Assembly: GCA_003577275.1 (NCBI GenBank)
Contig: QEVO01000001.1
Span: 124,001 to 188,000 of the forward strand
Length of the DNA: 64,000 nucleotides
DNA from: Pseudomonadota bacterium
Lineage (GTDB): Bacteria > Pseudomonadota > Alphaproteobacteria > Sphingomonadales > Govanellaceae
Direction: 5' to 3'
In this document: positions 1-64,000 of the stretch, piece by piece
How the letters are laid out: every line of letters begins with the position of its first letter
Numbering within the stretch: position 1 is the stretch's first letter
Notes under the pieces: model-generated
Database searches by the model: none
What the model was told of the DNA's origin: nothing
The model's input: the letters and a program-made list of their open reading frames with translations, nothing else
Made by a program: the position numbers and the translations under genes

Positions 1-73
1 ACGCGGCAAACGCCAGCGCCCCGGCCAGTGCCGTCGCCGTCAAAACCTTAACTATGGCGCCACAAAAAGACAC
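1..73 (-). CDS. N-terminal fragment of a probable exported protein (runs off the window start)
   Basis: Read on the minus strand, a GGAGG ribosome site lies 7 bases before a GTG at 73-71. The open frame from there gives 24 residues that resemble a signal peptide: a short start with one Lys, then a run rich in Ala, Leu and Thr (VLTATALAGALAFAA). No stop occurs before the window edge. The rest of the protein is outside the window, so the product cannot be named. The start site and signal peptide are inferences from composition and the Shine-Dalgarno match only. Confidence 0.4.
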   Translation of the reverse strand, partial: MSFCGAIVKVLTATALAGALAFAA

Positions 74-290
74 CGGCGCTCCTCCCGAGCGATGATCACG
101 GCCTGCTCAGTCACCAGGGCAAAACCCCGTCCCGGCAGCCGATTGAACTTCTTCTCCCTTATTTAGTCCCGCTTTGCCGCACCGGCAAGGGCAGGTAAGG
201 GTGATTCGTTAAATTTGAAGGATAGAGTAGCATAATTTCACAATTTTTGCATCTGACTGGGATCAAGGGTAGCGTCTCCCTTTGTCGGCT

Positions 291-401
291 CGCCCTTCGA
301 CAAGCTCAGGGCGAACGGGGGTTTTTAAGCCGTTCGTGGCGAGCCTGCCTGCGGGGCCAAAGCGCCCCTGCGGCGCGGCGTGCCTGTCGAACCATGAACG
401 G
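291..401. repeat. Intergenic imperfect palindromic repeat with an internal insert
   Basis: Two arms, about 291-319 (cgcccttcgacaagctcagg then gcgaacgg) and 330-401 (ccgttcgtggcgagcctg ... cctgtcgaaccatgaacgg), are inverted copies of a sequence type common between genes in proteobacteria. The second arm is split at about 347-382 by a GC-rich insert. Short reading frames across it are low-complexity translations of the repeat and are not genes. I see no gene between 74 and 544. Confidence 0.6.
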
Positions 402-544
402 CTCATACTTGAGACACTACCGGATCAAGGAAGGGCACGGATCAACAGAACCGCTTCCCTCCAATCCCGATCCGCACTAAAACTGATGCGGCCGAAGCGA
501 CGGGTGAGTCGGCTTCTTTCCGGATCTAGCCGAGGGTGATTGGG

Positions 545-1003
545 GTGAAAGACAGGATTTCTACGACTACGGCGCTGATGATGGCGGCGCTATTAGCGTT
601 GACGCTGGCGGGATGCGGCAAGGACCGCGAGAAGGTGCTGCGCGAGCGCACGCTGGCTTCGGAAACCATATCCTCCATCGGGGTCAACGCCTATTTATGG
701 CGAGCCGCCCTCAACACTCTGGACTTCCTGCCCATGGCGCAGGTCGATTCCGCCGGCGGGGTGATCATCAGCGACTGGTACGTCAACCCCAGCGATCCCC
801 AGGAGCGGGCCAAGGTCACGGTCTATATCGTCGACAAGTCCCTGCGCGCCGACGCCGTGAAGGTCAATGTCTTCAAGCAGGTGCTGAAAAACGGCGAATG
901 GGCCGACAGCGCCGCCGGCCTGGACTCCGAAAAGACCATCGCCGACGCCATCCTGATCGAAGCCCGCCGGCTGCGCCTGGCCCAGGTTTCGAAAGAAGAC
1001 TGA
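545..1003 (+). CDS. DUF3576-type lipoprotein
   Basis: A small predicted outer-membrane or periplasmic lipoprotein of 152 residues. After a short charged start comes a hydrophobic stretch ending in the lipobox LAGC, so Cys is the likely lipidation site. The rest (SIGVNAYLWRAALNTLDFLP ... GVIISDWY) matches the DUF3576 family, which commonly sits upstream of leuS in alphaproteobacteria; its biochemical role is unknown to me. A GTG at 536 is in frame, but I prefer GTG 545 because GAGGG at 532-536 is correctly spaced from it. leuS follows after 62 bases and lptE, another envelope lipoprotein gene, lies beyond leuS. Confidence 0.85.
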   Translation: MKDRISTTTALMMAALLALTLAGCGKDREKVLRERTLASETISSIGVNAYLWRAALNTLDFLPMAQVDSAGGVIISDWYVNPSDPQERAKVTVYIVDKSLRADAVKVNVFKQVLKNGEWADSAAGLDSEKTIADAILIEARRLRLAQVSKED

Positions 1004-1065
1004 GCCGAGCGCGTCTCGTCTCCAATTAACGACGTCAAAGAATCCGCCGCGCCAGGTTTTGCACC

Positions 1066-3621
1066 ATGACTCGCTATAACGCTCGCGCCACTGAAATAAA
1101 ATGGCAAAAAATTTGGCAGCAGCGAAATTCATTCGCCACGCCGGCCGATCGCACGCGGCCGAAATATTACGTCCTGGAAATGTTTCCCTATCCTTCGGGC
1201 CGCATCCACATGGGGCATGTGCGCAACTACGCCATGGGCGACGTGGTGGCGCGCTTTCGCCGCGCCCAGGGCTATAACGTGCTCCATCCCATGGGCTGGG
1301 ACGCCTTCGGCATGCCAGCGGAAAACGCCGCCTTCGAGAACAAGACCCACCCGGCGCGCTGGACCTATCAGAACATCGACAACATGCGCCGGCAGTTGCA
1401 GGACTTAGGCCTGGCCTTGGATTGGAGCCGCGAATTCGCCACCTGCGATCCCACCTACTATCGCCACGAGCAGGCGATGTTCCTGGATTTCATGGACGCC
1501 GGACTGGTCTACCGCAAGGAATCCTGGGTCAACTGGGATCCGGTGGACATGACCGTGCTCGCCAACGAGCAGGTGATCGATGGCCGCGGTTGGCGCTCCG
1601 GCGCGCTGGTTGAGCGGCGCAAGTTGTCGCAGTGGTTTTTAAAAATCACCGCTTACGCCGAAGAGTTGTTGTCCGCCCTTGATACCTTGGAGCGCTGGCC
1701 GCCCAAGGTGCGGCTGATGCAGGAAAACTGGATCGGCCGTTCGGAAGGGGCGCGGCTCTTCTTCGATCTGAAAGCCGCGCCGGCGGGGTGCGAGCAGTTG
1801 GAAATCTACACCACCCGTCCCGACACCATCTTCGGCGCCAGCTTTTGCGCCATCGCCGCCGATCATCCGCTGGCCGCCGCGCTGGCGGCCCATGATCCGA
1901 AGCTGGCGGCGTTCATCGCCGAGTGCCGCCAGACCGGCACCAGCGAGGAAGCGCTGGAGAAGGCGGAAAAGCGGGGGCTACGCACCACGGTTGAAGCCGT
2001 GCACCCGTTCGATCCGCAATGGCGGCTGCCGGTGTTCATCGCCAACTTCGTGCTCATGGACTACGGTTCAGGCGCGATTTTCGGCTGTCCGGCGCACGAT
2101 CAGCGCGACCTGGAATTCGCCCGCAAGTATGATCTGCCGGTGCTGCCGGTGGTGATCCCCGAGGGCGTCGATCCCGCTGCCTTTACCATCGGCGAGGAGG
2201 CTTACGTCGAGGCCGGGCGCATCGCCAATTCGCGGTTTCTGGACGGCATGAGCGTCGAGGAAGCCAAGGCGGAGGTGGCGCGCCGCGCTGAAGCCGGCGG
2301 CTTCGGCAGCCGCACCGTCAATTATCGCCTGCGCGACTGGGGCGTGTCCCGCCAGCGCTACTGGGGCTGTCCGATCCCGATCATTCACTGCCCGTCCTGC
2401 GGCATCGTGCCGGCGCCGAAACAGGATCTGCCGGTGACGCTGCCCGATGACGTGACCTTCGACAAGCCGGGCAATCCCTTAGAGCACCACCCCACCTGGA
2501 AGCATGTGGAGTGTCCGCAGTGCGGCGCCAAGGCGAGACGGGAGACCGACACCTTCGATACCTTCATCGACTCGTCCTGGTATTTCGCGCGCTTCTGCTC
2601 GCCGCACGCCGAGACGCCGTTTGAACGCGAAGCGGCGGATTACTGGCTGCCGGTGGATCAGTACATCGGCGGCGTCGAGCACGCGATCCTGCATCTTCTC
2701 TATTCACGCTTCTTCACCCGCGCCATGAAACGGGTGGGATTGATTGGCCTTGATGAACCGTTCGCCGGCCTGTTCACCCAGGGCATGGTGTGCCATGAAA
2801 CCTACCGCGCGCCCAATGGCGATTATCTCCTGCCCGACCAAGTGGAGCGCGGCGATGGCGGCGCGGTGCGCGTGGCGGCGACGGGCGAAAGCGTCACCGT
2901 CGGCCGCTCCGAGAAGATGTCGAAATCGAAAAAGAATGTCGTTGATCCGTCGCTGATCATCGATACCTACGGCGCCGACACCGCGCGCTGGTTCGTGTTA
3001 TCCGACAGTCCGCCGGAACGCGATCTGGAATGGACGACGCAAGGCATCGAGGGCGCCTGGCGCTTTACCCAGCGCTTGTGGCGGCTGGTCATCACTTTGC
3101 ACAACAACGCCGCGGCGACGGCGAATGGCGCGAGCGGCAATGGCTTGGGCTTACGCCGCGCCACCCACAAGACCATCGCCCTGGTAACCAAGGCGATCGA
3201 GGATTTCCATTTCAACCGCGCCGTCGCCCATCTTTATGAATACGTCAACACCTTGTCGGCGCTCAAGCCGGACGAGGACGCGGCGGCGGTGCGCGAGGCC
3301 TTGGACACGCTGGTCATTCTCATCGGTCCGATGATGCCGCATCTCTCCGAGGAACTGTGGCAACTGCTGGGACATGACAGCCTTGCCATCGACGCGCCGT
3401 GGCCCAAGGCCGATCCGGCGCTCCTCATCGATGACACGGTAACCATCGCGGTGCAGGTGCAGGGCAAGCTGCGCGACACCATCGAGGCGCCAAAGGACGC
3501 GCCGCGCGAGGCCCTGGAAGCGCAAGTGCTGGCGCTGGAGAAAGTGCAGCGCGCGCTGGATGGCAAGGCGGTGAAAAAGGTCATCGTGGTGCCCAACCGC
3601 ATCGTCAACGTGGTGGCTTAA
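1066..3621 (+). CDS. leuS: Leucyl-tRNA synthetase
   Basis: Cytoplasmic class I aminoacyl-tRNA synthetase that charges tRNA-Leu. The 851 residues are typical of bacterial LeuRS. The HIGH-type motif is seen as [15 protein letters not shown] near residue 42, and the KMSKS loop as EKMSKSKKN near residue 618. Between them lie the editing (CP1) domain, with TTRPDT and the conserved GCPAHDQRD stretch, and a zinc-ribbon-like CPSC/CPQC pair. The C-terminal part ends in the anticodon-binding and tRNA-binding domains ([11 protein letters not shown]). The ATG at 1066 gives the standard N-terminus. lptE starts 4 bases after the stop, so the two are probably co-transcribed. Confidence 0.97.
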
Positions 3622-3625
3622 ACAC

Positions 3626-4171
3626 ATGACCGCGCGCGCCATCCGGATGCTGACGATCGCGCTGATGGCGCTGACCATGGCCGCCTGCGGATTTGAGCCG
3701 ATGTATGGCGCGCGGCCCCGCGGTGGTTCGGCGGCAAGCGATCTGGGCGCGATCGAGCTGGCGCCGATCGTTGACGCCGAAGGCGGACCGTTTCGTCTCG
3801 GCCTCCTCATGAAGAACGCTTTGAGCGACCGGCTTTATGCCTCCGGCAGTACGGCGCCGCGATATCGTCTGGAGATGTCGGTGGAGCGCGATTTGCAAGG
3901 CTTCGGCTTTCGTCCCGACGAGGCGGTGACGCGCTATGGCTTGAAGCTGACCGCGCATTATCGCCTGATCGATCTCGCCACCGGCAACGTCGCGCTGGAA
4001 GAATCGGCGCGCGCTTATAACTCCTACGACGTGGTGCAGTCGGACTTCGCCACGCTGATGGCCGAGCGCAACATGGAAGAGCGGTTGGCGCGCGATCTGG
4101 GCGAGCGCATCTCCAGCCGCCTCGGGCTTTATTTCCGCAACCGCCCCGCCGCCGCCCCGGCGGCGCCCTGA
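3626..4171 (+). CDS. lptE: LPS-assembly lipoprotein LptE
   Basis: Outer-membrane lipoprotein partner of LptD in the last step of lipopolysaccharide transport. The 181-residue protein starts with a signal peptide and lipobox MAACGFEPMYG, the typical start of alphaproteobacterial LptE (GFxPxYG after the lipidated Cys). The body has the expected mix of beta strands (RYRLEMSVERDLQGFGFRPD) and a C-terminal helix, then an Ala/Pro tail. It lies between leuS (4-base gap) and holA (5-base gap), the conserved leuS-lptE-holA order of proteobacteria. Confidence 0.92.
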   Translation: MTARAIRMLTIALMALTMAACGFEPMYGARPRGGSAASDLGAIELAPIVDAEGGPFRLGLLMKNALSDRLYASGSTAPRYRLEMSVERDLQGFGFRPDEAVTRYGLKLTAHYRLIDLATGNVALEESARAYNSYDVVQSDFATLMAERNMEERLARDLGERISSRLGLYFRNRPAAAPAAP

Positions 4172-4176
4172 CGGCC

Positions 4177-5214
4177 ATGGTCAAGGCGGCATCGCGCGAC
4201 ATCCCGCGGCAGCTTAAATCCCTGGAGGCTGTCTATCGCGCGGTTCTCGTCTACGGTCCCAACGAGGGTCTGGTGCGCGAGCGCGCCGATCTGATCGCCC
4301 GTCAGGTGGCAGCCGATTTATCCGATCCCTTCAACGTGGCGCGGCTGAGCGGGGCCATGGTGGCCGCCGATCCGTCGCTGCTCGGCGACGAGGCGGCGGC
4401 GATCTCCATGATGGGCGGCCGGCGGGTGATCCTGGTTGAGGCGGCCGGCGATGCCGTCGCCGCGCCGTTGGAGGACTTTCTTAGCGCGCCCAAGGGCGAT
4501 GGGCTGATCGTGTTGATCGCCGGCGATCTGCCGGCGCGCTCGGCGCTGCGCCAGACTGCCGAGGCATCGGCGTCGGCGCTGGCGCTGCCTTGTTACGACG
4601 ATGACGCGCAGAGCATCGAAACCCTGGCCCGCGGTCTGGCGGAAGCTGAGGGGTTGCGCTTCGACGCCGACGCGCTGCGTCTCTTAACCGGCAGCGTCGG
4701 CAGCGATCGCATGGTGGCGCGGGGCGAGATCGACAAGCTCCTGCTTTACAAGGCCAAAGACGCCGAACGGCGGATTACCGTCGAGGATATCCGCGCCGCC
4801 ATTGGCGACAGCGCCGACTTGACCTTGGACGCGGTGGCGGAGGCGGTCACCGGCGGCGACCTGAAGCGGCTGGAGGATGTGCTCAGCCGCGCCTTTTTGC
4901 AGGGCGAGGCGGCGGTCTCCATCCTGCGCGCCATTGGTCGCCGGCTGCTGCGGCTTTATGAAGCGGCGGACGCGGTGGCGGCAGGCAGCCGACCGGAGGA
5001 AGCCGTCAAACGACTGCGGCCGATGGTGTTTTTCAAGGATGTGCCGGCGTTTGTCTCGCAGCTCAACCGCTGGACGCCCGACGCCTTGATGAGCGCGCTC
5101 AAATTGGTGATCGAGGCCGAAATCCAGGCCAAGACCACCGGTCTGCCCGCCGACGCCATCTGCGCCCGCGCCGCGCTGCGCATCGCCAACGCCGCCCGCG
5201 TCGGCCGCGGGTGA
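4177..5214 (+). CDS. holA: DNA polymerase III subunit delta
   Basis: Delta subunit of the clamp-loader complex; it opens the beta sliding clamp. Length (345 residues) and order suit the family: an N-terminal AAA-like region with VLVYGPNEGLVRERADLIA in place of an active Walker A, a middle segment with the conserved GSDRMVARGEIDKLLLY, and a C-terminal collar domain (LRAIGRRLLRLYEAADAV). It closes the DUF3576-leuS-lptE-holA run and is convergent with glpK 38 bases downstream. Confidence 0.93.
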   Translation: MVKAASRDIPRQLKSLEAVYRAVLVYGPNEGLVRERADLIARQVAADLSDPFNVARLSGAMVAADPSLLGDEAAAISMMGGRRVILVEAAGDAVAAPLEDFLSAPKGDGLIVLIAGDLPARSALRQTAEASASALALPCYDDDAQSIETLARGLAEAEGLRFDADALRLLTGSVGSDRMVARGEIDKLLLYKAKDAERRITVEDIRAAIGDSADLTLDAVAEAVTGGDLKRLEDVLSRAFLQGEAAVSILRAIGRRLLRLYEAADAVAAGSRPEEAVKRLRPMVFFKDVPAFVSQLNRWTPDALMSALKLVIEAEIQAKTTGLPADAICARAALRIANAARVGRG

Positions 5215-5252
5215 GTTGCGGGACGCTGGCTTGAGCGCTACGCGAAGCCACG

Positions 5253-6737
<1,485 letters not shown>

Positions 6738-6827
6738 CTATCCCTCCCATGTCATGCCCTCTATACAGACCGAGTCTACTGCCGTTATCGTGGACGTCGA
6801 GAGGTCTTTGGTGAGATTGAGGGGGGC

Positions 6828-8315
6828 GTGACGCTCGATCTTCTGGTCATCGGCGGCGGCATCAACGGCGTCGGCATCGCCCGCGACGCCGCCGGGCGTG
6901 GTCTGAAAGTGGCGCTTCTGGAAGCCGGCGACCTCGGCGGCGCCACCTCGTCAGCCTCCAGCAAGCTCATTCATGGCGGGCTGCGCTACCTGGAAACCTA
7001 TGAGTTCGGCCTGGTGCGCGCCTCGCTCTTGGAGCGGGAAATCCTCGCCCGCGCCGCCCCTCATTTGGTGCAGCCTTTGACCTTTGTCCTGCCCCATGAC
7101 CGCTTCCAGCGGCCGCGCTGGATGATCCGCGCCGGTCTTTTCCTCTACGATTGCCTGGCGCACAGCGACCGTTTCGCCCGCTCCCGCGCCGTTGATCTAA
7201 ACTCCGGCGTTTTCGCCGCTCCCTTGAAGCCTGATTTCCGCCATGGCTTTACCTATAGCGACGGTTGGACCGATGACGCCCGGCTGGTGATTTTGAACGC
7301 CATGGATGCGCGCTTGCGCGGCGCGGAGATCTGGCCGCGCACCCGGGCGGTGGAGGCCCGGCCGCAAAACAGCGGCTGGCATGTCGTAGCGGAGGACAGG
7401 CGCGGGCGGCGCGAATTTACCGCCAAGGCGATCGTCAACGCCACCGGTCCGTGGGCGTCCGAGATCGACCGGCGGGTGCTGGGCGTAGCCAAACCGCCAA
7501 GGTTGCGGCTGATCAAGGGCAGCCACATCATCGCGCCGCGGCTTTATCCCGGCGATCACGCCTACCTGTTGCAGGCCACCGACGGCCGGGTGGTGTTCGT
7601 GCTGCCCTTTGAGGACGACTATCATCTGATCGGCACCACCGAGGTCGAGATCGGCGACATGGACGCGCCGCCGGCCGTCACGCCAGCAGAAATTTCTTAT
7701 CTGTGCGATGCGGTCGGCCGCTTCTTCCGTCACCCGCCGCGCGCTGAAGACGTAATTCACAGCTTCGCCGGGGTGCGGCCCTTGTACGACGACGGCCGCG
7801 CCGATCCCAGCAAGATGAGCCGCGATTATGTCTTAAAGCGCCACCTGATCGACGGCGCGACGGCGCTCTCGGTTTACGGCGGCAAGCTCACCACCTATCG
7901 CCGGCTGGCCGAGGCGGCGCTGAAGAAGATCAGCTCGGCGCTGCCGCAGCGCGGCGCGCCCTGGACACATGCCGGCGTGCTGCCGGGCGGCGATTTCTTC
8001 GGTGGTCCGGAAGCGTTGCTCAATGCCCTGCGGGAGCGCGCGCCGTGGCTGCCGGAGGAGACCGCCGAACGTTGGGCGCGCTCCTACGGCGCCATGAGTT
8101 TTGATATTTTAGCCAAGGCGCGCAACCGCAGCGAGCTCGGGGCCGAGATCATCCCCGGCTTGTGCGAGCAGGAAGCGCGCCATCTGGTGCGTCATGAATG
8201 GGCGATGACGGCGGACGATATTTTATGGCGGCGCACCCGGCTCGGCCTGACCGCGCCATCGGGCGCAGCCGAGGCATTGACGCACTGGCTGGCGCGTGAA
8301 CGCACAGGAGGATGA
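6828..8315 (+). CDS. glpD: Aerobic glycerol-3-phosphate dehydrogenase
   Basis: FAD-linked membrane-associated enzyme that oxidises glycerol 3-phosphate to dihydroxyacetone phosphate and feeds electrons to quinone. The N-terminal dinucleotide-binding motif is DLLVIGGGINGVGIARDAAG, followed by the family signature SSASSKLIHGGLRYLE. Length 495 is typical. It starts at GTG 6828 after a G-rich ribosome site. The 90-base gap to glpK (6738-6827) must hold both promoters. The next gene, a cytochrome b561-type protein, begins immediately after the stop and may be co-transcribed. Confidence 0.95.
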   Translation: MTLDLLVIGGGINGVGIARDAAGRGLKVALLEAGDLGGATSSASSKLIHGGLRYLETYEFGLVRASLLEREILARAAPHLVQPLTFVLPHDRFQRPRWMIRAGLFLYDCLAHSDRFARSRAVDLNSGVFAAPLKPDFRHGFTYSDGWTDDARLVILNAMDARLRGAEIWPRTRAVEARPQNSGWHVVAEDRRGRREFTAKAIVNATGPWASEIDRRVLGVAKPPRLRLIKGSHIIAPRLYPGDHAYLLQATDGRVVFVLPFEDDYHLIGTTEVEIGDMDAPPAVTPAEISYLCDAVGRFFRHPPRAEDVIHSFAGVRPLYDDGRADPSKMSRDYVLKRHLIDGATALSVYGGKLTTYRRLAEAALKKISSALPQRGAPWTHAGVLPGGDFFGGPEALLNALRERAPWLPEETAERWARSYGAMSFDILAKARNRSELGAEIIPGLCEQEARHLVRHEWAMTADDILWRRTRLGLTAPSGAAEALTHWLARERTGG

Positions 8316-8316
8316 C

Positions 8317-8976
8317 ATGACCGCTCCCACCGACGCCAAGCTCAAGGTGTGGGATCTGCCCACCCGGGTGTTTCACTGGTTGATCGTGGCGTTGTTTGTG
8401 GTGTCCTGCCTTACCGCCGGCGAGGCAATGAAAATTCACATGCTGTCGGGCCTGTTGACCTTTACTCTGGTGGCGACGCGCATCCTGTGGGGCTTCTTCG
8501 GCAGCACCACCAGCCGCTTTGGCAGCTTTCTCAAGCAGCCGAAAACAGTGCTGAGCTACGCCCGGCAACTGCGTCCCGGCTACGCCCCGCCGGTGTTCGG
8601 CCACACGCCCACCGGCGGCTGGATGATCGTGGCGCTCCTGGCGCTTCTAATGCTGATGCCGATGGTCGGCGCCTTCGGCAACGATGACGTCACCTTTCGC
8701 GGGCCCTTGTCCTATCTGGTGGATAAACAAACCTCCGACGCCTTGACCGAACTGCACGAGGCGCTGTTTTCCATCCTGATCAGCCTGGTGATCCTTCACG
8801 TCCTGGCGGTCGTCGTCTACCATTTCGTTTTCAAGGAGGATCTGGTGCGGCCGATGATCACCGGCGAACGGCCCTGGCGCGGGCCGCTGCCGGCGGCGCG
8901 ATTTGTCTCGGCGCGCTTGGCCCTGTTGTTGTGGCTGGCCATGCTGGCGCTGGTTTACGTTTATGTCTTAAGGTGA
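8317..8976 (+). CDS. Cytochrome b561-type membrane haem protein
   Basis: Diheme cytochrome b of the bacterial b561/Ni-Fe hydrogenase b-subunit type, which moves electrons between quinone and a periplasmic partner. The start VWDLPTRVFHWLIVALFVVS carries the usual first haem-ligand His, and the protein has four to five membrane segments with further His residues (GEAMKIHMLSG, LTELHEALFS, LILHVLAVVVYH). AGGAGG sits 5 bases before ATG 8317, so this start is preferred over GTG 8296. It converges on a cytochrome c' gene with only 3 bases between stops; pairing of b561 with cytochrome c is common in this family. Confidence 0.85.
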   Translation: MTAPTDAKLKVWDLPTRVFHWLIVALFVVSCLTAGEAMKIHMLSGLLTFTLVATRILWGFFGSTTSRFGSFLKQPKTVLSYARQLRPGYAPPVFGHTPTGGWMIVALLALLMLMPMVGAFGNDDVTFRGPLSYLVDKQTSDALTELHEALFSILISLVILHVLAVVVYHFVFKEDLVRPMITGERPWRGPLPAARFVSARLALLLWLAMLALVYVYVLR

Positions 8977-8979
8977 CGG

Positions 8980-9423
8980 CTACTTGGTGCGGTAGTCGTC
9001 GTGGCAGCCCTTGCAGGTTTTGAAAAGCTCGCCGAGCGCGCCCTTGGCCGCCGTCGCGCCGCCGGTTGAGGCCAGGGTGGCCACCGTCTTGGCGCGCTCT
9101 TCCAGGAGTTTCAGGCCCGCTTCAAATTTCGTCCAATCCTTCCATACCTCGGCCTTGGCGGTGGTCCTTTCCTTGCCCTGACCATGGGTGTTCTGCCGGA
9201 AGGCGTCGACGGCCAATGTGGCGGCAGACGCTACCAGATTGGCGTGGGTGGCGAACGCCGCGGAATAGGGAATCTGGCCTTCGGCGATCAGATTCATGGC
9301 GTGGGCGTTGGCGCCGATGGTCTGCATCACGTCCTGGCGGTAGAGGATGGCGTCGTCCGGCGCGGCGGCATATGCCGTGGCGGCGGTCATGATGGAGGCG
9401 CCGAGGATCAGCGTTTTCAGCAT
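8980..9423 (-). CDS. Cytochrome c'
   Basis: Periplasmic four-helix c-type cytochrome. A signal peptide (LILGASIMTAATAYA) is followed by a roughly 125-residue helical domain and the haem-attachment motif CKGCH nine residues from the C-terminus, the position characteristic of cytochrome c'. The family binds NO or CO and can act in nitrosative stress protection. It faces the cytochrome b561 gene, which could be its electron donor; that pairing is inference. Confidence 0.88.
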   Translation of the reverse strand: MLKTLILGASIMTAATAYAAAPDDAILYRQDVMQTIGANAHAMNLIAEGQIPYSAAFATHANLVASAATLAVDAFRQNTHGQGKERTTAKAEVWKDWTKFEAGLKLLEERAKTVATLASTGGATAAKGALGELFKTCKGCHDDYRTK

Positions 9424-9490
9424 GGGGTCCCTCTTTGGTTACTGTGCCCATTCACTGTGGCACGAGAAACCGGCCGCTGGCAACGACTCC

Positions 9491-10675
9491 TCACATAGTG
9501 TTGATGCCCATGGTCTCGGCGAACAATTCGCGGCCGATCAACATGCGCCGGATCTCGCTGGTGCCGGCGCCGATTTCATAAAGCTTGGCGTCGCGCATGA
9601 TGCGGCCAGTGGGATATTCATTGATATAGCCGTTGCCGCCCAGGGCCTGGATCGCTTCCAGGGAAAGCCAGGTCGCCTTCTCGGCGGCGTAAAGAATGCA
9701 GCCGGCGGCGTCCTTCCTGGTCGTCTCGCCCCGGTCACACGCCTGCGCCACGGCATAGACATAGGCGCGGCAGGCGCTAAGCGTGGTGTACATATCGGCG
9801 AGCTTGCCCTGCATCAGCTGAAACTCGCCGATCGCCTGGCCGAACTGCTTGCGCTCGTGCACGTAAGGAATGACCACGTCCATCGCCGCCTGCATCAAGC
9901 CTAAGGGCCCGGCGGACAGCACCACGCGCTCATAATCAAGGCCCGACATCAAGACTCGCACGCCGCCGCCTTCCGCGCCGAGCACGTTTTCCGCCGGCAC
10001 TTCGCAATCCTGGAACACCAGCTCGCAGGTGTTGGAGCCGCGCATGCCGAGCTTGTCGAGTTTTTGCGCGGTGGAAAATCCCTTAAAGCCCTTCTCGATC
10101 AGGAACGCGGTGATGCCTTTCGGCCCAGCCTGCATGTCGGTCTTGGCGTAGACCACCAGCACGTTGGCGTCCGGCCCGTTGGTGATCCACATCTTGTTGC
10201 CGTTCAAGATATAGCGGTCGCCCTTTTTATCGGCGCGCAAGCGCATGGAAACCACGTCCGAACCGGAGCCCGGCTCCGACATGGCGAGCGCGCCCACATG
10301 CTCGCCGGAAATCAGCTTGGGCAGATATTTCGCCTTCTGCGCGGCGTTGCCGTTGCGGTTGATCTGATTGACGCACAAGTTGGAGTGCGCGCCGTAGGAC
10401 AGGCCCACCGAGCCCGAGCCGCGGGAGATTTCCTCCATGGCGACGCAATGGGCAAGATAGCCCATGCCGGCGCCGCCGTATTGCGGATCAGCGGTGATGC
10501 CAAGCACGCCGATGCTGCCGAGCTTTTTCCACAGATCCATGGGGAACGTGTTGGTGTGGTCGATCTCGGCGGCGCGTGGGCTTATCTCGGCGGCGACGAA
10601 TTTCGCCACCATGTCGCGCAGCGCATCGATCTCCTCGCCCAGCGCAAACTTCATGAAATAGGAAAAAGACGACAT
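9491..10675 (-). CDS. liuA: Isovaleryl-CoA dehydrogenase
   Basis: FAD acyl-CoA dehydrogenase converting isovaleryl-CoA to 3-methylcrotonyl-CoA in leucine breakdown. 394 residues. Visible family marks are [57 protein letters not shown], the active-site region [15 protein letters not shown] and the C-terminal [18 protein letters not shown]. It is the last gene of the minus-strand liu operon, one base after the liuE stop, so translational coupling is likely. Specificity for isovaleryl-CoA rests on sequence resemblance plus its operon. Confidence 0.94.
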
Positions 10676-10676
10676 C

Positions 10677-11618
10677 TCATGTCTCCTGATTGATCACTTT
10701 ATGTTTCATCGCCCGCGCCACTTTCGACGCCGGCGGGCGCTTGAGTGCATCGGCGATATGCCAGGCGGCCTTGACCACCGCCGGCAGATCGACGCCGGTA
10801 TGAATGCCCAGACCATCGAGCATATAAAGCACGTCCTCGGTGGCGACATTGCCCGATGCGCCCGCCGCATATGGACAGCCGCCCAGGCCGGCGACCGAGG
10901 CGTCAATAACCGCAATGCCGTGGCGGAGCGCCTCATAAATATTCGCCAGCGCCTGGCCGTAAGTATCATGGCAGTGGATCGCCAACTGATCGGCGCGCGC
11001 AACCTTCAACACCGCATCCAACATGGCGGCGATCTTGTTGGGCGTGCCGACGCCGATGGTATCGCCGAGGCTCACCTCATAAACGCCAAGCTCCAGGAGC
11101 GCCTGCGTCACTTGCGCGACTTTTTGCGGCGTGATCTCTCCTTCATACGGGCAGCCGACGACGCACGACACATAGCCGCGCACGGCAATGTTGTTGAGCC
11201 GCGCTAGGTCGATGACCGGCTTGAAGCGCTCGATGCTCTCGGCGATGGAGCAGTTGATGTTCTTTTGCGAGAACGCTTCCGAAGCGGCGGCAAAGATCGC
11301 CCAGGTATCGGCTCTGGCCTGCAACGCCGCTTCCGCGCCCTTCAAGTTTGGCGTCAGCACCGGATAACGCACGCCGGCGCGACGATTGAGGCGCATCATC
11401 ACCTCAGCATTGTCGCCCATCTGCGGCACCCATTTGGCCGAGACGAAACTGGTCGCCTCGACAAACGGCAGCCCCGCCGCCGCCAGCTTTTCAATCAGCG
11501 TGACTTTAACATCGGTCGCCACCGTCACCGGCTCGTTCTGCAAGCCGTCCCGGGGGCCGACTTCGTAAAGGGTGACACGGGCGGGCAATTGCATGGTCAT
11601 TTTCAGCCTGCGCGACAT
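10677..11618 (-). CDS. liuE: Hydroxymethylglutaryl-CoA lyase
   Basis: Splits HMG-CoA to acetyl-CoA and acetoacetate, the last step of leucine catabolism. TIM-barrel of 313 residues with N-terminal [16 protein letters not shown] (catalytic and metal residues), the divalent-metal histidines in [20 protein letters not shown] and the signature [24 protein letters not shown] holding the reactive Cys. The annotated start (ATG 11618) may be slightly long; an ATG six codons downstream is possible. A 67-bp palindromic repeat lies between it and liuD. Confidence 0.94.
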
Positions 11619-11628
11619 TCATATATGC

Positions 11629-11695
11629 CGTCACCCCCGCGAAAGCGGGGGTCCAGTCCAACGGCGGCATGGATTCCCGCTTGCGCGGGAATGAC
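11629..11695. repeat. Intergenic palindromic repeat inside the liu operon
   Basis: Two hairpins in tandem: cccccgcgaaagcgggggtc and ggattcccgcttgcgcggga. This type is dispersed in many proteobacterial genomes. It lies between liuD and liuE and could act as an RNA stem affecting transcript stability or partial termination within the operon; that effect is inference. Confidence 0.7.
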
Positions 11696-11733
11696 AATGT
11701 TCATTGAATTGCCGGCCCTTGCGATCATCACTC

Positions 11734-13746
11734 TTATTCCGCCTCGACCACCGCCAGCACCGCGCCTTCGCTGACCTGTTCGCCTTCCACGGCAGACAAT
11801 TTTTTCACCACGCCGTCGGCGGGCGCGATCAAGGTATGCTCCATCTTCATCGCTTCCAGGATGAGAAGCGGCGCGCCGCGCTTGACCTTGTCGCCCGCCT
11901 TCGCCATGACGCGCATCACCTTGCCCGGCATCGGCGAAACGATGCCGCCGCCGACGGCTGATGATAAGTCCGCCGCCATGCCGGGATCATAAAATTTTAA
12001 TTTGCGCGTCACGCCGCCGACGGTGACGTAGATATCGTTGCCGGAGCACGCCACCTCGGCGCTGATCTTGTCGCCCGCCAGATCGGCAACGAGCGCGCCA
12101 TCAGCGCGGCGCGCGGCGCGGGCGGCGATTTCTCCGGTCGCCAATCCCAGCACATAGCCGCTGGGCGTGAACGCCACGCCGACATCGCGAATCTCGCCAT
12201 TGTCGTCAAAGCGCAGCACCAAGCTGGTCTCACCGTTCATCCGCCAGCCATTGGCGGACGCCCACGGGCTCCAGCGGTCGGACGTCGCGGCCGCGGCGAC
12301 GCGATAACTTTCATCAAGCGCCAGCAGATGATCGAGCGCCGCCAACGCCAGCGTGCGGTCATCGGCCTTGCCGTCCGGCGGGACGAGATCGCTTAAATGA
12401 CGGTCGATGAATCCGGTATCCACATCGCCGGCGCGAAACGCCGCATGTCCCATCACCCGCGCCAGGAACGGCAGGTTGGTGGCAAGCCCCGCCACCACCG
12501 AGCCTTGCAACGCGCCTTTTAACCGACGCAACGCCGCTTCGCGGGTGGTATCCCAGGCGATCACCTTGGCGATCATCGGATCGTAATGGACGGAGACCTG
12601 ATCGCCTTCCTCGACGCCGGCATCCACTCGCACATGCCCGTCATCGGCCGGCAGCTTCAAGCGCAACAGCCTGCCGGTGGCCGGCAGAAAGCCCCGCGCC
12701 GGATCTTCGGCGTAAAGCCGCGCTTCCACCGCATGGCCATGGATGCGCAATTGATTCTGCGTCAGCGGCAAAGGCTCGCCGGCGGCGACGCGCAGTTGCC
12801 ATTCCACCAGGTCCTGGCCGGTGATCTTCTCGGTCACCGGATGTTCCACCTGCAGGCGGGTGTTCATTTCCATGAAATAAAAGCCGTCAGGGCGCAAGCC
12901 CCGGCTGCCGTCGACGATAAATTCCACCGTCCCCGCGCCTTGATAGCCGATGGCGAGCGCCGCCTTGACCGCCGCCTCGCCCATGGCGCGCCGCACCTCT
13001 TCCGGCATGTCCGGCGCGGGCGCTTCCTCGATCACTTTCTGGTGCCGGCGCTGCAGCGAGCAGTCGCGTTCGAATAAATAGACGGCGTTGCCATGGCCGT
13101 CGGCGAACACCTGAATTTCCACGTGGCGCGGCTTGGTGACGTATTTCTCGATGAGCACCGCGTCATTGCCGAAGGCGGACGCCGCCTCGCGCCGCGCGCC
13201 CTCCAGCGCGGCGGCGAAATCCTGCGCCTTGTCGACCCGCCGCATGCCCTTGCCGCCGCCGCCGGCCACCGCCTTAATGAGCACCGGAAAGCCGATCTTC
13301 TTGGCCGCGTCGCTCAAGGTCTTGTCGGATTGATCCGGTCCGTGATAGCCCGGCACCACCGGCACGCCGGCTTTTTCCATCAGCGCCTTGGCGGCGTCCT
13401 TCAGTCCCATGGCGCGGATGGCGTCCGCCGGCGGACCGATGAACACAATGCAGGCTCGTGAACAGGCGTCAGCAAAAGCGGCATTTTCCGATAAAAACCC
13501 GTAGCCGGGGTGGATCGCTTGCGCGCCGCTCGCCTTCGCGGCGGCGATGATCTTCTCCACCACCAGATAACTGTCACGCGCCGCCGCCGGGCCGATCAAG
13601 TGCGCTTCATCGGCCAGGCGCACGTGACGCGCCGTGGCGTCAGCTTCGGAATAGACCGCCACGGTGCGAATGCCCATGGCGCGCGCCGTCTTGATCACCC
13701 GGCAGGCGATTTCACCGCGATTGGCGATGAGAATGGATTCAAACAT
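11734..13746 (-). CDS. liuD: Methylcrotonyl-CoA carboxylase, biotin-carrying (alpha) subunit
   Basis: Carries biotin carboxylase and biotin-carrier domains for conversion of 3-methylcrotonyl-CoA to 3-methylglutaconyl-CoA. 670 residues. The biotin carboxylase domain begins FESILIANRGEIACRVIKTA, with the ATP-grasp loop GGGGKGMRRV, catalytic region EMNTRLQVEHPVTE, and the C-terminal biotinyl domain with the lysine in ILEAMKMEHTLIAP. It sits between liuC and liuE in the minus-strand leucine operon, which separates it from the similar propionyl- and acetyl-CoA carboxylases. Confidence 0.95.
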   Translation of the reverse strand: MFESILIANRGEIACRVIKTARAMGIRTVAVYSEADATARHVRLADEAHLIGPAAARDSYLVVEKIIAAAKASGAQAIHPGYGFLSENAAFADACSRACIVFIGPPADAIRAMGLKDAAKALMEKAGVPVVPGYHGPDQSDKTLSDAAKKIGFPVLIKAVAGGGGKGMRRVDKAQDFAAALEGARREAASAFGNDAVLIEKYVTKPRHVEIQVFADGHGNAVYLFERDCSLQRRHQKVIEEAPAPDMPEEVRRAMGEAAVKAALAIGYQGAGTVEFIVDGSRGLRPDGFYFMEMNTRLQVEHPVTEKITGQDLVEWQLRVAAGEPLPLTQNQLRIHGHAVEARLYAEDPARGFLPATGRLLRLKLPADDGHVRVDAGVEEGDQVSVHYDPMIAKVIAWDTTREAALRRLKGALQGSVVAGLATNLPFLARVMGHAAFRAGDVDTGFIDRHLSDLVPPDGKADDRTLALAALDHLLALDESYRVAAAATSDRWSPWASANGWRMNGETSLVLRFDDNGEIRDVGVAFTPSGYVLGLATGEIAARAARRADGALVADLAGDKISAEVACSGNDIYVTVGGVTRKLKFYDPGMAADLSSAVGGGIVSPMPGKVMRVMAKAGDKVKRGAPLLILEAMKMEHTLIAPADGVVKKLSAVEGEQVSEGAVLAVVEAE

Positions 13747-13761
13747 GGCGCGGCTTTCCTC

Positions 13762-14547
13762 TCATGCCCAATCGGGTTTGCGTTTGGCGAAGAAGGCGGC
13801 CAGACCTTCCTGGCCTTCCCGCGACACCCGGCGCTCGGCGATGCGGCGCGCAGTATCGGCTTGCAGCGCGTCATCGACCGCAACGCCGGTGACGGCAAAG
13901 ATCAACGCCTTGGATGCCGCCACCGCCTCCGGGCCGTTGGCGAGAATCGTCGCGATGAGCTTATCGCGCAGCGCCGCCAACGCCGGCTGATCGTCGACCA
14001 CCTCATGCAGCAGACCGATATCCTTGGCGGTGGGCGCATCGATGCGTTCGGCGGTCAGGAAATAGCGCCGCGCCGCGCGCGGACCGATGGCCGCCACCAC
14101 ATAAGGCGAAATGGTCGCCGGAATGAGCCCGAGCTTTACCTCGGTCAGCGCAAAGGCGGCAGTTGATACGGCAATGGCGATATCGCAGCAGGCGACCAGG
14201 CCGACGCCGCCGCCATAAGCCGGGCCGTTGACGCAGGCGATGGTCGGCAGCTTCAACGTGTTCAAGGCTTGCAGCATGGCGGCGAGCTTGCGCGCGTCCG
14301 CCATGTTCTCCTCCACCGTGTAGTCGATAAACTTGCGCATCCAGTTCAAGTCCGCGCCGGCGGAAAAGCTCATCCCGTCGCCGGTCAGCACCATCAGTCG
14401 GGTGCGCGGATCGGCCTCGACGATGGCGAAGGCGTCAGAGAGCGCGGCGATCACCTCTTCGTTAAAGGCGTTGTGCTTGTCGGCGCGGTTGAGGGTCACC
14501 GTCGCCACGCCGCGCTCATCGATATCGAGAAGAACGGGTTTGCTCAT
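13762..14547 (-). CDS. liuC: Methylglutaconyl-CoA hydratase (enoyl-CoA hydratase family)
   Basis: Crotonase-fold enzyme hydrating 3-methylglutaconyl-CoA to HMG-CoA. The oxyanion-hole segments are SFSAGADLNWM and CVNGPAYGGGVGLVACCDIA, and TEVKLGLIPATISPYVV is typical of this subgroup. I start it at ATG 14547, where a GAGG ribosome site is well placed; an upstream in-frame GTG at 14559 overlaps the liuB stop. Specificity comes from its position between the two methylcrotonyl-CoA carboxylase genes. Confidence 0.9.
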   Translation of the reverse strand: MSKPVLLDIDERGVATVTLNRADKHNAFNEEVIAALSDAFAIVEADPRTRLMVLTGDGMSFSAGADLNWMRKFIDYTVEENMADARKLAAMLQALNTLKLPTIACVNGPAYGGGVGLVACCDIAIAVSTAAFALTEVKLGLIPATISPYVVAAIGPRAARRYFLTAERIDAPTAKDIGLLHEVVDDQPALAALRDKLIATILANGPEAVAASKALIFAVTGVAVDDALQADTARRIAERRVSREGQEGLAAFFAKRKPDWA

Positions 14548-14555
14548 GGCGTACC

Positions 14556-16163
<1,608 letters not shown>

Positions 16164-16222
16164 GGGGCTATGTTTTCCGCTGAAATGACCGATCTTGACA
16201 GAACCATACGTCGAACCCAAGA

Positions 16223-16244
16223 ATAGACAAAATTTTTTGTTTAT
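16223..16244. promoter_or_regulatory. 22-bp palindrome between liuB and the LysR gene (candidate operator)
   Basis: The half-sites ATAGACAAAA and TTTTGTTTAT are inverted copies with one mismatch, separated by TT. They lie in the 103-base gap between the divergent liuB operon and the LysR gene, 44 bases before the LysR ATG codon. A TTGACA hexamer sits at 16194-16199. The position and symmetry fit a LysR-type binding site controlling both directions. Binding itself is inference. Confidence 0.6.
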
Positions 16245-16266
16245 ATCTTTTGGATCGAAATTTTCT

Positions 16267-17172
16267 ATGTTTGAACTCTACCAACTGCGGTATTTCCTGA
16301 GCGTGGTGGAAACCGGCAGTTTCACCAAGGCCGCCGAACGCGCCTTCGTCACCCAGCCCACGCTGTCGGCCGGCATCCAGAAGCTGGAGACCACCCTGGG
16401 CGTGCGCCTCTTCAACCGCTCCAACCGCCGTGTTTACCTGACCGAAGCCGGGGCGCGGTTCGTCGAGCGGGCGAAAGCCATCCTGCACCAGTGTAACCTC
16501 GCCGAGCGCGAGGTGCACGAAACGAAAGCGCCCAAGGTGCTGCGCCTCGGCGTTCTCATGACCATCCCTTGCGCGCTCCTGGAGCGGCTTTTGGGCGGCT
16601 TCCGCCGGGCCGAGCCCGATGTGGTGATCGAGCTTTTCGAAGGCACCGAACAGGAGCTGTTGAATCGCCTGGAGAGCGGCGGCATGGACCTCGCCCTGAC
16701 CTTGCTGCGCGGCCCGGCGGCTGAGGGGAGTGACCGACCTGAGCCGCCCGTGGTCCTGTTCGAGGAAGGCTATGCCTTGGCCGTCAGCGCCTCCCACCCC
16801 CTGGCCCGCCGGACCGAGGTTGCCGGCCGGGAACTGGCGGACGAACCCACCATCGTTCGCACCCGCTGCGAGATCCTGTCGGAAACCAGCCGCTATTTCA
16901 CCGACCAGAACGTCCGGCCGCGCCTAGTTTACCGCACGCCCCAGGACGAGCGGGCGCTGGCCATGGTGGCGGCGGGATTGGGCTTTACCACCTTGCCGCA
17001 GTCTTACGAGCATCCGGGCGTGGTCAAGGTCAAACTCACCGGCTACGACTACCGCCGCCGGGTCGGCCTCATTTTGAGCGATCTCATTGACGAGGAGGAA
17101 AAAAAGCCGCTTCTCGATCGCTTTACCGCCTTCGCCCGCCGCGAGCCCTGGCGCGAAGCGCCTCTTAATTAG
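16267..17172 (+). CDS. LysR-family transcriptional regulator (candidate liu operon regulator)
   Basis: 302-residue LysR protein. The N-terminal winged helix-turn-helix is clear ([33 protein letters not shown]), followed by the ligand-binding domain ([19 protein letters not shown]). ATG 16267 gives the standard LysR N-terminus; earlier in-frame codons fall in the operator. It diverges from liuB across 103 bases, so it probably senses an intermediate of leucine or isovalerate degradation. Many proteobacterial liu operons use a MerR-type LiuR instead, so this pairing is a variation worth noting. Confidence 0.9.
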
Positions 17173-17180
17173 CTGCTTAA

Positions 17181-17771
17181 TTAAATAAGGGGCACACCGG
17201 GCGCGCAGTCGCGGGGCAGGGTGCCGTCGAGGCGCGGATCGGCGGTGATCTCCACCTGGCGACGGATCGGGGTAAAGCCGGCGCGAACGTAGAACTCGAC
17301 CGCCCGGGGATGATCGAGGGTGCACGTGTGGACCCAGAAACGGACGGGACCATCCTGCCGGCGGACCCGCTCCATCGCCTGGGCCATCAGGAAGCGTCCC
17401 GCGCCGCTGCCGATGATTTCCGGGACAACGCCGAGAAACGCCAGCTCGACCGCGCCGGCGTCGCGAAAATCCAGCTCCAAGAGGCCGATCTCCCGCTCCT
17501 TGTCCTGCAGCGCATAAACCTCCACCGCCGGGTCATGGAGGATGGCGGCAAGGGCATCGTCCTCCAGCCGCAGCCGGCTGAACCACAGCCAGCGCTCCCC
17601 CACCGCCCGGAAAAGCGCGCGGTACCACGCCAAGTCCGGCCGCTCCACCCGCCGCATCTCCACGTCGCGGCGCGCCAGCGCCGGCTCATCCGGCGGCGGC
17701 AGGGCGCGCATTTCCAAGGTCGTCACCACGGTGGCGATGGTGCCGATTGGAATGTCCAAAAACTCGCTCAT
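17181..17771 (-). CDS. GNAT-family N-acetyltransferase
   Basis: 196-residue protein with the GNAT fold: ELAFLGVVPEIIGSGAGRFL is the acetyl-CoA pyrophosphate-binding motif (a Gly-rich variant of R/Q-x-x-G-x-G/A), and HPRAVEFYVRAGFTPIRRQ is the typical C-terminal strand-helix. The substrate cannot be told from sequence. The gene converges on the LysR gene (9 bases between stops) and its start lies about 80 bases before the divergent permease gene. Confidence 0.85.
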   Translation of the reverse strand: MSEFLDIPIGTIATVVTTLEMRALPPPDEPALARRDVEMRRVERPDLAWYRALFRAVGERWLWFSRLRLEDDALAAILHDPAVEVYALQDKEREIGLLELDFRDAGAVELAFLGVVPEIIGSGAGRFLMAQAMERVRRQDGPVRFWVHTCTLDHPRAVEFYVRAGFTPIRRQVEITADPRLDGTLPRDCAPGVPLI

Positions 17772-17854
17772 CGGCCCCGACCATCCGCTGGTTTGCTATC
17801 GCAATCAAGAACTTCCCGTTGCGGCCCGCCGCGACCCCACGTATCACTAACCCC

Positions 17855-18730
17855 ATGCTGATCGCCCTGTTCAATGTGCTAGCCCCGGTGTTCATCACCG
17901 TTGGGCTCGGCTATGCCTGGGCCAAATTCAAGCTCGACATCGATCCCGCCTTCATTTCCCGCCTCGTCATCAACATCGGCTCGCCGGCCCTGGTCTTTCA
18001 TGGCCTGACCACCATGAACGCCAGCACCCGCGACTTCGCCACCCTGGCCGTCATCGCCGCCGGGATGCTGGCGCTGTTCGTCGCCGTCAACGCCGTGGTG
18101 CTGAAATCCCTGGGCAAGCCGCTGCAACGTTGGCTCCATCCCCTGTCGTTCCCCAACTGGGGCAATCTGGGGCTGCCCATCTGCCTCTTCGCCTATGGCG
18201 ACACCGGGCTGACCTTGGCCCTGGCTTTTTACGCCGTGGGCAGCGTCACCCAGCTCACCATCGGCCTCATCATCGCCTCGGGCGAGTGGCGGCCGGCGCT
18301 CCTGATGCGCATGCCCATGGTCTATTTCATTGGCGCGGCGCTGGCCTTCTTAGGCACGGGAACCACGCCGCCGCTCTGGCTTTTGAACACCACCAAGCTC
18401 ATCGGCGGCATGATGATCCCGTTGATGCTCCTCTCGCTCGGGGCCTCCCTGGCCCAGCTTCACATCGGCCACGTCCGGGAATCGGCGGGGTTCGTGGTCT
18501 ACCGCTTCGCCCTCGGGCTGGGGCTGGCGGTGGCGATTACCGGGCTCTTGGGGCTGGAGGGCGCGGCGCGAGGGGTGGTGATCATCCAAGGCGCGATGCC
18601 GATCGCGGTCCTCAATTACCTTCTGGCGGCGCGCTTTAACAACATGCCGTCGTTCGTGGCCAGCCTGGTGTTGCTCTCCACCCTTCTCACCTTCGTCACC
18701 ATCCCCGTGGTGCTGATGTTCCTGTTATAA
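17855..18730 (+). CDS. AEC-family transporter (auxin efflux carrier type)
   Basis: Inner-membrane permease of about 291 residues with some ten hydrophobic segments, beginning MLIALFNVLAPVFITVGLGY; the LPICLFAYGDTGL and GAMPIAVLNYLLAARF segments are typical of the auxin efflux carrier / malate permease family. I start at ATG 17855; the longer frame from 17747 would add a soluble stretch over the divergent gene. Likely substrates in the family are organic acids; none can be assigned here. Its last 6 bases overlap the end of the convergent bolA. Confidence 0.85.
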   Translation: MLIALFNVLAPVFITVGLGYAWAKFKLDIDPAFISRLVINIGSPALVFHGLTTMNASTRDFATLAVIAAGMLALFVAVNAVVLKSLGKPLQRWLHPLSFPNWGNLGLPICLFAYGDTGLTLALAFYAVGSVTQLTIGLIIASGEWRPALLMRMPMVYFIGAALAFLGTGTTPPLWLLNTTKLIGGMMIPLMLLSLGASLAQLHIGHVRESAGFVVYRFALGLGLAVAITGLLGLEGAARGVVIIQGAMPIAVLNYLLAARFNNMPSFVASLVLLSTLLTFVTIPVVLMFLL

Positions 18731-19000
18731 TCCTGCTTCTTCAGGGGTTTGGGTGACGAGCGCCAGGGCGTGCACCGGGCCTTGAAGCTCGTCCTGCAAC
18801 AGCGCATAGACCGCCCGCTGGCGCTCGACCCGGGAGCGGCCAACAAAAGCCGATGCCACCACATGGACGCGAAAATGGCTCTCGCCGCTGCCGTTATCGC
18901 CAGCATGCCCGCGGTGCTTATAAGACTCGTTGATGATCTCGATCTTGGCCGGATGAAGGCCGGCCTGGAGTTTTTGCTCAATCTGGTGGGCGATGGTCAT
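18725..19000 (-). CDS. bolA: BolA-family protein
   Basis: 91 residues, normal for the family. Core marks are IEQKLQAGLHPAKIEIINES, then SGESHFRVHVVASAFVGRSRVERQRAVYALL with the conserved His and FxGxSxVxRHR-like stretch (here RVERQR), and HALALVTQTPEE at the end. BolA proteins work with monothiol glutaredoxins in iron-sulfur handling and regulation. In alphaproteobacteria bolA often lies beside cobS/cobT, as here, where it diverges from cobS. Confidence 0.92.
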   Translation of the reverse strand: MTIAHQIEQKLQAGLHPAKIEIINESYKHRGHAGDNGSGESHFRVHVVASAFVGRSRVERQRAVYALLQDELQGPVHALALVTQTPEEAGL

Positions 19001-19211
19001 TTTACGGCTTGTCCTCTATTCCCGGCTGCTCAAAATCCACTATAGTGCGCCTCGCGCCAGGCGCGCGAGGGCTTACCCCTACTTCCTGATCTTGGGGCTT
19101 GATGTAGGGAGCCATAAGCCCGACATTAAGGGGGACCCGACAACGATTGATTGCTTTTAGGGGATATCCCTCAAGGCAGTTGTAACCTTGTAATGCTAAG
19201 AATAACAGATC

Positions 19212-20216
19212 ATGACCGAGCAAAAAAATTCCGTTACCCCCACCGGGCTGCCTGACCGCGAGATAGCCGTCCGCCAAGCCTTTGGCATCGATGTCGACAT
19301 GGTGGTCAAGGGCTTCGCCGAGCCCACCGAGCACGTGCCGGCCATCGACGACGCCTATGTCTTTGACCATGACACCACGCTCGCCATTCTGGCCGGTTTT
19401 GCCTACAACCGGCGGGTGATGATCCAGGGCTACCACGGCACCGGCAAATCGACCCATATCGAGCAGGTGGCGGCGCGCCTCAACTGGCCGTGCATCCGCG
19501 TCAACCTCGACAGCCACATCAGCCGTATCGACCTGGTGGGCAAGGACGCCATCGTGTTGAAGGATGGCCAGCAGATCACCGAATTTCGTGAAGGGCTGTT
19601 GCCATGGGCGCTGCAGCACCCGGTGGCGCTGGTGTTCGACGAATACGACGCCGGCCGGCCGGACGTGATGTTCGTCATCCAGCGGGTGCTGGAGGTGGAG
19701 GGCAAGCTGACCCTCCTCGACCAGAACCGGGTGATCCGGCCCAATCCGTCCTTCCGCCTGTTCGCCACCGCCAACACCATCGGTTTGGGCGACACCAGCG
19801 GGCTTTATCACGGCACGCAGCAGATCAACCAGGGTCAGATGGACCGCTGGAACATCGTCACGACGCTCAACTATCTGCCGCACGCCCAGGAAGAAAAGAT
19901 CGTGCTGGCCAAGATGCCGGCCTACGATACGCCCGAAGGTCGCGAGCGCATCCGTAACATGGTGCGCCTTGCCGATCTGACCCGCAGCGCCTTCATCAAC
20001 GGCGACCTCTCCACCGTGATGTCGCCGCGCACGGTGATCACCTGGGCGCAGAACGCCGAGATTTTCGGCGGCGACCTGGGCTTCGCCTTCCGCGTCTCGT
20101 TCCTCAACAAGTGCGATGAGCTGGAGCGGCCGCTGGTCGCTGAATATTATCAGCGCTGCTTTGGCGAGGATCTGCCGGAATCGACGGTCAAGAAGCCGGT
20201 GCTAGCCGCCGAATAG
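19212..20216 (+). CDS. cobS: Cobaltochelatase subunit CobS
   Basis: AAA+ ATPase subunit of the aerobic cobalt chelatase that inserts cobalt into hydrogenobyrinic acid a,c-diamide. 334 residues. Walker A is [20 protein letters not shown], Walker B is [17 protein letters not shown], and sensor region [20 protein letters not shown] matches CobS. The AAA+ partner CobT follows 19 bases later; the large CobN subunit is not in the window. The 211 bases upstream show no obvious cobalamin riboswitch to me. Confidence 0.97.
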
Positions 20217-20235
20217 CGGCCGGAAGTGGTGCCCC

Positions 20236-22125
20236 TTGTCAAAATCCCGCAACCCCACCGAGCCGTTTAAGAGCGCCGTCACCTCGGCGCTGCGCGCCAT
20301 CGCCAAGAATCGCGAGATCGAGGTGCAATTCGGCGCGGAGCGGTCCGATCCGGCCGCGCCGGTGGCCCGCCTGCCGTTGCCGTCGCGGGAATTTAGCGCT
20401 CAAGAAGCAGCGGAAATCCGCGGCGCGGCCGACGCCTTCGCGCTGCGCCGGCGCTATCACAGCGACCAGGTGCACGCCGACTACAGGCCGCAAAATGAAC
20501 TCGCCGCCGCCGTTTACGACGCCATGGAGCAGGCCCGCATCGAAGGTCTGGGCAGCAACGAAATGGTTGGCTGCAGCCATAACCTCGATGCCGCGCTGGC
20601 GCAGCGGCTGACCACGTATAAGCCGGCGGTGAGCACCGATCCGGCGCGCGCCGATCTGCCTTTCGTGCTCAATCTTCTGGTGCGCGAGCGGCTGACCGGC
20701 AAGGCCATTCCCGACGCCGCCCGCGCCGTGGTGGGCGCCATCCGGCCGTGGATCGAAAACCGCGCCGGGGCCGACTTGAAAGCCATCACCGACGCCATGG
20801 GCGACCAGGAGAAATTCGCCCGCGCCGCCCGCACGGTGATCGCCGATCTCGACCTCGCTGGCGATCTGGAAGCGGAGATCGGCCCCGAGGAGCAGGGCGA
20901 GGGCCAATCCCAGGAGCAAGCGAGCGAGGAAAAAGAGGGGGATTCGGACGCCTCGCAACAGGGCGCCACCTCAATGTCGGCGGAAATGGCGGACAGCGAC
21001 CAGGCGGCGGACGCCGCCCAGGAGGCGGTGGACATCATGGCCGAGGACATGGAGATGTCGGAGGCCAGCGAGGATGAAGCGGAAGGCGCCACGCCCTGGC
21101 GGCCCAATAGCGAGCCCGGCGAACGCCTGCCCGACGCTTATAAGGCCTTCACCACCGCCTTCGACGAAGTGGTGGAGGCTGAAAACCTGTGTGATGTCGA
21201 GGAGCTCGGCCGCCTGCGGCGCAGCCTCGATCAACAACTGGCGCCGTTGCAAGGGGCGGTGGGCAAGCTCGCCAACCGCCTGCAACGCATGCTGATGGCC
21301 AAGCAGACCCGCTCCTGGCACTTCGATCAGGAGGAGGGCATTCTCGATACCGCGCGGCTTAGCCGCATCATCATCGACCCCATGCATCCGTTGTCGTTCA
21401 AGGTCGAAAGCGAAACCCGCTTCCGCGATACCGTGGTCACGCTCTTGATCGACAATTCGGGCTCCATGCGCGGCCGGCCCATTTCCATCGCCGCGGTGTG
21501 CGCCGACATTCTCGCCCGCACCCTGGAGCGCTGCGGCGTCAAATGCGAAATTTTGGGCTTCACCACCCGCGCCTGGAAAGGCGGCCAATCCCGGGAGAAG
21601 TGGATCGAGGCGGGCAAGCCGGTCAATCCCGGCCGCCTCAACGACTTGCGCCACATCGTCTATAAGACCGCCGATACGCCGTGGCGGCGGGCCCATAACA
21701 ATCTAGGACTGATGCTGCGCGAGGGCCTTCTGAAGGAAAACATCGACGGCGAGGCGCTGCTGTGGGCCCATAACCGTCTCCTCGGCCGAGCCGAGGACCG
21801 GCGCATCCTGATGGTCATATCCGACGGCGCGCCGGTGGACGATTCAACGCTCTCGGCCAACGCCGGCAATTACCTGGAGCGCCACCTGCGGGAAGTGATC
21901 GGCTGGATCGAAGCCCGCTCGCCGGTGGAGCTCATCGCCATCGGCATCGGCCATGACGTGACGCGCTATTACCGCCGGGCGGTGACCATCGTCGACGCCG
22001 AGCAGTTGGGCGGCGCCATCACCGACCAGCTGGCGGAGCTGTTTGACGATAAAGCCAGCGAAGCCCGTCTGCCGGAGCGCCGCGGCCGGGGTCGCGCCCG
22101 CGCCGCCGCGCCGGCCGGACGATGA
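20236..22125 (+). CDS. cobT: Cobaltochelatase subunit CobT
   Basis: Partner of CobS in the CobST ring of the ATP-dependent cobalt chelatase. 629 residues. The middle (about residues 215-290) is a highly acidic linker rich in Glu, Asp and Ala. The C-terminus is a von Willebrand A domain with the metal-binding MIDAS motif [15 protein letters not shown] and later [12 protein letters not shown]. Start is a TTG at 20236 with GGAAG upstream; the nearby GTGs are out of frame. Cotranscription with cobS is likely. Confidence 0.95.
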
Positions 22126-22307
22126 GACGGCATGCTCCGGCCTAGCCGGACAATTGGGGCATTAGACTCTTCGATATTGACCCCTCGCCCGCGAGCCACT
22201 ATCAATCGCCCCTTGCGCATCCCGGGGAGGGGCGCAAGCGTCAGGCATATTGTCGCCATGATTATTTGGCACTTTCAGCGCTGACGATGACGGGGTGGTC
22301 TGAATAT

Positions 22308-23384
22308 ATGATACGTACGGGGCGGGTTATGGCCGCCTGGGGCTTGGCCCTGGGCCTTGCGACACTGCTGGCGGCGCCGGCGGCGCGGGCGGAAGCCGCC
22401 GCCGAAGCCTCGCCCATCCTGGTCACCCCCGGCGCGGTGGGCAGCGGCCTTTACCAGGAATCACCCCTCTCCTTTGAACCCATTGCCCTGCATTTCCGTG
22501 ATCCCGCCATCGAGCGCGTCGGCAAGCTGACCTATCTCGGCGGGCTTCAGCTCAGAAGCGAGGACAAGCGCTTCGGCGGCCTCTCCGGCCTGCAAATATC
22601 CAGCGACGGCCAAACCATGCTCGCCATCTCGGATCGCGGCTATTGGGTGGGCGCCACCCTGGACTATGACGGCGAGCGGCTGGTGGGCATGCGCAACGTC
22701 ATCGTCTCGCCGCTCCTCGACCGCAACGGCCGGCCGCTCAACGACAAGGACAAGAAGGAGGCCGACGCCGAGGCCATCGCCGAGCTGCCGGGCTCGGGCA
22801 TCGTGGTGTCCTTTGAGGGCAATAACCGCCTGTGGCATTACGGCGCCACCTTGTCCGACGCCATCTTCGGCAAGCGGCCGCACCCGTTGCCGCTGCCGGT
22901 GGACATCGCCAAGGCGATCAAGAAACTGCCGGAAAACGGCGCCATCGAGGCCATCGCCACCATGGCCGACGGCACCCTTCTCGCCATCGCCGAGGACGGC
23001 AAGGATGATGATGGCGATCACCTGGCTTGGCTGATTGGCGCCACCACCATCGCCCAGTTCACCTACCGGACCGATGAGAATTTCAGCCCCACCGACGCCA
23101 CCTTCCTGCCCAACGGCGACCTGATGGTGCTGGAACGGCGGTTTACCCTGCTGCAGGGCCTGGCCACCCGGCTCAAGCTGGTCAAAAAGCACGAAATCAA
23201 GCCCGATACGGTGGTCTCCGGCGTCGAAGCGGCAAACCTCGCCTTCCCCTTCAACATCGACAACATGGAAGGCATCACCGCCCGCCAGGATGAAGCGGGC
23301 GACACCCTCCTTTATCTGGTGTCGGACGACAACTACAACCCGCTGCAGCGCACCATGGTGATGGTGTTTCGGCTGGAGGAATAG
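22308..23384 (+). CDS. Esterase-like activity of phytase family protein, exported
   Basis: Predicted periplasmic beta-propeller protein of about 358 residues. The N-terminus (MIRTGRVMAAWGLALGLATL, then AAPAARAEA) is a signal peptide. The rest holds the repeats typical of the phytase-like esterase domain: FGGLSGLQISSDGQTMLAIS, DAEAIAELPGSGIVVSFEGN, NGAIEAIATMADGTLLAIAE and NIDNMEGITARQDEAGDTLL. In-frame upstream TTG 22266 and ATG 22287 are possible but would lengthen the signal peptide. Substrate unknown; family members have been linked to phosphoesters. Confidence 0.8.
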   Translation: MIRTGRVMAAWGLALGLATLLAAPAARAEAAAEASPILVTPGAVGSGLYQESPLSFEPIALHFRDPAIERVGKLTYLGGLQLRSEDKRFGGLSGLQISSDGQTMLAISDRGYWVGATLDYDGERLVGMRNVIVSPLLDRNGRPLNDKDKKEADAEAIAELPGSGIVVSFEGNNRLWHYGATLSDAIFGKRPHPLPLPVDIAKAIKKLPENGAIEAIATMADGTLLAIAEDGKDDDGDHLAWLIGATTIAQFTYRTDENFSPTDATFLPNGDLMVLERRFTLLQGLATRLKLVKKHEIKPDTVVSGVEAANLAFPFNIDNMEGITARQDEAGDTLLYLVSDDNYNPLQRTMVMVFRLEE

Positions 23385-23397
23385 GCCATAGAATGCA

Positions 23398-23424
23398 AAA
23401 AAGCCGCCCAAAAGGCGGCTTTGT
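23398..23424. terminator. Bidirectional intrinsic terminator
   Basis: A perfect 9-bp stem, aaagccgcc at 23400-23408 and ggcggcttt at 23414-23422, with a 5-base loop. It lies between the convergent phytase-like gene (stop 23384) and rpmB (stop 23447). The A tract before and T tract after the stem make it usable from both sides. Confidence 0.85.
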
Positions 23425-23446
23425 GGTCTAGGGAATCGGGGCCGGA

Positions 23447-23740
23447 TCAGGCGGCCGCCGCCTCGCGCTTCTTGGCAATGAGCTTTTTCAAGCGCCGGGC
23501 TTTGATCGACAGCGCCTCGTCGCGGGCCTTGAGGAGGAAGTTATCGAGGCCGCCGTTGTGCTCCACCGAGCGCAAGGCATTGGCGGAAATCCGCAGATGC
23601 ACGGTCTGGCCGAGGGTGTCGGAGATCAGCGACACATTATTCAAGTTGGGCAGAAACCGCCGTCTGGTCTTGTTGTTGGCATGGCTGACGTTATTGCCCG
23701 TCAGGACCGCCTTGCCGGTAAGCTCGCATACCCGAGACAT
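23447..23740 (-). CDS. rpmB: Large-subunit ribosomal protein bL28
   Basis: 97 residues. The N-terminus [20 protein letters not shown] and the segment [20 protein letters not shown] are diagnostic for bL28, and the length suits alphaproteobacteria, where the protein has a C-terminal extension ending in basic and Ala-rich residues ([12 protein letters not shown]). It assembles into the 50S subunit. Terminated by the hairpin at 23398-23424. Confidence 0.97.
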
Positions 23741-23833
23741 GAAAAATCGTCCTTATTACTTCGTTTAGAGGCCGCCTTGCGGCGGCCAAATTCGAGTGGG
23801 CGGTATACGCGAGGCCAACGGCTCCGTCAAGGT

Positions 23834-24796
23834 TCAGTTTTCCCGCTCGAAGAGTTTCAACAGTTGATCGGCGGCGGCGCCGGGGGAGGTGCGGCCGGCG
23901 ATCACCTCGGCCTCGACGGCGGCGATGCGCTCGAGGTTTTGGCTGCGGAAATCCTCCACCAGGCGCTCCTTGATCTCCGACCACATCCAGGCCCGGGCCT
24001 GGTCGGCGCGGCGCGCGGCGATCTCGCCGCTCATCGTCAACGCCTGCTGGTGCTTTTGCACCACGGCCCAGACCTTATCCATGCCGATGCGCTTTAAGGC
24101 CGAGACCCGCAGGGTGGTCGGCTGCCAGTGCGGGCTTTTGGGGCGCATCAGGTGGAGCGCCGCCTTGTATTCAGCCTCCGCCCTTTTCGCGGCCGCCTCC
24201 AGGTCGCCGTCGGCCTTGTTGACGATCACCAGGTCAGCGAGTTCCATAATGCCGCGCTTGATGCCCTGCAGCTCATCGCCGCCGCCGGGCGAGAGAAGGA
24301 GGAGGAACATATCGACCATGTCGGCGACCGCGGTTTCCGACTGGCCGACGCCGACGGTCTCCACCAGGATCACGTCATAGCCCGCCGCTTCCGCAACAAG
24401 CATCGCCTCCCGGGTGCGCCGCGCCACGCCGCCCAGCGTGCCGCCCGACGGCGAGGGACGGATGAACGCTAATGGGTCGCGGGCCAGCTCCTCCATGCGC
24501 GTCTTGTCGCCAAGGATCGAGCCGCCGGAGCGGGCCGAGGAGGGGTCGACCGCCAACACCGCGACCTTCAATCCTTGCGCGGTCAGATAGGTGCCGAAGC
24601 TTTCGGTAAAGGTCGATTTGCCGACGCCGGGCGCGCCGGATAGGCCTAAGCGAATGGCGCGCCCCGTTTTGGGCATCAGCTCGGCCAAGAGGGCCTGCGC
24701 CCGCGCGCGGTCCTCCCGCTTCGTCGATTCCACCAGCGTGATCGCCTTGGCCAACGCCCGCCGATTGCCCTTAATGACGTCTGCCGCGAGGTTCAC
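23834..24796 (-). CDS. meaB: Methylmalonyl-CoA mutase-associated GTPase MeaB
   Basis: G-protein chaperone that protects and reloads adenosylcobalamin in methylmalonyl-CoA mutase. 320 residues. P-loop [20 protein letters not shown], switch/Mg segment [40 protein letters not shown] and the base-recognition motif VNKADGD are all present. Start is GTG 24796 preceded by AGGGGGA. It belongs functionally with scpA upstream, but a repeat-flanked parDE unit separates them, unusual for genes that are typically neighbours. Confidence 0.95.
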
Positions 24797-24816
24797 GTTT
24801 CCCCCTTTTTGACCTT

Positions 24817-24914
24817 CACCTCATCCGGCTCGGCTTAACGCCTCGCCACCTTCTCCTCGCAGGAGAAGGCAAGCCCCCTCTCCTTTGCGGAGAGGGTTGG
24901 GGTGAGGCAGCCTT
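24817..24914. repeat. 98-bp repeat, copy 1 (flanks parDE)
   Basis: Begins cacctcatccggctcggctt and ends ttggggtgaggcagcctt. Inside are two hairpins, ccttctcctcgcaggagaagg and ccctctcctttgcggagaggg. It matches copy 2 at 25580-25677 at 94 of 98 positions in the same orientation. Related halves occur at 34898-35000. It starts 20 bases before the meaB start codon, in its leader. Confidence 0.85.
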
Positions 24915-24954
24915 GCCGCGCCCTACCGATAGCATAATCTCATTGGCGATTACC

Positions 24955-25245
24955 TTAAAGATGTCGGCGCGCATCCCTGGCGGCGTGAAGAATGCGAACA
25001 ACATAAATGTCCGCGCCCTTCAGACGATAATAGATGGCATGGCTGACGTGGATGACGCGGCGGTAGCCGCTGCGAATGTGCGATACATCCTGCCCCAAGG
25101 CGGGGTGGTCGGCGATCCGGCCCAAGCAGTCTTCCAGGTCGGTGAAATAAGCATCCGCTTGGGCCGCACCGAATTGCCGGAACGTGTAGGTGTAAATTTC
25201 CACCAGGTCGTCGTCCGCCTTGACGGACAGCCGCACCTTAGCCAC
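24955..25245 (-). CDS. parE: ParE/RelE-superfamily toxin
   Basis: 96-residue basic protein: VRLSVKADDDLVEIYTYTFR, then AYFTDLEDCLGRIADHPALG and a strand-rich end (RRVIHVSHAIYYRLKGADIY, VVRILHAARD). This is the ParE pattern; ParE proteins usually inhibit DNA gyrase, while RelE relatives cut mRNA. Its start overlaps the end of the antitoxin gene by 8 bases, the usual antitoxin-first order with coupled translation. Confidence 0.88.
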   Translation of the reverse strand: MAKVRLSVKADDDLVEIYTYTFRQFGAAQADAYFTDLEDCLGRIADHPALGQDVSHIRSGYRRVIHVSHAIYYRLKGADIYVVRILHAARDARRHL

Positions 25246-25471
25246 GCGCCAGCCGGGCCTTGGTGGCGGCGGCGATTTGGCGCACCGAGCGGCGGCTTTC
25301 GCCTGAGCGTTCGCCTTCGATCAAGGCCTGCCGCAGCGCTTCGCGATTCCGCTGGTCGCTGCGGATCAGGTCACGCAGGTAATCGCTGGCGCTGGCGTAC
25401 TGCCCGCTGGCGACCTGCTCATCGATCCAGGCGCGCATGGCGTCGGGAATGGAGATGTTGAGAGTGGTCAT
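25238..25471 (-). CDS. parD: ParD-type antitoxin (ribbon-helix-helix)
   Basis: 77 residues. The N-terminus TTLNISIPDAMRAWIDEQVA and YASASDYLRDLIRSDQ are the ParD/CopG ribbon-helix-helix DNA-binding part; the C-terminal helix (REALRQALIEGERSGESR) would bind the toxin. A perfect inverted repeat just upstream (25508-25524) is the probable self-regulation site. Confidence 0.88.
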   Translation of the reverse strand: MTTLNISIPDAMRAWIDEQVASGQYASASDYLRDLIRSDQRNREALRQALIEGERSGESRRSVRQIAAATKARLARG

Positions 25472-25507
25472 GGGTTGACCCGCGCGCTAATTTTACGGAT
25501 TTTTATT

Positions 25508-25524
25508 TTGCCATATATTGGCAA
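25508..25524. promoter_or_regulatory. Candidate parDE operator
   Basis: Perfect inverted repeat TTGCCA-TATAT-TGGCAA, 36 bases upstream of the parD start on the minus strand, in an A/T-rich stretch. ParD proteins repress their own operon through such sites. Confidence 0.6.
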
Positions 25525-25579
25525 TTATTGTCAATAAAGACAGGGTTCTATTTTCTCGGTTACTTAACCAAATGAAGAC

Positions 25580-25675
25580 CACCTCATCCGGCTCGGCTTA
25601 ACGCCTCGCCACCTTCTCCTCGCAGGAGAAGGCAAGCTCCCTCTCCTTTGAGGAGAGGGTTGGGGTGAGGTGGCC

Positions 25676-25677
<2 letters not shown>
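25580..25677. repeat. 98-bp repeat, copy 2 (flanks parDE and reaches the scpA stop)
   Basis: Same orientation as copy 1 and differs from it at four positions. Its last two bases lie in the scpA stop codon (25676-25678). The two copies bracket 665 bases holding only parDE and its control region. Confidence 0.85.
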
Positions 25678-27820
<2,143 letters not shown>

Positions 27821-27928
27821 GTCCGGGCCTCGTTATGGTGGCTTGTTATTTTGCGGCCGGAGCATGCCCAAGGGAGCCCGCTAAGTCAATTCGCCGGGCG
27901 GCAGGCTGCCTTGCGCTGCGCGCAGGGC

Positions 27929-28672
27929 TTACTTGATGGCGAATTCCACCGTCACCACGGCCTTGACCGCCTTGTCGATGGAGGAGGTGTCATAAATTCC
28001 GTAGTCGGAGGTATCGGTGGACGGGTACGAGGTGACCTGGAACACCCCCTGCCGGGCGCTGCGCAGCGACCCCACCTCCGCCCCGCTGGCCTTGGCTAGG
28101 GCCTCGGCCCGCGCCTTGGCGTTCTCGGTGGCGGCCGACAAGAGGTCGAGCTTCAAGCCTTCCAGGCCGGTGAAATAATATTGCGGCGGAAAGGAGAAGA
28201 AGGTCACGTTGTCCTTGATCAGCGCAGTCACTTCGCGACTTAGGCGGTCGAGCCGGGCGACGTCGCCGTCCCGCAAGGTGACGGTCTGGGACAGTTCATA
28301 ACCTGTCACCTCGTCGGACATACTGCCGTTCGGCAGCGTTTTATAGCGGGTCATGGCATTGACGGAGGACAGCGTTACCTTCCCGGCGTCATAGCCCTGA
28401 GCGGCGAGAAACCCCAGCACCCGGGCGCGGGCGGCCTCCAGATCACGGTAGCCGGCGGCAAGGGTGGCGGCGCGCACCGTATACTGGCCGCTCCATTGCC
28501 CAAGATCGGCCTTGACCACCTTCTCGGCATAGCCCTTGATCTGCACCTTGTCCCGGCCGGCCGCCACATCGCGGGCGGCATCGGCCACGATCCAGGCCGA
28601 GACCGCCAGGCCGGCGCCGATAAACAGGCCCAAGGCGGCCCTGCCGCCGTTTTGTTCCTTATCGCTTATCAT
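27929..28672 (-). CDS. SIMPL (DUF541) domain protein, membrane-anchored
   Basis: About 247 residues from ATG 28672; an in-frame ATG at 28702 adds ten polar residues. An N-terminal membrane segment (ALGLFIGAGLAVSAWIVADA) anchors a periplasmic SIMPL domain: VQIKGYAEKVVKADLGQWSG, GYELSQTVTLRDGDVARLDR, and the end IDKAVKAVVTVEFAIK. The domain family includes oxidative-stress and outer-membrane-associated proteins with no proven enzyme activity. It lies alone between scpA and the divergent helicase. Confidence 0.85.
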   Translation of the reverse strand: MISDKEQNGGRAALGLFIGAGLAVSAWIVADAARDVAAGRDKVQIKGYAEKVVKADLGQWSGQYTVRAATLAAGYRDLEAARARVLGFLAAQGYDAGKVTLSSVNAMTRYKTLPNGSMSDEVTGYELSQTVTLRDGDVARLDRLSREVTALIKDNVTFFSFPPQYYFTGLEGLKLDLLSAATENAKARAEALAKASGAEVGSLRSARQGVFQVTSYPSTDTSDYGIYDTSSIDKAVKAVVTVEFAIK

Positions 28673-28889
28673 GGTGGTCTGGTCCTTGCTGTTAACCGTC
28701 ACCGCGAGCCGCCCTTGGGCGGCGCGTGGCGGTCCAGGTCTTAAAGCTGGATGGCCACGTCGGCCTACGGCCTCCTCGCCATGACGGCAGTTAAGTTGAA
28801 GCTACCACAGCCCTGCGGCGGAACTGGGGTGGAATTGTGAAAAATGCGGGGCTTTCCGCCGCAATGTCCAAAATGCTACCACTCCAGTT

Positions 28890-31820
28890 ATGAGTTCGCG
28901 CTTCGTCACCCCCCGTCCCGCCGCCGACCCCGGCGTCAAAGTGGTGCTTGGTCCCACCAATACCGGCAAAACCCATCTCGCGGTGGAGCGCATGCTGGGC
29001 CATTCCTCAGGCCTGATCGGTCTGCCGCTCCGGCTCCTGGCGCGGGAGATTTACGACCGCATCGTGCGGGCGCTGGGGGCGGAGGCGGCGGCGCTGATCA
29101 CCGGCGAGGAGAAGATCGCGCCGAAAAGTCCGCGCTACTGGGTATCCACGGTGGAGGCCATGCCCTTGGACCTCAATCCCGCCTTCCTCGCCGTGGACGA
29201 GGTGCAGCTCTGCGCCGATAGCGATCGCGGCCATGTCTTTACCGATCGCGTGCTGCACGCCCGCGGCCGTGAGGAGACCATGCTGTTGGGCTCCGACAGC
29301 ATGCGCGGCGTGCTGCAATCGCTGTTGCCCCGGGCCGATTTCATCTCCCGGCCGCGCTTTTCCACCCTGACCCATGTGGCGCCGAAAAAACTCTCCCGCC
29401 TGCCTCGGCGCTCGGCGGTGATCGCCTTTTCCGCCACCGAGGTCTATGCGCTCGCCGAAATGATCCGCCGTCAAAAGGGCGGCGCGGCGGTGGTGATGGG
29501 GGCCCTAAGCCCGCGCACCCGCAACGCCCAGGTGGCGCTCTATCAGGCCGGCGATGTCGATTACATCGTCGCCACCGACGCCATCGGCATGGGGCTTAAT
29601 ATGGATGTGGACCATGTGGCGTTCGCTTCTTTACGCAAATTCGACGGCGAGCGCTGGCGCGAGCTGAGCGCGGCGGAAGTGGCGCAAATCGCCGGTCGGG
29701 CCGGCCGGCACATGAACAACGGCACCTTCGGCGCGGTGGCCGAACTGCTGGACGGCATCTCGGATGAGATCGTCCGCGCCGTGGAGAATCACGCCTTTCC
29801 GCCCATTTCGGTTCTGGAGTGGCGCAACCGCGAGCTTGACTTTCGCACCCCCGAGGGGCTGGTGCAAAGCCTGGAGGCGCTGCCCGCCGACCCGCGCTTT
29901 CGCCGCGCCCGGGAGGCGGAAGACCTGATGGTGCTGAAGACGGCGCTGGGCGATTCCGACATCGCCGCCCTGGCGCGCGCGCCAGCGGCATTGCGGCAAT
30001 TATGGGAGGTCTGCCAGATCCCCGATTTCCGCAAGGTCTCGCCCGTCGATCACGCTCGGCTCTGCCTTCGCGTCTTCCGGTTCCGGGTCACCGGCAGCGG
30101 CATGATCCCGGCCGACTGGTTCGACCGCCAAGTAACGTCCTTTGACCGCGTTGACGGCGATATCGACACCCTGGCCCAGCGCCTTGCCTATGTGCGGACC
30201 TGGACCTATGCTGCCAACCGCCCGGACTGGCTTGATGATCCGGAGCATTGGCAACAGCGGGTGCGGGCCGTCGAGGATCGCTTGTCGGATGCCTTGCATG
30301 AACGCTTAAGCCAGCGCTTCGTGGATCGGCGGACGGCGGTATTGATGCGGGAGCTGCGGGCGAAGGATAAATTGATGACAGTCATTGCCAACGATGGCGC
30401 GGTGGCGGTTGAAGGACACCATATCGGCGCGCTCAAGGGGTTCCAGTTTGTGGCCGACGCCACCGCTGGCGCCACCGATGACCGCACGCTCCGCCATGCC
30501 GCCGACAAGGCGCTGGCCGACGAGATCGCCCGCCGGGTCGCCGCCTGCGCCGAAGCCGCCGACAGCGCCTTCGCCATCGCCTATGCCGACGACATCGCCC
30601 TAAGCCGTCTGACCTGGCAGGGGGTGGAGATCGCCGAATTTACCGCTGGCCCCAGCGCCTTGAAGCCGAAAATTCAGCTCCTGCCGTCGCCCTTGCTCGC
30701 CGGTGAGGCGGCGCGACGGGTCGAGGCGCGGCTGGAAGCCTGGCTTGCCGCCCACCTGGAAAGCAACCTCAAAGCGCTCCATCGCTTAGGCGCGGCGCTG
30801 GACTCGGCTGACGGCATCGCCGGGCTGGCCCGGGGCCTGGCGTACCGCCTGCATGAAAATCTCGGCAGCCTGCCGCGCCGCCATGTGGCGCAGGAATTTC
30901 GCACCGTCGACAAGGACGGCCGGCGGCAGATGCGCCAGGCCGGCATCTGGCTGGGCGCGGCGACCCTCTACCTGCCGCCGTTGGTCAAGCCCTATCCGGC
31001 TCGCTTGCGCCTGTTGCTGTGGGCGGTACATCACCAGATACGCGGCCTGCCGGCCTGTCCGCCGGCTGGGCTGGTTACCATTCCCACCGACAAGGTGGTG
31101 CCGGCTGCCTATTATGAAATGCTCGGCTACCGGCCCATCGGCGGGCTGGCGGTGCGCTTCGACATGCTGGAGCGCATCGGCCAGGCGGCGCGGGAAAAAG
31201 CGCAAATCGGCCCCTTCCCGCTCGATCCGCTGCTGATGTCGCTGGTGGGGGTGAGCGGCGAGGATTTCACCCGCGTCATGCACCATCTGGGCTATATCCT
31301 GCGCGCGCCCAGCGAGACGGAAGCGGCCGCCTATCTGGAGCGGCTGAAAGCGCCTGCCCCGGCTGCGCCGCCGGCAGAATCGACGCCGCTGCCGGAATCC
31401 GCTCCAGAGATCATCACAGAGACCGCCCCCGAGGCTGCTACAGAACCGCCGGCCGCCGAGCCCACGCCCGAGCCGGCGGCGATCGCCGAGCCGTCAGCCG
31501 CCCTCCCGGCCGAAACGCCGACCGCCGTGGCAAGCCCGCCCGCCGCCGAGCCGGCAGTCCCGGCGCAGCTTTTCTTCCGCGAAGAGCCGCGGGAGCGCCG
31601 GCATGGCCATCGCCATAAAAAGAGCCGCCCGGCGCGGCCGGCCAAGCCCGACCGCCAGCCGCCGGCGGAGGCCGCCGCCAACAAGACGGCGGAAAAACGC
31701 CACAAAGACAAGAAGCCCTTCGCCAAGCGTCCGGCGCGCCCGGAACGCCCGGCGCGCAACCTGGAAGACTCGCCCTTCGCCGTGCTGGCCGCCCTGAAAG
31801 GCCAATTGAAGAAGAAATGA
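28890..31820 (+). CDS. SUV3-like superfamily 2 RNA/DNA helicase with low-complexity tail
   Basis: 976 residues. The helicase core is at the N-terminus: Walker A LGPTNTGKTHLAVERMLG (residues about 20-37), DEVQ motif AFLAVDEVQLCADSDRGHVF, and motif VI region AQIAGRAGRHMNNGTFGA. A long central region of unknown function follows, and the last 150 residues are Pro/Ala/Glu-rich then Lys/Arg-rich (RHGHRHKKSRPARPAKP), probably a flexible RNA-binding tail. Alphaproteobacteria have one such SUV3-like helicase beside an S4 protein; its stop overlaps that gene by 4 bases. RNA metabolism is inferred. Confidence 0.88.
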   Translation: MSSRFVTPRPAADPGVKVVLGPTNTGKTHLAVERMLGHSSGLIGLPLRLLAREIYDRIVRALGAEAAALITGEEKIAPKSPRYWVSTVEAMPLDLNPAFLAVDEVQLCADSDRGHVFTDRVLHARGREETMLLGSDSMRGVLQSLLPRADFISRPRFSTLTHVAPKKLSRLPRRSAVIAFSATEVYALAEMIRRQKGGAAVVMGALSPRTRNAQVALYQAGDVDYIVATDAIGMGLNMDVDHVAFASLRKFDGERWRELSAAEVAQIAGRAGRHMNNGTFGAVAELLDGISDEIVRAVENHAFPPISVLEWRNRELDFRTPEGLVQSLEALPADPRFRRAREAEDLMVLKTALGDSDIAALARAPAALRQLWEVCQIPDFRKVSPVDHARLCLRVFRFRVTGSGMIPADWFDRQVTSFDRVDGDIDTLAQRLAYVRTWTYAANRPDWLDDPEHWQQRVRAVEDRLSDALHERLSQRFVDRRTAVLMRELRAKDKLMTVIANDGAVAVEGHHIGALKGFQFVADATAGATDDRTLRHAADKALADEIARRVAACAEAADSAFAIAYADDIALSRLTWQGVEIAEFTAGPSALKPKIQLLPSPLLAGEAARRVEARLEAWLAAHLESNLKALHRLGAALDSADGIAGLARGLAYRLHENLGSLPRRHVAQEFRTVDKDGRRQMRQAGIWLGAATLYLPPLVKPYPARLRLLLWAVHHQIRGLPACPPAGLVTIPTDKVVPAAYYEMLGYRPIGGLAVRFDMLERIGQAAREKAQIGPFPLDPLLMSLVGVSGEDFTRVMHHLGYILRAPSETEAAAYLERLKAPAPAAPPAESTPLPESAPEIITETAPEAATEPPAAEPTPEPAAIAEPSAALPAETPTAVASPPAAEPAVPAQLFFREEPRERRHGHRHKKSRPARPAKPDRQPPAEAAANKTAEKRHKDKKPFAKRPARPERPARNLEDSPFAVLAALKGQLKKK

Positions 31821-32089
31821 CCGCGACGCCGCCTCGCCAGCGTCTGGACAAGTGGTTGTGGCATGCCCGTTTTTTCAAGACTCGTAGCGTCGCGGCGGCG
31901 CTGTGCCGCGAGGGCCGGGTCCGGCTGAATGGAGAGCGGGTGGAGAAATCCAGCGTCCTGGTGGGGGCGGGCGATGCCCTGACCTTCCCGCAAGGGTCGC
32001 GCATCCGCGTCATCCGCATCGCCGCCATCGCCGAACGGCGCGGCCCGGCCGCAACGGCGGTCCTGCTCTATCAGGACCTGAGCGCTTAA
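31817..32089 (+). CDS. S4-domain RNA-binding protein (Hsp15-like)
   Basis: 90 residues, nearly all S4 domain: RLDKWLWHARFFKTRSVAAA, LCREGRVRLNGERVEKSSVL, VGAGDALTFPQGSRIRVIRI. The RLDKWLW start is the mark of Hsp15-type proteins, which bind stalled 50S subunits carrying nascent chains. ATGA overlap with the helicase indicates coupled translation. Confidence 0.9.
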   Translation: MTATPPRQRLDKWLWHARFFKTRSVAAALCREGRVRLNGERVEKSSVLVGAGDALTFPQGSRIRVIRIAAIAERRGPAATAVLLYQDLSA

Positions 32090-32141
32090 CAAATCCTTAA
32101 ATAAAAACCCGGAACATTAACCGCCTGACTGAGGAGAAGCC

Positions 32142-32657
32142 ATGCTCGACGGCAATTTCGGCCTTCTAAAAGGGTTCATCCTCCTCGGCTTGGGCCTAGC
32201 CGTGGCGGTGGGGCTCGCCGGCACCGGCAAGCCGCCGCAACGGGAATCCGCGGCGGCTAACGCCACCCCCTCAAGCTATGCCGCCGGGCCATCGGAGGTG
32301 GTCATCGAGCGCGCCGCCGACGGCCACTTTTGGGTCGAGGGCGAGGTCAACGGCGAGGCCGTCCAATTTCTCATCGACACCGGGGCAAGCCACGTCATTC
32401 TCACCCAGGAAGACGCCGAACGGGCGGGATTTCACCTTTCCGAGCAAGATTTCACCGTCTCCTACGCCACCGCCAACGGCCGCGCCGCGGCGGCCCCGGT
32501 CCGCCTGGCCGAACTGGCCGTCGGCGACATTTCGGTCGCCAACGTGGTGGCCGCGGTCAACGGCGCGCCGCTGCCGCAATCCCTCCTCGGCATGAGCTTC
32601 CTGGAACGCCTGGCGGGCTTTGAGGCGGCGGGCGATCGGCTGATCCTGAAGCGCTAA
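32142..32657 (+). CDS. Retropepsin-like aspartic protease, TIGR02281 type, membrane-anchored
   Basis: 171 residues. One N-terminal membrane segment (LKGFILLGLGLAVAVGLAG), then a clan AA protease domain with the single active-site motif VQFLIDTGASHVILTQEDAE and the later strand LAELAVGDISVANVVAAVNG and LPQSLLGMSFLERLAGFEAA. One catalytic Asp per chain means it acts as a dimer. A GAGGAG ribosome site precedes ATG 32142. Substrate unknown. Confidence 0.9.
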   Translation: MLDGNFGLLKGFILLGLGLAVAVGLAGTGKPPQRESAAANATPSSYAAGPSEVVIERAADGHFWVEGEVNGEAVQFLIDTGASHVILTQEDAERAGFHLSEQDFTVSYATANGRAAAAPVRLAELAVGDISVANVVAAVNGAPLPQSLLGMSFLERLAGFEAAGDRLILKR

Positions 32658-32738
32658 AAAACCCTTGCCATCCTTGACGACAAGCCGCTAGAACACCACC
32701 ATTAATGCCCCGACATTGACGGTAAGGATGAGTGGATT

Positions 32739-33074
32739 ATGACCTACGTCGTCACAGAAGCGTGCATCAAGTGCAAATACATGGACTGCGTTGAAGTGTG
32801 TCCGGTGGACTGCTTCTATGAGGGCGAAAACATGCTCGTCATTAACCCCAACGAGTGCATCGATTGCGGGGTATGCGAGCCCGAGTGCCCGGCGGACGCC
32901 ATCCGGCCGGATACCGAGGACGGGCTCGAACAATGGCTGAAGCTGAACGCCCAGTACGCCGAGTCCTGGCCCAATGTGACCCAGAAGGGCAATGTCCCCG
33001 CCGATGCCGACGAGTGGAAGGGCAAAGAAGAAAAGTTGCAATTCTTCAGCGACAAACCCGGCAAGGGAAGCTGA
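32739..33074 (+). CDS. fdxA: Ferredoxin FdxA (7Fe-type)
   Basis: 111 residues, the standard length of alphaproteobacterial FdxA. N-terminal [20 protein letters not shown] with CPVDCFYEG and then [16 protein letters not shown] supplies the cysteines for one [3Fe-4S] and one [4Fe-4S] cluster. It is a soluble low-potential electron carrier. A strong terminator follows at 33148. In related genomes it commonly sits just before carD, as here. Confidence 0.95.
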
Positions 33075-33147
33075 CGGGACAGCCCCATCGCACGCCCGAA
33101 AAGGCGGCTGTTCCCGGGGGCCTTGCGGGCATTCCGGCCACCCCAAT

Positions 33148-33180
33148 CCTCCGCCGCCCGGCGGAGGGGGCTGTCTTTTT
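33148..33180 (+). terminator. Intrinsic terminator after fdxA
   Basis: Perfect 8-bp stem CCTCCGCC / GGCGGAGG (33148-33155 and 33160-33167), 4-base loop, then ggggctgtcttttt. The 317 bases between fdxA and carD hold this terminator and otherwise only leader or promoter sequence; I see no gene there. Confidence 0.8.
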
Positions 33181-33391
33181 GACTAAAGTTATGCTACAGT
33201 GCACAAATCCGATGCGGCAGTGCAGCGGATTTTGAACACGAACACACCTCTGGGCGCGGTATCGACTTTAGTTCCTGTGGCCAATTTGTCATCGTGGATC
33301 ATCGCCGACTCTGGTCAGGGGCGGCGATGACAGGCCTAGGCGCTACGGCCGGCCGGGGCCCCGAGGGGTTGGGTTTTTGTGTGTGAATGGA

Positions 33392-33931
33392 ATGGCTAAC
33401 CCTATGAATAAACCTTTGAAAAAGAATAATGCGAAGAAGAACTCCCTGGAGTTCTCCAAACTCGACTATATCGTCTACCCCAAGCACGGCGTCGGGCGGA
33501 TCCAGGAGATCGAAATTCAGACCATCTCCGGCATGGAGCTGGAGCTTTACGTCATCCGCTTCGAGAAGGAGCGCATGACCCTGCGCGTGCCCACCGAAAA
33601 GGCGCGCAATGTCGGCATGCGCAAGCTCGCCAATCAGCAGACCATGGACCAAGCCTTGAAGACCCTGAAGGGTAAGGCCAAGGTCAAACGCACCATGTGG
33701 AGCCGGCGAGCCCAGGAATATGAAGCGAAAATCAATTCCGGCGACCTGATTTCCATCGCCGAGGTGGTGCGCGACCTGCACCGCAACGACGACCAGCCCG
33801 AACAGTCCTACAGCGAGCGGCAGATCTATGAATCGGCGCTTGCCCGCCTGGCGCGGGAGGTGGCGGCGGTGGAGGCGATCGCCGAGAAAGACGCCATCAA
33901 GCGACTGGAAGACGTGCTGCGCGCCGCATAA
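33392..33931 (+). CDS. carD: CarD-family transcription regulator
   Basis: About 179 residues. The RNA-polymerase-interacting (Tudor-like) domain is LEFSKLDYIVYPKHGVGRIQ and IEIQTISGMELELYVIRFEK, followed by a helical DNA-binding domain (EVVRDLHRNDDQPEQSYSER, QIYESALARLAREVAAVEAI). CarD binds the RNA polymerase beta subunit and stabilises open promoter complexes, notably at rRNA promoters. I choose ATG 33392; TTG 33377 and ATG 33404 are in frame. Confidence 0.93.
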   Translation: MANPMNKPLKKNNAKKNSLEFSKLDYIVYPKHGVGRIQEIEIQTISGMELELYVIRFEKERMTLRVPTEKARNVGMRKLANQQTMDQALKTLKGKAKVKRTMWSRRAQEYEAKINSGDLISIAEVVRDLHRNDDQPEQSYSERQIYESALARLAREVAAVEAIAEKDAIKRLEDVLRAA

Positions 33932-33958
33932 TTTGCCGCTGTCGCCGCTTTCGCGAAG

Positions 33959-33990
33959 GCCCGGGCTTGCGTCCCGGGCTTTCCTTTTTT
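33959..33990 (+). terminator. Intrinsic terminator after carD
   Basis: Perfect 7-bp GC stem GCCCGGG / CCCGGGC (33959-33965 and 33973-33979), 7-base loop, then tttcctttttt. It lies 28 bases after the carD stop. Confidence 0.9.
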
Positions 33991-34042
33991 AAACCTTTTT
34001 TAAGCATGGGGCGATGATCACACCCAAACCTTGGCGGAGTTG

Positions 34043-34870
34043 ATGACCAACCCTTCGGAACTGGCGCTCGATGAGTCGCGTTTTGCCACCCTCTACCGCC
34101 CCGCACGGGTGTGGGCGGTGGCCGCCATCCATGGCCAGGCGGATCGCTTAAAAGCGCTGCATGCGATGCTCGGCGAAAAATTCGCTCCCGGCGATCGTCT
34201 GGTCTATCTCGGCAATTATCTCGGACTCGGCAACGCCATTCGCGAGACCGTCGACGAGCTGTTGCTGATGCGGCGGCGACTGTTGGCCCGCGCCGGACGC
34301 TATGAGCCGCAAGATTTCGTCTACCTGCGCGGCGCGCAAGAGGAGATGTGGTCGAAATTGCTGCAGTTGCAGTTCGCGCCCAATCCGCGGGAAATCCTGG
34401 AATGGCTCCTTGACCACGGCGTTGGCCCCACCATCGAGGCCTATGGCAGCACGCTCGCCGCGGCGCGCGGCCACACCCGCGACGGCCCCTTGGCCATCAC
34501 CAAATGGACCAGCATGTTGCGCAACGCCGTCCACCGCAACTCCGGCCATTACGACATCATGGCCGCCTTCAAGCGCGCGGCGCTGACTGACAACGGCGCG
34601 CTTCTGTTCGTCCATGCCTCGGTGGACCCGTCACGGCCTTTGTCCATGCAGGGCGATATTTTCTGGTGGGACACCGGCGGCTTCGACGCGATGACGGAAC
34701 CGTTCAACGGTTTTACCAAGGTCATCCGCGGCTATGATCACAAGCGGCGTGGCGTCAACCTCGAGCATCCCCACGCCGTCACCATCGACGGCGGCTGCGG
34801 CTTCGGCGGCCCGCTGGCGGCGGTGTGCTTCTCGCCTACGGGCGAGGTGGTGGACCGTATTGAGGCGTAG
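34043..34870 (+). CDS. Degenerate metallophosphoesterase (PPP-like fold, metal ligands lost)
   Basis: 275 residues that follow the Ser/Thr phosphatase layout but lack its metal site. Where active enzymes have GDIHG this has AAIHG (VWAVAAIHGQADRLKAL); GDxxDRG is replaced by GNYLGLG; GNHE is replaced by GAQE (YLRGAQEEMWSK). A later His in FVHASVDPSRPL remains. Length and conserved spacing argue for a folded protein, not decay. Its role is unknown; a regulatory or binding function is inference. Start ATG 34043 is chosen over in-frame TTGs at 34031 and 34040. It follows the carD terminator, so it has its own promoter. Confidence 0.75.
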   Translation: MTNPSELALDESRFATLYRPARVWAVAAIHGQADRLKALHAMLGEKFAPGDRLVYLGNYLGLGNAIRETVDELLLMRRRLLARAGRYEPQDFVYLRGAQEEMWSKLLQLQFAPNPREILEWLLDHGVGPTIEAYGSTLAAARGHTRDGPLAITKWTSMLRNAVHRNSGHYDIMAAFKRAALTDNGALLFVHASVDPSRPLSMQGDIFWWDTGGFDAMTEPFNGFTKVIRGYDHKRRGVNLEHPHAVTIDGGCGFGGPLAAVCFSPTGEVVDRIEA

Positions 34871-34897
34871 GGCGTAGAACATCGCTGATGTTGGATT

Positions 34898-35000
34898 CCC
34901 TCTCCTTGAGGAGAGGGTTAGGGTGAGGTGTCAAGCCCAAGCCGCCACCTCATCCGCCATCGCTTGCGCGGTGGCGCCTTCTCTGTCCGAGGAGAAGGCA
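34898..35000. repeat. Third, rearranged copy of the repeat found around parDE
   Basis: Left part ccctctccttgaggagaggg then ttagggtgaggtg (34898-34930); right part beginning ccacctcatccgc (34945) and ending ggagaaggcaa. The two halves are in the opposite order to the copies at 24817 and 25580, as if the unit were circularly permuted. It fills the gap between the phosphoesterase-like gene and the M48 gene. Confidence 0.7.
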
Positions 35001-35001
35001 A

Positions 35002-36486
35002 TCACCCCTCCACCACGATCTTCACCCGGTCGCCTTCCTTCAACACATCGCTTTTGGAGAGGCCGTTTAAGGTCAAGAACCGCTCCAATTGATAATCGGG
35101 AAAGGCCATGCGCTGGGCGAGCGAGGCGGCGGTATCGCCTTTCTTGACGGTGACGATCTTCAAGCGCAGCGGCTTATATTTGTTCAGCTCATTATCGGCG
35201 AGCTTGCGGAAGCTGTAGGTCATGCGCTGCAATTCCGCGGTGGTCGCCTGCACCAGTTTTTCCGGCGTCACCAACAGAAAATGAAAGGCCTGCTCGGCGG
35301 CATAGCGGATGGTGACGATGCGCACCAAGGCCGGCCCGCTTTGCAGGTTCGCCATCGCCGCGCCGGTGCGCGCCTCCATGCCGCTGATGGTAAGAGATTC
35401 GACGCCGCCGAGCGGCAGATCCTTGGCGAACTTTTGCCACATGGCGCGCATCGCCTGATCGGTGGAGGTGGACGCGGTGGGCGCCGAGCCGGTGAAGATG
35501 ACGGCGTTGCCCTGCGGTCCCTTGGCGTAGACCGCCTCGCTGGAATTCATCATCATGTAGTCGGGCGGCGCGGTGAAAGTGAATTTCAGCTTGGGATGCC
35601 AGAACACGGTGTCGCGAATGAGCCCTTGTTCGGGATCGTCGCCCCACAGCATGCCGTCGATGGCATCAAGATAAGCGTCGCGCAGGCGCGGCCGCGCGCC
35701 CTTCTGCACACCGGTGTCCGATGCCAGCTCCTCGGCCTTAGCGACACGGTTTTCGGTATTGGGGTGGGTGGAGAAGAATTCCGGCGGCCGCTGCCCCTGC
35801 TCGCCCTTGGCGGTCAGCGCGGCCAGCGCATGTTCGGCTTCCAGCGCCCGCAGCATGTCGGCGGCGGCATAAGGATCATAGCCGGCGCGAGTCATGTAGC
35901 GTACGCCCAGCCCATCCGACTGATATTCCTGATCGCGGGAATAGCTGAGGAGATAGAGCTGCGAGCCGTACGAGATCAAGTCGTTGACCATGGAGCTGCC
36001 CAGGGCGATGCCAAGCCCGGCGCCCAGGAGCCCCGACATCATGGCCTGGTTGTAGCGCTTGGCGGTGTGCCGCGCCGTGACGTGGCCGATTTCGTGGCCG
36101 ATCACCGAGGCCATCTCCGCCTCGCTGTTAAAGAGCGCCAGAATCCCCCGGGTGACGTAGACATAGCCGCCCGGCAGCGCGAAAGCATTGACCAGCGGCG
36201 TGTTGAGGAGGGTGAAGGTAAAGCCTAGCTCCGGCATTTCCGAGTTGGCGGCGAGCCGGCCGCCCACCGAGGCGACATAGCCGCCAAGATTGGGATCGTC
36301 GTAAACGCCGCCGTTTTCGGCCACCACGCTGGGGTGGGAGTCCTGGCCGATCTTGATTTCCTGGGATGGCGACATGAAGGGAGTGAATTCCTTCTTGCCG
36401 GTCGCCGGATTGACCGTCTGGCAGGACGCCGCCATCAGCCCAAGCGCCAGCGCCGCCGCCGTTTTTTGCCATCTTGTGCTGATCAT
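35002..36486 (-). CDS. M48-family metalloprotease lipoprotein with C-terminal LysM-like domain
   Basis: 494 residues from ATG 36486, which has an AAAGGAG ribosome site. A signal peptide ends at the lipobox MAASCQ, so it is a periplasmic lipoprotein. The zinc motif is ASVIGHEIGHVTARHTAKRY (HEIGH), with the third ligand in EYQSDGLGVRYMTRAGYDP. The C-terminal part (LKIVTVKKGDTAASLAQRMA ... GDRVKIVV) resembles LysM, suggesting wall binding. This is the BepA/LoiP-like group that checks outer-membrane proteins; the substrate here is inference. It follows the thermonuclease gene with an 11-base gap. Confidence 0.9.
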   Translation of the reverse strand: MISTRWQKTAAALALGLMAASCQTVNPATGKKEFTPFMSPSQEIKIGQDSHPSVVAENGGVYDDPNLGGYVASVGGRLAANSEMPELGFTFTLLNTPLVNAFALPGGYVYVTRGILALFNSEAEMASVIGHEIGHVTARHTAKRYNQAMMSGLLGAGLGIALGSSMVNDLISYGSQLYLLSYSRDQEYQSDGLGVRYMTRAGYDPYAAADMLRALEAEHALAALTAKGEQGQRPPEFFSTHPNTENRVAKAEELASDTGVQKGARPRLRDAYLDAIDGMLWGDDPEQGLIRDTVFWHPKLKFTFTAPPDYMMMNSSEAVYAKGPQGNAVIFTGSAPTASTSTDQAMRAMWQKFAKDLPLGGVESLTISGMEARTGAAMANLQSGPALVRIVTIRYAAEQAFHFLLVTPEKLVQATTAELQRMTYSFRKLADNELNKYKPLRLKIVTVKKGDTAASLAQRMAFPDYQLERFLTLNGLSKSDVLKEGDRVKIVVEG

Positions 36487-36497
36487 GGAAATCTCCT

Positions 36498-37286
36498 TTA
36501 GTCGAGAAGGGTGATCTGTTCCGGGTGCGTCGCCTCGATCATCGGGCCGTTTTGCCAGGTCACCCAGCCGCGCACCCGGATGCGCTTGCCCGCCCATTGT
36601 GTCAGATCGCGGGCGGCGCGGTCAAAGAGCTTGACGTTGCGCCGCTCGATCTTGACCGTAAAATCCCGCCGCCAGTCGTCGCCGAAGTTGAGGTAGATGC
36701 GGCCCTTGACCTTGGCCATGGACTGGATGCGGGCTTCCACGATCTCAAAACCGTCAAGATGGCGGCCGACGGTGGCGGCGTCACGGATGGCGTAATAGGG
36801 ATCGGCCCACAGGCCGCGGCGGGCGGCGCGCGCCTCGGCCTCGATCGCCAGCATGTCGGCCGCCGCCTTGCGATTGTCGGCGAAGGTATAGACCCGCGCG
36901 AGCCCCAGCCGCAGCATCTCGCCTTGCGCCCACAGGCCATCCTCCCGCCGCTCCAGGTGGGCGAGCACCCGGCCATGGCGATCCTCAACCGCCTCGCCCT
37001 TCAACAGCCGCACCGACTTGCCCGCCACCAGCCGCGCCAGCGCCGTTTTGGCCTCCTCGGCCAGGGGCCAGGGCTTGAAGTTGGTCCGCCCTAAGGGAAG
37101 CTTGGGCGCCTGAATGCCAACGAGTCGCACCTGCCGGCCATCGTCAAGCGCCACCGTGTCGCCGTCAATGACGGCGCTCACCCGCGCCTCGCCCAGGGGC
37201 GCGAGCAGGGCCGGCGCGCCGGCCTGGGCCGGAGCGACCGCAAGCGCCCATAGCCAGAAGAAAAAATGAACCGCCAACCGCCGCAT
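36498..37286 (-). CDS. Exported thermonuclease-family (SNase) protein
   Basis: 262 residues with an N-terminal signal peptide (LAVHFFFWLWALAVAPAQAG). The staphylococcal-nuclease domain begins ARVSAVIDGDTVALDDGRQV and continues RLVGIQAPKLPLG (usual RLxGIDAPE, here with Q and K), VEDRHGRVLAHL and GLARVYTF. The substitution of the Asp/Glu in the usual IDAPE stretch may weaken the Ca-dependent nuclease site. A second half, after residue 165, is an OB-like region (IEVxx ... VKGRIYLNFGDDWRRDFTVK). Upstream of and probably co-transcribed with the M48 gene. Confidence 0.82.
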   Translation of the reverse strand: MRRLAVHFFFWLWALAVAPAQAGAPALLAPLGEARVSAVIDGDTVALDDGRQVRLVGIQAPKLPLGRTNFKPWPLAEEAKTALARLVAGKSVRLLKGEAVEDRHGRVLAHLERREDGLWAQGEMLRLGLARVYTFADNRKAAADMLAIEAEARAARRGLWADPYYAIRDAATVGRHLDGFEIVEARIQSMAKVKGRIYLNFGDDWRRDFTVKIERRNVKLFDRAARDLTQWAGKRIRVRGWVTWQNGPMIEATHPEQITLLD

Positions 37287-37368
37287 GGGGGGTACTTTAG
37301 CCGCTCTTGGCGGCGGCGCGAAGGACGTTGGAGGGCGCGCCGGAGGCTGCTATAACAGCCGCCGGGCT

Positions 37369-37445
37369 GTCCCCGTAGCTCAGTAGGATAGAGCGCAGGA
37401 TTCCTAATCCTGAGGCCGCGCGTTCGAATCGCGCCGGGGACGCCA
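37369..37445 (+). tRNA. tRNA-Arg (CCT)
   Basis: 77-base cloverleaf with encoded CCA. Acceptor arms GTCCCCG and CGGGGAC pair; D arm GCTC/GAGC; anticodon loop TTCCTAA gives anticodon CCT, reading AGG; T arm contains GTTCGAATC. No integrated element is visible beside it. Confidence 0.96.
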
Positions 37446-37511
37446 AGCTACTAAAATTTCTCTGATGATTGGGACTCCATTGCCCTGCAACGTCCCCACG
37501 GAGGGCGCTTT

Positions 37512-37850
37512 TTACTTATGGGCGTCGGCGGACCGGGTCAAGCGCTCGGCAACCAGGGCATTTAGGCTTTTGCCGATCTTGGCTGCCTCTAGCGAAAGGC
37601 GGCGGTGGACCTCCGGAGCTACCCGGACGATGAACTTGCCCGAATAAGGCTTTTCAGTCTCCTTGCCGCGCTCAGCGCACCACGCCAGGTAATCCTCTAC
37701 CGTGTCTTTAAGCGCGGCCTTCAGGTCATCCACGGAACGGCCTTGGAAAGTCAGGACAGAACGAGTATTCACCACTTCACCATGGAAGATTTCCGCATCC
37801 GGGTCATATTCGACCGTTGCAAGATAGCCCTTGTACTCCATCCCGTTCAT
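37512..37850 (-). CDS. hicB: HicB-type antitoxin
   Basis: 112 residues. The N-terminal partial RNase-H fold is YKGYLATVEYDPDAEIFHGE, VVNTRSVLTFQGRSVDDLKA, and the C-terminal ribbon-helix-helix is GKFIVRVAPEVHRRLSLEAA. It neutralises HicA and represses the operon. Its start overlaps the hicA stop by 4 bases. Confidence 0.92.
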   Translation of the reverse strand: MNGMEYKGYLATVEYDPDAEIFHGEVVNTRSVLTFQGRSVDDLKAALKDTVEDYLAWCAERGKETEKPYSGKFIVRVAPEVHRRLSLEAAKIGKSLNALVAERLTRSADAHK

Positions 37851-38101
37851 GGCTCTATACCCGCTTCCTTCAAAAACCTTCTGACCGATTTCAATGCTCC
37901 CTTGTCTGTCTCCTTTTCAGGGTGGGGGCGATGGAATACGGCATCCATATCCCTTAGCGACACTCGCGCCCTGGAACCCCGCCCCTCAGATACTTCGGCT
38001 CCCAGGTGGATAAATAGCGCCTCAACATCCTTCCAGGGCACGTTGGCCCGCACCGGCTCGGCGAAGATGGCTTCCAACGTTTTCCGGTGCTTGCGGTTCA
38101 T
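37847..38101 (-). CDS. hicA: HicA-type mRNA interferase toxin
   Basis: 84 residues; double-stranded-RNA-binding-like fold with VPWKDVEALFIHLGAEVSEG, GSRARVSLRDMDAVFHRPHP (the catalytic His lies in this second half) and the helix GALKSVRRFLKEAG. It cleaves mRNA when free of HicB. Toxin-first order is normal for hicAB. An inverted repeat at 38111-38125 precedes it. Confidence 0.9.
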   Translation of the reverse strand: MNRKHRKTLEAIFAEPVRANVPWKDVEALFIHLGAEVSEGRGSRARVSLRDMDAVFHRPHPEKETDKGALKSVRRFLKEAGIEP

Positions 38102-38110
38102 CTTTTATGA

Positions 38111-38125
38111 TATCACTAAATGATA
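38111..38125. promoter_or_regulatory. Candidate hicAB operator
   Basis: Inverted repeat TATCA-CTAAA-TGATA, 10 to 24 bases upstream of the hicA start codon on the minus strand, within an A/T-rich promoter-like stretch. HicB ribbon-helix-helix proteins bind such sites to repress their operon. Confidence 0.5.
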
Positions 38126-38151
38126 CTATATTCAATAATCTATGGCTACCC

Positions 38152-39201
38152 CTAATCCTCGCTCAAGCGGCCGTCCTTGGACATCACGATGGCGATGGGG
38201 CGAGACCCCTCGAACTGCGCCAGCACGATCATCAGGATCACGGTCAGGGGCACGCTTAAGAACATGCCCACCACGCCCCACATCATGCCCCAGGCAATCA
38301 GCGCCAACAGCAGCACCAGGGGATCAAGGCCCAAGGAGGAGCCGGTGACCCGCGGCTCCAGGATATTGCCGATGAGGAATTGGGTGGCGATGAGACCTAA
38401 GGTGACGGCAAGGAAAGGCACCGGCTCGCCGAATTGCACCAGAGCCAACGCCGAGGGAAAAATCACCGCGATGATGGAGCCGATGTTGGGGATATAATTC
38501 AGCAGGAACACCACGAAGGCCCAGAACGAGGCGAAATCAAGCCCGACCGCCGCCAGCACCACATAGGCGACCACGCCGGTCAAGGCGCTGACCCAGGTTT
38601 TGATCCACACGTAACTTTGAATCTGGCGGTGCATGCGGCCCAGCATCATCAGCACCCGGGCGCGGCGGCCGGGATCGGGAAACAGCGCCTCGATTTTCTT
38701 GCCGAAGCTGCCCTGCGCCACCAGCAGAAAAATCACATAGACCACCACCAGGCCGAACTTTCCGGCGAAGTTGGAAAGCGCGCTGGCCAGCGTGCCGATC
38801 CATTGCCCGATGTTGATGTCTTTCAAAATGTCGGTGAAGGTCGGCAGCTCGGGCAGATCGAACCATGCCCGCACCACCTCGGCGATGCGCTCAATGTTGG
38901 CGGCGTAAGCCGGCGCGGCGCGCGCCACCTCGTTGACGTTGCTGGACACCAGATCGACGATGAGCTTGATGGCGAGCCCCATGCCGATCAGCGCCACGCT
39001 CAGCGCCAGCCAGCGCGGCGCAACGAGGCCGCCGACGCGAAGACGTCCCACCAGATCGGTCAGCGCGCTGATGATGTACCACACCATCAGCGCTACGGCG
39101 AACGGGATAAAGAGATCGCGGGCGGCGTAGAGCACATAGCCCGCCAGCACCACCGCAATGAAGGTGACCGAGATGTTGAGAACCTTCAGTTCGCGCGCCA
39201 T
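38152..39201 (-). CDS. AI-2E-family transporter (PerM/YdgG type)
   Basis: About 349 residues from ATG 39201 (MARELKVLNISVTFIAVVLA). Seven to eight membrane segments, with the conserved C-terminal half FVVFLLNYIPNIGSIIAVIF, LIATQFLIGNILEPRVTGSS, LGLDPLVLLLALIAWGMMWG. The family name comes from autoinducer export, but many members move Na+/H+ or other solutes; no substrate can be assigned. The longer frame from 39276 is rejected because it adds a soluble, poorly conserved stretch. Confidence 0.88.
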   Translation of the reverse strand: MARELKVLNISVTFIAVVLAGYVLYAARDLFIPFAVALMVWYIISALTDLVGRLRVGGLVAPRWLALSVALIGMGLAIKLIVDLVSSNVNEVARAAPAYAANIERIAEVVRAWFDLPELPTFTDILKDINIGQWIGTLASALSNFAGKFGLVVVYVIFLLVAQGSFGKKIEALFPDPGRRARVLMMLGRMHRQIQSYVWIKTWVSALTGVVAYVVLAAVGLDFASFWAFVVFLLNYIPNIGSIIAVIFPSALALVQFGEPVPFLAVTLGLIATQFLIGNILEPRVTGSSLGLDPLVLLLALIAWGMMWGVVGMFLSVPLTVILMIVLAQFEGSRPIAIVMSKDGRLSED

Positions 39202-39376
39202 GGCCGCCCCCTCACGTTCGTAGGTTCCGGCGAGGATACGGGAGCAAGGCTTGGCGCACAATGGGGCGGCGGACATGGCCCGGGAGGGGACATGGGAAGG
39301 GTATGGACAGCTCCGGCGAGATTTCCTATAAGGCTTCAGCTTCGCGCCGGGCGGCTTTCCGCTGTCCGCTTAGGGG

Positions 39377-39459
<83 letters not shown>

Positions 39460-39481
39460 CAATGACTTAGCGCCACATTTA

Positions 39482-40690
39482 TTAGCCCTGATTTTGGGCT
39501 TTGTGTAATTCCTGTGTAATCGTGCCGGAATTACTGGCTGATTGGCCTATTGATAGGCCAAGTTCCAACCGTCCTTCCAGCCGATCCATGGCGGTATCAA
39601 TATGCGCGCCATTGGCGTGAGCGTAGCGCGCCACCATCACCATGGTTTTATGGCCTGAAATCTTCTGTACTGTCGGTAGGTCTACACCCGCCTGAACCAA
39701 GTGCGTGATGGCTGTGTGGCGAAGGGTGTGGCGGACGATAACATCAGGGTCCAATCCGGCGCGGGCCACTGTGCGGCGGAAGGCCTTGCGGACATCAACA
39801 ATATGTCCCGTCCGGCTGCTGATTTGCGGAAACAGCCATTCCGTTCCCTTGGGCAGCCCTGCCATATGCATGGCCAGAAAATCCCGCAGCTCGGTGGTAA
39901 TGGGCTGATCCCGAGCCCCGGCCTTGGCCTGGGGGATGAAGATACGGCGGCGCTCCAGGTCAACATGCTCTTTGCGGATAGCCAATATTTCCGATCTACG
40001 CATGGCTGTTGAAAGGCCAATGACGATGAAGGGATAAATGTAAGGGTTTTGGTCTGCCTTAGACGCCGCCACAAGGCTGGCGCACTGTTCCGCTGTCAGA
40101 TAGACTATGCGCCCCTTGTCTTCCTTGTAGCGTGTAATCTTTGCAGGGCGGCTGGCAATCCACCCCCATTCCACTGCTTTGTTAAACAGGTGGGATAGCA
40201 CGGCCAGTTCCCGATTAATGGTGGCCGGTGCCGCCTTCTGGTCTTCCCGCTTTTTGCGGTAGCGCGCTACGTCAAAAGAAGCGATCTTGGATAGGGGCCT
40301 ATCACCGAAAAATGGCACCAGATGCTGGTCAAGCTGTTTCTTTTTGCGGGCGACGTTGCGGCCACCTTCTTCCTTCAAACGGGTAATGTAGGAACCTGCC
40401 GCCTTGGCAAAGGATAAGGCTACCTTGCGGCCGCTGGGTAAAGCCAGACGGCCTTCCCGCGCCGCCGTGCGGGTTTGCTCTATGAATTGTTCCGCCTGAG
40501 TACGGGTGACGCCTTCGCTTTCGCGGCCAATAACCCGATGCACCCGGCAGCCGTCCACCATGATGTTGACAGTGAAAACGCCATCGCCATTGGCAAGCCG
40601 TTCAAACTTGATGCCATTTTCTATGATCTTCTGGCCTGCCGATAGTTTGCGCATGGCGGGCCGGGTGAGTTTTGAAAAGCTGATGGCCAT
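39482..40690 (-). CDS. Tyrosine-type site-specific integrase
   Basis: 402 residues, phage P4-like layout. N-terminal arm-binding region, core-binding SAM-like domain (FAKAAGSYITRLKEEGGRNV, VAPATINREL-type segment AAPATINRELAVLSHLFNKA) and catalytic domain with the first Arg in GLSTAMRRSEILAI, the H-x-x-R box RHTLRHTAITHLVQAGVDLP, and the nucleophilic Tyr in HKTMVMVARYAHANG. It lies 22 bases inside attL. Its C-terminal codons overlap the candidate arm site at 39498. Confidence 0.95.
   Translation of the reverse strand: MAISFSKLTRPAMRKLSAGQKIIENGIKFERLANGDGVFTVNIMVDGCRVHRVIGRESEGVTRTQAEQFIEQTRTAAREGRLALPSGRKVALSFAKAAGSYITRLKEEGGRNVARKKKQLDQHLVPFFGDRPLSKIASFDVARYRKKREDQKAAPATINRELAVLSHLFNKAVEWGWIASRPAKITRYKEDKGRIVYLTAEQCASLVAASKADQNPYIYPFIVIGLSTAMRRSEILAIRKEHVDLERRRIFIPQAKAGARDQPITTELRDFLAMHMAGLPKGTEWLFPQISSRTGHIVDVRKAFRRTVARAGLDPDVIVRHTLRHTAITHLVQAGVDLPTVQKISGHKTMVMVARYAHANGAHIDTAMDRLEGRLELGLSIGQSASNSGTITQELHKAQNQG
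39498..39519. promoter_or_regulatory. Candidate integrase arm-type site, left
   Basis: 22 bases (gctttgtgtaattcctgtgt then aa) containing a doubled TGTGTAA unit. The same 22 bases occur at 61125-61146 near attR, in the same orientation. Here they fall within the integrase 3' coding end. Confidence 0.6.
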
Positions 40691-40699
40691 TTACTCACC

Positions 40700-41257
40700 T
40701 CAAAATGGGATTTCATCTTCAAGGCCAGGTGGAGGTTTTGGCACATACTTTGTTTTGTCCCAGCTAGGCAGTTTATCTTTGCTGGCCTCATTATTGGCTA
40801 CGGATACAAAGACATCCCAAGTGGTGCGCAAGCGATCCATGATTAGGGAAGCTGGCTCAACTTGCCATTTCCATTCCCGATCCCCCCTGTCGGGGTAATG
40901 ACCCTTCCATAGGTAGCCATTTTCACTAATCAGCTTCCATAAAACCTGTTCTTCATGGTTCATCAGACTAGGGGCGTTGAATGCCAACTTCACAAGTCGA
41001 TCGGGTTCATCCGTGTCCCAGAGTTCAGACGCTATGCCGCTGATAGTCGAATCTGGTTCATCAAAGGAACGGGAGCTTCCGGGCACCGAGACTCCTCCAA
41101 GGGCGTGTTCAATCGCCCATTCAATGAAACTGCTTTTGGTACGCCGCTGGGCCCTGGAGGCCAACTCGCACAGGTAATTCAGCTTGGGGTCCAAGCGAAC
41201 CGTTACCGTTTCGGATCGGCTTAGTCTGCCGCCACCCTTTGCAACCTTCTTTGCCAT
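40700..41257 (-). CDS. Hypothetical protein with ribbon-helix-helix-like N-terminus
   Basis: 185 residues; I do not recognise the whole protein. Residues 12-50 (SRSETVTVRLDPKLNYLCEL, RRTKSSFIEWAIEHAL) look like a ribbon-helix-helix DNA-binding motif. The rest is acidic and Trp-rich (LWKLISENGYLWKGHYPDRG, REWKWQVEPAS). Gene is 9 bases upstream of the integrase start and likely co-transcribed, suggesting a role in control of integration; this is inference. Confidence 0.7.
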   Translation of the reverse strand: MAKKVAKGGGRLSRSETVTVRLDPKLNYLCELASRAQRRTKSSFIEWAIEHALGGVSVPGSSRSFDEPDSTISGIASELWDTDEPDRLVKLAFNAPSLMNHEEQVLWKLISENGYLWKGHYPDRGDREWKWQVEPASLIMDRLRTTWDVFVSVANNEASKDKLPSWDKTKYVPKPPPGLEDEIPF

Positions 41258-41380
41258 TCTGTCCCCGTGTCGAAAGTTCCACAGTTTTCTACTATGCAGA
41301 CATTTATCATTCTATGTGTTGTAAGTCCATACGATTATGATAATTTCTAGGGCGTGGCATACATTACGAAAGGATCAGAT

Positions 41381-41614
41381 ATGCAATCTATTGAAATCTC
41401 TATATTTCCTGATGGCCGGATGGACCGCCCCAATGCGGCAAAGTACACAGGATTCTCGGTGAAGACCCTGGCCATGCATGCCTGTGCCGGGACTGGCCCC
41501 CGATTCCAGAAGGTGGGCGGCAGGGTATTCTACCGCCGGGATGACCTGGATAGCTGGCTGGCGAGCTTCCCCACTGTAGCCTCTACGGCCCAAGCCCGCG
41601 CCCACCGCATTTAA
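41381..41614 (+). CDS. Excisionase/AlpA-like small helix-turn-helix protein
   Basis: 77 residues from ATG 41381, which has AAAGGA upstream. MDRPNAAKYTGFSVKTLAMH is a MerR/AlpA-type winged helix, followed by GTGPRFQKVGGRVFYRRDDL and DSWLAS, the usual pattern of DNA-binding domain family 17 proteins. Such proteins are excisionases or island activators. It diverges from the 40700 gene across about 120 A/T-rich bases. Confidence 0.8.
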   Translation: MQSIEISIFPDGRMDRPNAAKYTGFSVKTLAMHACAGTGPRFQKVGGRVFYRRDDLDSWLASFPTVASTAQARAHRI

Positions 41615-41671
41615 AGCCCCCAACCGCTTCAGACAACACCGGGCCGGTGCCCTTTGGCACCGGGGAAAGCC

Positions 41672-41926
41672 ATGCACCTTTTTTCCGCCATCATAGACCG
41701 CCCCCGAAGCCATCATGGCTCCCTGGCGGGCTGTCTGGACTGGGCACGGCGGGAGGTTCAAAACGATCCTCTGGCCATCGCCAAAGTGTTCAAGGTCCGA
41801 GGTGAGCAAAAAAGGGCCAAGATCATCTGCGAAGTCGCCAATGACGGCTACCGCTGGATAGCCCATGGTCGGCACGTCAAACGGAAGGACATCCGCCGCC
41901 GCCAACCTAAGCCGGGGGCTACATGA
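41672..41926 (+). CDS. Small hypothetical island protein
   Basis: 84 residues, basic, from ATG 41672 (MHLFSAIIDRPRSHHGSLAG). No family recognised. It overlaps the next gene by 4 bases (ATGA), and lies in the plus-strand run 41381-42300, so it is probably translated as part of one unit with the flanking DNA-binding genes. Confidence 0.6.
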   Translation: MHLFSAIIDRPRSHHGSLAGCLDWARREVQNDPLAIAKVFKVRGEQKRAKIICEVANDGYRWIAHGRHVKRKDIRRRQPKPGAT

Positions 41927-42300
41927 GCAAGAAATCCCCAGCCAAGCGCCTTAACCGGCCTGGGGGCTATTTCCAGGTCGATAGGGAGTGGTTTCAAAGC
42001 CCCGCCTATCGCTCTCTCTCATCGGATGCGCGGGCGCTGTTGATGGAGTTTCTGAACCTGGACCAACGCCAAAACGGGCACCTGGCCATATCGGTGGAGC
42101 GGGCCGCCGCCATGCTGAACGTCAGCCAGAATACAATCCGCAAGGCCTTCCGGCAGCTTTACGATCGGGGCTTTCTGGAACCCACGGCCGAATACAGCTA
42201 CACCAACGGCAAGGCGCGCTGCTATCACCTCACCCTCACCCCCTGCCGGGGGCGGGAGCCCACCGACGCCTGGCGAAGCTGGGCGCCACCCCCCGGCTGA
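41923..42300 (+). CDS. Winged-helix protein, possible replication or copy control
   Basis: 125 residues. GYFQVDREWFQSPAYRSLSS, DARALLMEFLNLDQRQNGHL and ISVERAAAMLNVSQNTIRKA with FRQLYDRGFLEPTAEYSY form a helix-turn-helix of the replication-initiator/GntR type often found in plasmid-like islands. It lacks a catalytic domain. Three 22-bp repeats begin 94 bases after its stop, the sort of place where an initiator or repressor would bind; this link is inference. Confidence 0.65.
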   Translation: MSKKSPAKRLNRPGGYFQVDREWFQSPAYRSLSSDARALLMEFLNLDQRQNGHLAISVERAAAMLNVSQNTIRKAFRQLYDRGFLEPTAEYSYTNGKARCYHLTLTPCRGREPTDAWRSWAPPPG

Positions 42301-42393
42301 CTTTTTTTCGTGGGATTTATCAATGACAGGGGCCCAAGCCGGTCCCGCCCTGGAAAGCCCCAAGGATTGACCCCGCCCCTCGGCCAAAATTCA

Positions 42394-42459
42394 TTTCGGG
42401 GCTTCAAAATTTGCGCCCTACCCCTTCAAATTCTGCGTCTGACCCTTTCAGAATTTGCG
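42394..42459. repeat. Three 22-bp iteron-like direct repeats
   Basis: The core ttcaaaatttgcg / ttcaaattctgcg / ttcagaatttgcg ends at 42415, 42437 and 42459, exactly 22 bases apart. A fourth related core (gcaaaatctgcg) ends at 42555, out of phase. The 393 bases between the winged-helix gene and Fic (42301-42693) otherwise show no gene. Confidence 0.6.
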
Positions 42460-42693
42460 GGGTTGGTCCATTTTTTCCAGCCAGCCCTAGGGAGCCCTTA
42501 ACAATTTCAAAGGCTTGCCCCTTGCCATTTGCCCAACCCGCCCGCAAAATCTGCGTACCTATTAAGTTACCAGTCTGTATCTATCAGCCACCTACCGCAG
42601 CCACATCCCAAAGGGCATGAAACCACTTCCCAAAGAAAGGAAGGGCGGCTATCCTTTCTTAAAGAATTTGCTTAAGAAAGGATCGTTTCTTAG

Positions 42694-43866
42694 TTGGAAC
42701 CATCAGCCAAGGGGGAGCGGGCGGGCCGGTTCACCGTCCATAGCATGGGCGGGGAGCGGGTGCGTACTTTCATTCCCGCCCCCTTGCCGCCCAACCCGCC
42801 GTTGCGGCTGGACGCCCTATATGGCCTGCTGGAGGATGCCAACCGGGCGTTGGGGCGGCTGGACGGCGTAACCTCCATCCTGCCGGATGCGCCGCTGTTC
42901 CTTTACATGTATGTGCGGAAAGAGGCCCTGCTGTCATCCCAGATTGAAGGCACGCAATCGTCCCTGTCGGACCTGTTGCTGTTTGAAAGTGACGAGGTAC
43001 CCGGCGCGCCGTTGGATGACGTGCAGGAAGTATCGAACTACGTCGCCGCCATGAATTACGGGCTGGAGCGGTTGCGGGGCGGCTTCCCGCTGTCTTTGCG
43101 GCTGATGAAAGAAATCCACCAGGTGCTGCTGGCCAAGGGCCGGGGCAGCGACAAACAACCGGGCGAGTTCCGCCGCAGCCAGAACTGGATAGGCGGCGCC
43201 CGGCCCGGCAATGCGCTGTTTGTGCCGCCGCCGCCGGACAAGGTGATGGACTGCATGGGCGACCTGGAAAAGTTCCTCCATGCCGAACACACCGGCCTGT
43301 CAGTGCTGATCAAGGCGGCGCTGGCCCATGTGCAGTTTGAAAGCATCCACCCCTTTCTGGACGGCAACGGGCGGCTGGGCCGCCTGCTGATCACCTTTCT
43401 GCTCACCGCCGAAGGGGCGCTGAAAGAGCCCATCCTGTATTTAAGCCTGTATTTCAAAACCCACCGCCAACAGTATTACGACCTGTTGCAGCGGGTGCGC
43501 GAACAGGGCGACTGGGAAGCGTGGCTGGAATTTTTCCTCACCGGCGTGAAGGAAACATCGGACCAGGCGTCGGCCACGGCGCGGCAAATCCTGGCGCTGT
43601 TTGATCACGACCGCAAAATCATCGGCACGCTGGGCCGCCCGGCTTCGTCCGCCCTGCGCCTGCATCAATACCTGCAATCCCGGCCCATTCTGTCGGTGCC
43701 CCATGCGGCGGCGGATTTGGGGCTATCCGCCCCGACTGTGCGCAAATCGGTGGGCCACCTAGTGGATTTAAAACTGGCGCGGGAGATCACCGGCAAACGG
43801 CGCGGCCAACTGTTTGTCTATGACGGCTATTTGAATATTCTGAAACAAGGCACCGAGCCGCTGTAA
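42694..43866 (+). CDS. Fic-domain AMP transferase with C-terminal winged helix
   Basis: About 390 residues. The N-terminus GRFTVHSMGGERVRTFIPAP is typical of Fic proteins, favouring the TTG start at 42694 over ATG 42745. SSQIEG (residues 81-86) is the autoinhibitory S/T-x-x-x-E-G helix, so this is a class II Fic. The catalytic motif is HPFLDGNGRLGR (from residue 219). The end (LSVPHAAADLGLSAPTVRKS) is a winged helix. Such proteins AMPylate protein hydroxyls. All key residues are present; the target is unknown. Located in the accessory shell beside DUF3800 and type III RM remains. Confidence 0.92.
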   Translation: MEPSAKGERAGRFTVHSMGGERVRTFIPAPLPPNPPLRLDALYGLLEDANRALGRLDGVTSILPDAPLFLYMYVRKEALLSSQIEGTQSSLSDLLLFESDEVPGAPLDDVQEVSNYVAAMNYGLERLRGGFPLSLRLMKEIHQVLLAKGRGSDKQPGEFRRSQNWIGGARPGNALFVPPPPDKVMDCMGDLEKFLHAEHTGLSVLIKAALAHVQFESIHPFLDGNGRLGRLLITFLLTAEGALKEPILYLSLYFKTHRQQYYDLLQRVREQGDWEAWLEFFLTGVKETSDQASATARQILALFDHDRKIIGTLGRPASSALRLHQYLQSRPILSVPHAAADLGLSAPTVRKSVGHLVDLKLAREITGKRRGQLFVYDGYLNILKQGTEPL

Positions 43867-43945
43867 CAGGCGACCAGCAATTAGAGGCAGGCATGCAACT
43901 GAACGGCTATCTACAGAGGCGGCACCGACGCTCCAATGTCATTGG

Positions 43946-44689
43946 GTGGCCACAGTGAAAGTGCTGTTCCTGGACGAATCCGGAGATCACAACCTGTCAG
44001 TGATCGACCCTCAGTATCCCATGTTTGTGCTGGGCGGCGTTATCATGGACAAAGGCTATGCTGAAGGAGAGCTGGTTCGGGAGCTGAACGCCTTCAAAAT
44101 GGACATGTTCGGGCGCACGGACATTGTACTTCATACCGCTGATATCACCCGCAACCGCAATGGCTTTGAACAGCTTAAAGACGCATCCTTCCGCCAGCTC
44201 TTCTATCAACGCCTGAACGCTTTGATGCGGCGGCTGCGCTACACGGTGGTTGCCTGCGCCATCCGCAAGGGAGACCATCTGAGCCGTTATGGCGTCGCCG
44301 CTCTTGACCCTTACCTTCTAAGCCTTGACGTGCTGGTGGAGCGGTTCTGTTTCGATATTGGCAAGGTAAGCGGCGGCGGCGTGATTGTTGCCGAAAAACG
44401 CGACCCCACCCTTGACCGAGAACTTGATCTGGCATGGTTGAACCTGAAAATTCAAGGTACGCGGTTTCTGCAAGCCCATGATATTGAAGACCGCATTTTG
44501 GGCCTAAACTTACGGGCGAAGAAGGATAATATCGCTGGCCTGCAACTGGCCGATCTGGTCGTCTCTCCCATTGGCCGCCATGTGCTGGGCAAGGCAGACA
44601 AGGAAGATTGGCGGATCGTTATGGATAAATTCCGCGCCAATCGCACTGGCGAAGTGAAAGGTTATGGCCTTGTCATATTGCCAAAATGA
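43946..44689 (+). CDS. DUF3800 domain protein
   Basis: 247 residues. The family motif LFLDESGD is at the N-terminus, then YPMFVLGGVIMDKGYAEGEL and the C-terminal acidic-residue helix DNIAGLQLADLVVSPIGRHV. DUF3800 proteins have an RNase-H-like fold and turn up beside restriction and other defence genes; no activity is established to my knowledge. Start is GTG 43946 or GTG 43955. It lies just upstream of the broken methylase gene. Confidence 0.88.
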   Translation: MATVKVLFLDESGDHNLSVIDPQYPMFVLGGVIMDKGYAEGELVRELNAFKMDMFGRTDIVLHTADITRNRNGFEQLKDASFRQLFYQRLNALMRRLRYTVVACAIRKGDHLSRYGVAALDPYLLSLDVLVERFCFDIGKVSGGGVIVAEKRDPTLDRELDLAWLNLKIQGTRFLQAHDIEDRILGLNLRAKKDNIAGLQLADLVVSPIGRHVLGKADKEDWRIVMDKFRANRTGEVKGYGLVILPK

Positions 44690-44824
44690 AAGGGGCCAGC
44701 CCCCGCTACGCAGTGACCAGCCCACAGTCCATATATGGGCCAATTGGTCCGGTTTGTCAAGGTTGCTCGAAAATTCATCAAAAAGCGCGGCAAATTCTGA
44801 AAACATACACGAAGGGGCAGAACG

Positions 44825-45145
44825 GTGACGGAACTGAATTTCAAGGGCAAGGAATTTGTCTACAACCATCATCTGGCGGTGCCCTTCCGCCCGCTGGTGC
44901 CAGACCCGAAAAAAGGCATCGGCCCGGTGGCCATGGACGGCAACCTGATCATCCAGGGCGACAACCTGCACGCCCTGAAAGCCCTGTTACCCTTATACGC
45001 GGGCAAGGTGGACTGCATCTTCATTGATCCGCCTTACAACACTGGCGAGGAAGGCTGGTGCTATAACGACAACGTCAACGCCCCCATGATCAAGGATATA
45101 TATGTTTGGCACTTAAGCACATGGACATGGCCATACAGTGAATAA
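44825..45145 (+). pseudogene. Truncated type III restriction-modification methyltransferase (Mod), N-terminal piece
   Basis: Residues 1-89 match type III adenine methyltransferases: FVYNHHLAVPFRPLVPDPKK, GNLIIQGDNLHALKALLPLY, and the catalytic motif DCIFIDPPYNTGEEGWCYND. Homology stops at about 45094 (NVNAPMIKD); the last 15 residues (IYVWHLSTWTWPYSE) are unrelated and the frame ends at 45145, overlapping the LuxR start. A full Mod is several times longer. The target-recognition part is missing. The ribosome site aaggggcag and upstream promoter region remain, so this promoter may now feed the LuxR gene. Confidence 0.82.
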
Positions 45146-47843
45146 ACGTAAAATTAGCATCCTCCAACAGCCCTCTTGGCTGGTGACGAGTAAGATTTCA
45201 CCGCCGCAGTCATCGGTGCAGGTGGTGGATAGGCCCGCCTTGATAAAGAAGTTGGATGGCGCCCTGGATGTCCGCCTTAGTCTGGTTCTGGCCTCAGCCG
45301 GCTATGGCAAGACCACCTTGCTCGCCCTATGGCGCGAAAAGCTGATGGCAAATGGCGTTGCGGTCAGCTGGTTGGCTCTTGATGAAGAAGACCGGCAATC
45401 CAAGAAGTTCATACCCTATTTAATCTGGGCGCTGAGCCGAGCCAATATCATTATCGACGGGTTGCTTGATACGGTGGCAAATGAAGTTACGAGCATCCCA
45501 TCACGGTCGCTGATTTCGACCCTATTGAACGGGCTAAGCGCCACAAAAAAACAACTGGTAATCATATTAGATGATTACCACCGGGGGCAATCAAATGAAA
45601 ACGATGACCTGCTAGCGTTCTTCCTTCGTCATCTGTCTGGCAATGTTCACGTTGTGATTTCAAGCCGAGAAGTACCTAAATTCGGATGGGCGGAATTCAG
45701 TTCCCGCGGTGAAATGCTTGAGCTTGGCGTTACTGATTTGCAATTTGCCTTTCCAGATGCCAAAAAATTCATCTCCAAGAACCAGAATATAGATTTATCC
45801 GATCCTGAAATAAGAGAGCTGGTTCAAAAGACTGAAGGCTGGGCACTGGGTTTGCAGCTTGCCATTATCTACTTAAAGAAACAGTCGCAGTACTCCGATA
45901 AGCTCTACTTGTTTTCCGGCCGAACGATGGAAGTGACCGATTATCTGCTTATGCAGGTTTTCCAGCAACAGCCAGCTGATATTCAAAACTTTCTAGCTCA
46001 AACTTCCGTGCTTGAAAGGTTCAATGGCGATCTGGCAAATGCTGTATGTTGCCGCGAAGACAGCTGGCGCGTAATGGAACAGCTTTATCAACGAAATTTG
46101 TTTATATTCTTCCTCGATCAAGAGCGGGAATGGTGCCGTTACCACGATCTATTTTCCGAGTTTCTCAAAGAACGGTTGCGTCGCTGCGGTCGTGCGGAAA
46201 GCGAAGCTGTTCATGATAAGGCAGCGCGTTGGTTCAGTAGTCATGGGATGATTTCAGATGCGGTCAAGCACGCGCTGCAATCAGGATCGCTGGAACTCGT
46301 TGCGCAAATTGCTGAAGAGGCAGGAGGGTGGCGGCTAGCAATAAAAGAGAACTTGCTTGTTCTGCGGAAGGTGTGTTCCCGTTTGCCGGAAAACATGCTG
46401 CGAAAGTATCCAAGATTGTGGCTTGGAGACATTCTGATATCAGCAAAATCCGGGCGGATTGATGATGCCCAGCGAAAATTGAGGGAGCTTGATTGGCGTC
46501 AAGCGGGCCTTGCGACAGTCAGCGAGTTGGTGAAGGCAGAGCGACTAGCAATTGGAATTCTTATCGCTGGGTATGAAGACAGGCCTGTGACGGCGCAGGA
46601 TTTGGATGAAATTAATCAGTTGGCGCAAAAACTGAAATTTGAAGATGACCTTGTGCTGACGTTGCTGCATAATCATTTGTGCTTGCTTTATCTAGATGCC
46701 GGCAGGTTTAATCAGTCAATTGAAGAAGCCAGAAAGTGTAAGAATTATTTTGCCGCCAGAGGAGATGAATATGGCGCTAGCATCATAGATATGCATATCG
46801 GGCAGTCTGAATTGGCGCAAGTGCACCTGAATGCGGCCGCAAAAATCTATAGCGATATTTATGATAAAGCCCGCCATTATTTGGGGGACGGCGGTGATGC
46901 GACGGCAATTTCCAGGGTTTTGCTTGCAGAGACGGATTATTATCAGAATGACCTCGAATCCGCAAGCCAGCATCTGCAAGCATCGTTGCCCCACATAGAG
47001 ATATTCGATGGCTGGTTTGATATTTATGCTTCAGGGTATGCCACCGCAGCCTCGCTATCCCACATTTCTCAAGGAATTGATGCCGCCATGGCAATGCTGG
47101 ATCGGGCTGATGAAATCGCACGCCGCCGGAATCTTGATCGCCTTGGCAGATTGGTGCGTCTGCTGCGCGTTAGGGAATTGACAAAGGCCGTTGATTTGCG
47201 TGCGGCTGAAGCTTTTGCAGCTGAATTTGAACCCTTTGAGGAAGCTGAAATGCCGATAGGCTCCCAGTTACCCAGTTGGCGCCTACTGGAGGCTGCGGGG
47301 ACGTGCCTGGCGGATCTTTCGCTGCAACTTGGCGATAAGGAGCGCGCTTTAGCTATTCTCAGGCCACGACTCGCGCAAGCCGAGGCTAACGGATGGGCGC
47401 TGTCTTCCATGAGGATGCAAATAAAATTGGCAATGTGCCATGACGCCATTGGCAACCATAAAGAGGCGCGTGAGCTGATGGGAAAGTCGCTGTTGAAGGC
47501 CGCTCCGCAAAATTTTATTCGGCAATATCTCGATGAAGGCGCGGCGCTGAAAAAACTGCTTAATGGATTACGCCGCCGGGATGAACTTCTAATCCCCGCC
47601 GTGAAGGACTTTGTGGCCGTAATCCTTGGCGAACAGGCGGAGGGTAAGGAATTATTAACTGACCGTGAAAAAGAGGTTTTGGATCTCATTATCAAAGGCT
47701 GCTCATCAAAAGAGACGGCCTTCCGGCTAGGGCTATCCATTAACACCATAAAGTATCACCGCAAAAGGCTGTTCGAGAAACTTGGGGCAGCATCCCGTGC
47801 CCAGGCCATATCTGCCGCCCGTAAGCTTGCCCTTTATTCCTAA
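45138..47843 (+). CDS. MalT-like LuxR-family transcriptional activator
   Basis: 901 residues, a STAND-type ATP-dependent regulator. Residues 52-60 (ASAGYGKTT) are Walker A; LVIILDDYHRGQSNENDDLL is the Walker B region; the middle is TPR-like helical repeats that should bind the inducer; the end, LTDREKEVLDLIIKGCSSKE and NTIKYHRKRLFEKLGAASRA, is a LuxR helix-turn-helix. GTG 45138 starts inside the broken Mod frame. It is the first gene of the A/T-richer cargo, all in its direction, and is the likely activator of the racemase-HyuA-DUF917 operon and the TonB receptor; inference. Confidence 0.92.
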   Translation: MNKRKISILQQPSWLVTSKISPPQSSVQVVDRPALIKKLDGALDVRLSLVLASAGYGKTTLLALWREKLMANGVAVSWLALDEEDRQSKKFIPYLIWALSRANIIIDGLLDTVANEVTSIPSRSLISTLLNGLSATKKQLVIILDDYHRGQSNENDDLLAFFLRHLSGNVHVVISSREVPKFGWAEFSSRGEMLELGVTDLQFAFPDAKKFISKNQNIDLSDPEIRELVQKTEGWALGLQLAIIYLKKQSQYSDKLYLFSGRTMEVTDYLLMQVFQQQPADIQNFLAQTSVLERFNGDLANAVCCREDSWRVMEQLYQRNLFIFFLDQEREWCRYHDLFSEFLKERLRRCGRAESEAVHDKAARWFSSHGMISDAVKHALQSGSLELVAQIAEEAGGWRLAIKENLLVLRKVCSRLPENMLRKYPRLWLGDILISAKSGRIDDAQRKLRELDWRQAGLATVSELVKAERLAIGILIAGYEDRPVTAQDLDEINQLAQKLKFEDDLVLTLLHNHLCLLYLDAGRFNQSIEEARKCKNYFAARGDEYGASIIDMHIGQSELAQVHLNAAAKIYSDIYDKARHYLGDGGDATAISRVLLAETDYYQNDLESASQHLQASLPHIEIFDGWFDIYASGYATAASLSHISQGIDAAMAMLDRADEIARRRNLDRLGRLVRLLRVRELTKAVDLRAAEAFAAEFEPFEEAEMPIGSQLPSWRLLEAAGTCLADLSLQLGDKERALAILRPRLAQAEANGWALSSMRMQIKLAMCHDAIGNHKEARELMGKSLLKAAPQNFIRQYLDEGAALKKLLNGLRRRDELLIPAVKDFVAVILGEQAEGKELLTDREKEVLDLIIKGCSSKETAFRLGLSINTIKYHRKRLFEKLGAASRAQAISAARKLALYS

Positions 47844-47891
47844 GGGCGTAGCCCATGGCGTTCAGAGGGTTTCAGGCCAGGGTGAACAGAG

Positions 47892-47909
47892 CTACCCTTT
47901 TTGGCCAAT
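47892..47909 (+). promoter_or_regulatory. 18-bp shared element before the racemase-hyuA operon
   Basis: CTACCCTTTTTGGCCAAT, ending 90 bases before the racemase start codon. The same element with one change is at 51449-51466, at nearly the same distance from the TonB receptor start. Candidate activator site or promoter element of the cargo. Confidence 0.55.
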
Positions 47910-47999
47910 AGCCCCGGTTGAGCATTCTCCTCTACCTATGGGTTCATGAAGGCACTTCTGCCGAAGTGTTGTCCCGCGCGCATTTTCATGAGGTCCCGT

Positions 48000-48755
48000 A
48001 TGAAAAGCAGAATTCGCCTTATCGTACCGATCATAACGGAGGGTCTGCGGACCGAGGCGCATGCCGCGGCGCTTGGCGATGATGATACCGAGATCAGCTT
48101 TGTCACCATAGACAACGGTCCGGAAACAATAGAGGGCGAGTTTGATGAAGTCTTTGCCAAGCCCGATACCGTAGCCAAAATAATTCAGGCTGAACAGGAT
48201 GGGGTTGATGCGGTGATTATCGACTGCATGGGTGATCCTGGCCTCGCCGCCGCTCGGGAAGCCGTTGCCATACCAGTGCTCGGGCCATGCCAGACCGCCA
48301 TGCATGTTGCTTCTATGCTGGGTCATAGATTTTCAGTAGTTACGGTTCTGTGCCGCCTGCAACCGCTCTTGGATAATCTTGCCAGCATCTACGGCGTAAG
48401 TGGGAAAATGACTTCCGTACGTTCTGTCGATATTCCGGTTATTGAACTGGACAAAGATCCGGAACGTTTGTGTCGTGCGCTGGCTGAACAGTCAATTCTG
48501 GCCATAGAGGATGATGGCGCCGATGTGATTATTCTAGGCTGCACCGGCATGGATGGACTGGCCGAAGCCATTGAAAACGAACTGATGAAAGCGCGCCTTA
48601 GCGGCGTGCCGGTTATTGATCCGATAAACGCTGCCATATCTTTGGCCAAAGCGTTGCTGCGTAGCAAGTTAAGTCACAGCAAACGCGCCTTTGGCTATCC
48701 TAGGCGCAAGAAAATTAAAGGATTTAATCTACCAACTTATGGCAATGAAGAATGA
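48000..48755 (+). CDS. Asp/Glu/hydantoin racemase family protein
   Basis: 251 residues from ATG 48000 (GAGG six bases upstream; the longer frame from 47946 has none). The two catalytic cysteines are seen in IIDCMGDPGLAAAREA (Cys76) and ILGCTGMDGLAEAIE (Cys181), the pattern of hydantoin/allantoin racemases more than amino-acid racemases. Metal-free two-base racemisation is expected. The C-terminal 25 residues are very basic. Its ATGA overlap with hyuA supports action on the same substrate or product. Confidence 0.88.
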   Translation: MKSRIRLIVPIITEGLRTEAHAAALGDDDTEISFVTIDNGPETIEGEFDEVFAKPDTVAKIIQAEQDGVDAVIIDCMGDPGLAAAREAVAIPVLGPCQTAMHVASMLGHRFSVVTVLCRLQPLLDNLASIYGVSGKMTSVRSVDIPVIELDKDPERLCRALAEQSILAIEDDGADVIILGCTGMDGLAEAIENELMKARLSGVPVIDPINAAISLAKALLRSKLSHSKRAFGYPRRKKIKGFNLPTYGNEE

Positions 48756-50359
48756 TTTCAAGTTCTAAAAAAATGCCGCTGCCCGCTTCGCTGCGTATCG
48801 GCGTTGATGTTGGCGGCACCAATACCGATGCTGTGGTCATGAGTGATACCGGGATTGTGTCATGGTTCAAGACGCCGACGACACCTGAAGTCGGGACAGG
48901 CATTTTCACCGCCATCAAACACATCCTGGAGGAAAACGACCTTCCCCCTGAATCGATCGGCAGCGTGATGATCGGGACGACCCAGTTTACCAATGCTCTC
49001 ATCGAGCGCAAGAAACTGGTGGAAGTGGGGATTATCCGTATTGCGCTGCCGGCGACAGCCAGCATTTCCCCTTTGACAGATTGGCCCAAAGACCTAGTAG
49101 AAATAATTGGCAGACATATTCATCTCGTTGCCGGCGGTTATGAGTTTGATGGACGAAAGATATCCGAGCTGGACGAAGACGCGATTTTCAAAGCTGCCCG
49201 GGATTTCAGAAAAAAAGGCCTGAAGGCGATTGCCATTTCCTGTGTCTTCTCACCCATGAGCGCGGCGATGGAGATGCGTGCGGCGGAAATTGTCATAAGT
49301 GAAATTCCGGACGCTAAAATCACCCTGTCCTCTGAGGTCGGCCGCCTGGGGCTTCTCGAGCGGGAAAACGCGGCTATTCTTAATGCCAGTCTGTCCCGCC
49401 TTGCCATCAGCGTGATCCAGTCCTGTAGCGCCGCTCTTAAGAGTTTAAAAATCAAGGCTCCCCTTTACATCAGCCAGAACGATGGCACCCTGATGGGAGT
49501 GGATCATGCTGAGCGTTTTCCTGTCATGACCTTCGCTTCGGGGCCCACCAACAGCATGCGTGGGGCAGCCTTTCTTTCAGGACTTGATGATGCCATCGTC
49601 ATCGATATTGGCGGCACAACGACGGACGTTGGGGTTCTTGCCAAAGGTTTTCCCAGAGAATCATCAGTGTCGGTCGATATTGGCGGTGTGCGCACCAACT
49701 TTCGTATGCCTGATATTCTATCAGTAGGCCTTGGTGGCGGCAGTCTGGTGCGCAGTGATGGCGCCATTACCGTGGGTCCCGACTCAGTGGGTTTCAGACT
49801 GAGCGAAAAGGCGCGTATTTTTGGCGGCGACGATCTGACTGCCACGGATATTGCCGTTGCCGCCGGTATCGCAAAAATTGGTAACCCTGCCGCGGTAGCA
49901 AGTATCAGCCCGGAAATAGTAAGCGATGCCATTAAAGTAATTCATCAAAGCATTACAAATGCGGTCGACCGCATGAAGACCAGCGCCAGGGAGATCCCCG
50001 TTATTCTGGTTGGAGGGGGCAGTATCCTGGCGCCGAAAACGATCCGCGGCGCCTCGCGCGTGATTATGCCCGAATATTATTCGGTGGCCAATGCCATTGG
50101 CGCCGCTATCGCCCAAGCCAGTGGTGAGGTCGACAAGGTTTATTCCTACGAATCGCTGGGACGTGACGGCGCTATTGAACAGGCGACTAAGGAGGCAAAA
50201 AATAGCGCCGTTTCCGCGGGCGCCGCGGCTGACAGCCTCAAGGTTGTCGATATTAGCGAATTACCGCTGGCCTATATGCCGGGAGGAACAGTCAGATTGC
50301 GCGTTAAGGTCGTTGGTGATCGCCCCGCCAGGCCAGTAAAAGCAGGGACGCCAGCATGA
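48752..50359 (+). CDS. HyuA-type hydantoinase/oxoprolinase family protein
   Basis: 535 residues, actin-like ATPase fold. The phosphate-binding motifs are RIGVDVGGTNTDAVVM (residues 15-30) and VIDIGGTTTDVGVLAKG (from about 283), and the adenosine-site segment is VILVGGGSILAPK. Family members use ATP to hydrolyse cyclic amides (5-oxoproline, N-methylhydantoin) with a second subunit; this shorter form is usually paired with DUF917, as here. It overlaps genes on both sides by 4 bases. Substrate inferred only as a cyclic amide. Confidence 0.88.
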   Translation: MISSSKKMPLPASLRIGVDVGGTNTDAVVMSDTGIVSWFKTPTTPEVGTGIFTAIKHILEENDLPPESIGSVMIGTTQFTNALIERKKLVEVGIIRIALPATASISPLTDWPKDLVEIIGRHIHLVAGGYEFDGRKISELDEDAIFKAARDFRKKGLKAIAISCVFSPMSAAMEMRAAEIVISEIPDAKITLSSEVGRLGLLERENAAILNASLSRLAISVIQSCSAALKSLKIKAPLYISQNDGTLMGVDHAERFPVMTFASGPTNSMRGAAFLSGLDDAIVIDIGGTTTDVGVLAKGFPRESSVSVDIGGVRTNFRMPDILSVGLGGGSLVRSDGAITVGPDSVGFRLSEKARIFGGDDLTATDIAVAAGIAKIGNPAAVASISPEIVSDAIKVIHQSITNAVDRMKTSAREIPVILVGGGSILAPKTIRGASRVIMPEYYSVANAIGAAIAQASGEVDKVYSYESLGRDGAIEQATKEAKNSAVSAGAAADSLKVVDISELPLAYMPGGTVRLRVKVVGDRPARPVKAGTPA

Positions 50360-51444
50360 AGCTTCAAGTAAAGGATCTGATCAATTTTTCTCGCGGCGCA
50401 GCCTTACTGGGTACTGGCGGAGGCGGCGACCCCTACATTGGGCGGCTGATGTTGGAACAAGCGCTGCTAAAAACCGGCAAGCTTAATATAATCAACCTTG
50501 GTGAAGTAGCAGATGATGCCCTGGTTGTTTCAGTGGCCATGATGGGAACCCCCACAGTTCTGGTCGAGAAATTTCCCAATGGTAGTGAAGCGGAAAATTG
50601 TCTGCGCGCCATGGAAGATGAATTGGGACGCTCCATAGATGCCATCATTCCTGCTGAAATTGGCGGGTTCAATTCTGCGATCCCCCTAGTGCTGTCAGCG
50701 CAAACTGGCATTCCCGTCATTAATGCTGATGGCATGGGGCGCGCTTTTCCGGAATTGCAGATGGTGACCTATAGCGCCTACGGTGGAGCTATTTCACCGT
50801 GTGTCATGACAAACGAACGTGGTGACGTCGTGACAATCAAGTCAACAAACAATCGTACCACGGAGATGCTGGCGCGCAGCGTTGTCATGCAAATGGGTGG
50901 CTCAGCCCAGATTTGTTGTTACCCCATGGAGGGGCGCTTCATAAAAAAATATGCCATTGCCGGAACATTGGATATTGCACTTGGCATTGGCAGCGCCATC
51001 TCCCAGGGCCGTGCTTCAGGTGATCCCTTTGAAGAACTGATATCTTATCTGGCAAGCACCGAACATTACCGGCATTCCAAACTGCTCTTTGATGGCAAGA
51101 TCGTCGATCTGGTGCGCAAAACAAGCGGTGGATTCACGACCGGAACCGCCAGTCTGTCGGAATTGGGCGCCTCGGAGGTCAGTTTCGAAATTGTCTTTCA
51201 GAACGAAAACCTGGCGGTTCGATCCGGCGGCCGGACGCTGGCTATCGTTCCAGATCTGATCTGTATACTGGACAGGGAAACTGCCGAGCCGATCACGACA
51301 GAAGCGTTGGCATATGGCCAGCGAGTCAAGGTTATGGCCGTGTCCGCGCCCGCGCTTTTGCGCTCTGATGCAGGGCTTCAGGCTTTCGGCCCCAAGGCGT
51401 TTGGCATCGATGAGCCATTCCGGCCATTCGAAAGCCGAGAATAG
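50356..51444 (+). CDS. DUF917 (S-methyl-thiohydantoin desulfurase domain) protein
   Basis: 362 residues. The family start ALLGTGGGGDPYIGRLML is clear, then IIPAEIGGFNSAIPLVLSAQ, INADGMGRAFPELQMVTYSA and the C-terminal ICILDRETAEPITTEALAYG. DUF917 proteins pair with HyuA and probably form its second catalytic subunit. The start overlaps the hyuA stop (ATGA). It ends the racemase-hyuA-DUF917 operon; the shared 18-bp element begins 5 bases after its stop. Confidence 0.9.
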   Translation: MKLQVKDLINFSRGAALLGTGGGGDPYIGRLMLEQALLKTGKLNIINLGEVADDALVVSVAMMGTPTVLVEKFPNGSEAENCLRAMEDELGRSIDAIIPAEIGGFNSAIPLVLSAQTGIPVINADGMGRAFPELQMVTYSAYGGAISPCVMTNERGDVVTIKSTNNRTTEMLARSVVMQMGGSAQICCYPMEGRFIKKYAIAGTLDIALGIGSAISQGRASGDPFEELISYLASTEHYRHSKLLFDGKIVDLVRKTSGGFTTGTASLSELGASEVSFEIVFQNENLAVRSGGRTLAIVPDLICILDRETAEPITTEALAYGQRVKVMAVSAPALLRSDAGLQAFGPKAFGIDEPFRPFESRE

Positions 51445-51448
51445 CCGC

Positions 51449-51466
51449 CTACCCTTTTTGGTCAAT
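51449..51466 (+). promoter_or_regulatory. 18-bp shared element before the TonB receptor gene
   Basis: CTACCCTTTTTGGTCAAT, ending 88 bases before the receptor start codon; one mismatch to 47892-47909. The stretch between it and the start codon is A/T-rich with further ATTG/CAAT repeats. Confidence 0.55.
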
Positions 51467-51554
51467 TGATAATTCACATTCCCATAATTACTGCTCAATT
51501 GGGCTTATGCGGCTAACGTATTCTTTAAGACAGCAAACCTGGGAGGTTAACAAT

Positions 51555-53768
51555 ATGAAAGAAAAGAGTAAATCGGGAACTTTGACGGCCACAATCGCGT
51601 TGACAATGATGATTCCTGTCGGCGGTTTTGCTCAGGGAATAATCGAAGAAGTTGTGATAACGGCAACCAAGCGCGGTGAGACCTTGCTGCAGGAGACGCC
51701 GCTTTCCATTACCGCTTTTTCTAGTAGCGATCTCGATGCCATGCACATGGAAAGCATCCGAGATCTGGGCAAGAACACGCCGGGATTGGTGGTGTCCAAT
51801 AACGCGTCCTACGCTCAGCTCTATATACGCGGCGTTGGCAGCAACAATGTGTTTATCGGCTCAGACCCAAGCGTTACGGTTCACATCGATGGCGTTTATC
51901 TGGCGCGCCCTTTGATGGTATTTACCGATTTTCTCGATATTGAGCGGGTTGAGGTTCTGCGCGGTCCGCAGGGTACTTTGTATGGGCGAAACTCCGCAGG
52001 CGGCACGATCAACATCATTTCCAGGCAGCCATCCAATGATCTTCGCATGTCGCTTGCCGGCGAATACGGCAATTATGACAAGCGCAAGCTAACGGGCAGC
52101 GTGAGCGGACCACTGGTAGATAACCGCGTCATGGCGGGTATTTCGATCCTCAAAAACGATCGTGACGGGTACGTGGACAATGTTAATCCGGATACTACCG
52201 CCGATAAACTCAATAATGAAGACTCGTTTGCCATTCGCGGAATGCTGAAATTTATCCCCAGTGAATCGGTGGAAGTTCTGATAAGTGGCGATTACTTCGA
52301 ATCGGAAGATTATGGGAACCAGAAAAAACCATTGCACGTGGACGGCTTCGGCAACCCTGTCGTTATCCCGATACCAGGCTTTTCGCCGACGATCATCAGC
52401 GATCCCTGGACCGTCAGTATCCCGGGCGATTATCCCAGTTATAATGATATGACAACCAAAGGTGTTTCCGGAAAGCTAACGGCCCATTTGTCGCCCGAGG
52501 TCACGCTGACATCACTTACCGCATATCGCAAACTTGACTTTAAGGCCATCGTCGACAGCGACGCCACAGATGTAGCTGCCATTGGTCCGTTCAACCCTGC
52601 GGATAAGCAGGATCAATTTTCCCAAGAGCTTCAGCTTACTGGCAATACAGGTAGCCTTGAATGGCTTGCCGGGCTCTACTATTTCACCGAAGAATCTGAT
52701 TTCCTAGCTACCGCTGAAGCGCCGTTTTTCGGATTGATTTTCTCTGGCTTCATGACCACTGATTTTCTATCTGTCAACGATGTAACAGGTAAGACGGATG
52801 CCTATGCGGCCTATGTGCAAGGCAGTTACGCCGTCAATGAAAAACTGTCACTAACGGCAGGCATTAGATACAGCCATGAAAAGAAATCAATTGATGCGTC
52901 GGCGTCGATATTCCTGGATGGATTTGAGCTTCCAATAGGATTTACAAATCAAGATAAAGATAGCTGGGACGGATGGACACCGAAGTTCGGGTTGGACTAC
53001 AAGGTCAATGATGATGTGATGCTCTATGCTTCTATTACCCGCGGCTTCAAAAGCGGCGGCTTCAACTTTTCCGCCGACCAGCCTTCCTTCGACCCGGAAT
53101 TTCTCTGGGCCTATGAAATTGGTATCAAGTCTGATTTGGCAGACAAGCGCCTACGTGCCAATGCCAGCGCCTTCTATTACGACTATACCGATCTTCAGGT
53201 GCAGGGCTTTAAGGATCTAAGTGATTCGGGGGGAGTAGCAGGTGTCATCTTGACAAATGCGGCGAATGCAACGGTAAAGGGGTTCGAACTTGAAGTGACC
53301 GCGTTGCCGGTGCCTCAATTCATGTTATCAGCCAGTGTAGCATACCTCGACGCTACTTATGATGAGTTCATAACGGCGCGTTCAGCAATGCCTACGGTTC
53401 CGGTCGATGTTTCCGGAAATGTACTCAACAACTCACCGAAGTGGGCATTTAATATTTCAGCGCAGTATGATGTGACGCTAGGCGATAAAGGTACTTTATC
53501 CTTCCGTGCTGGATATAAATGGCAGGACGATGTGTTCTTCAACTCGCAATTCAATGATCCACTGATGGGGCAGAAATCGTTCGGCCTCCTTGACGCCCGT
53601 ATCGGCTATATCTCTCCTGATAAAAGATGGGAGGTATCAGTGTTTGGTAATAATCTCACAGACAAGGCCTATTACACTGATATGGCGGATTATTCGCCAC
53701 TGGGCTTGATAGGGCATATCACGCCGCCTAGAACTTATGGCATCAAGCTTGCCTACAGGTATGAATAG
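51555..53768 (+). CDS. TonB-dependent outer-membrane receptor
   Basis: 737 residues from ATG 51555, preceded by GGGAGG. Signal peptide TLTATIALTMMIPVGGFAQG, TonB-box/plug start IEEVVITATKRGETLLQETP, plug signature VEVLRGPQGTLYGRNSAGGT, and a 22-strand-type barrel ending in the aromatic-rich TYGIKLAYRYE. Receptors of this type import substrates too large for porins. Its place in the cargo suggests it brings in the compound degraded by the HyuA/M24 enzymes. Distinct promoter region with the shared element. Confidence 0.95.
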   Translation: MKEKSKSGTLTATIALTMMIPVGGFAQGIIEEVVITATKRGETLLQETPLSITAFSSSDLDAMHMESIRDLGKNTPGLVVSNNASYAQLYIRGVGSNNVFIGSDPSVTVHIDGVYLARPLMVFTDFLDIERVEVLRGPQGTLYGRNSAGGTINIISRQPSNDLRMSLAGEYGNYDKRKLTGSVSGPLVDNRVMAGISILKNDRDGYVDNVNPDTTADKLNNEDSFAIRGMLKFIPSESVEVLISGDYFESEDYGNQKKPLHVDGFGNPVVIPIPGFSPTIISDPWTVSIPGDYPSYNDMTTKGVSGKLTAHLSPEVTLTSLTAYRKLDFKAIVDSDATDVAAIGPFNPADKQDQFSQELQLTGNTGSLEWLAGLYYFTEESDFLATAEAPFFGLIFSGFMTTDFLSVNDVTGKTDAYAAYVQGSYAVNEKLSLTAGIRYSHEKKSIDASASIFLDGFELPIGFTNQDKDSWDGWTPKFGLDYKVNDDVMLYASITRGFKSGGFNFSADQPSFDPEFLWAYEIGIKSDLADKRLRANASAFYYDYTDLQVQGFKDLSDSGGVAGVILTNAANATVKGFELEVTALPVPQFMLSASVAYLDATYDEFITARSAMPTVPVDVSGNVLNNSPKWAFNISAQYDVTLGDKGTLSFRAGYKWQDDVFFNSQFNDPLMGQKSFGLLDARIGYISPDKRWEVSVFGNNLTDKAYYTDMADYSPLGLIGHITPPRTYGIKLAYRYE

Positions 53769-53837
53769 ACGGCGGATATATCCATAATGAAGGTCGTTTG
53801 CAATGGGGATGACGGCCAAGGAGTTAGACACCGTCGG

Positions 53838-53867
53838 AGAGACCAGACTTTGACCGGTCTGGTCTCT
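53838..53867. terminator. 11-bp perfect hairpin after the TonB receptor gene
   Basis: Stem AGAGACCAGAC / GTCTGGTCTCT with an 8-base loop, 70 bases after the receptor stop. No U tract follows, so it may be an incomplete terminator or a 3' stabiliser. Confidence 0.55.
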
Positions 53868-53971
53868 TACTCAGAAAATCGGGCTTTCTTAACGTATAAA
53901 TTGTTCGCAATCCTCGGTGAAACAACAAGGAGCCTTTGTGCATTAGTCCAAGGGGCGGGAGGTTTCCATAT

Positions 53972-54439
53972 ATGCCAACAATAGTAATAGCCCATCGTGT
54001 GGAAGCGCCGGCGCGTAAAGTATGGGATCTCATGATGGGGTCGATCAAGACCGGCAAGTACGAGCACGGCGGGCTGTTTGAGGGGTTGGTGAAAAAAGGA
54101 TCAATCAAAGGCAAGGGAGAGGGGGCTATCATCACCAGCCTGATGGAACAGGATGGAGTGATTGCAAAAATTGTTGAGCGGATCGATAAGTTCGACGACA
54201 ATGACATGTTCATGAGCCACCGTATCATAGACTGCGGCCCGCTCCCGGTTACGGATTTCACCGTTGATATCCGCATTACGGCAAACGGTCCAGACGCGTG
54301 TTCTTACAAATTCGAAATGAAATATACTCCTTTGGCCGGCCCGGATGAAGAGGTCAGACAAATGGTCGTGGGTGGTGTGCAGCTACTGCATGCAAATTTG
54401 GAGAAAATGTTCAGCCCAGCAAAAAAGCATAGGAATTGA
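53972..54439 (+). CDS. SRPBCC/START-superfamily ligand-binding protein
   Basis: 155 residues, start ATG 53972 with GGGAGG upstream. IVIAHRVEAPARKVWDLMMG is the classic SRPBCC first strand and helix; the middle (KGSIKGKGEGAIITSLME) and the C-terminal helix (MVVGGVQLLHANLEKMFSP) complete the helix-grip fold. Members bind or cyclise hydrophobic ligands. No catalytic residue can be named; here probably a hydrolase, cyclase or carrier for the imported compound. Confidence 0.8.
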   Translation: MPTIVIAHRVEAPARKVWDLMMGSIKTGKYEHGGLFEGLVKKGSIKGKGEGAIITSLMEQDGVIAKIVERIDKFDDNDMFMSHRIIDCGPLPVTDFTVDIRITANGPDACSYKFEMKYTPLAGPDEEVRQMVVGGVQLLHANLEKMFSPAKKHRN

Positions 54440-54600
54440 TAAGCTATTTTGAGCGTGGAAAAACCCATATTTCGCTCATGAATTGGGTAATTGATAAATC
54501 TCGATCCTTTAATTACGATTGAATTGATTTTACGGGACTGACTACCGGCTTGATGACATCGCCGAGAGTAATACTCTATCCAGCACTAATGGAGTTATGT

Positions 54601-55803
54601 ATGAGGATAACGGATTTCGCGGAAAACCCGATTGACGACAGGAAGCTCGCAGAACTCAACAACGGTCGTTTGCATGAACTGATGCGCGCGAGAGGTGTGG
54701 ATGCGTTGTTCGTTATTGCGCCGGACAACTGGCGCTATGCGACCGCCCTGCCCATGCTTCATTCTATTTTTTCATCGATGGTAAATGCCGCTCTAGTTTG
54801 CCTTGACAAGCCCTTTCCGACATTATTCCCTTTGCAAGGATTTGGCAGTCCGATGAGTCAGCGCGCCCCATGGATGGAAGATATCGAAGAACTTCCAATG
54901 GAAGGCACAGGCGAAGGTTTGCAGCCGATGATGGTGGACAAGTGGCCGCAGATCATTGCCAACAAGCTGTCGCAGCTTGGCCTTTCCAAAAGCCGGATCG
55001 CTGTCGACCCGATGACGCCATTCGCCCTTAAAGAAGCAATACAAAATAGGTTGCAGACAGCCCAGATAGTAGATGGCGGCGAGATATTGCGCCAGGCGCG
55101 GCTGATCAAGAATGAAGAAGAGCTAAAGGCGTTGCGAAACGCCTGCCTGCTGGCGGATATCGCGATGGAAGACGCCTTTAAGGCGGTCCGCCCAGGCGCC
55201 AGCGAACTGGATATTGCCGCGGCTGCCGAACATTCGTTTCGGGTCCATGGGGCCGAATACAGCGCCTTCACGCCCCAGGTGTTCTCAGGTTTGAATGCGC
55301 TTATGCCGTATAACAGTCCATCTTCCAGACTCATACGTAACGGCGAATTGGTTAGGATTGATATTGGGTGTTGCTCTCACGGCTATCACTCATGTTTCGG
55401 CAGAACGGTTTACGTCGGCAGCCCGGACGATCAAGTGCAACAAGCCTACGCGGCTGTCCACCATGCATTGGCGGCGGGCATTTCTGCCGCCCGCCCAGGA
55501 GTGACTAACATAGAACTCCATCAAATCATGTCGCGGGCGCTAGATGAACATTCGGCAGGAAAATACGATCTTGGGTCCTATGGCGGCCATGGGTTGGGCG
55601 CTGGCATTCACGAAAACCCAATGATAGGTAGCCGTGGGGCGGTCGAAGAGATGGTGCTGGAGGCCAATATGTGTATCGCGCTGGAGCCGTCGGTGATGGT
55701 TCCCGGCCGAGGATGGCTGGGCCTGGAAGATAATATTATCATTACCTCGTCCGGTTGCGAGGTAATGACGACAACACGCTTTGAACTGGACCCGAAAGCA
55801 TGA
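54601..55803 (+). CDS. M24-family hydrolase (Xaa-Pro peptidase-like) with one altered metal ligand
   Basis: 400 residues from ATG 54601 (GGAG six bases before). N-terminal creatinase-type domain (HELMRARGVDALFVIAPDNW) and C-terminal pita-bread domain. Of the five metal ligands, Asp254 (VRIDIG), His330 (GGHGLGAGIHENP), Glu362 (ALEP) and Glu376 (GLEDNI) are present, but the second Asp position, eleven residues after Asp254, is Cys265 (YHSCFGRTVYVG). Prolidases and aminopeptidase P cut Xaa-Pro bonds with two metals; this one may bind one metal or use another mechanism. Confidence 0.88.
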   Translation: MRITDFAENPIDDRKLAELNNGRLHELMRARGVDALFVIAPDNWRYATALPMLHSIFSSMVNAALVCLDKPFPTLFPLQGFGSPMSQRAPWMEDIEELPMEGTGEGLQPMMVDKWPQIIANKLSQLGLSKSRIAVDPMTPFALKEAIQNRLQTAQIVDGGEILRQARLIKNEEELKALRNACLLADIAMEDAFKAVRPGASELDIAAAAEHSFRVHGAEYSAFTPQVFSGLNALMPYNSPSSRLIRNGELVRIDIGCCSHGYHSCFGRTVYVGSPDDQVQQAYAAVHHALAAGISAARPGVTNIELHQIMSRALDEHSAGKYDLGSYGGHGLGAGIHENPMIGSRGAVEEMVLEANMCIALEPSVMVPGRGWLGLEDNIIITSSGCEVMTTTRFELDPKA

Positions 55804-55918
55804 ATCGATATGACGGCAAGCGGCAAGACTGGAAGATAGCGTATAGCCTTGGCCGCTCTTCATTGTAAAGGTCTGCGGATCAGAAATAGAATAATGTGCA
55901 AAGGGCAGGAGACGTCCG

Positions 55919-56917
55919 ATGAAAGCAGTGGTAGCGACCCGGTTCGGCGCTAGTGACGTACTGGAATATTGTGAAGTTGATAAACCGGAACCGAAGAGCG
56001 GTGAGTTGCTGGTCAGGGTGAAGGCTACGGCTGTGGGATTCGGTGACACGCTTATCCGAATAGGCGCCTACAGAGGTGGGCCAGACAGTCATTCCTACTC
56101 GTTGCCTGCGGTTCTTGGTTTTCAAGCCAGTGGTATTGTCGAAGGCGTGGGCAACGGTGTTTCTAATAACTGGCTCGGTCGTCGCGTCGTCGCCAACGCC
56201 GCACATACCAATGCGGAATACCTTGTTTGCTCGGAAGGGTCGGCTGTTGAGATGCCGGACTCTGTCGATTTTGACGTCGCGACATTGATACCGAATTTTT
56301 ACCTCACGGCTTATCACCTGCTGCACACGGCAGTCACCGCCAGGGCGGGGCAGACCGCAGTTGTTTGGGCGGCGGCGGGGGGCGTGGGGACAGCGCTGGT
56401 GCAACTGGCCAAACATGTCGGCCTGAAGGTTATCGCCATGGCCGGAAGCGCCGAAAAATGCGCTTTCGCCCGTGCCCAGGGCGCTGATCATGTGATCGAG
56501 TATGGGCACGAACAGGTATCGCAACGGGTTTTGGATTTGACGGGGGGAGCCGGGGTGGACTTGGTTTTCAATCCAGTTGCCGGCGATACGATCAACGACG
56601 ACGTGCGTATGCTCGTGCCTCACGGTAAGGCGGTTATATACGGACTGATACAAGGTCTTCCAAAGCCTGATGCTGTTCAGACTCTTTTGTTCGAGGTAAT
56701 GGCCAAAAGCCTCTCTATTAGCATGTTCAGTCTATGGACCGTTATGGAACACGAACCAGAACGCATCAGGCAATCGCTGCGGGAACTTTTAAAGCTGCTC
56801 GAAGCAGGCAAGATTGCACCGCAAATATACGCCAAACTACCGCTGTCTGATTTGGCCAAGGGTCACGATTTGCTGGAAAGCCGGAAAGTCATGGGCAATG
56901 TGGTTATCGAGCCATGA
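55919..56917 (+). CDS. Zinc-independent quinone oxidoreductase/MDR-family dehydrogenase
   Basis: 332 residues. N-terminal MKAVVATRFGASDVLEYCEV is typical of NADPH:quinone oxidoreductases; the NADPH-binding motif is VWAAAGGVGTALVQLAKHVG. No zinc-ligand cysteine cluster is seen. CAGGAG precedes ATG 55919. It would reduce a quinone or alpha,beta-unsaturated carbonyl; its role in the pathway is unknown. Confidence 0.9.
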   Translation: MKAVVATRFGASDVLEYCEVDKPEPKSGELLVRVKATAVGFGDTLIRIGAYRGGPDSHSYSLPAVLGFQASGIVEGVGNGVSNNWLGRRVVANAAHTNAEYLVCSEGSAVEMPDSVDFDVATLIPNFYLTAYHLLHTAVTARAGQTAVVWAAAGGVGTALVQLAKHVGLKVIAMAGSAEKCAFARAQGADHVIEYGHEQVSQRVLDLTGGAGVDLVFNPVAGDTINDDVRMLVPHGKAVIYGLIQGLPKPDAVQTLLFEVMAKSLSISMFSLWTVMEHEPERIRQSLRELLKLLEAGKIAPQIYAKLPLSDLAKGHDLLESRKVMGNVVIEP

Positions 56918-56944
56918 AAAACGAGTGTAACGATGGGAAGCGCG

Positions 56945-58126
56945 ATGCAGAATCCTGAATTTGAATCATTATTGCCCTTCACCAAGGAAGAATATGAAAG
57001 CCGTATTCGGCGCTTCAAGGCCGAAATGGCGCGCCGACAGCTGGATGTTATGCTGCTCTATTCCAATCATAGTTTCTTCTACCTTTACGGCTATGATCTG
57101 GCCGCTGGGGCGGCGATCCCCTATCAGACGATCATTGCGCCGCTTGATGGTGAACCCACGGCCTTCGTGCGCAATACCATGGCGCAGTGGGTGAGCCGTT
57201 CGCCTTTCCTTAACGATATTCGGACCTATGACACGCCGTTCGATGCCGATAATGCCAAGAAGACGGTGGAAATTCTCAGCGATTTAGGTCTGTTGTCGGG
57301 CAAGAAAATTGGCATCGAAATGCGAAGCCAAACGCTGAATGCCTATGACTATGATCTTATCCGTCAGCATGTGGCGCGGGGAGGCGGTCATCTGGTCGAT
57401 GCCAGCGATGTGGTGATGGAGCTTCGTATCCATAAGTCGACGGCGGAGGTCGCATGCATGCGCCAGGCTGGAATTTTGTATGACGTCTTCATGAGCGCAG
57501 CTTTTTCCGCCATTCAGCCGGGCGTACGCGAATGCGACGTCAATGCCGAAGCTTTGCACGCTTATCATCGCGCGGGGGGAGAAGATATTGCCCAACCCCT
57601 GATGATGATTCCGGCAATCATGTCGAAGTCGCATATGCTTCCGCCTACGCGTCGGATGCTGGAGTCCGGAGAGCCGCTTTTTATCGAGGCCGGCGCATGC
57701 TTCAATCGCTATCATGTGGTCGGCGGAACCACGGTGTTTTGCGGATCTGAGCCGGGCAATGACGTGCGGGAAGCCTATGCCCGAGCCCGCGAAGCGGTTA
57801 ACGTGACCCGGTTCTTGATCAAGCCCGGGATGGCGACGTCAGCTATCATCCAAGAAGTACTGGCTGCCCGCGATATAAAGGACCACGAAGCCTTTCATGC
57901 CGGTTACAGCATCGGCATTGGTTACCGCAATCTATGGCACGAAGATCTGATCATACGGGTCGGTGATAACCATGTTCTGGAAAAAAACATGACCTTAAGC
58001 CTATTCGGTTTTGCCACGATAGGGGAGTGTTTTTGTATCGTAGCGGATCCCATCGTCATCACCGACACGGGTTTTGATGATCTGTCTGCCCTGCCGCGCG
58101 ACGAAATCTTCGTCGCCGGTGCGTAA
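56945..58126 (+). CDS. M24-family creatinase-like hydrolase lacking all metal ligands
   Basis: 393 residues from ATG 56945 (GGAAG upstream; ATG 56933 also possible). It starts LLPFTKEEYESRIRRFKAEM and continues VMLLYSNHSFFYLYGYD, as in creatinase and ectoine hydrolase. Of the five M24 metal ligands none is kept: Glu248 (FIEAGA) for the first Asp, Val259 for the second, Tyr321 (GYSIGIG) for His, and LFGFATIG / VADPIVIT in place of the two Glu. Creatinase-type enzymes also work without metal on C-N bonds, so a metal-free ring or amidine hydrolase is plausible. Confidence 0.85.
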   Translation: MQNPEFESLLPFTKEEYESRIRRFKAEMARRQLDVMLLYSNHSFFYLYGYDLAAGAAIPYQTIIAPLDGEPTAFVRNTMAQWVSRSPFLNDIRTYDTPFDADNAKKTVEILSDLGLLSGKKIGIEMRSQTLNAYDYDLIRQHVARGGGHLVDASDVVMELRIHKSTAEVACMRQAGILYDVFMSAAFSAIQPGVRECDVNAEALHAYHRAGGEDIAQPLMMIPAIMSKSHMLPPTRRMLESGEPLFIEAGACFNRYHVVGGTTVFCGSEPGNDVREAYARAREAVNVTRFLIKPGMATSAIIQEVLAARDIKDHEAFHAGYSIGIGYRNLWHEDLIIRVGDNHVLEKNMTLSLFGFATIGECFCIVADPIVITDTGFDDLSALPRDEIFVAGA

Positions 58127-58139
58127 AAAGCCGCTCGTA

Positions 58140-59357
58140 ATGTCTGTGGCCAATCATCAGAATCTATTTCGCTGGGCCGTTGTAGCTCTTCTGTTCCTGT
58201 GTATCCTGTTTATCGAGATGTCCTATTCTTGTCTGCCGCCGCTGTTTTCACAAATCAGTCAGGACATTCCGTTAAGCAAAGTCCAAATGGGAATGATCTA
58301 TGGAGTAGTGTCGCTGGCGGCGGCGGGATTTGCCCTAATCGGCGGGGTGCTCAGCGACATCATTGGCTCACGTCGGGCTATCGGCGGGGCTTTGCTTACC
58401 GTTGCGGTTTTTGGCGGGATGCGAACCTTTGCAGACAGCGTGACGGAGCTAACGGCGTTGACCTTCATTGTCGGATTGGCCCTCGCCCTTATCCCCCCCA
58501 ATGTTGCAAAGGTACTAAGCGTCCGGTTTCCTCAAAGTGAACTTGGAAGGGCGTACGGGATCGTTCTTACAGCCGTGCCGATCGGGGTCGGGCTGGGGAT
58601 TGCAACCGGTGCGAGCGTCCTTGCTCCAAATTTTGGAGGTTGGCGGGGGGTGATGGAATTCGTTGCTTTCAACTGCCTTATGATGGGAGTGTTTTGGTTA
58701 CTGGTGTTCCAGGAAAAGAAACTTGCATCCGATGAACAAGGCAAGCTGCGAATGATAGCAGAGAATATTAAAGCAGTGTTCCCAATCAAGGATTTGTGGC
58801 GTATCGCAGTATTCAGTTGCTGCTTTTTCTTCGCCATGGGATCGCTTATGAGTTTATTGCCGATCGTTTTGGAAGAAAGGGGCATAGCGCGTTCGGGTGA
58901 ACTGGCATCATTAATCATGTGGGCAAGTGTGTTGGGCAGCCCGCTTGGCGGAGTGGCCTCTGATAAAATCGGGAAAAGAAAACCATTTTTAATAATACCC
59001 GCCATTGTCATGGGACTATGCATCCCCTTATTTCTTCTGCTAACGGGAATTTCCCTTACACTACTTTTGTTGATCGCTGGATTTGCCAGCGGCATGATTC
59101 TGCCCATTATGCTGACAACGTTGATAGGATTGGAAAGAATCGGCGTCTCGCATATTGCCACCGCCGTAGGGCTGGTGATGATGGTTGGAAATACGGTTGG
59201 CTTTACTGGGCCGATAATATCGGGCGCTTTGATAGACTTAAGCGGTTCGCCCTGGCCGTCGTTCCTATTGACATCCACCATTCTGTTTATCGCTGCTGCC
59301 GTTATTTCGACTTTTCCTCATCAGGTCCGGCAATCGGTGGAGACGTTGAATAATTGA
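58140..59357 (+). CDS. Major facilitator superfamily transporter
   Basis: 405 residues, twelve hydrophobic segments. MFS loop 2-3 motif is GGVLSDIIGSRRAIGGALLT and its repeat in the second half is GGVASDKIGKRKPFLIIPAI. Start ATG 58140; the frame extends upstream into the M24 gene. Likely the inner-membrane porter for the substrate brought by the TonB receptor, or an exporter. It is the last gene of the A/T-richer cargo. Confidence 0.92.
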   Translation: MSVANHQNLFRWAVVALLFLCILFIEMSYSCLPPLFSQISQDIPLSKVQMGMIYGVVSLAAAGFALIGGVLSDIIGSRRAIGGALLTVAVFGGMRTFADSVTELTALTFIVGLALALIPPNVAKVLSVRFPQSELGRAYGIVLTAVPIGVGLGIATGASVLAPNFGGWRGVMEFVAFNCLMMGVFWLLVFQEKKLASDEQGKLRMIAENIKAVFPIKDLWRIAVFSCCFFFAMGSLMSLLPIVLEERGIARSGELASLIMWASVLGSPLGGVASDKIGKRKPFLIIPAIVMGLCIPLFLLLTGISLTLLLLIAGFASGMILPIMLTTLIGLERIGVSHIATAVGLVMMVGNTVGFTGPIISGALIDLSGSPWPSFLLTSTILFIAAAVISTFPHQVRQSVETLNN

Positions 59358-59543
59358 ATTGTTCTGTTTGTTGCCCTTGAAAAAAAACAACAACGAAGTT
59401 TCTGACGCAAAAATACCGGCTTAGGGCCGCTACGGGGAAAAATCCGCCGACGGCCAAACAGCGGCCTTCTTATATTCAATACTTGCGTTATTATTGAAAT
59501 ATAGACACGTTATTTTTAGCTCCAAAAAGGTGAAAGAAGAAGC

Positions 59544-60380
59544 GTGAAAAGAAAGTCTAATATCGGCGGCGACGTATCGCAGTACGCCAACATGTTTGCG
59601 GCGATGGGCACCGAATAGCAGCTTCTTATTGTCCGGCAGTTGCTGTGCGCGCACCCCGACGGCATGGTGGTGGGTGAAATCCTTTGTTCGGGTATCCACC
59701 ATGCCGCCACCGCCGATGTGGTGGGCGCCATCAAGAACGGGTTGGAACAGGATGGCCTGGGGGATTTGGTGTTGCAGATTACCCAAGACGATTCAGCCAC
59801 CGTCAAAAGGGTGGCCCGCAAGATCAAGCGGCGGCCGGAATTTGAAAAAACGGAAATCTATCTGTCCAAGATCATGCGGGCCGATGACGGAGATTTGCGC
59901 GGGCTGGATTATGAAACGGACATCGTATCCGCCATTGATTGGCGCGACTTTGACCCCAAGGACATTGCCGCCCGCATACCCGACAACGCCCAAGCCGCTG
60001 AAAGCCAGCTTCAACGGATCAAACTGGCCGATGATGGCGATGAGCTGTTTGTAGGCGAGGTGGTGGCCGCCAATTCGGAAACCTTGGCGTTTGACGCCGC
60101 CCACGCGGTGCGCATGATTTCCGATATTGTTCTTAATCCCTTTGTCGGCATGGAGATTGTGGGCAACCTGCTGAAAGCCCTGAAACGCCGGGGCTTTGAT
60201 GATGAAAAACTGGGCCGCCTGGCTAGCCTGATCATAGAGGAATTGGGTAAAGGCCTGGATGCGGAGCGGACGGCGCGGGCGGAAAAGCTGTTCAAGGATG
60301 ATGGCGACGTTGTGCAGGGTACCCTGATTTTGATGAGCGAGCGGAAAACAAAGTTGCCCGACTATTTGGCGGATGGATAA
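59544..60380 (+). pseudogene. Chimeric remnant: ArsR-type regulator fragment joined to a probable type III Res fragment
   Basis: From GTG 59544 the frame reads SQYANMFAAMGTE, a TAG stop at 59616, then QLLIVRQLLCAHPDGMVVGEI, an ArsR helix-turn-helix start with one nonsense codon. At about 59681 it changes without a frame break to GIHHAATADVVGAIKNGLEQ and continues YETDIVSAIDWRDFDPKDIA, LAFDAAHAVRMISDIVLNPF and RRGFDDEKLGRLASLIIEEL, which I read as an internal part of a type III restriction (Res) subunit; no helicase motifs are left. The last 25 residues may come from another join. The track reopens at TTG 59640. The Res assignment is moderate, the ArsR one stronger. Confidence 0.6.
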
Positions 60381-60430
60381 AACCCCAAGTTAGCCAAATG
60401 ATTTCGACTAAAAAAGCCTGAGGGGCGAAA

Positions 60431-61087
60431 ATGGGTGGCCACGGCAGCGGCAGACAATATGGCGTTAGTACCGGCACCAAGCCGGTGGCGGGTGTTGATC
60501 TGTTACGCCTGGATGTGCGCTACCTTCATAAAAATGGCTTCCTGAAGCCCCAGCATTGGTCAACCCTGCATTGGTCCCGCAATGGCCACCCCAGCGGTAA
60601 TATCCGGGTTGAGATGGGCACCGGCCAGCCGCCATTGCATCTGAAGCTGATCTATACCCATACGAGCCGTTATGACGGCACAAAAACGGATATCAACGAA
60701 TACATCACGCTAGACTGGCAGACCTGCCGCTTTGGCGGTAGGCGGCCCTGGTTTTTATGCCCCCACTGTGGCCGCCGGGTGGGCGTGCTGTGGGGCAGCA
60801 AGCGATTCCTGTGCCGCCATTGCCACCGCGTGGCCTATCCCTGCCAGAACGAAACGAGGGCGGACCGGGCCATGCGTCAATCCCGCAAGGTGCGGCAAAG
60901 GCTGGGCTTGAGGGATGATATAACCATACCGGCCGCCTACGCCTCCAAGCCTAAGGGCATGCGCTGGGCCACCTATCATCGCTTGGTGCGGCAAGCGCAA
61001 GAGGCGGATATGATATGGTGCCTAGACGCCATGCGGCGCTTTGGAATTGGTATTCGAGATAGCTTTGATATGCCTTGGCCAGAGTGA
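60431..61087 (+). CDS. Zinc-finger hypothetical island protein
   Basis: 218 residues; conserved island protein of unknown role. MGGHGSGRQYGVSTGTKPVA at the N-terminus, then a CxxC...CxxC zinc finger (FLCPHCGRRVGVLWGSKRFL, then CRHCHRVAYPCQNET), and a basic C-terminal half (RQSRKVRQRLGLRDDITIPA). It is the last gene before attR and in the high-GC outer shell. Possibly DNA- or RNA-binding. Confidence 0.78.
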   Translation: MGGHGSGRQYGVSTGTKPVAGVDLLRLDVRYLHKNGFLKPQHWSTLHWSRNGHPSGNIRVEMGTGQPPLHLKLIYTHTSRYDGTKTDINEYITLDWQTCRFGGRRPWFLCPHCGRRVGVLWGSKRFLCRHCHRVAYPCQNETRADRAMRQSRKVRQRLGLRDDITIPAAYASKPKGMRWATYHRLVRQAQEADMIWCLDAMRRFGIGIRDSFDMPWPE

Positions 61088-61124
61088 AAACAAAGCGAAC
61101 GCGGGATGAACGAATGCGGAAAAT

Positions 61125-61146
61125 GCTTTGTGTAATTCCTGTGTAA
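61125..61146. promoter_or_regulatory. Candidate integrase arm-type site, right
   Basis: Exact copy of the 22 bases at 39498-39519. A further inverted TTACACA lies at 61159-61165, giving TGTGTAA units in both orientations, as expected for integrase or excisionase binding close to attR. Confidence 0.6.
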
Positions 61147-61275
61147 GACGGCACCGGATTACACAGAAGTTCGCGGAATGTTCCGCCATGCTTTAGATTC
61201 CGTTTCCCTGATATATGGAACTGAATCAAAATGTTAGGAACTTTCGGCCCTGGGCTGCAAGGCCGGAAAATAAAC

Positions 61276-61327
61276 CTGAAAATCCGCGTGTCGCTGGTTC
61301 GATTCCGGCCCTGGGCACCATTTATTT
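61276..61327 (+). repeat. attR, right 52-bp attachment repeat
   Basis: Identical to 39408-39459. It restores the 3' 45 bases of tRNA-Phe but no 5' half, so it is not a gene. The upstream sequence (ggaaaataaac) is unrelated to the tRNA. Confidence 0.95.
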
Positions 61328-61747
61328 TCCTTATGTATCAATATGTTGTGTGCGTTTTGGGTTAGACGTTCTGTGCCCGAAAATGCCCTTGGGTAAACTG
61401 GGGTAACAAACCCCGCTAGGCTTCTAGTATTGGCAGAACTTTCCAGACCTAGGAAGGTTGAAAGCCTAAGACTGCCTGGCAGGGCATGTTCGCGAAGGTC
61501 TGTGATAAGCGCAGGTTTAAAGCTCCGTCTGTGCGCCTCAAACCAATCGGCCCAGACGACCTCAAACGGCCATATATGCGTCAACCGCCACAGGGTCGCG
61601 GTACAATCGTTGTATGAAGCGGGGAACCTTCATGGGGGCTCCCTGGGCGGCGCAAATCAGCGCAGCAACTCTTTCGGCTTCGGTAAACGAGATGAATGAT
61701 CTGCGCTGGTGAGGCACACCTGCTGTCAGCAACCCTGCGCGTCTCTC
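61328..61747. other. 420-base stretch after attR with no clear gene
   Basis: Short frames exist on both strands, but none looks like a known protein. The minus frame through it runs over the tRNA fragment at attR and yields the well-known spurious peptide GPESNQRHADFQ. A decayed gene on the minus strand (THIWPFEVVWADWFEAHRRS) is possible but not supported. Confidence 0.4.
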
Positions 61748-62671
61748 TCAGTGATCGTCACTGGCCACTGCAGCGATCTCCTTGCGTACTTCGTTCAGCA
61801 GCGCCCCAGCCGCCGGCGTCACGCTGTGACGGGCGACGGTTGCGATCACCAATGAGATGTCAAAATTGATCTCCTGCAATGGCACGCGCGCAAAAACGCC
61901 TGCCGCCAACTCCGCTTCAAGCGAGCGCTTCAAAATGGCGGCAAGCGCATCGCTGTTGCGGACGACCTGGCGAATAATTCCAAAGTCAGTAGTCAACAGG
62001 TACGCCGGCAATCTTTTCGGCTCATCATTTTCCGACAGACGACTCACCGTCGCTTCCAATCGCTGACGCAGCCAAAGCGAAGCTTTGGGAACGACGATTG
62101 GATATTGGAATACGTCGTGCGCCGTCGCGCGTTCAACCCGCATGATGTCGTGCCCTGAACGGCCAAACACGATGAGCGGCGGCAAGGTATGGTTCTCGAT
62201 GGCAATGCGCGTGTCCATCGATTCGTAGGCAAAGCCGATATACACATCTAGTTCACGCGCGATCAGCCGCTCTTGCATCATTTCCCACCCGCCTAATTCC
62301 AGTGTGAACTCGAGATTGGGATAATGGTTGAGAAGTCGAATGAGCGCCGGCGTGACGATCGGTTCCGCGAAGTACGGGTCGCAGCCAATGATGAGGCGAC
62401 CAGCGGCCAGTTTCTGCATCAACTTGATCTGTCGATGCATGTGGTGAACTTTTGAGATGGCGGCCCGCGCCGTCTCGACTACAACCTCACCGTAAGCGGT
62501 TGGCGTTACGTCTCCATAGCGCCGCTCGAACAGCTGTACGCCACAGAGCGCCTCAATTTTTTGAATGCTCTGCGTCAGCGCGGCTTGGGTGATATTGACC
62601 GCATCAGCCGCACGACCAAAATGCCGGTGCTCGGCAAGCGCGACGACATGCCTGAATTGCTGAAGATTCAC
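61748..62671 (-). CDS. LysR-family transcriptional regulator
   Basis: 307 residues. MNLQQFRHVVALAEHRHFGR and ITQAALTQSIQKIEALCGVQ form the N-terminal winged helix; ligand-binding domain follows (RLIIGCDPYFAEPIVTPALI, ELDVYIGFAYESMDTRIAIE). It diverges from a TonB-dependent receptor gene with a 263-base gap and probably controls it. Ligand unknown. Confidence 0.92.
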   Translation of the reverse strand: MNLQQFRHVVALAEHRHFGRAADAVNITQAALTQSIQKIEALCGVQLFERRYGDVTPTAYGEVVVETARAAISKVHHMHRQIKLMQKLAAGRLIIGCDPYFAEPIVTPALIRLLNHYPNLEFTLELGGWEMMQERLIARELDVYIGFAYESMDTRIAIENHTLPPLIVFGRSGHDIMRVERATAHDVFQYPIVVPKASLWLRQRLEATVSRLSENDEPKRLPAYLLTTDFGIIRQVVRNSDALAAILKRSLEAELAAGVFARVPLQEINFDISLVIATVARHSVTPAAGALLNEVRKEIAAVASDDH

Positions 62672-62934
62672 AATAAGCTACGCTAATCGTTTTCGTTAAA
62701 AGAATCAATTGGACAAATAATCATAGGTAAAGAAAGATGACCTGGCAAGTTCACTAGCGCCAAAGAAAGTACGTGGTTAATTCGCCTAGGTACAAGAGCG
62801 GAGGATACCCGATAGTGAACCGCCCTGAAGCCCCACCGCGGAACCGCACGCAGCTTGGCGGTAAACAGATGGCTATCACACGGGGTTTTTCCTGGATTAA
62901 TTCTAATAGGGTATGTCAGGTAGGGTATAAAATC
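62672..62934. promoter_or_regulatory. Divergent control region between LysR and TonB receptor genes
   Basis: Near the LysR start lies aatcgttttcgttaaaag, an A/T-rich LysR-type site candidate. Near the receptor start is a doubled agggtat unit (agggtatgtcaggtagggta) ending seven bases before its ATG. No gene is seen in this gap. Confidence 0.45.
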
Positions 62935-64000
62935 ATGATATCATTGCATGCGAAGAATACCAAAGCGGTCATTGCCGGGCAGACCGCGCTTTCCGGGACT
63001 TGGCCGTTACTTGTGGCGGCGTGGGTGGCCAGCACGGGTTTGCCGCTGCCGCTTTCGGCGGAGGAAGTCGAACAATTCGGATCCGTGTCCTCTTTGCTGG
63101 AAGAGGTGGTGGTCACCGCCCGCAAACGTGAGGAGCTCTCGCAAGAGGTTCCGCTATCCATCGTCGCCTACAGCGCCGAAAAACTCGAAACATTGAAGGT
63201 CCGGGAAATTAGCGACCTTTCCGTCAAAATGCCCAATGTGGCGCTGGATGACGTAAAAACGTTACGCAGCACCGCCAATTTTTCAATCCGGGGTCTTGGC
63301 GTCAACAGCACGATTCCATCCATCGATCCGACCGTAGGCGTATTCATTGATGGCGTATACCAGGGTCAAAACTTTGGCGTCGTCATGGACATGGCCGATA
63401 TCCAGAGCATCGAGGTGCTGCGTGGCCCTCAGGGCGTGCTGTTTGGCCGTAACGTCACTGGCGGCGCAGTCCTGATCAACTCCAAGCGTCCTACCGATGA
63501 GCTGGAATTCTCGGCGCGCGCGGCAATTGACGGCAACCCGAATGGCGATGGAGGGCTGAATTCCTACATCATGGCCGCCGTCAGCGGTCCGCTCAGCGAT
63601 ACCTTCGGTGCGCGCATGAGCGTCTACTACAACAAGGATGACGGCTGGTTCGTCAACCAATACGATGGTAAAAACTTTGGCGAGGCTGAGACATTGATAT
63701 TCCGCCCGGTTTTTTCCTGGCGGCCCAGTGACAATATCAGCATGGTTCTGCGCTGGGAGCACATGGCTTCCGACGGTCAGGGTCCGGCGGCCCAGAGTCA
63801 TACCAATAGCTCGGGCGCGCCAGGCTTCTTCGCAAATTTTGATCGTGACAGCTTTGGCATGTCAATTGACGAAGAAGGCCGGTACGACCTCAAGAACGAC
63901 CTCGTAACTCTGGAATTAAACTGGGACATCGCTCTTGGCGATGGCACGATCACGAACATCTTCGGGTACAAGGACTTCAAGGTCGATGGCGTGAGCGATA
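62935..64000 (+). CDS. TonB-dependent outer-membrane receptor, N-terminal part (runs off the window end)
   Basis: 355 residues visible and no stop. ATG 62935 opens an N-terminal stretch with a hydrophobic core (LSGTWPLLVAAWVASTGLPL), plug start LEEVVVTARKREELSQEVPL, FSIRGLGVNSTIPSIDPTVG and plug signature IEVLRGPQGVLFGRNVTGGA; barrel strands follow (GARMSVYYNKDDGWFVNQYD). Family length is about 700-800 residues, so over half is outside the window. Paired with the divergent LysR. Substrate unknown; it lies outside the island's attR and is a different receptor from the one at 51555. Confidence 0.93.
   Translation, partial: MISLHAKNTKAVIAGQTALSGTWPLLVAAWVASTGLPLPLSAEEVEQFGSVSSLLEEVVVTARKREELSQEVPLSIVAYSAEKLETLKVREISDLSVKMPNVALDDVKTLRSTANFSIRGLGVNSTIPSIDPTVGVFIDGVYQGQNFGVVMDMADIQSIEVLRGPQGVLFGRNVTGGAVLINSKRPTDELEFSARAAIDGNPNGDGGLNSYIMAAVSGPLSDTFGARMSVYYNKDDGWFVNQYDGKNFGEAETLIFRPVFSWRPSDNISMVLRWEHMASDGQGPAAQSHTNSSGAPGFFANFDRDSFGMSIDEEGRYDLKNDLVTLELNWDIALGDGTITNIFGYKDFKVDGVSD

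Follow-up and report, generated by a model that had tools for sequence, protein, structure and literature searches.

Is an M24 protein that has lost its metal ligands still an enzyme, and if so, of which kind? This question was raised by a gene located at positions 56945-58126 (+) of the window, the whole stretch of 64,000 nucleotides analysed here. A reading made from the sequence alone had described its product, here named M24b, as an M24 pita-bread enzyme with all five metal ligands replaced, possibly a third metal-free type acting on a C-N bond.

The M24b gene

The gene consists of an intact ORF encoding 393 residues (P0001). An alternative ATG is present at 56933, four codons upstream of the ATG at 56945; the latter was preferred as the start because a GGGAAG motif is located immediately 5' of it. 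Pfam searches yielded 76.6 bits for Peptidase_M24 (cut-off 23) and 44.9 bits for Creatinase_N (cut-off 22), as found for proteins of the creatinase/prolidase fold. Both the location and the family first given for M24b were confirmed.

An ortholog with 76% identity was found in a MAG labelled Acidobacteria (locus L007), and a paralog with 38% identity in the same genome as M24b (L013/L073). The dN/dS ratio between M24b and its ortholog was 0.09-0.10, similar to that of the neighbours M24a and QOR. A ratio of about 0.1 indicates purifying selection, which argues against a decaying gene; as the ORF is intact and an ortholog exists, an artefact or a frameshift was rejected as well. Among the sampled genomes, those with relatives at E ≤ 1e-20 numbered 5 of 198 from the order, 70 of 398 from the phylum and 93 of 385 from the class. 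Viral contigs were also searched to deepen the alignment and contained no further relatives. An AlphaFold2 model built from an alignment of P0001 and its L007 ortholog only reached a mean pLDDT of 36, too low for use.

Genomic setting

M24b belongs to an operon of nine genes (47946-59357, all +), which is carried as a whole by a genomic island (39377-61327) at a tRNA-Phe gene (39377-39452). The features are as follows; the integrase-like ORF and the TonB-dependent receptor were assigned from the sequence by eye.

39408..39459, +, left copy of the 52-bp att-like repeat, which overlaps tRNA-Phe at its 3' end
39482..40690, -, integrase-like ORF beside the tRNA-Phe repeat
47946..48755, +, Asp/Glu/hydantoin racemase family protein
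48752..50359, +, HyuA-like hydantoinase/oxoprolinase subunit
50356..51444, +, DUF917 / S-Me-THD-like protein, related to thiohydantoin desulfurases
51507..53768, +, TonB-dependent receptor, probable substrate uptake
53936..54439, +, SRPBCC (Polyketide_cyc2) protein, upstream of M24a
54586..55803, +, M24a, second M24 protein, ligands Asp-Cys-His-Glu-Glu
55919..56917, +, QOR, quinone-oxidoreductase-like (PIG3-like) dehydrogenase between M24a and M24b
56945..58126, +, M24b, DoeA-like M24 protein with E248/V259/Y321/F354/A367 at the ligand positions and M231 replacing the catalytic His
58134..59357, +, MFS transporter directly 3' of M24b
61276..61327, +, right 52-bp att-like repeat at the other island end, an exact direct copy

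The G+C content is 0.49-0.60 inside the island as compared to 0.60-0.68 in the preceding 10 kb. The genes for the racemase, the HyuA-like protein and DUF917 overlap successively by 4 bases. In a second genome of the genus (L006), the operon is 99-100% identical over 51441-59540. The HyuA/DUF917 region (48741-51141), however, is mostly 72-82% identical in the two genomes, and its flanks are mostly 97-100% identical, which suggests allelic replacement or an assembly mosaic.

The L007 locus harbors, in this order, DUF2817, M24a, a racemase of the same family as the one in the window, QOR and M24b. M24a and QOR are 75% and 76% identical to their window counterparts, respectively, with QOR just upstream of M24b in L007 too. 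The conserved core therefore comprises M24a-QOR-M24b plus the racemase, and the close conserved partners of M24b are an atypical M24a and a QOR-family reductase. In M24a, Cys replaces the second (bridging) Asp and Tyr replaces the catalytic His, and the L007 protein is identical in both respects. M24a is rare, as the 398 phylum genomes contained no other match to it at E ≤ 1e-60. The HyuA/DUF917 pair had been taken as support for amide or amidine chemistry of M24b. The pair is indeed present, but the argument is weak: it is located 5.5 kb upstream of M24b, belongs to the diverged allele and was not found in the L007 locus, a contig of only 7.25 kb.

Related genes occur in other settings. The paralog (L073, G000:C4:130000-149900), with its catalytic His intact, is located near a TonB receptor, DUF2817, a QOR-family gene, an SDR and acyl-CoA ligase-like genes; this receptor-bearing locus of the paralog (L013) includes a 41% homolog of the TonB-dependent receptor of the M24b operon. 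Rhizobium plasmids carry a comparable, non-orthologous cassette of M20 aminoacylase, ABC transporter, DoeA-like M24, DUF2817, racemases, a second DoeA-like M24 and an amidohydrolase. The Rhizobium/Phyllobacterium plasmid cassettes L118:4437-16653, L078:2440-14405 and L077 have two or three DoeA-like M24 genes together with an M20 aminoacylase, an ABC transporter and an amidohydrolase; those from Rhizobium additionally contain DUF2817 and racemases. At L121:6774-13598 and L098:8728-15623, a tandem DoeA-like M24 pair directly precedes sarcosine oxidase genes; the L121 pair also adjoins genes annotated as ectoine transporter EhuABCD.

Metal-ligand positions and the DoeA-like group

M24b was aligned with the metal-dependent prolidase 5cdl, in which the ligands are D, D, H, E and E. 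The five positions read E248, V259, Y321, F354 and A367. Hence, the ligand set of M24 metallopeptidases is replaced throughout (Asp by Glu248, Asp by Val259, His by Tyr321, Glu by Phe354 and Glu by Ala367), as first proposed, and the numbers then given for Glu248, Val259 and Tyr321 were right. An hhalign comparison of M24b with the profile of the ectoine hydrolase DoeA gave a probability of 100% over 373 columns, and the ligand positions read EVYFS in the ortholog and EVYFG in the paralog; the loss is therefore not an alignment slip. Furthermore, M231 and E248 are 17 residues apart, equal to the spacing between His and the first ligand in DoeA.

DoeA itself reads E-P-Y-M-T, and Glu at the first Asp position together with Tyr at the His position was found in 55 of 64 aligned rows. 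Loss of the five ligands is therefore a trait of the whole group rather than a peculiarity of M24b, and the exchange of the first Asp for Glu, common to all DoeA-like proteins, is a conservative change. The pair is missing from nine rows, which comprise M24a, two DNYE rows, the prolidases and the creatinases. M24b combines the Glu/Tyr pair with Y256 and W331 and thus falls into the DoeA-like group, across which R76, Y256, Y321 and W331 are near-invariant. All four are present in M24b, as are the group residues E248 and H257, the latter being conserved across most of the family.

A single clade for the 55 Glu/Tyr rows was not rejected by the AU test (p-AU 0.27), a result compatible with one origin that falls short of proof. 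A careful tree was calculated without two "canonical" rows of the first tree, which had very long branches and are probably wrong-frame ORFs. Here, M24b, its ortholog, its paralog L013 and a homolog from a Microvirga plasmid (L076) were joined with support of 99/98, and this clade is located outside the branch holding both ectoine hydrolase types.

M24 proteins have thus lost the metal site more than rarely, as a large proteobacterial protein group carries the DoeA-type site. In the plasmid records examined, such proteins are often labelled "Xaa-Pro peptidase family protein", but a peptidase function is unlikely.

The catalytic histidine

In M24b, Met231 occupies the position of the M24 catalytic His, and Met is also found in the 76% ortholog. 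The His is kept in DoeA, creatinase, prolidase, the paralog (L013/L073) and the Microvirga homolog. His230 adjoins Met231 in M24b; the ortholog has Asn at this position. On the tree, the catalytic-His position has changed at least four times, namely to Met (M24b clade), Phe, Arg and Tyr (M24a), and the Phe and Arg lineages retain the Glu/Tyr signature. Since several lineages of the DoeA-like group have Met, Phe or Arg instead of the His, the catalytic apparatus of this fold is more plastic than would be expected from the two characterised types, which is directly testable. The unusual feature of M24b is the additional loss of the catalytic His and not the ligand loss. It had escaped the sequence-only reading and is the one feature that could justify calling M24b a new type.

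Two further His residues, H318 and H332, are common to M24b, its ortholog and its paralog L013. Ser and Leu are found instead in L076, and DoeA-like proteins generally lack both His residues.

Proposed function and alternative explanations

We lean towards M24b being an active, metal-independent DoeA-like pita-bread hydrolase whose active site has been rebuilt and whose target is a C-N bond of a small nitrogen compound. The analysis shows the family, the loss of the ligands and of the His, the conservation of the DoeA-group residues, the purifying selection and the conserved M24a/QOR neighbours, from which we infer the absence of metal, the hydrolase activity, the substrate class and the roles of individual residues. 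A small nitrogen compound would be imported via the TonB receptor and the MFS transporter and bound by the DoeA-group residues R76, E248, Y256, H257, Y321 and W331; M24b would then open or cleave its C-N bond without metal. As the canonical His is gone, the acid/base work would have to be done by E248 and H257 or by the clade-specific H318/H332, and the chemistry may thus involve E248, H257, Y321 and perhaps H318/H332. Opening of a ring by an M24 protein and subsequent deacylation would resemble the two-step pathway of DoeA/DoeB (EutD/EutE) (PMC8739950). As first suggested, an M24 enzyme that attacks a C-N bond without metal stays the best guess; its designation as a third metal-free type on account of ligand loss is not supported, since DoeA and 55 of the 64 rows have the Glu/Tyr pair.

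A more far-reaching version is tentative at best. Here, M24b would be a metal-free and His-free pita-bread hydrolase in which a new set of residues (E248, H257, Y321 and the clade-specific H318/H332) is responsible for catalysis, possibly in an obligate pair with the Cys-ligand protein M24a, and would act on an undescribed nitrogen heterocycle.

With Met231 in place of the catalytic His, the activity of M24b is not assured. It might be a non-catalytic pseudoenzyme that forms a heterodimer with its neighbour M24a and has, for example, a regulatory or scaffolding role in it. M24b lacks the five ligands as well as the catalytic His, M24a neighbours it in both known settings (window and L007), contacts in M24 dimers are sometimes extensive (PMC4108388), and M24 proteins that are not peptidases exist (PMC3888471). 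However, M24b keeps the six DoeA-group residues, the two His-less lineages with Phe and Arg hold the same Glu/Tyr signature, M24a is an atypical M24 protein, too (DCHEE, with Tyr replacing the catalytic His), and no M24 gene adjoins the paralog L013. We therefore regard a pseudoenzyme as unlikely.

A displaced metal site, with E248, H257, H318, H332 and D368 binding metal in a new arrangement, appears still less probable. The conservation of H318 and H332 in M24b, its ortholog and its paralog, and of H257 in most of the family, would fit such a site, but H318/H332 are replaced in L076 and generally missing from DoeA-like proteins, and most M24 rows have D or E at the D368 position regardless of whether the ligands are kept.

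That M24b is an ectoine hydrolase is hardly credible: although the DoeA models are its best NCBIfam matches, it scores far below both cut-offs, no ectoine gene was recognised nearby, and the tree places it outside the group with both DoeA types.

Comparison with known systems

M24b shares its fold family with Xaa-Pro dipeptidase/aminopeptidase P and has lost their metal ligands and catalytic His. The same fold family is found in creatinase (1chm, 7yto), which has non-canonical metal positions like M24b and hydrolyses a C-N bond, as M24b presumably does. The ligand positions of creatinase read N-A-H-E-H (L070, confirmed against 1chm). Its catalytic residues are His232, Glu262, Glu358 and Arg335; in the alignment with 1chm they correspond to M231, G261, F354 and H332 of M24b. 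As none of the four is kept, use of the creatinase residues by M24b was rejected. The alignment to creatinase, ectoine hydrolase and prolidase that had been proposed as a check thus gave a clear answer: the creatinase residues are not shared, whereas those of the DoeA group (R76, E248, Y256, H257, Y321, W331) are. A stretch of 3.8 kb at L070 encodes both a creatinase, which scored 536 bits to 7yto, and a DoeA-like M24 protein with Arg at the catalytic-His position.

DoeA is presumably metal-free, as judged from its sequence; the literature searched contained no statement of its metal content. The best solved matches of M24b were the DoeA structures 6twj/6twk (E about 1e-26), and its top NCBIfam matches were the two ectoine hydrolase models, DoeA (TIGR02993; 134.5 bits, cut-off 613) and ectoine_DoeA_2 (NF038259; 172.9 bits, cut-off 575). 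True members reach 825 and 745 bits, respectively; M24b is therefore not an ectoine hydrolase by curated score, and the substrate of DoeA is not transferable to it.

Experiments have established DoeA, an M24 family member similar to creatinase, as an ectoine hydrolase (PMC3187862). DoeA/EutD (TIGR02993; 6twj, 6twk, 6yo9) and M24b are alike in fold family, in length and in the absence of the five metal ligands, and both have Glu in place of the first Asp ligand and Tyr in place of the His ligand as well as Arg76, Tyr256, His257 and Trp331. They differ in that identity is 25-29%, the catalytic His of DoeA is Met231 in M24b, the other ligand positions are Pro/Met/Thr in DoeA and Val/Phe/Ala in M24b, and the WG motif of DoeA is WH in M24b; unlike DoeA, M24b has no recognised ectoine gene cluster nearby. 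DoeA_2 (NF038259) reads EAYIS and thus carries the same Glu/Tyr signature as M24b, together with the catalytic His that M24b has lost.
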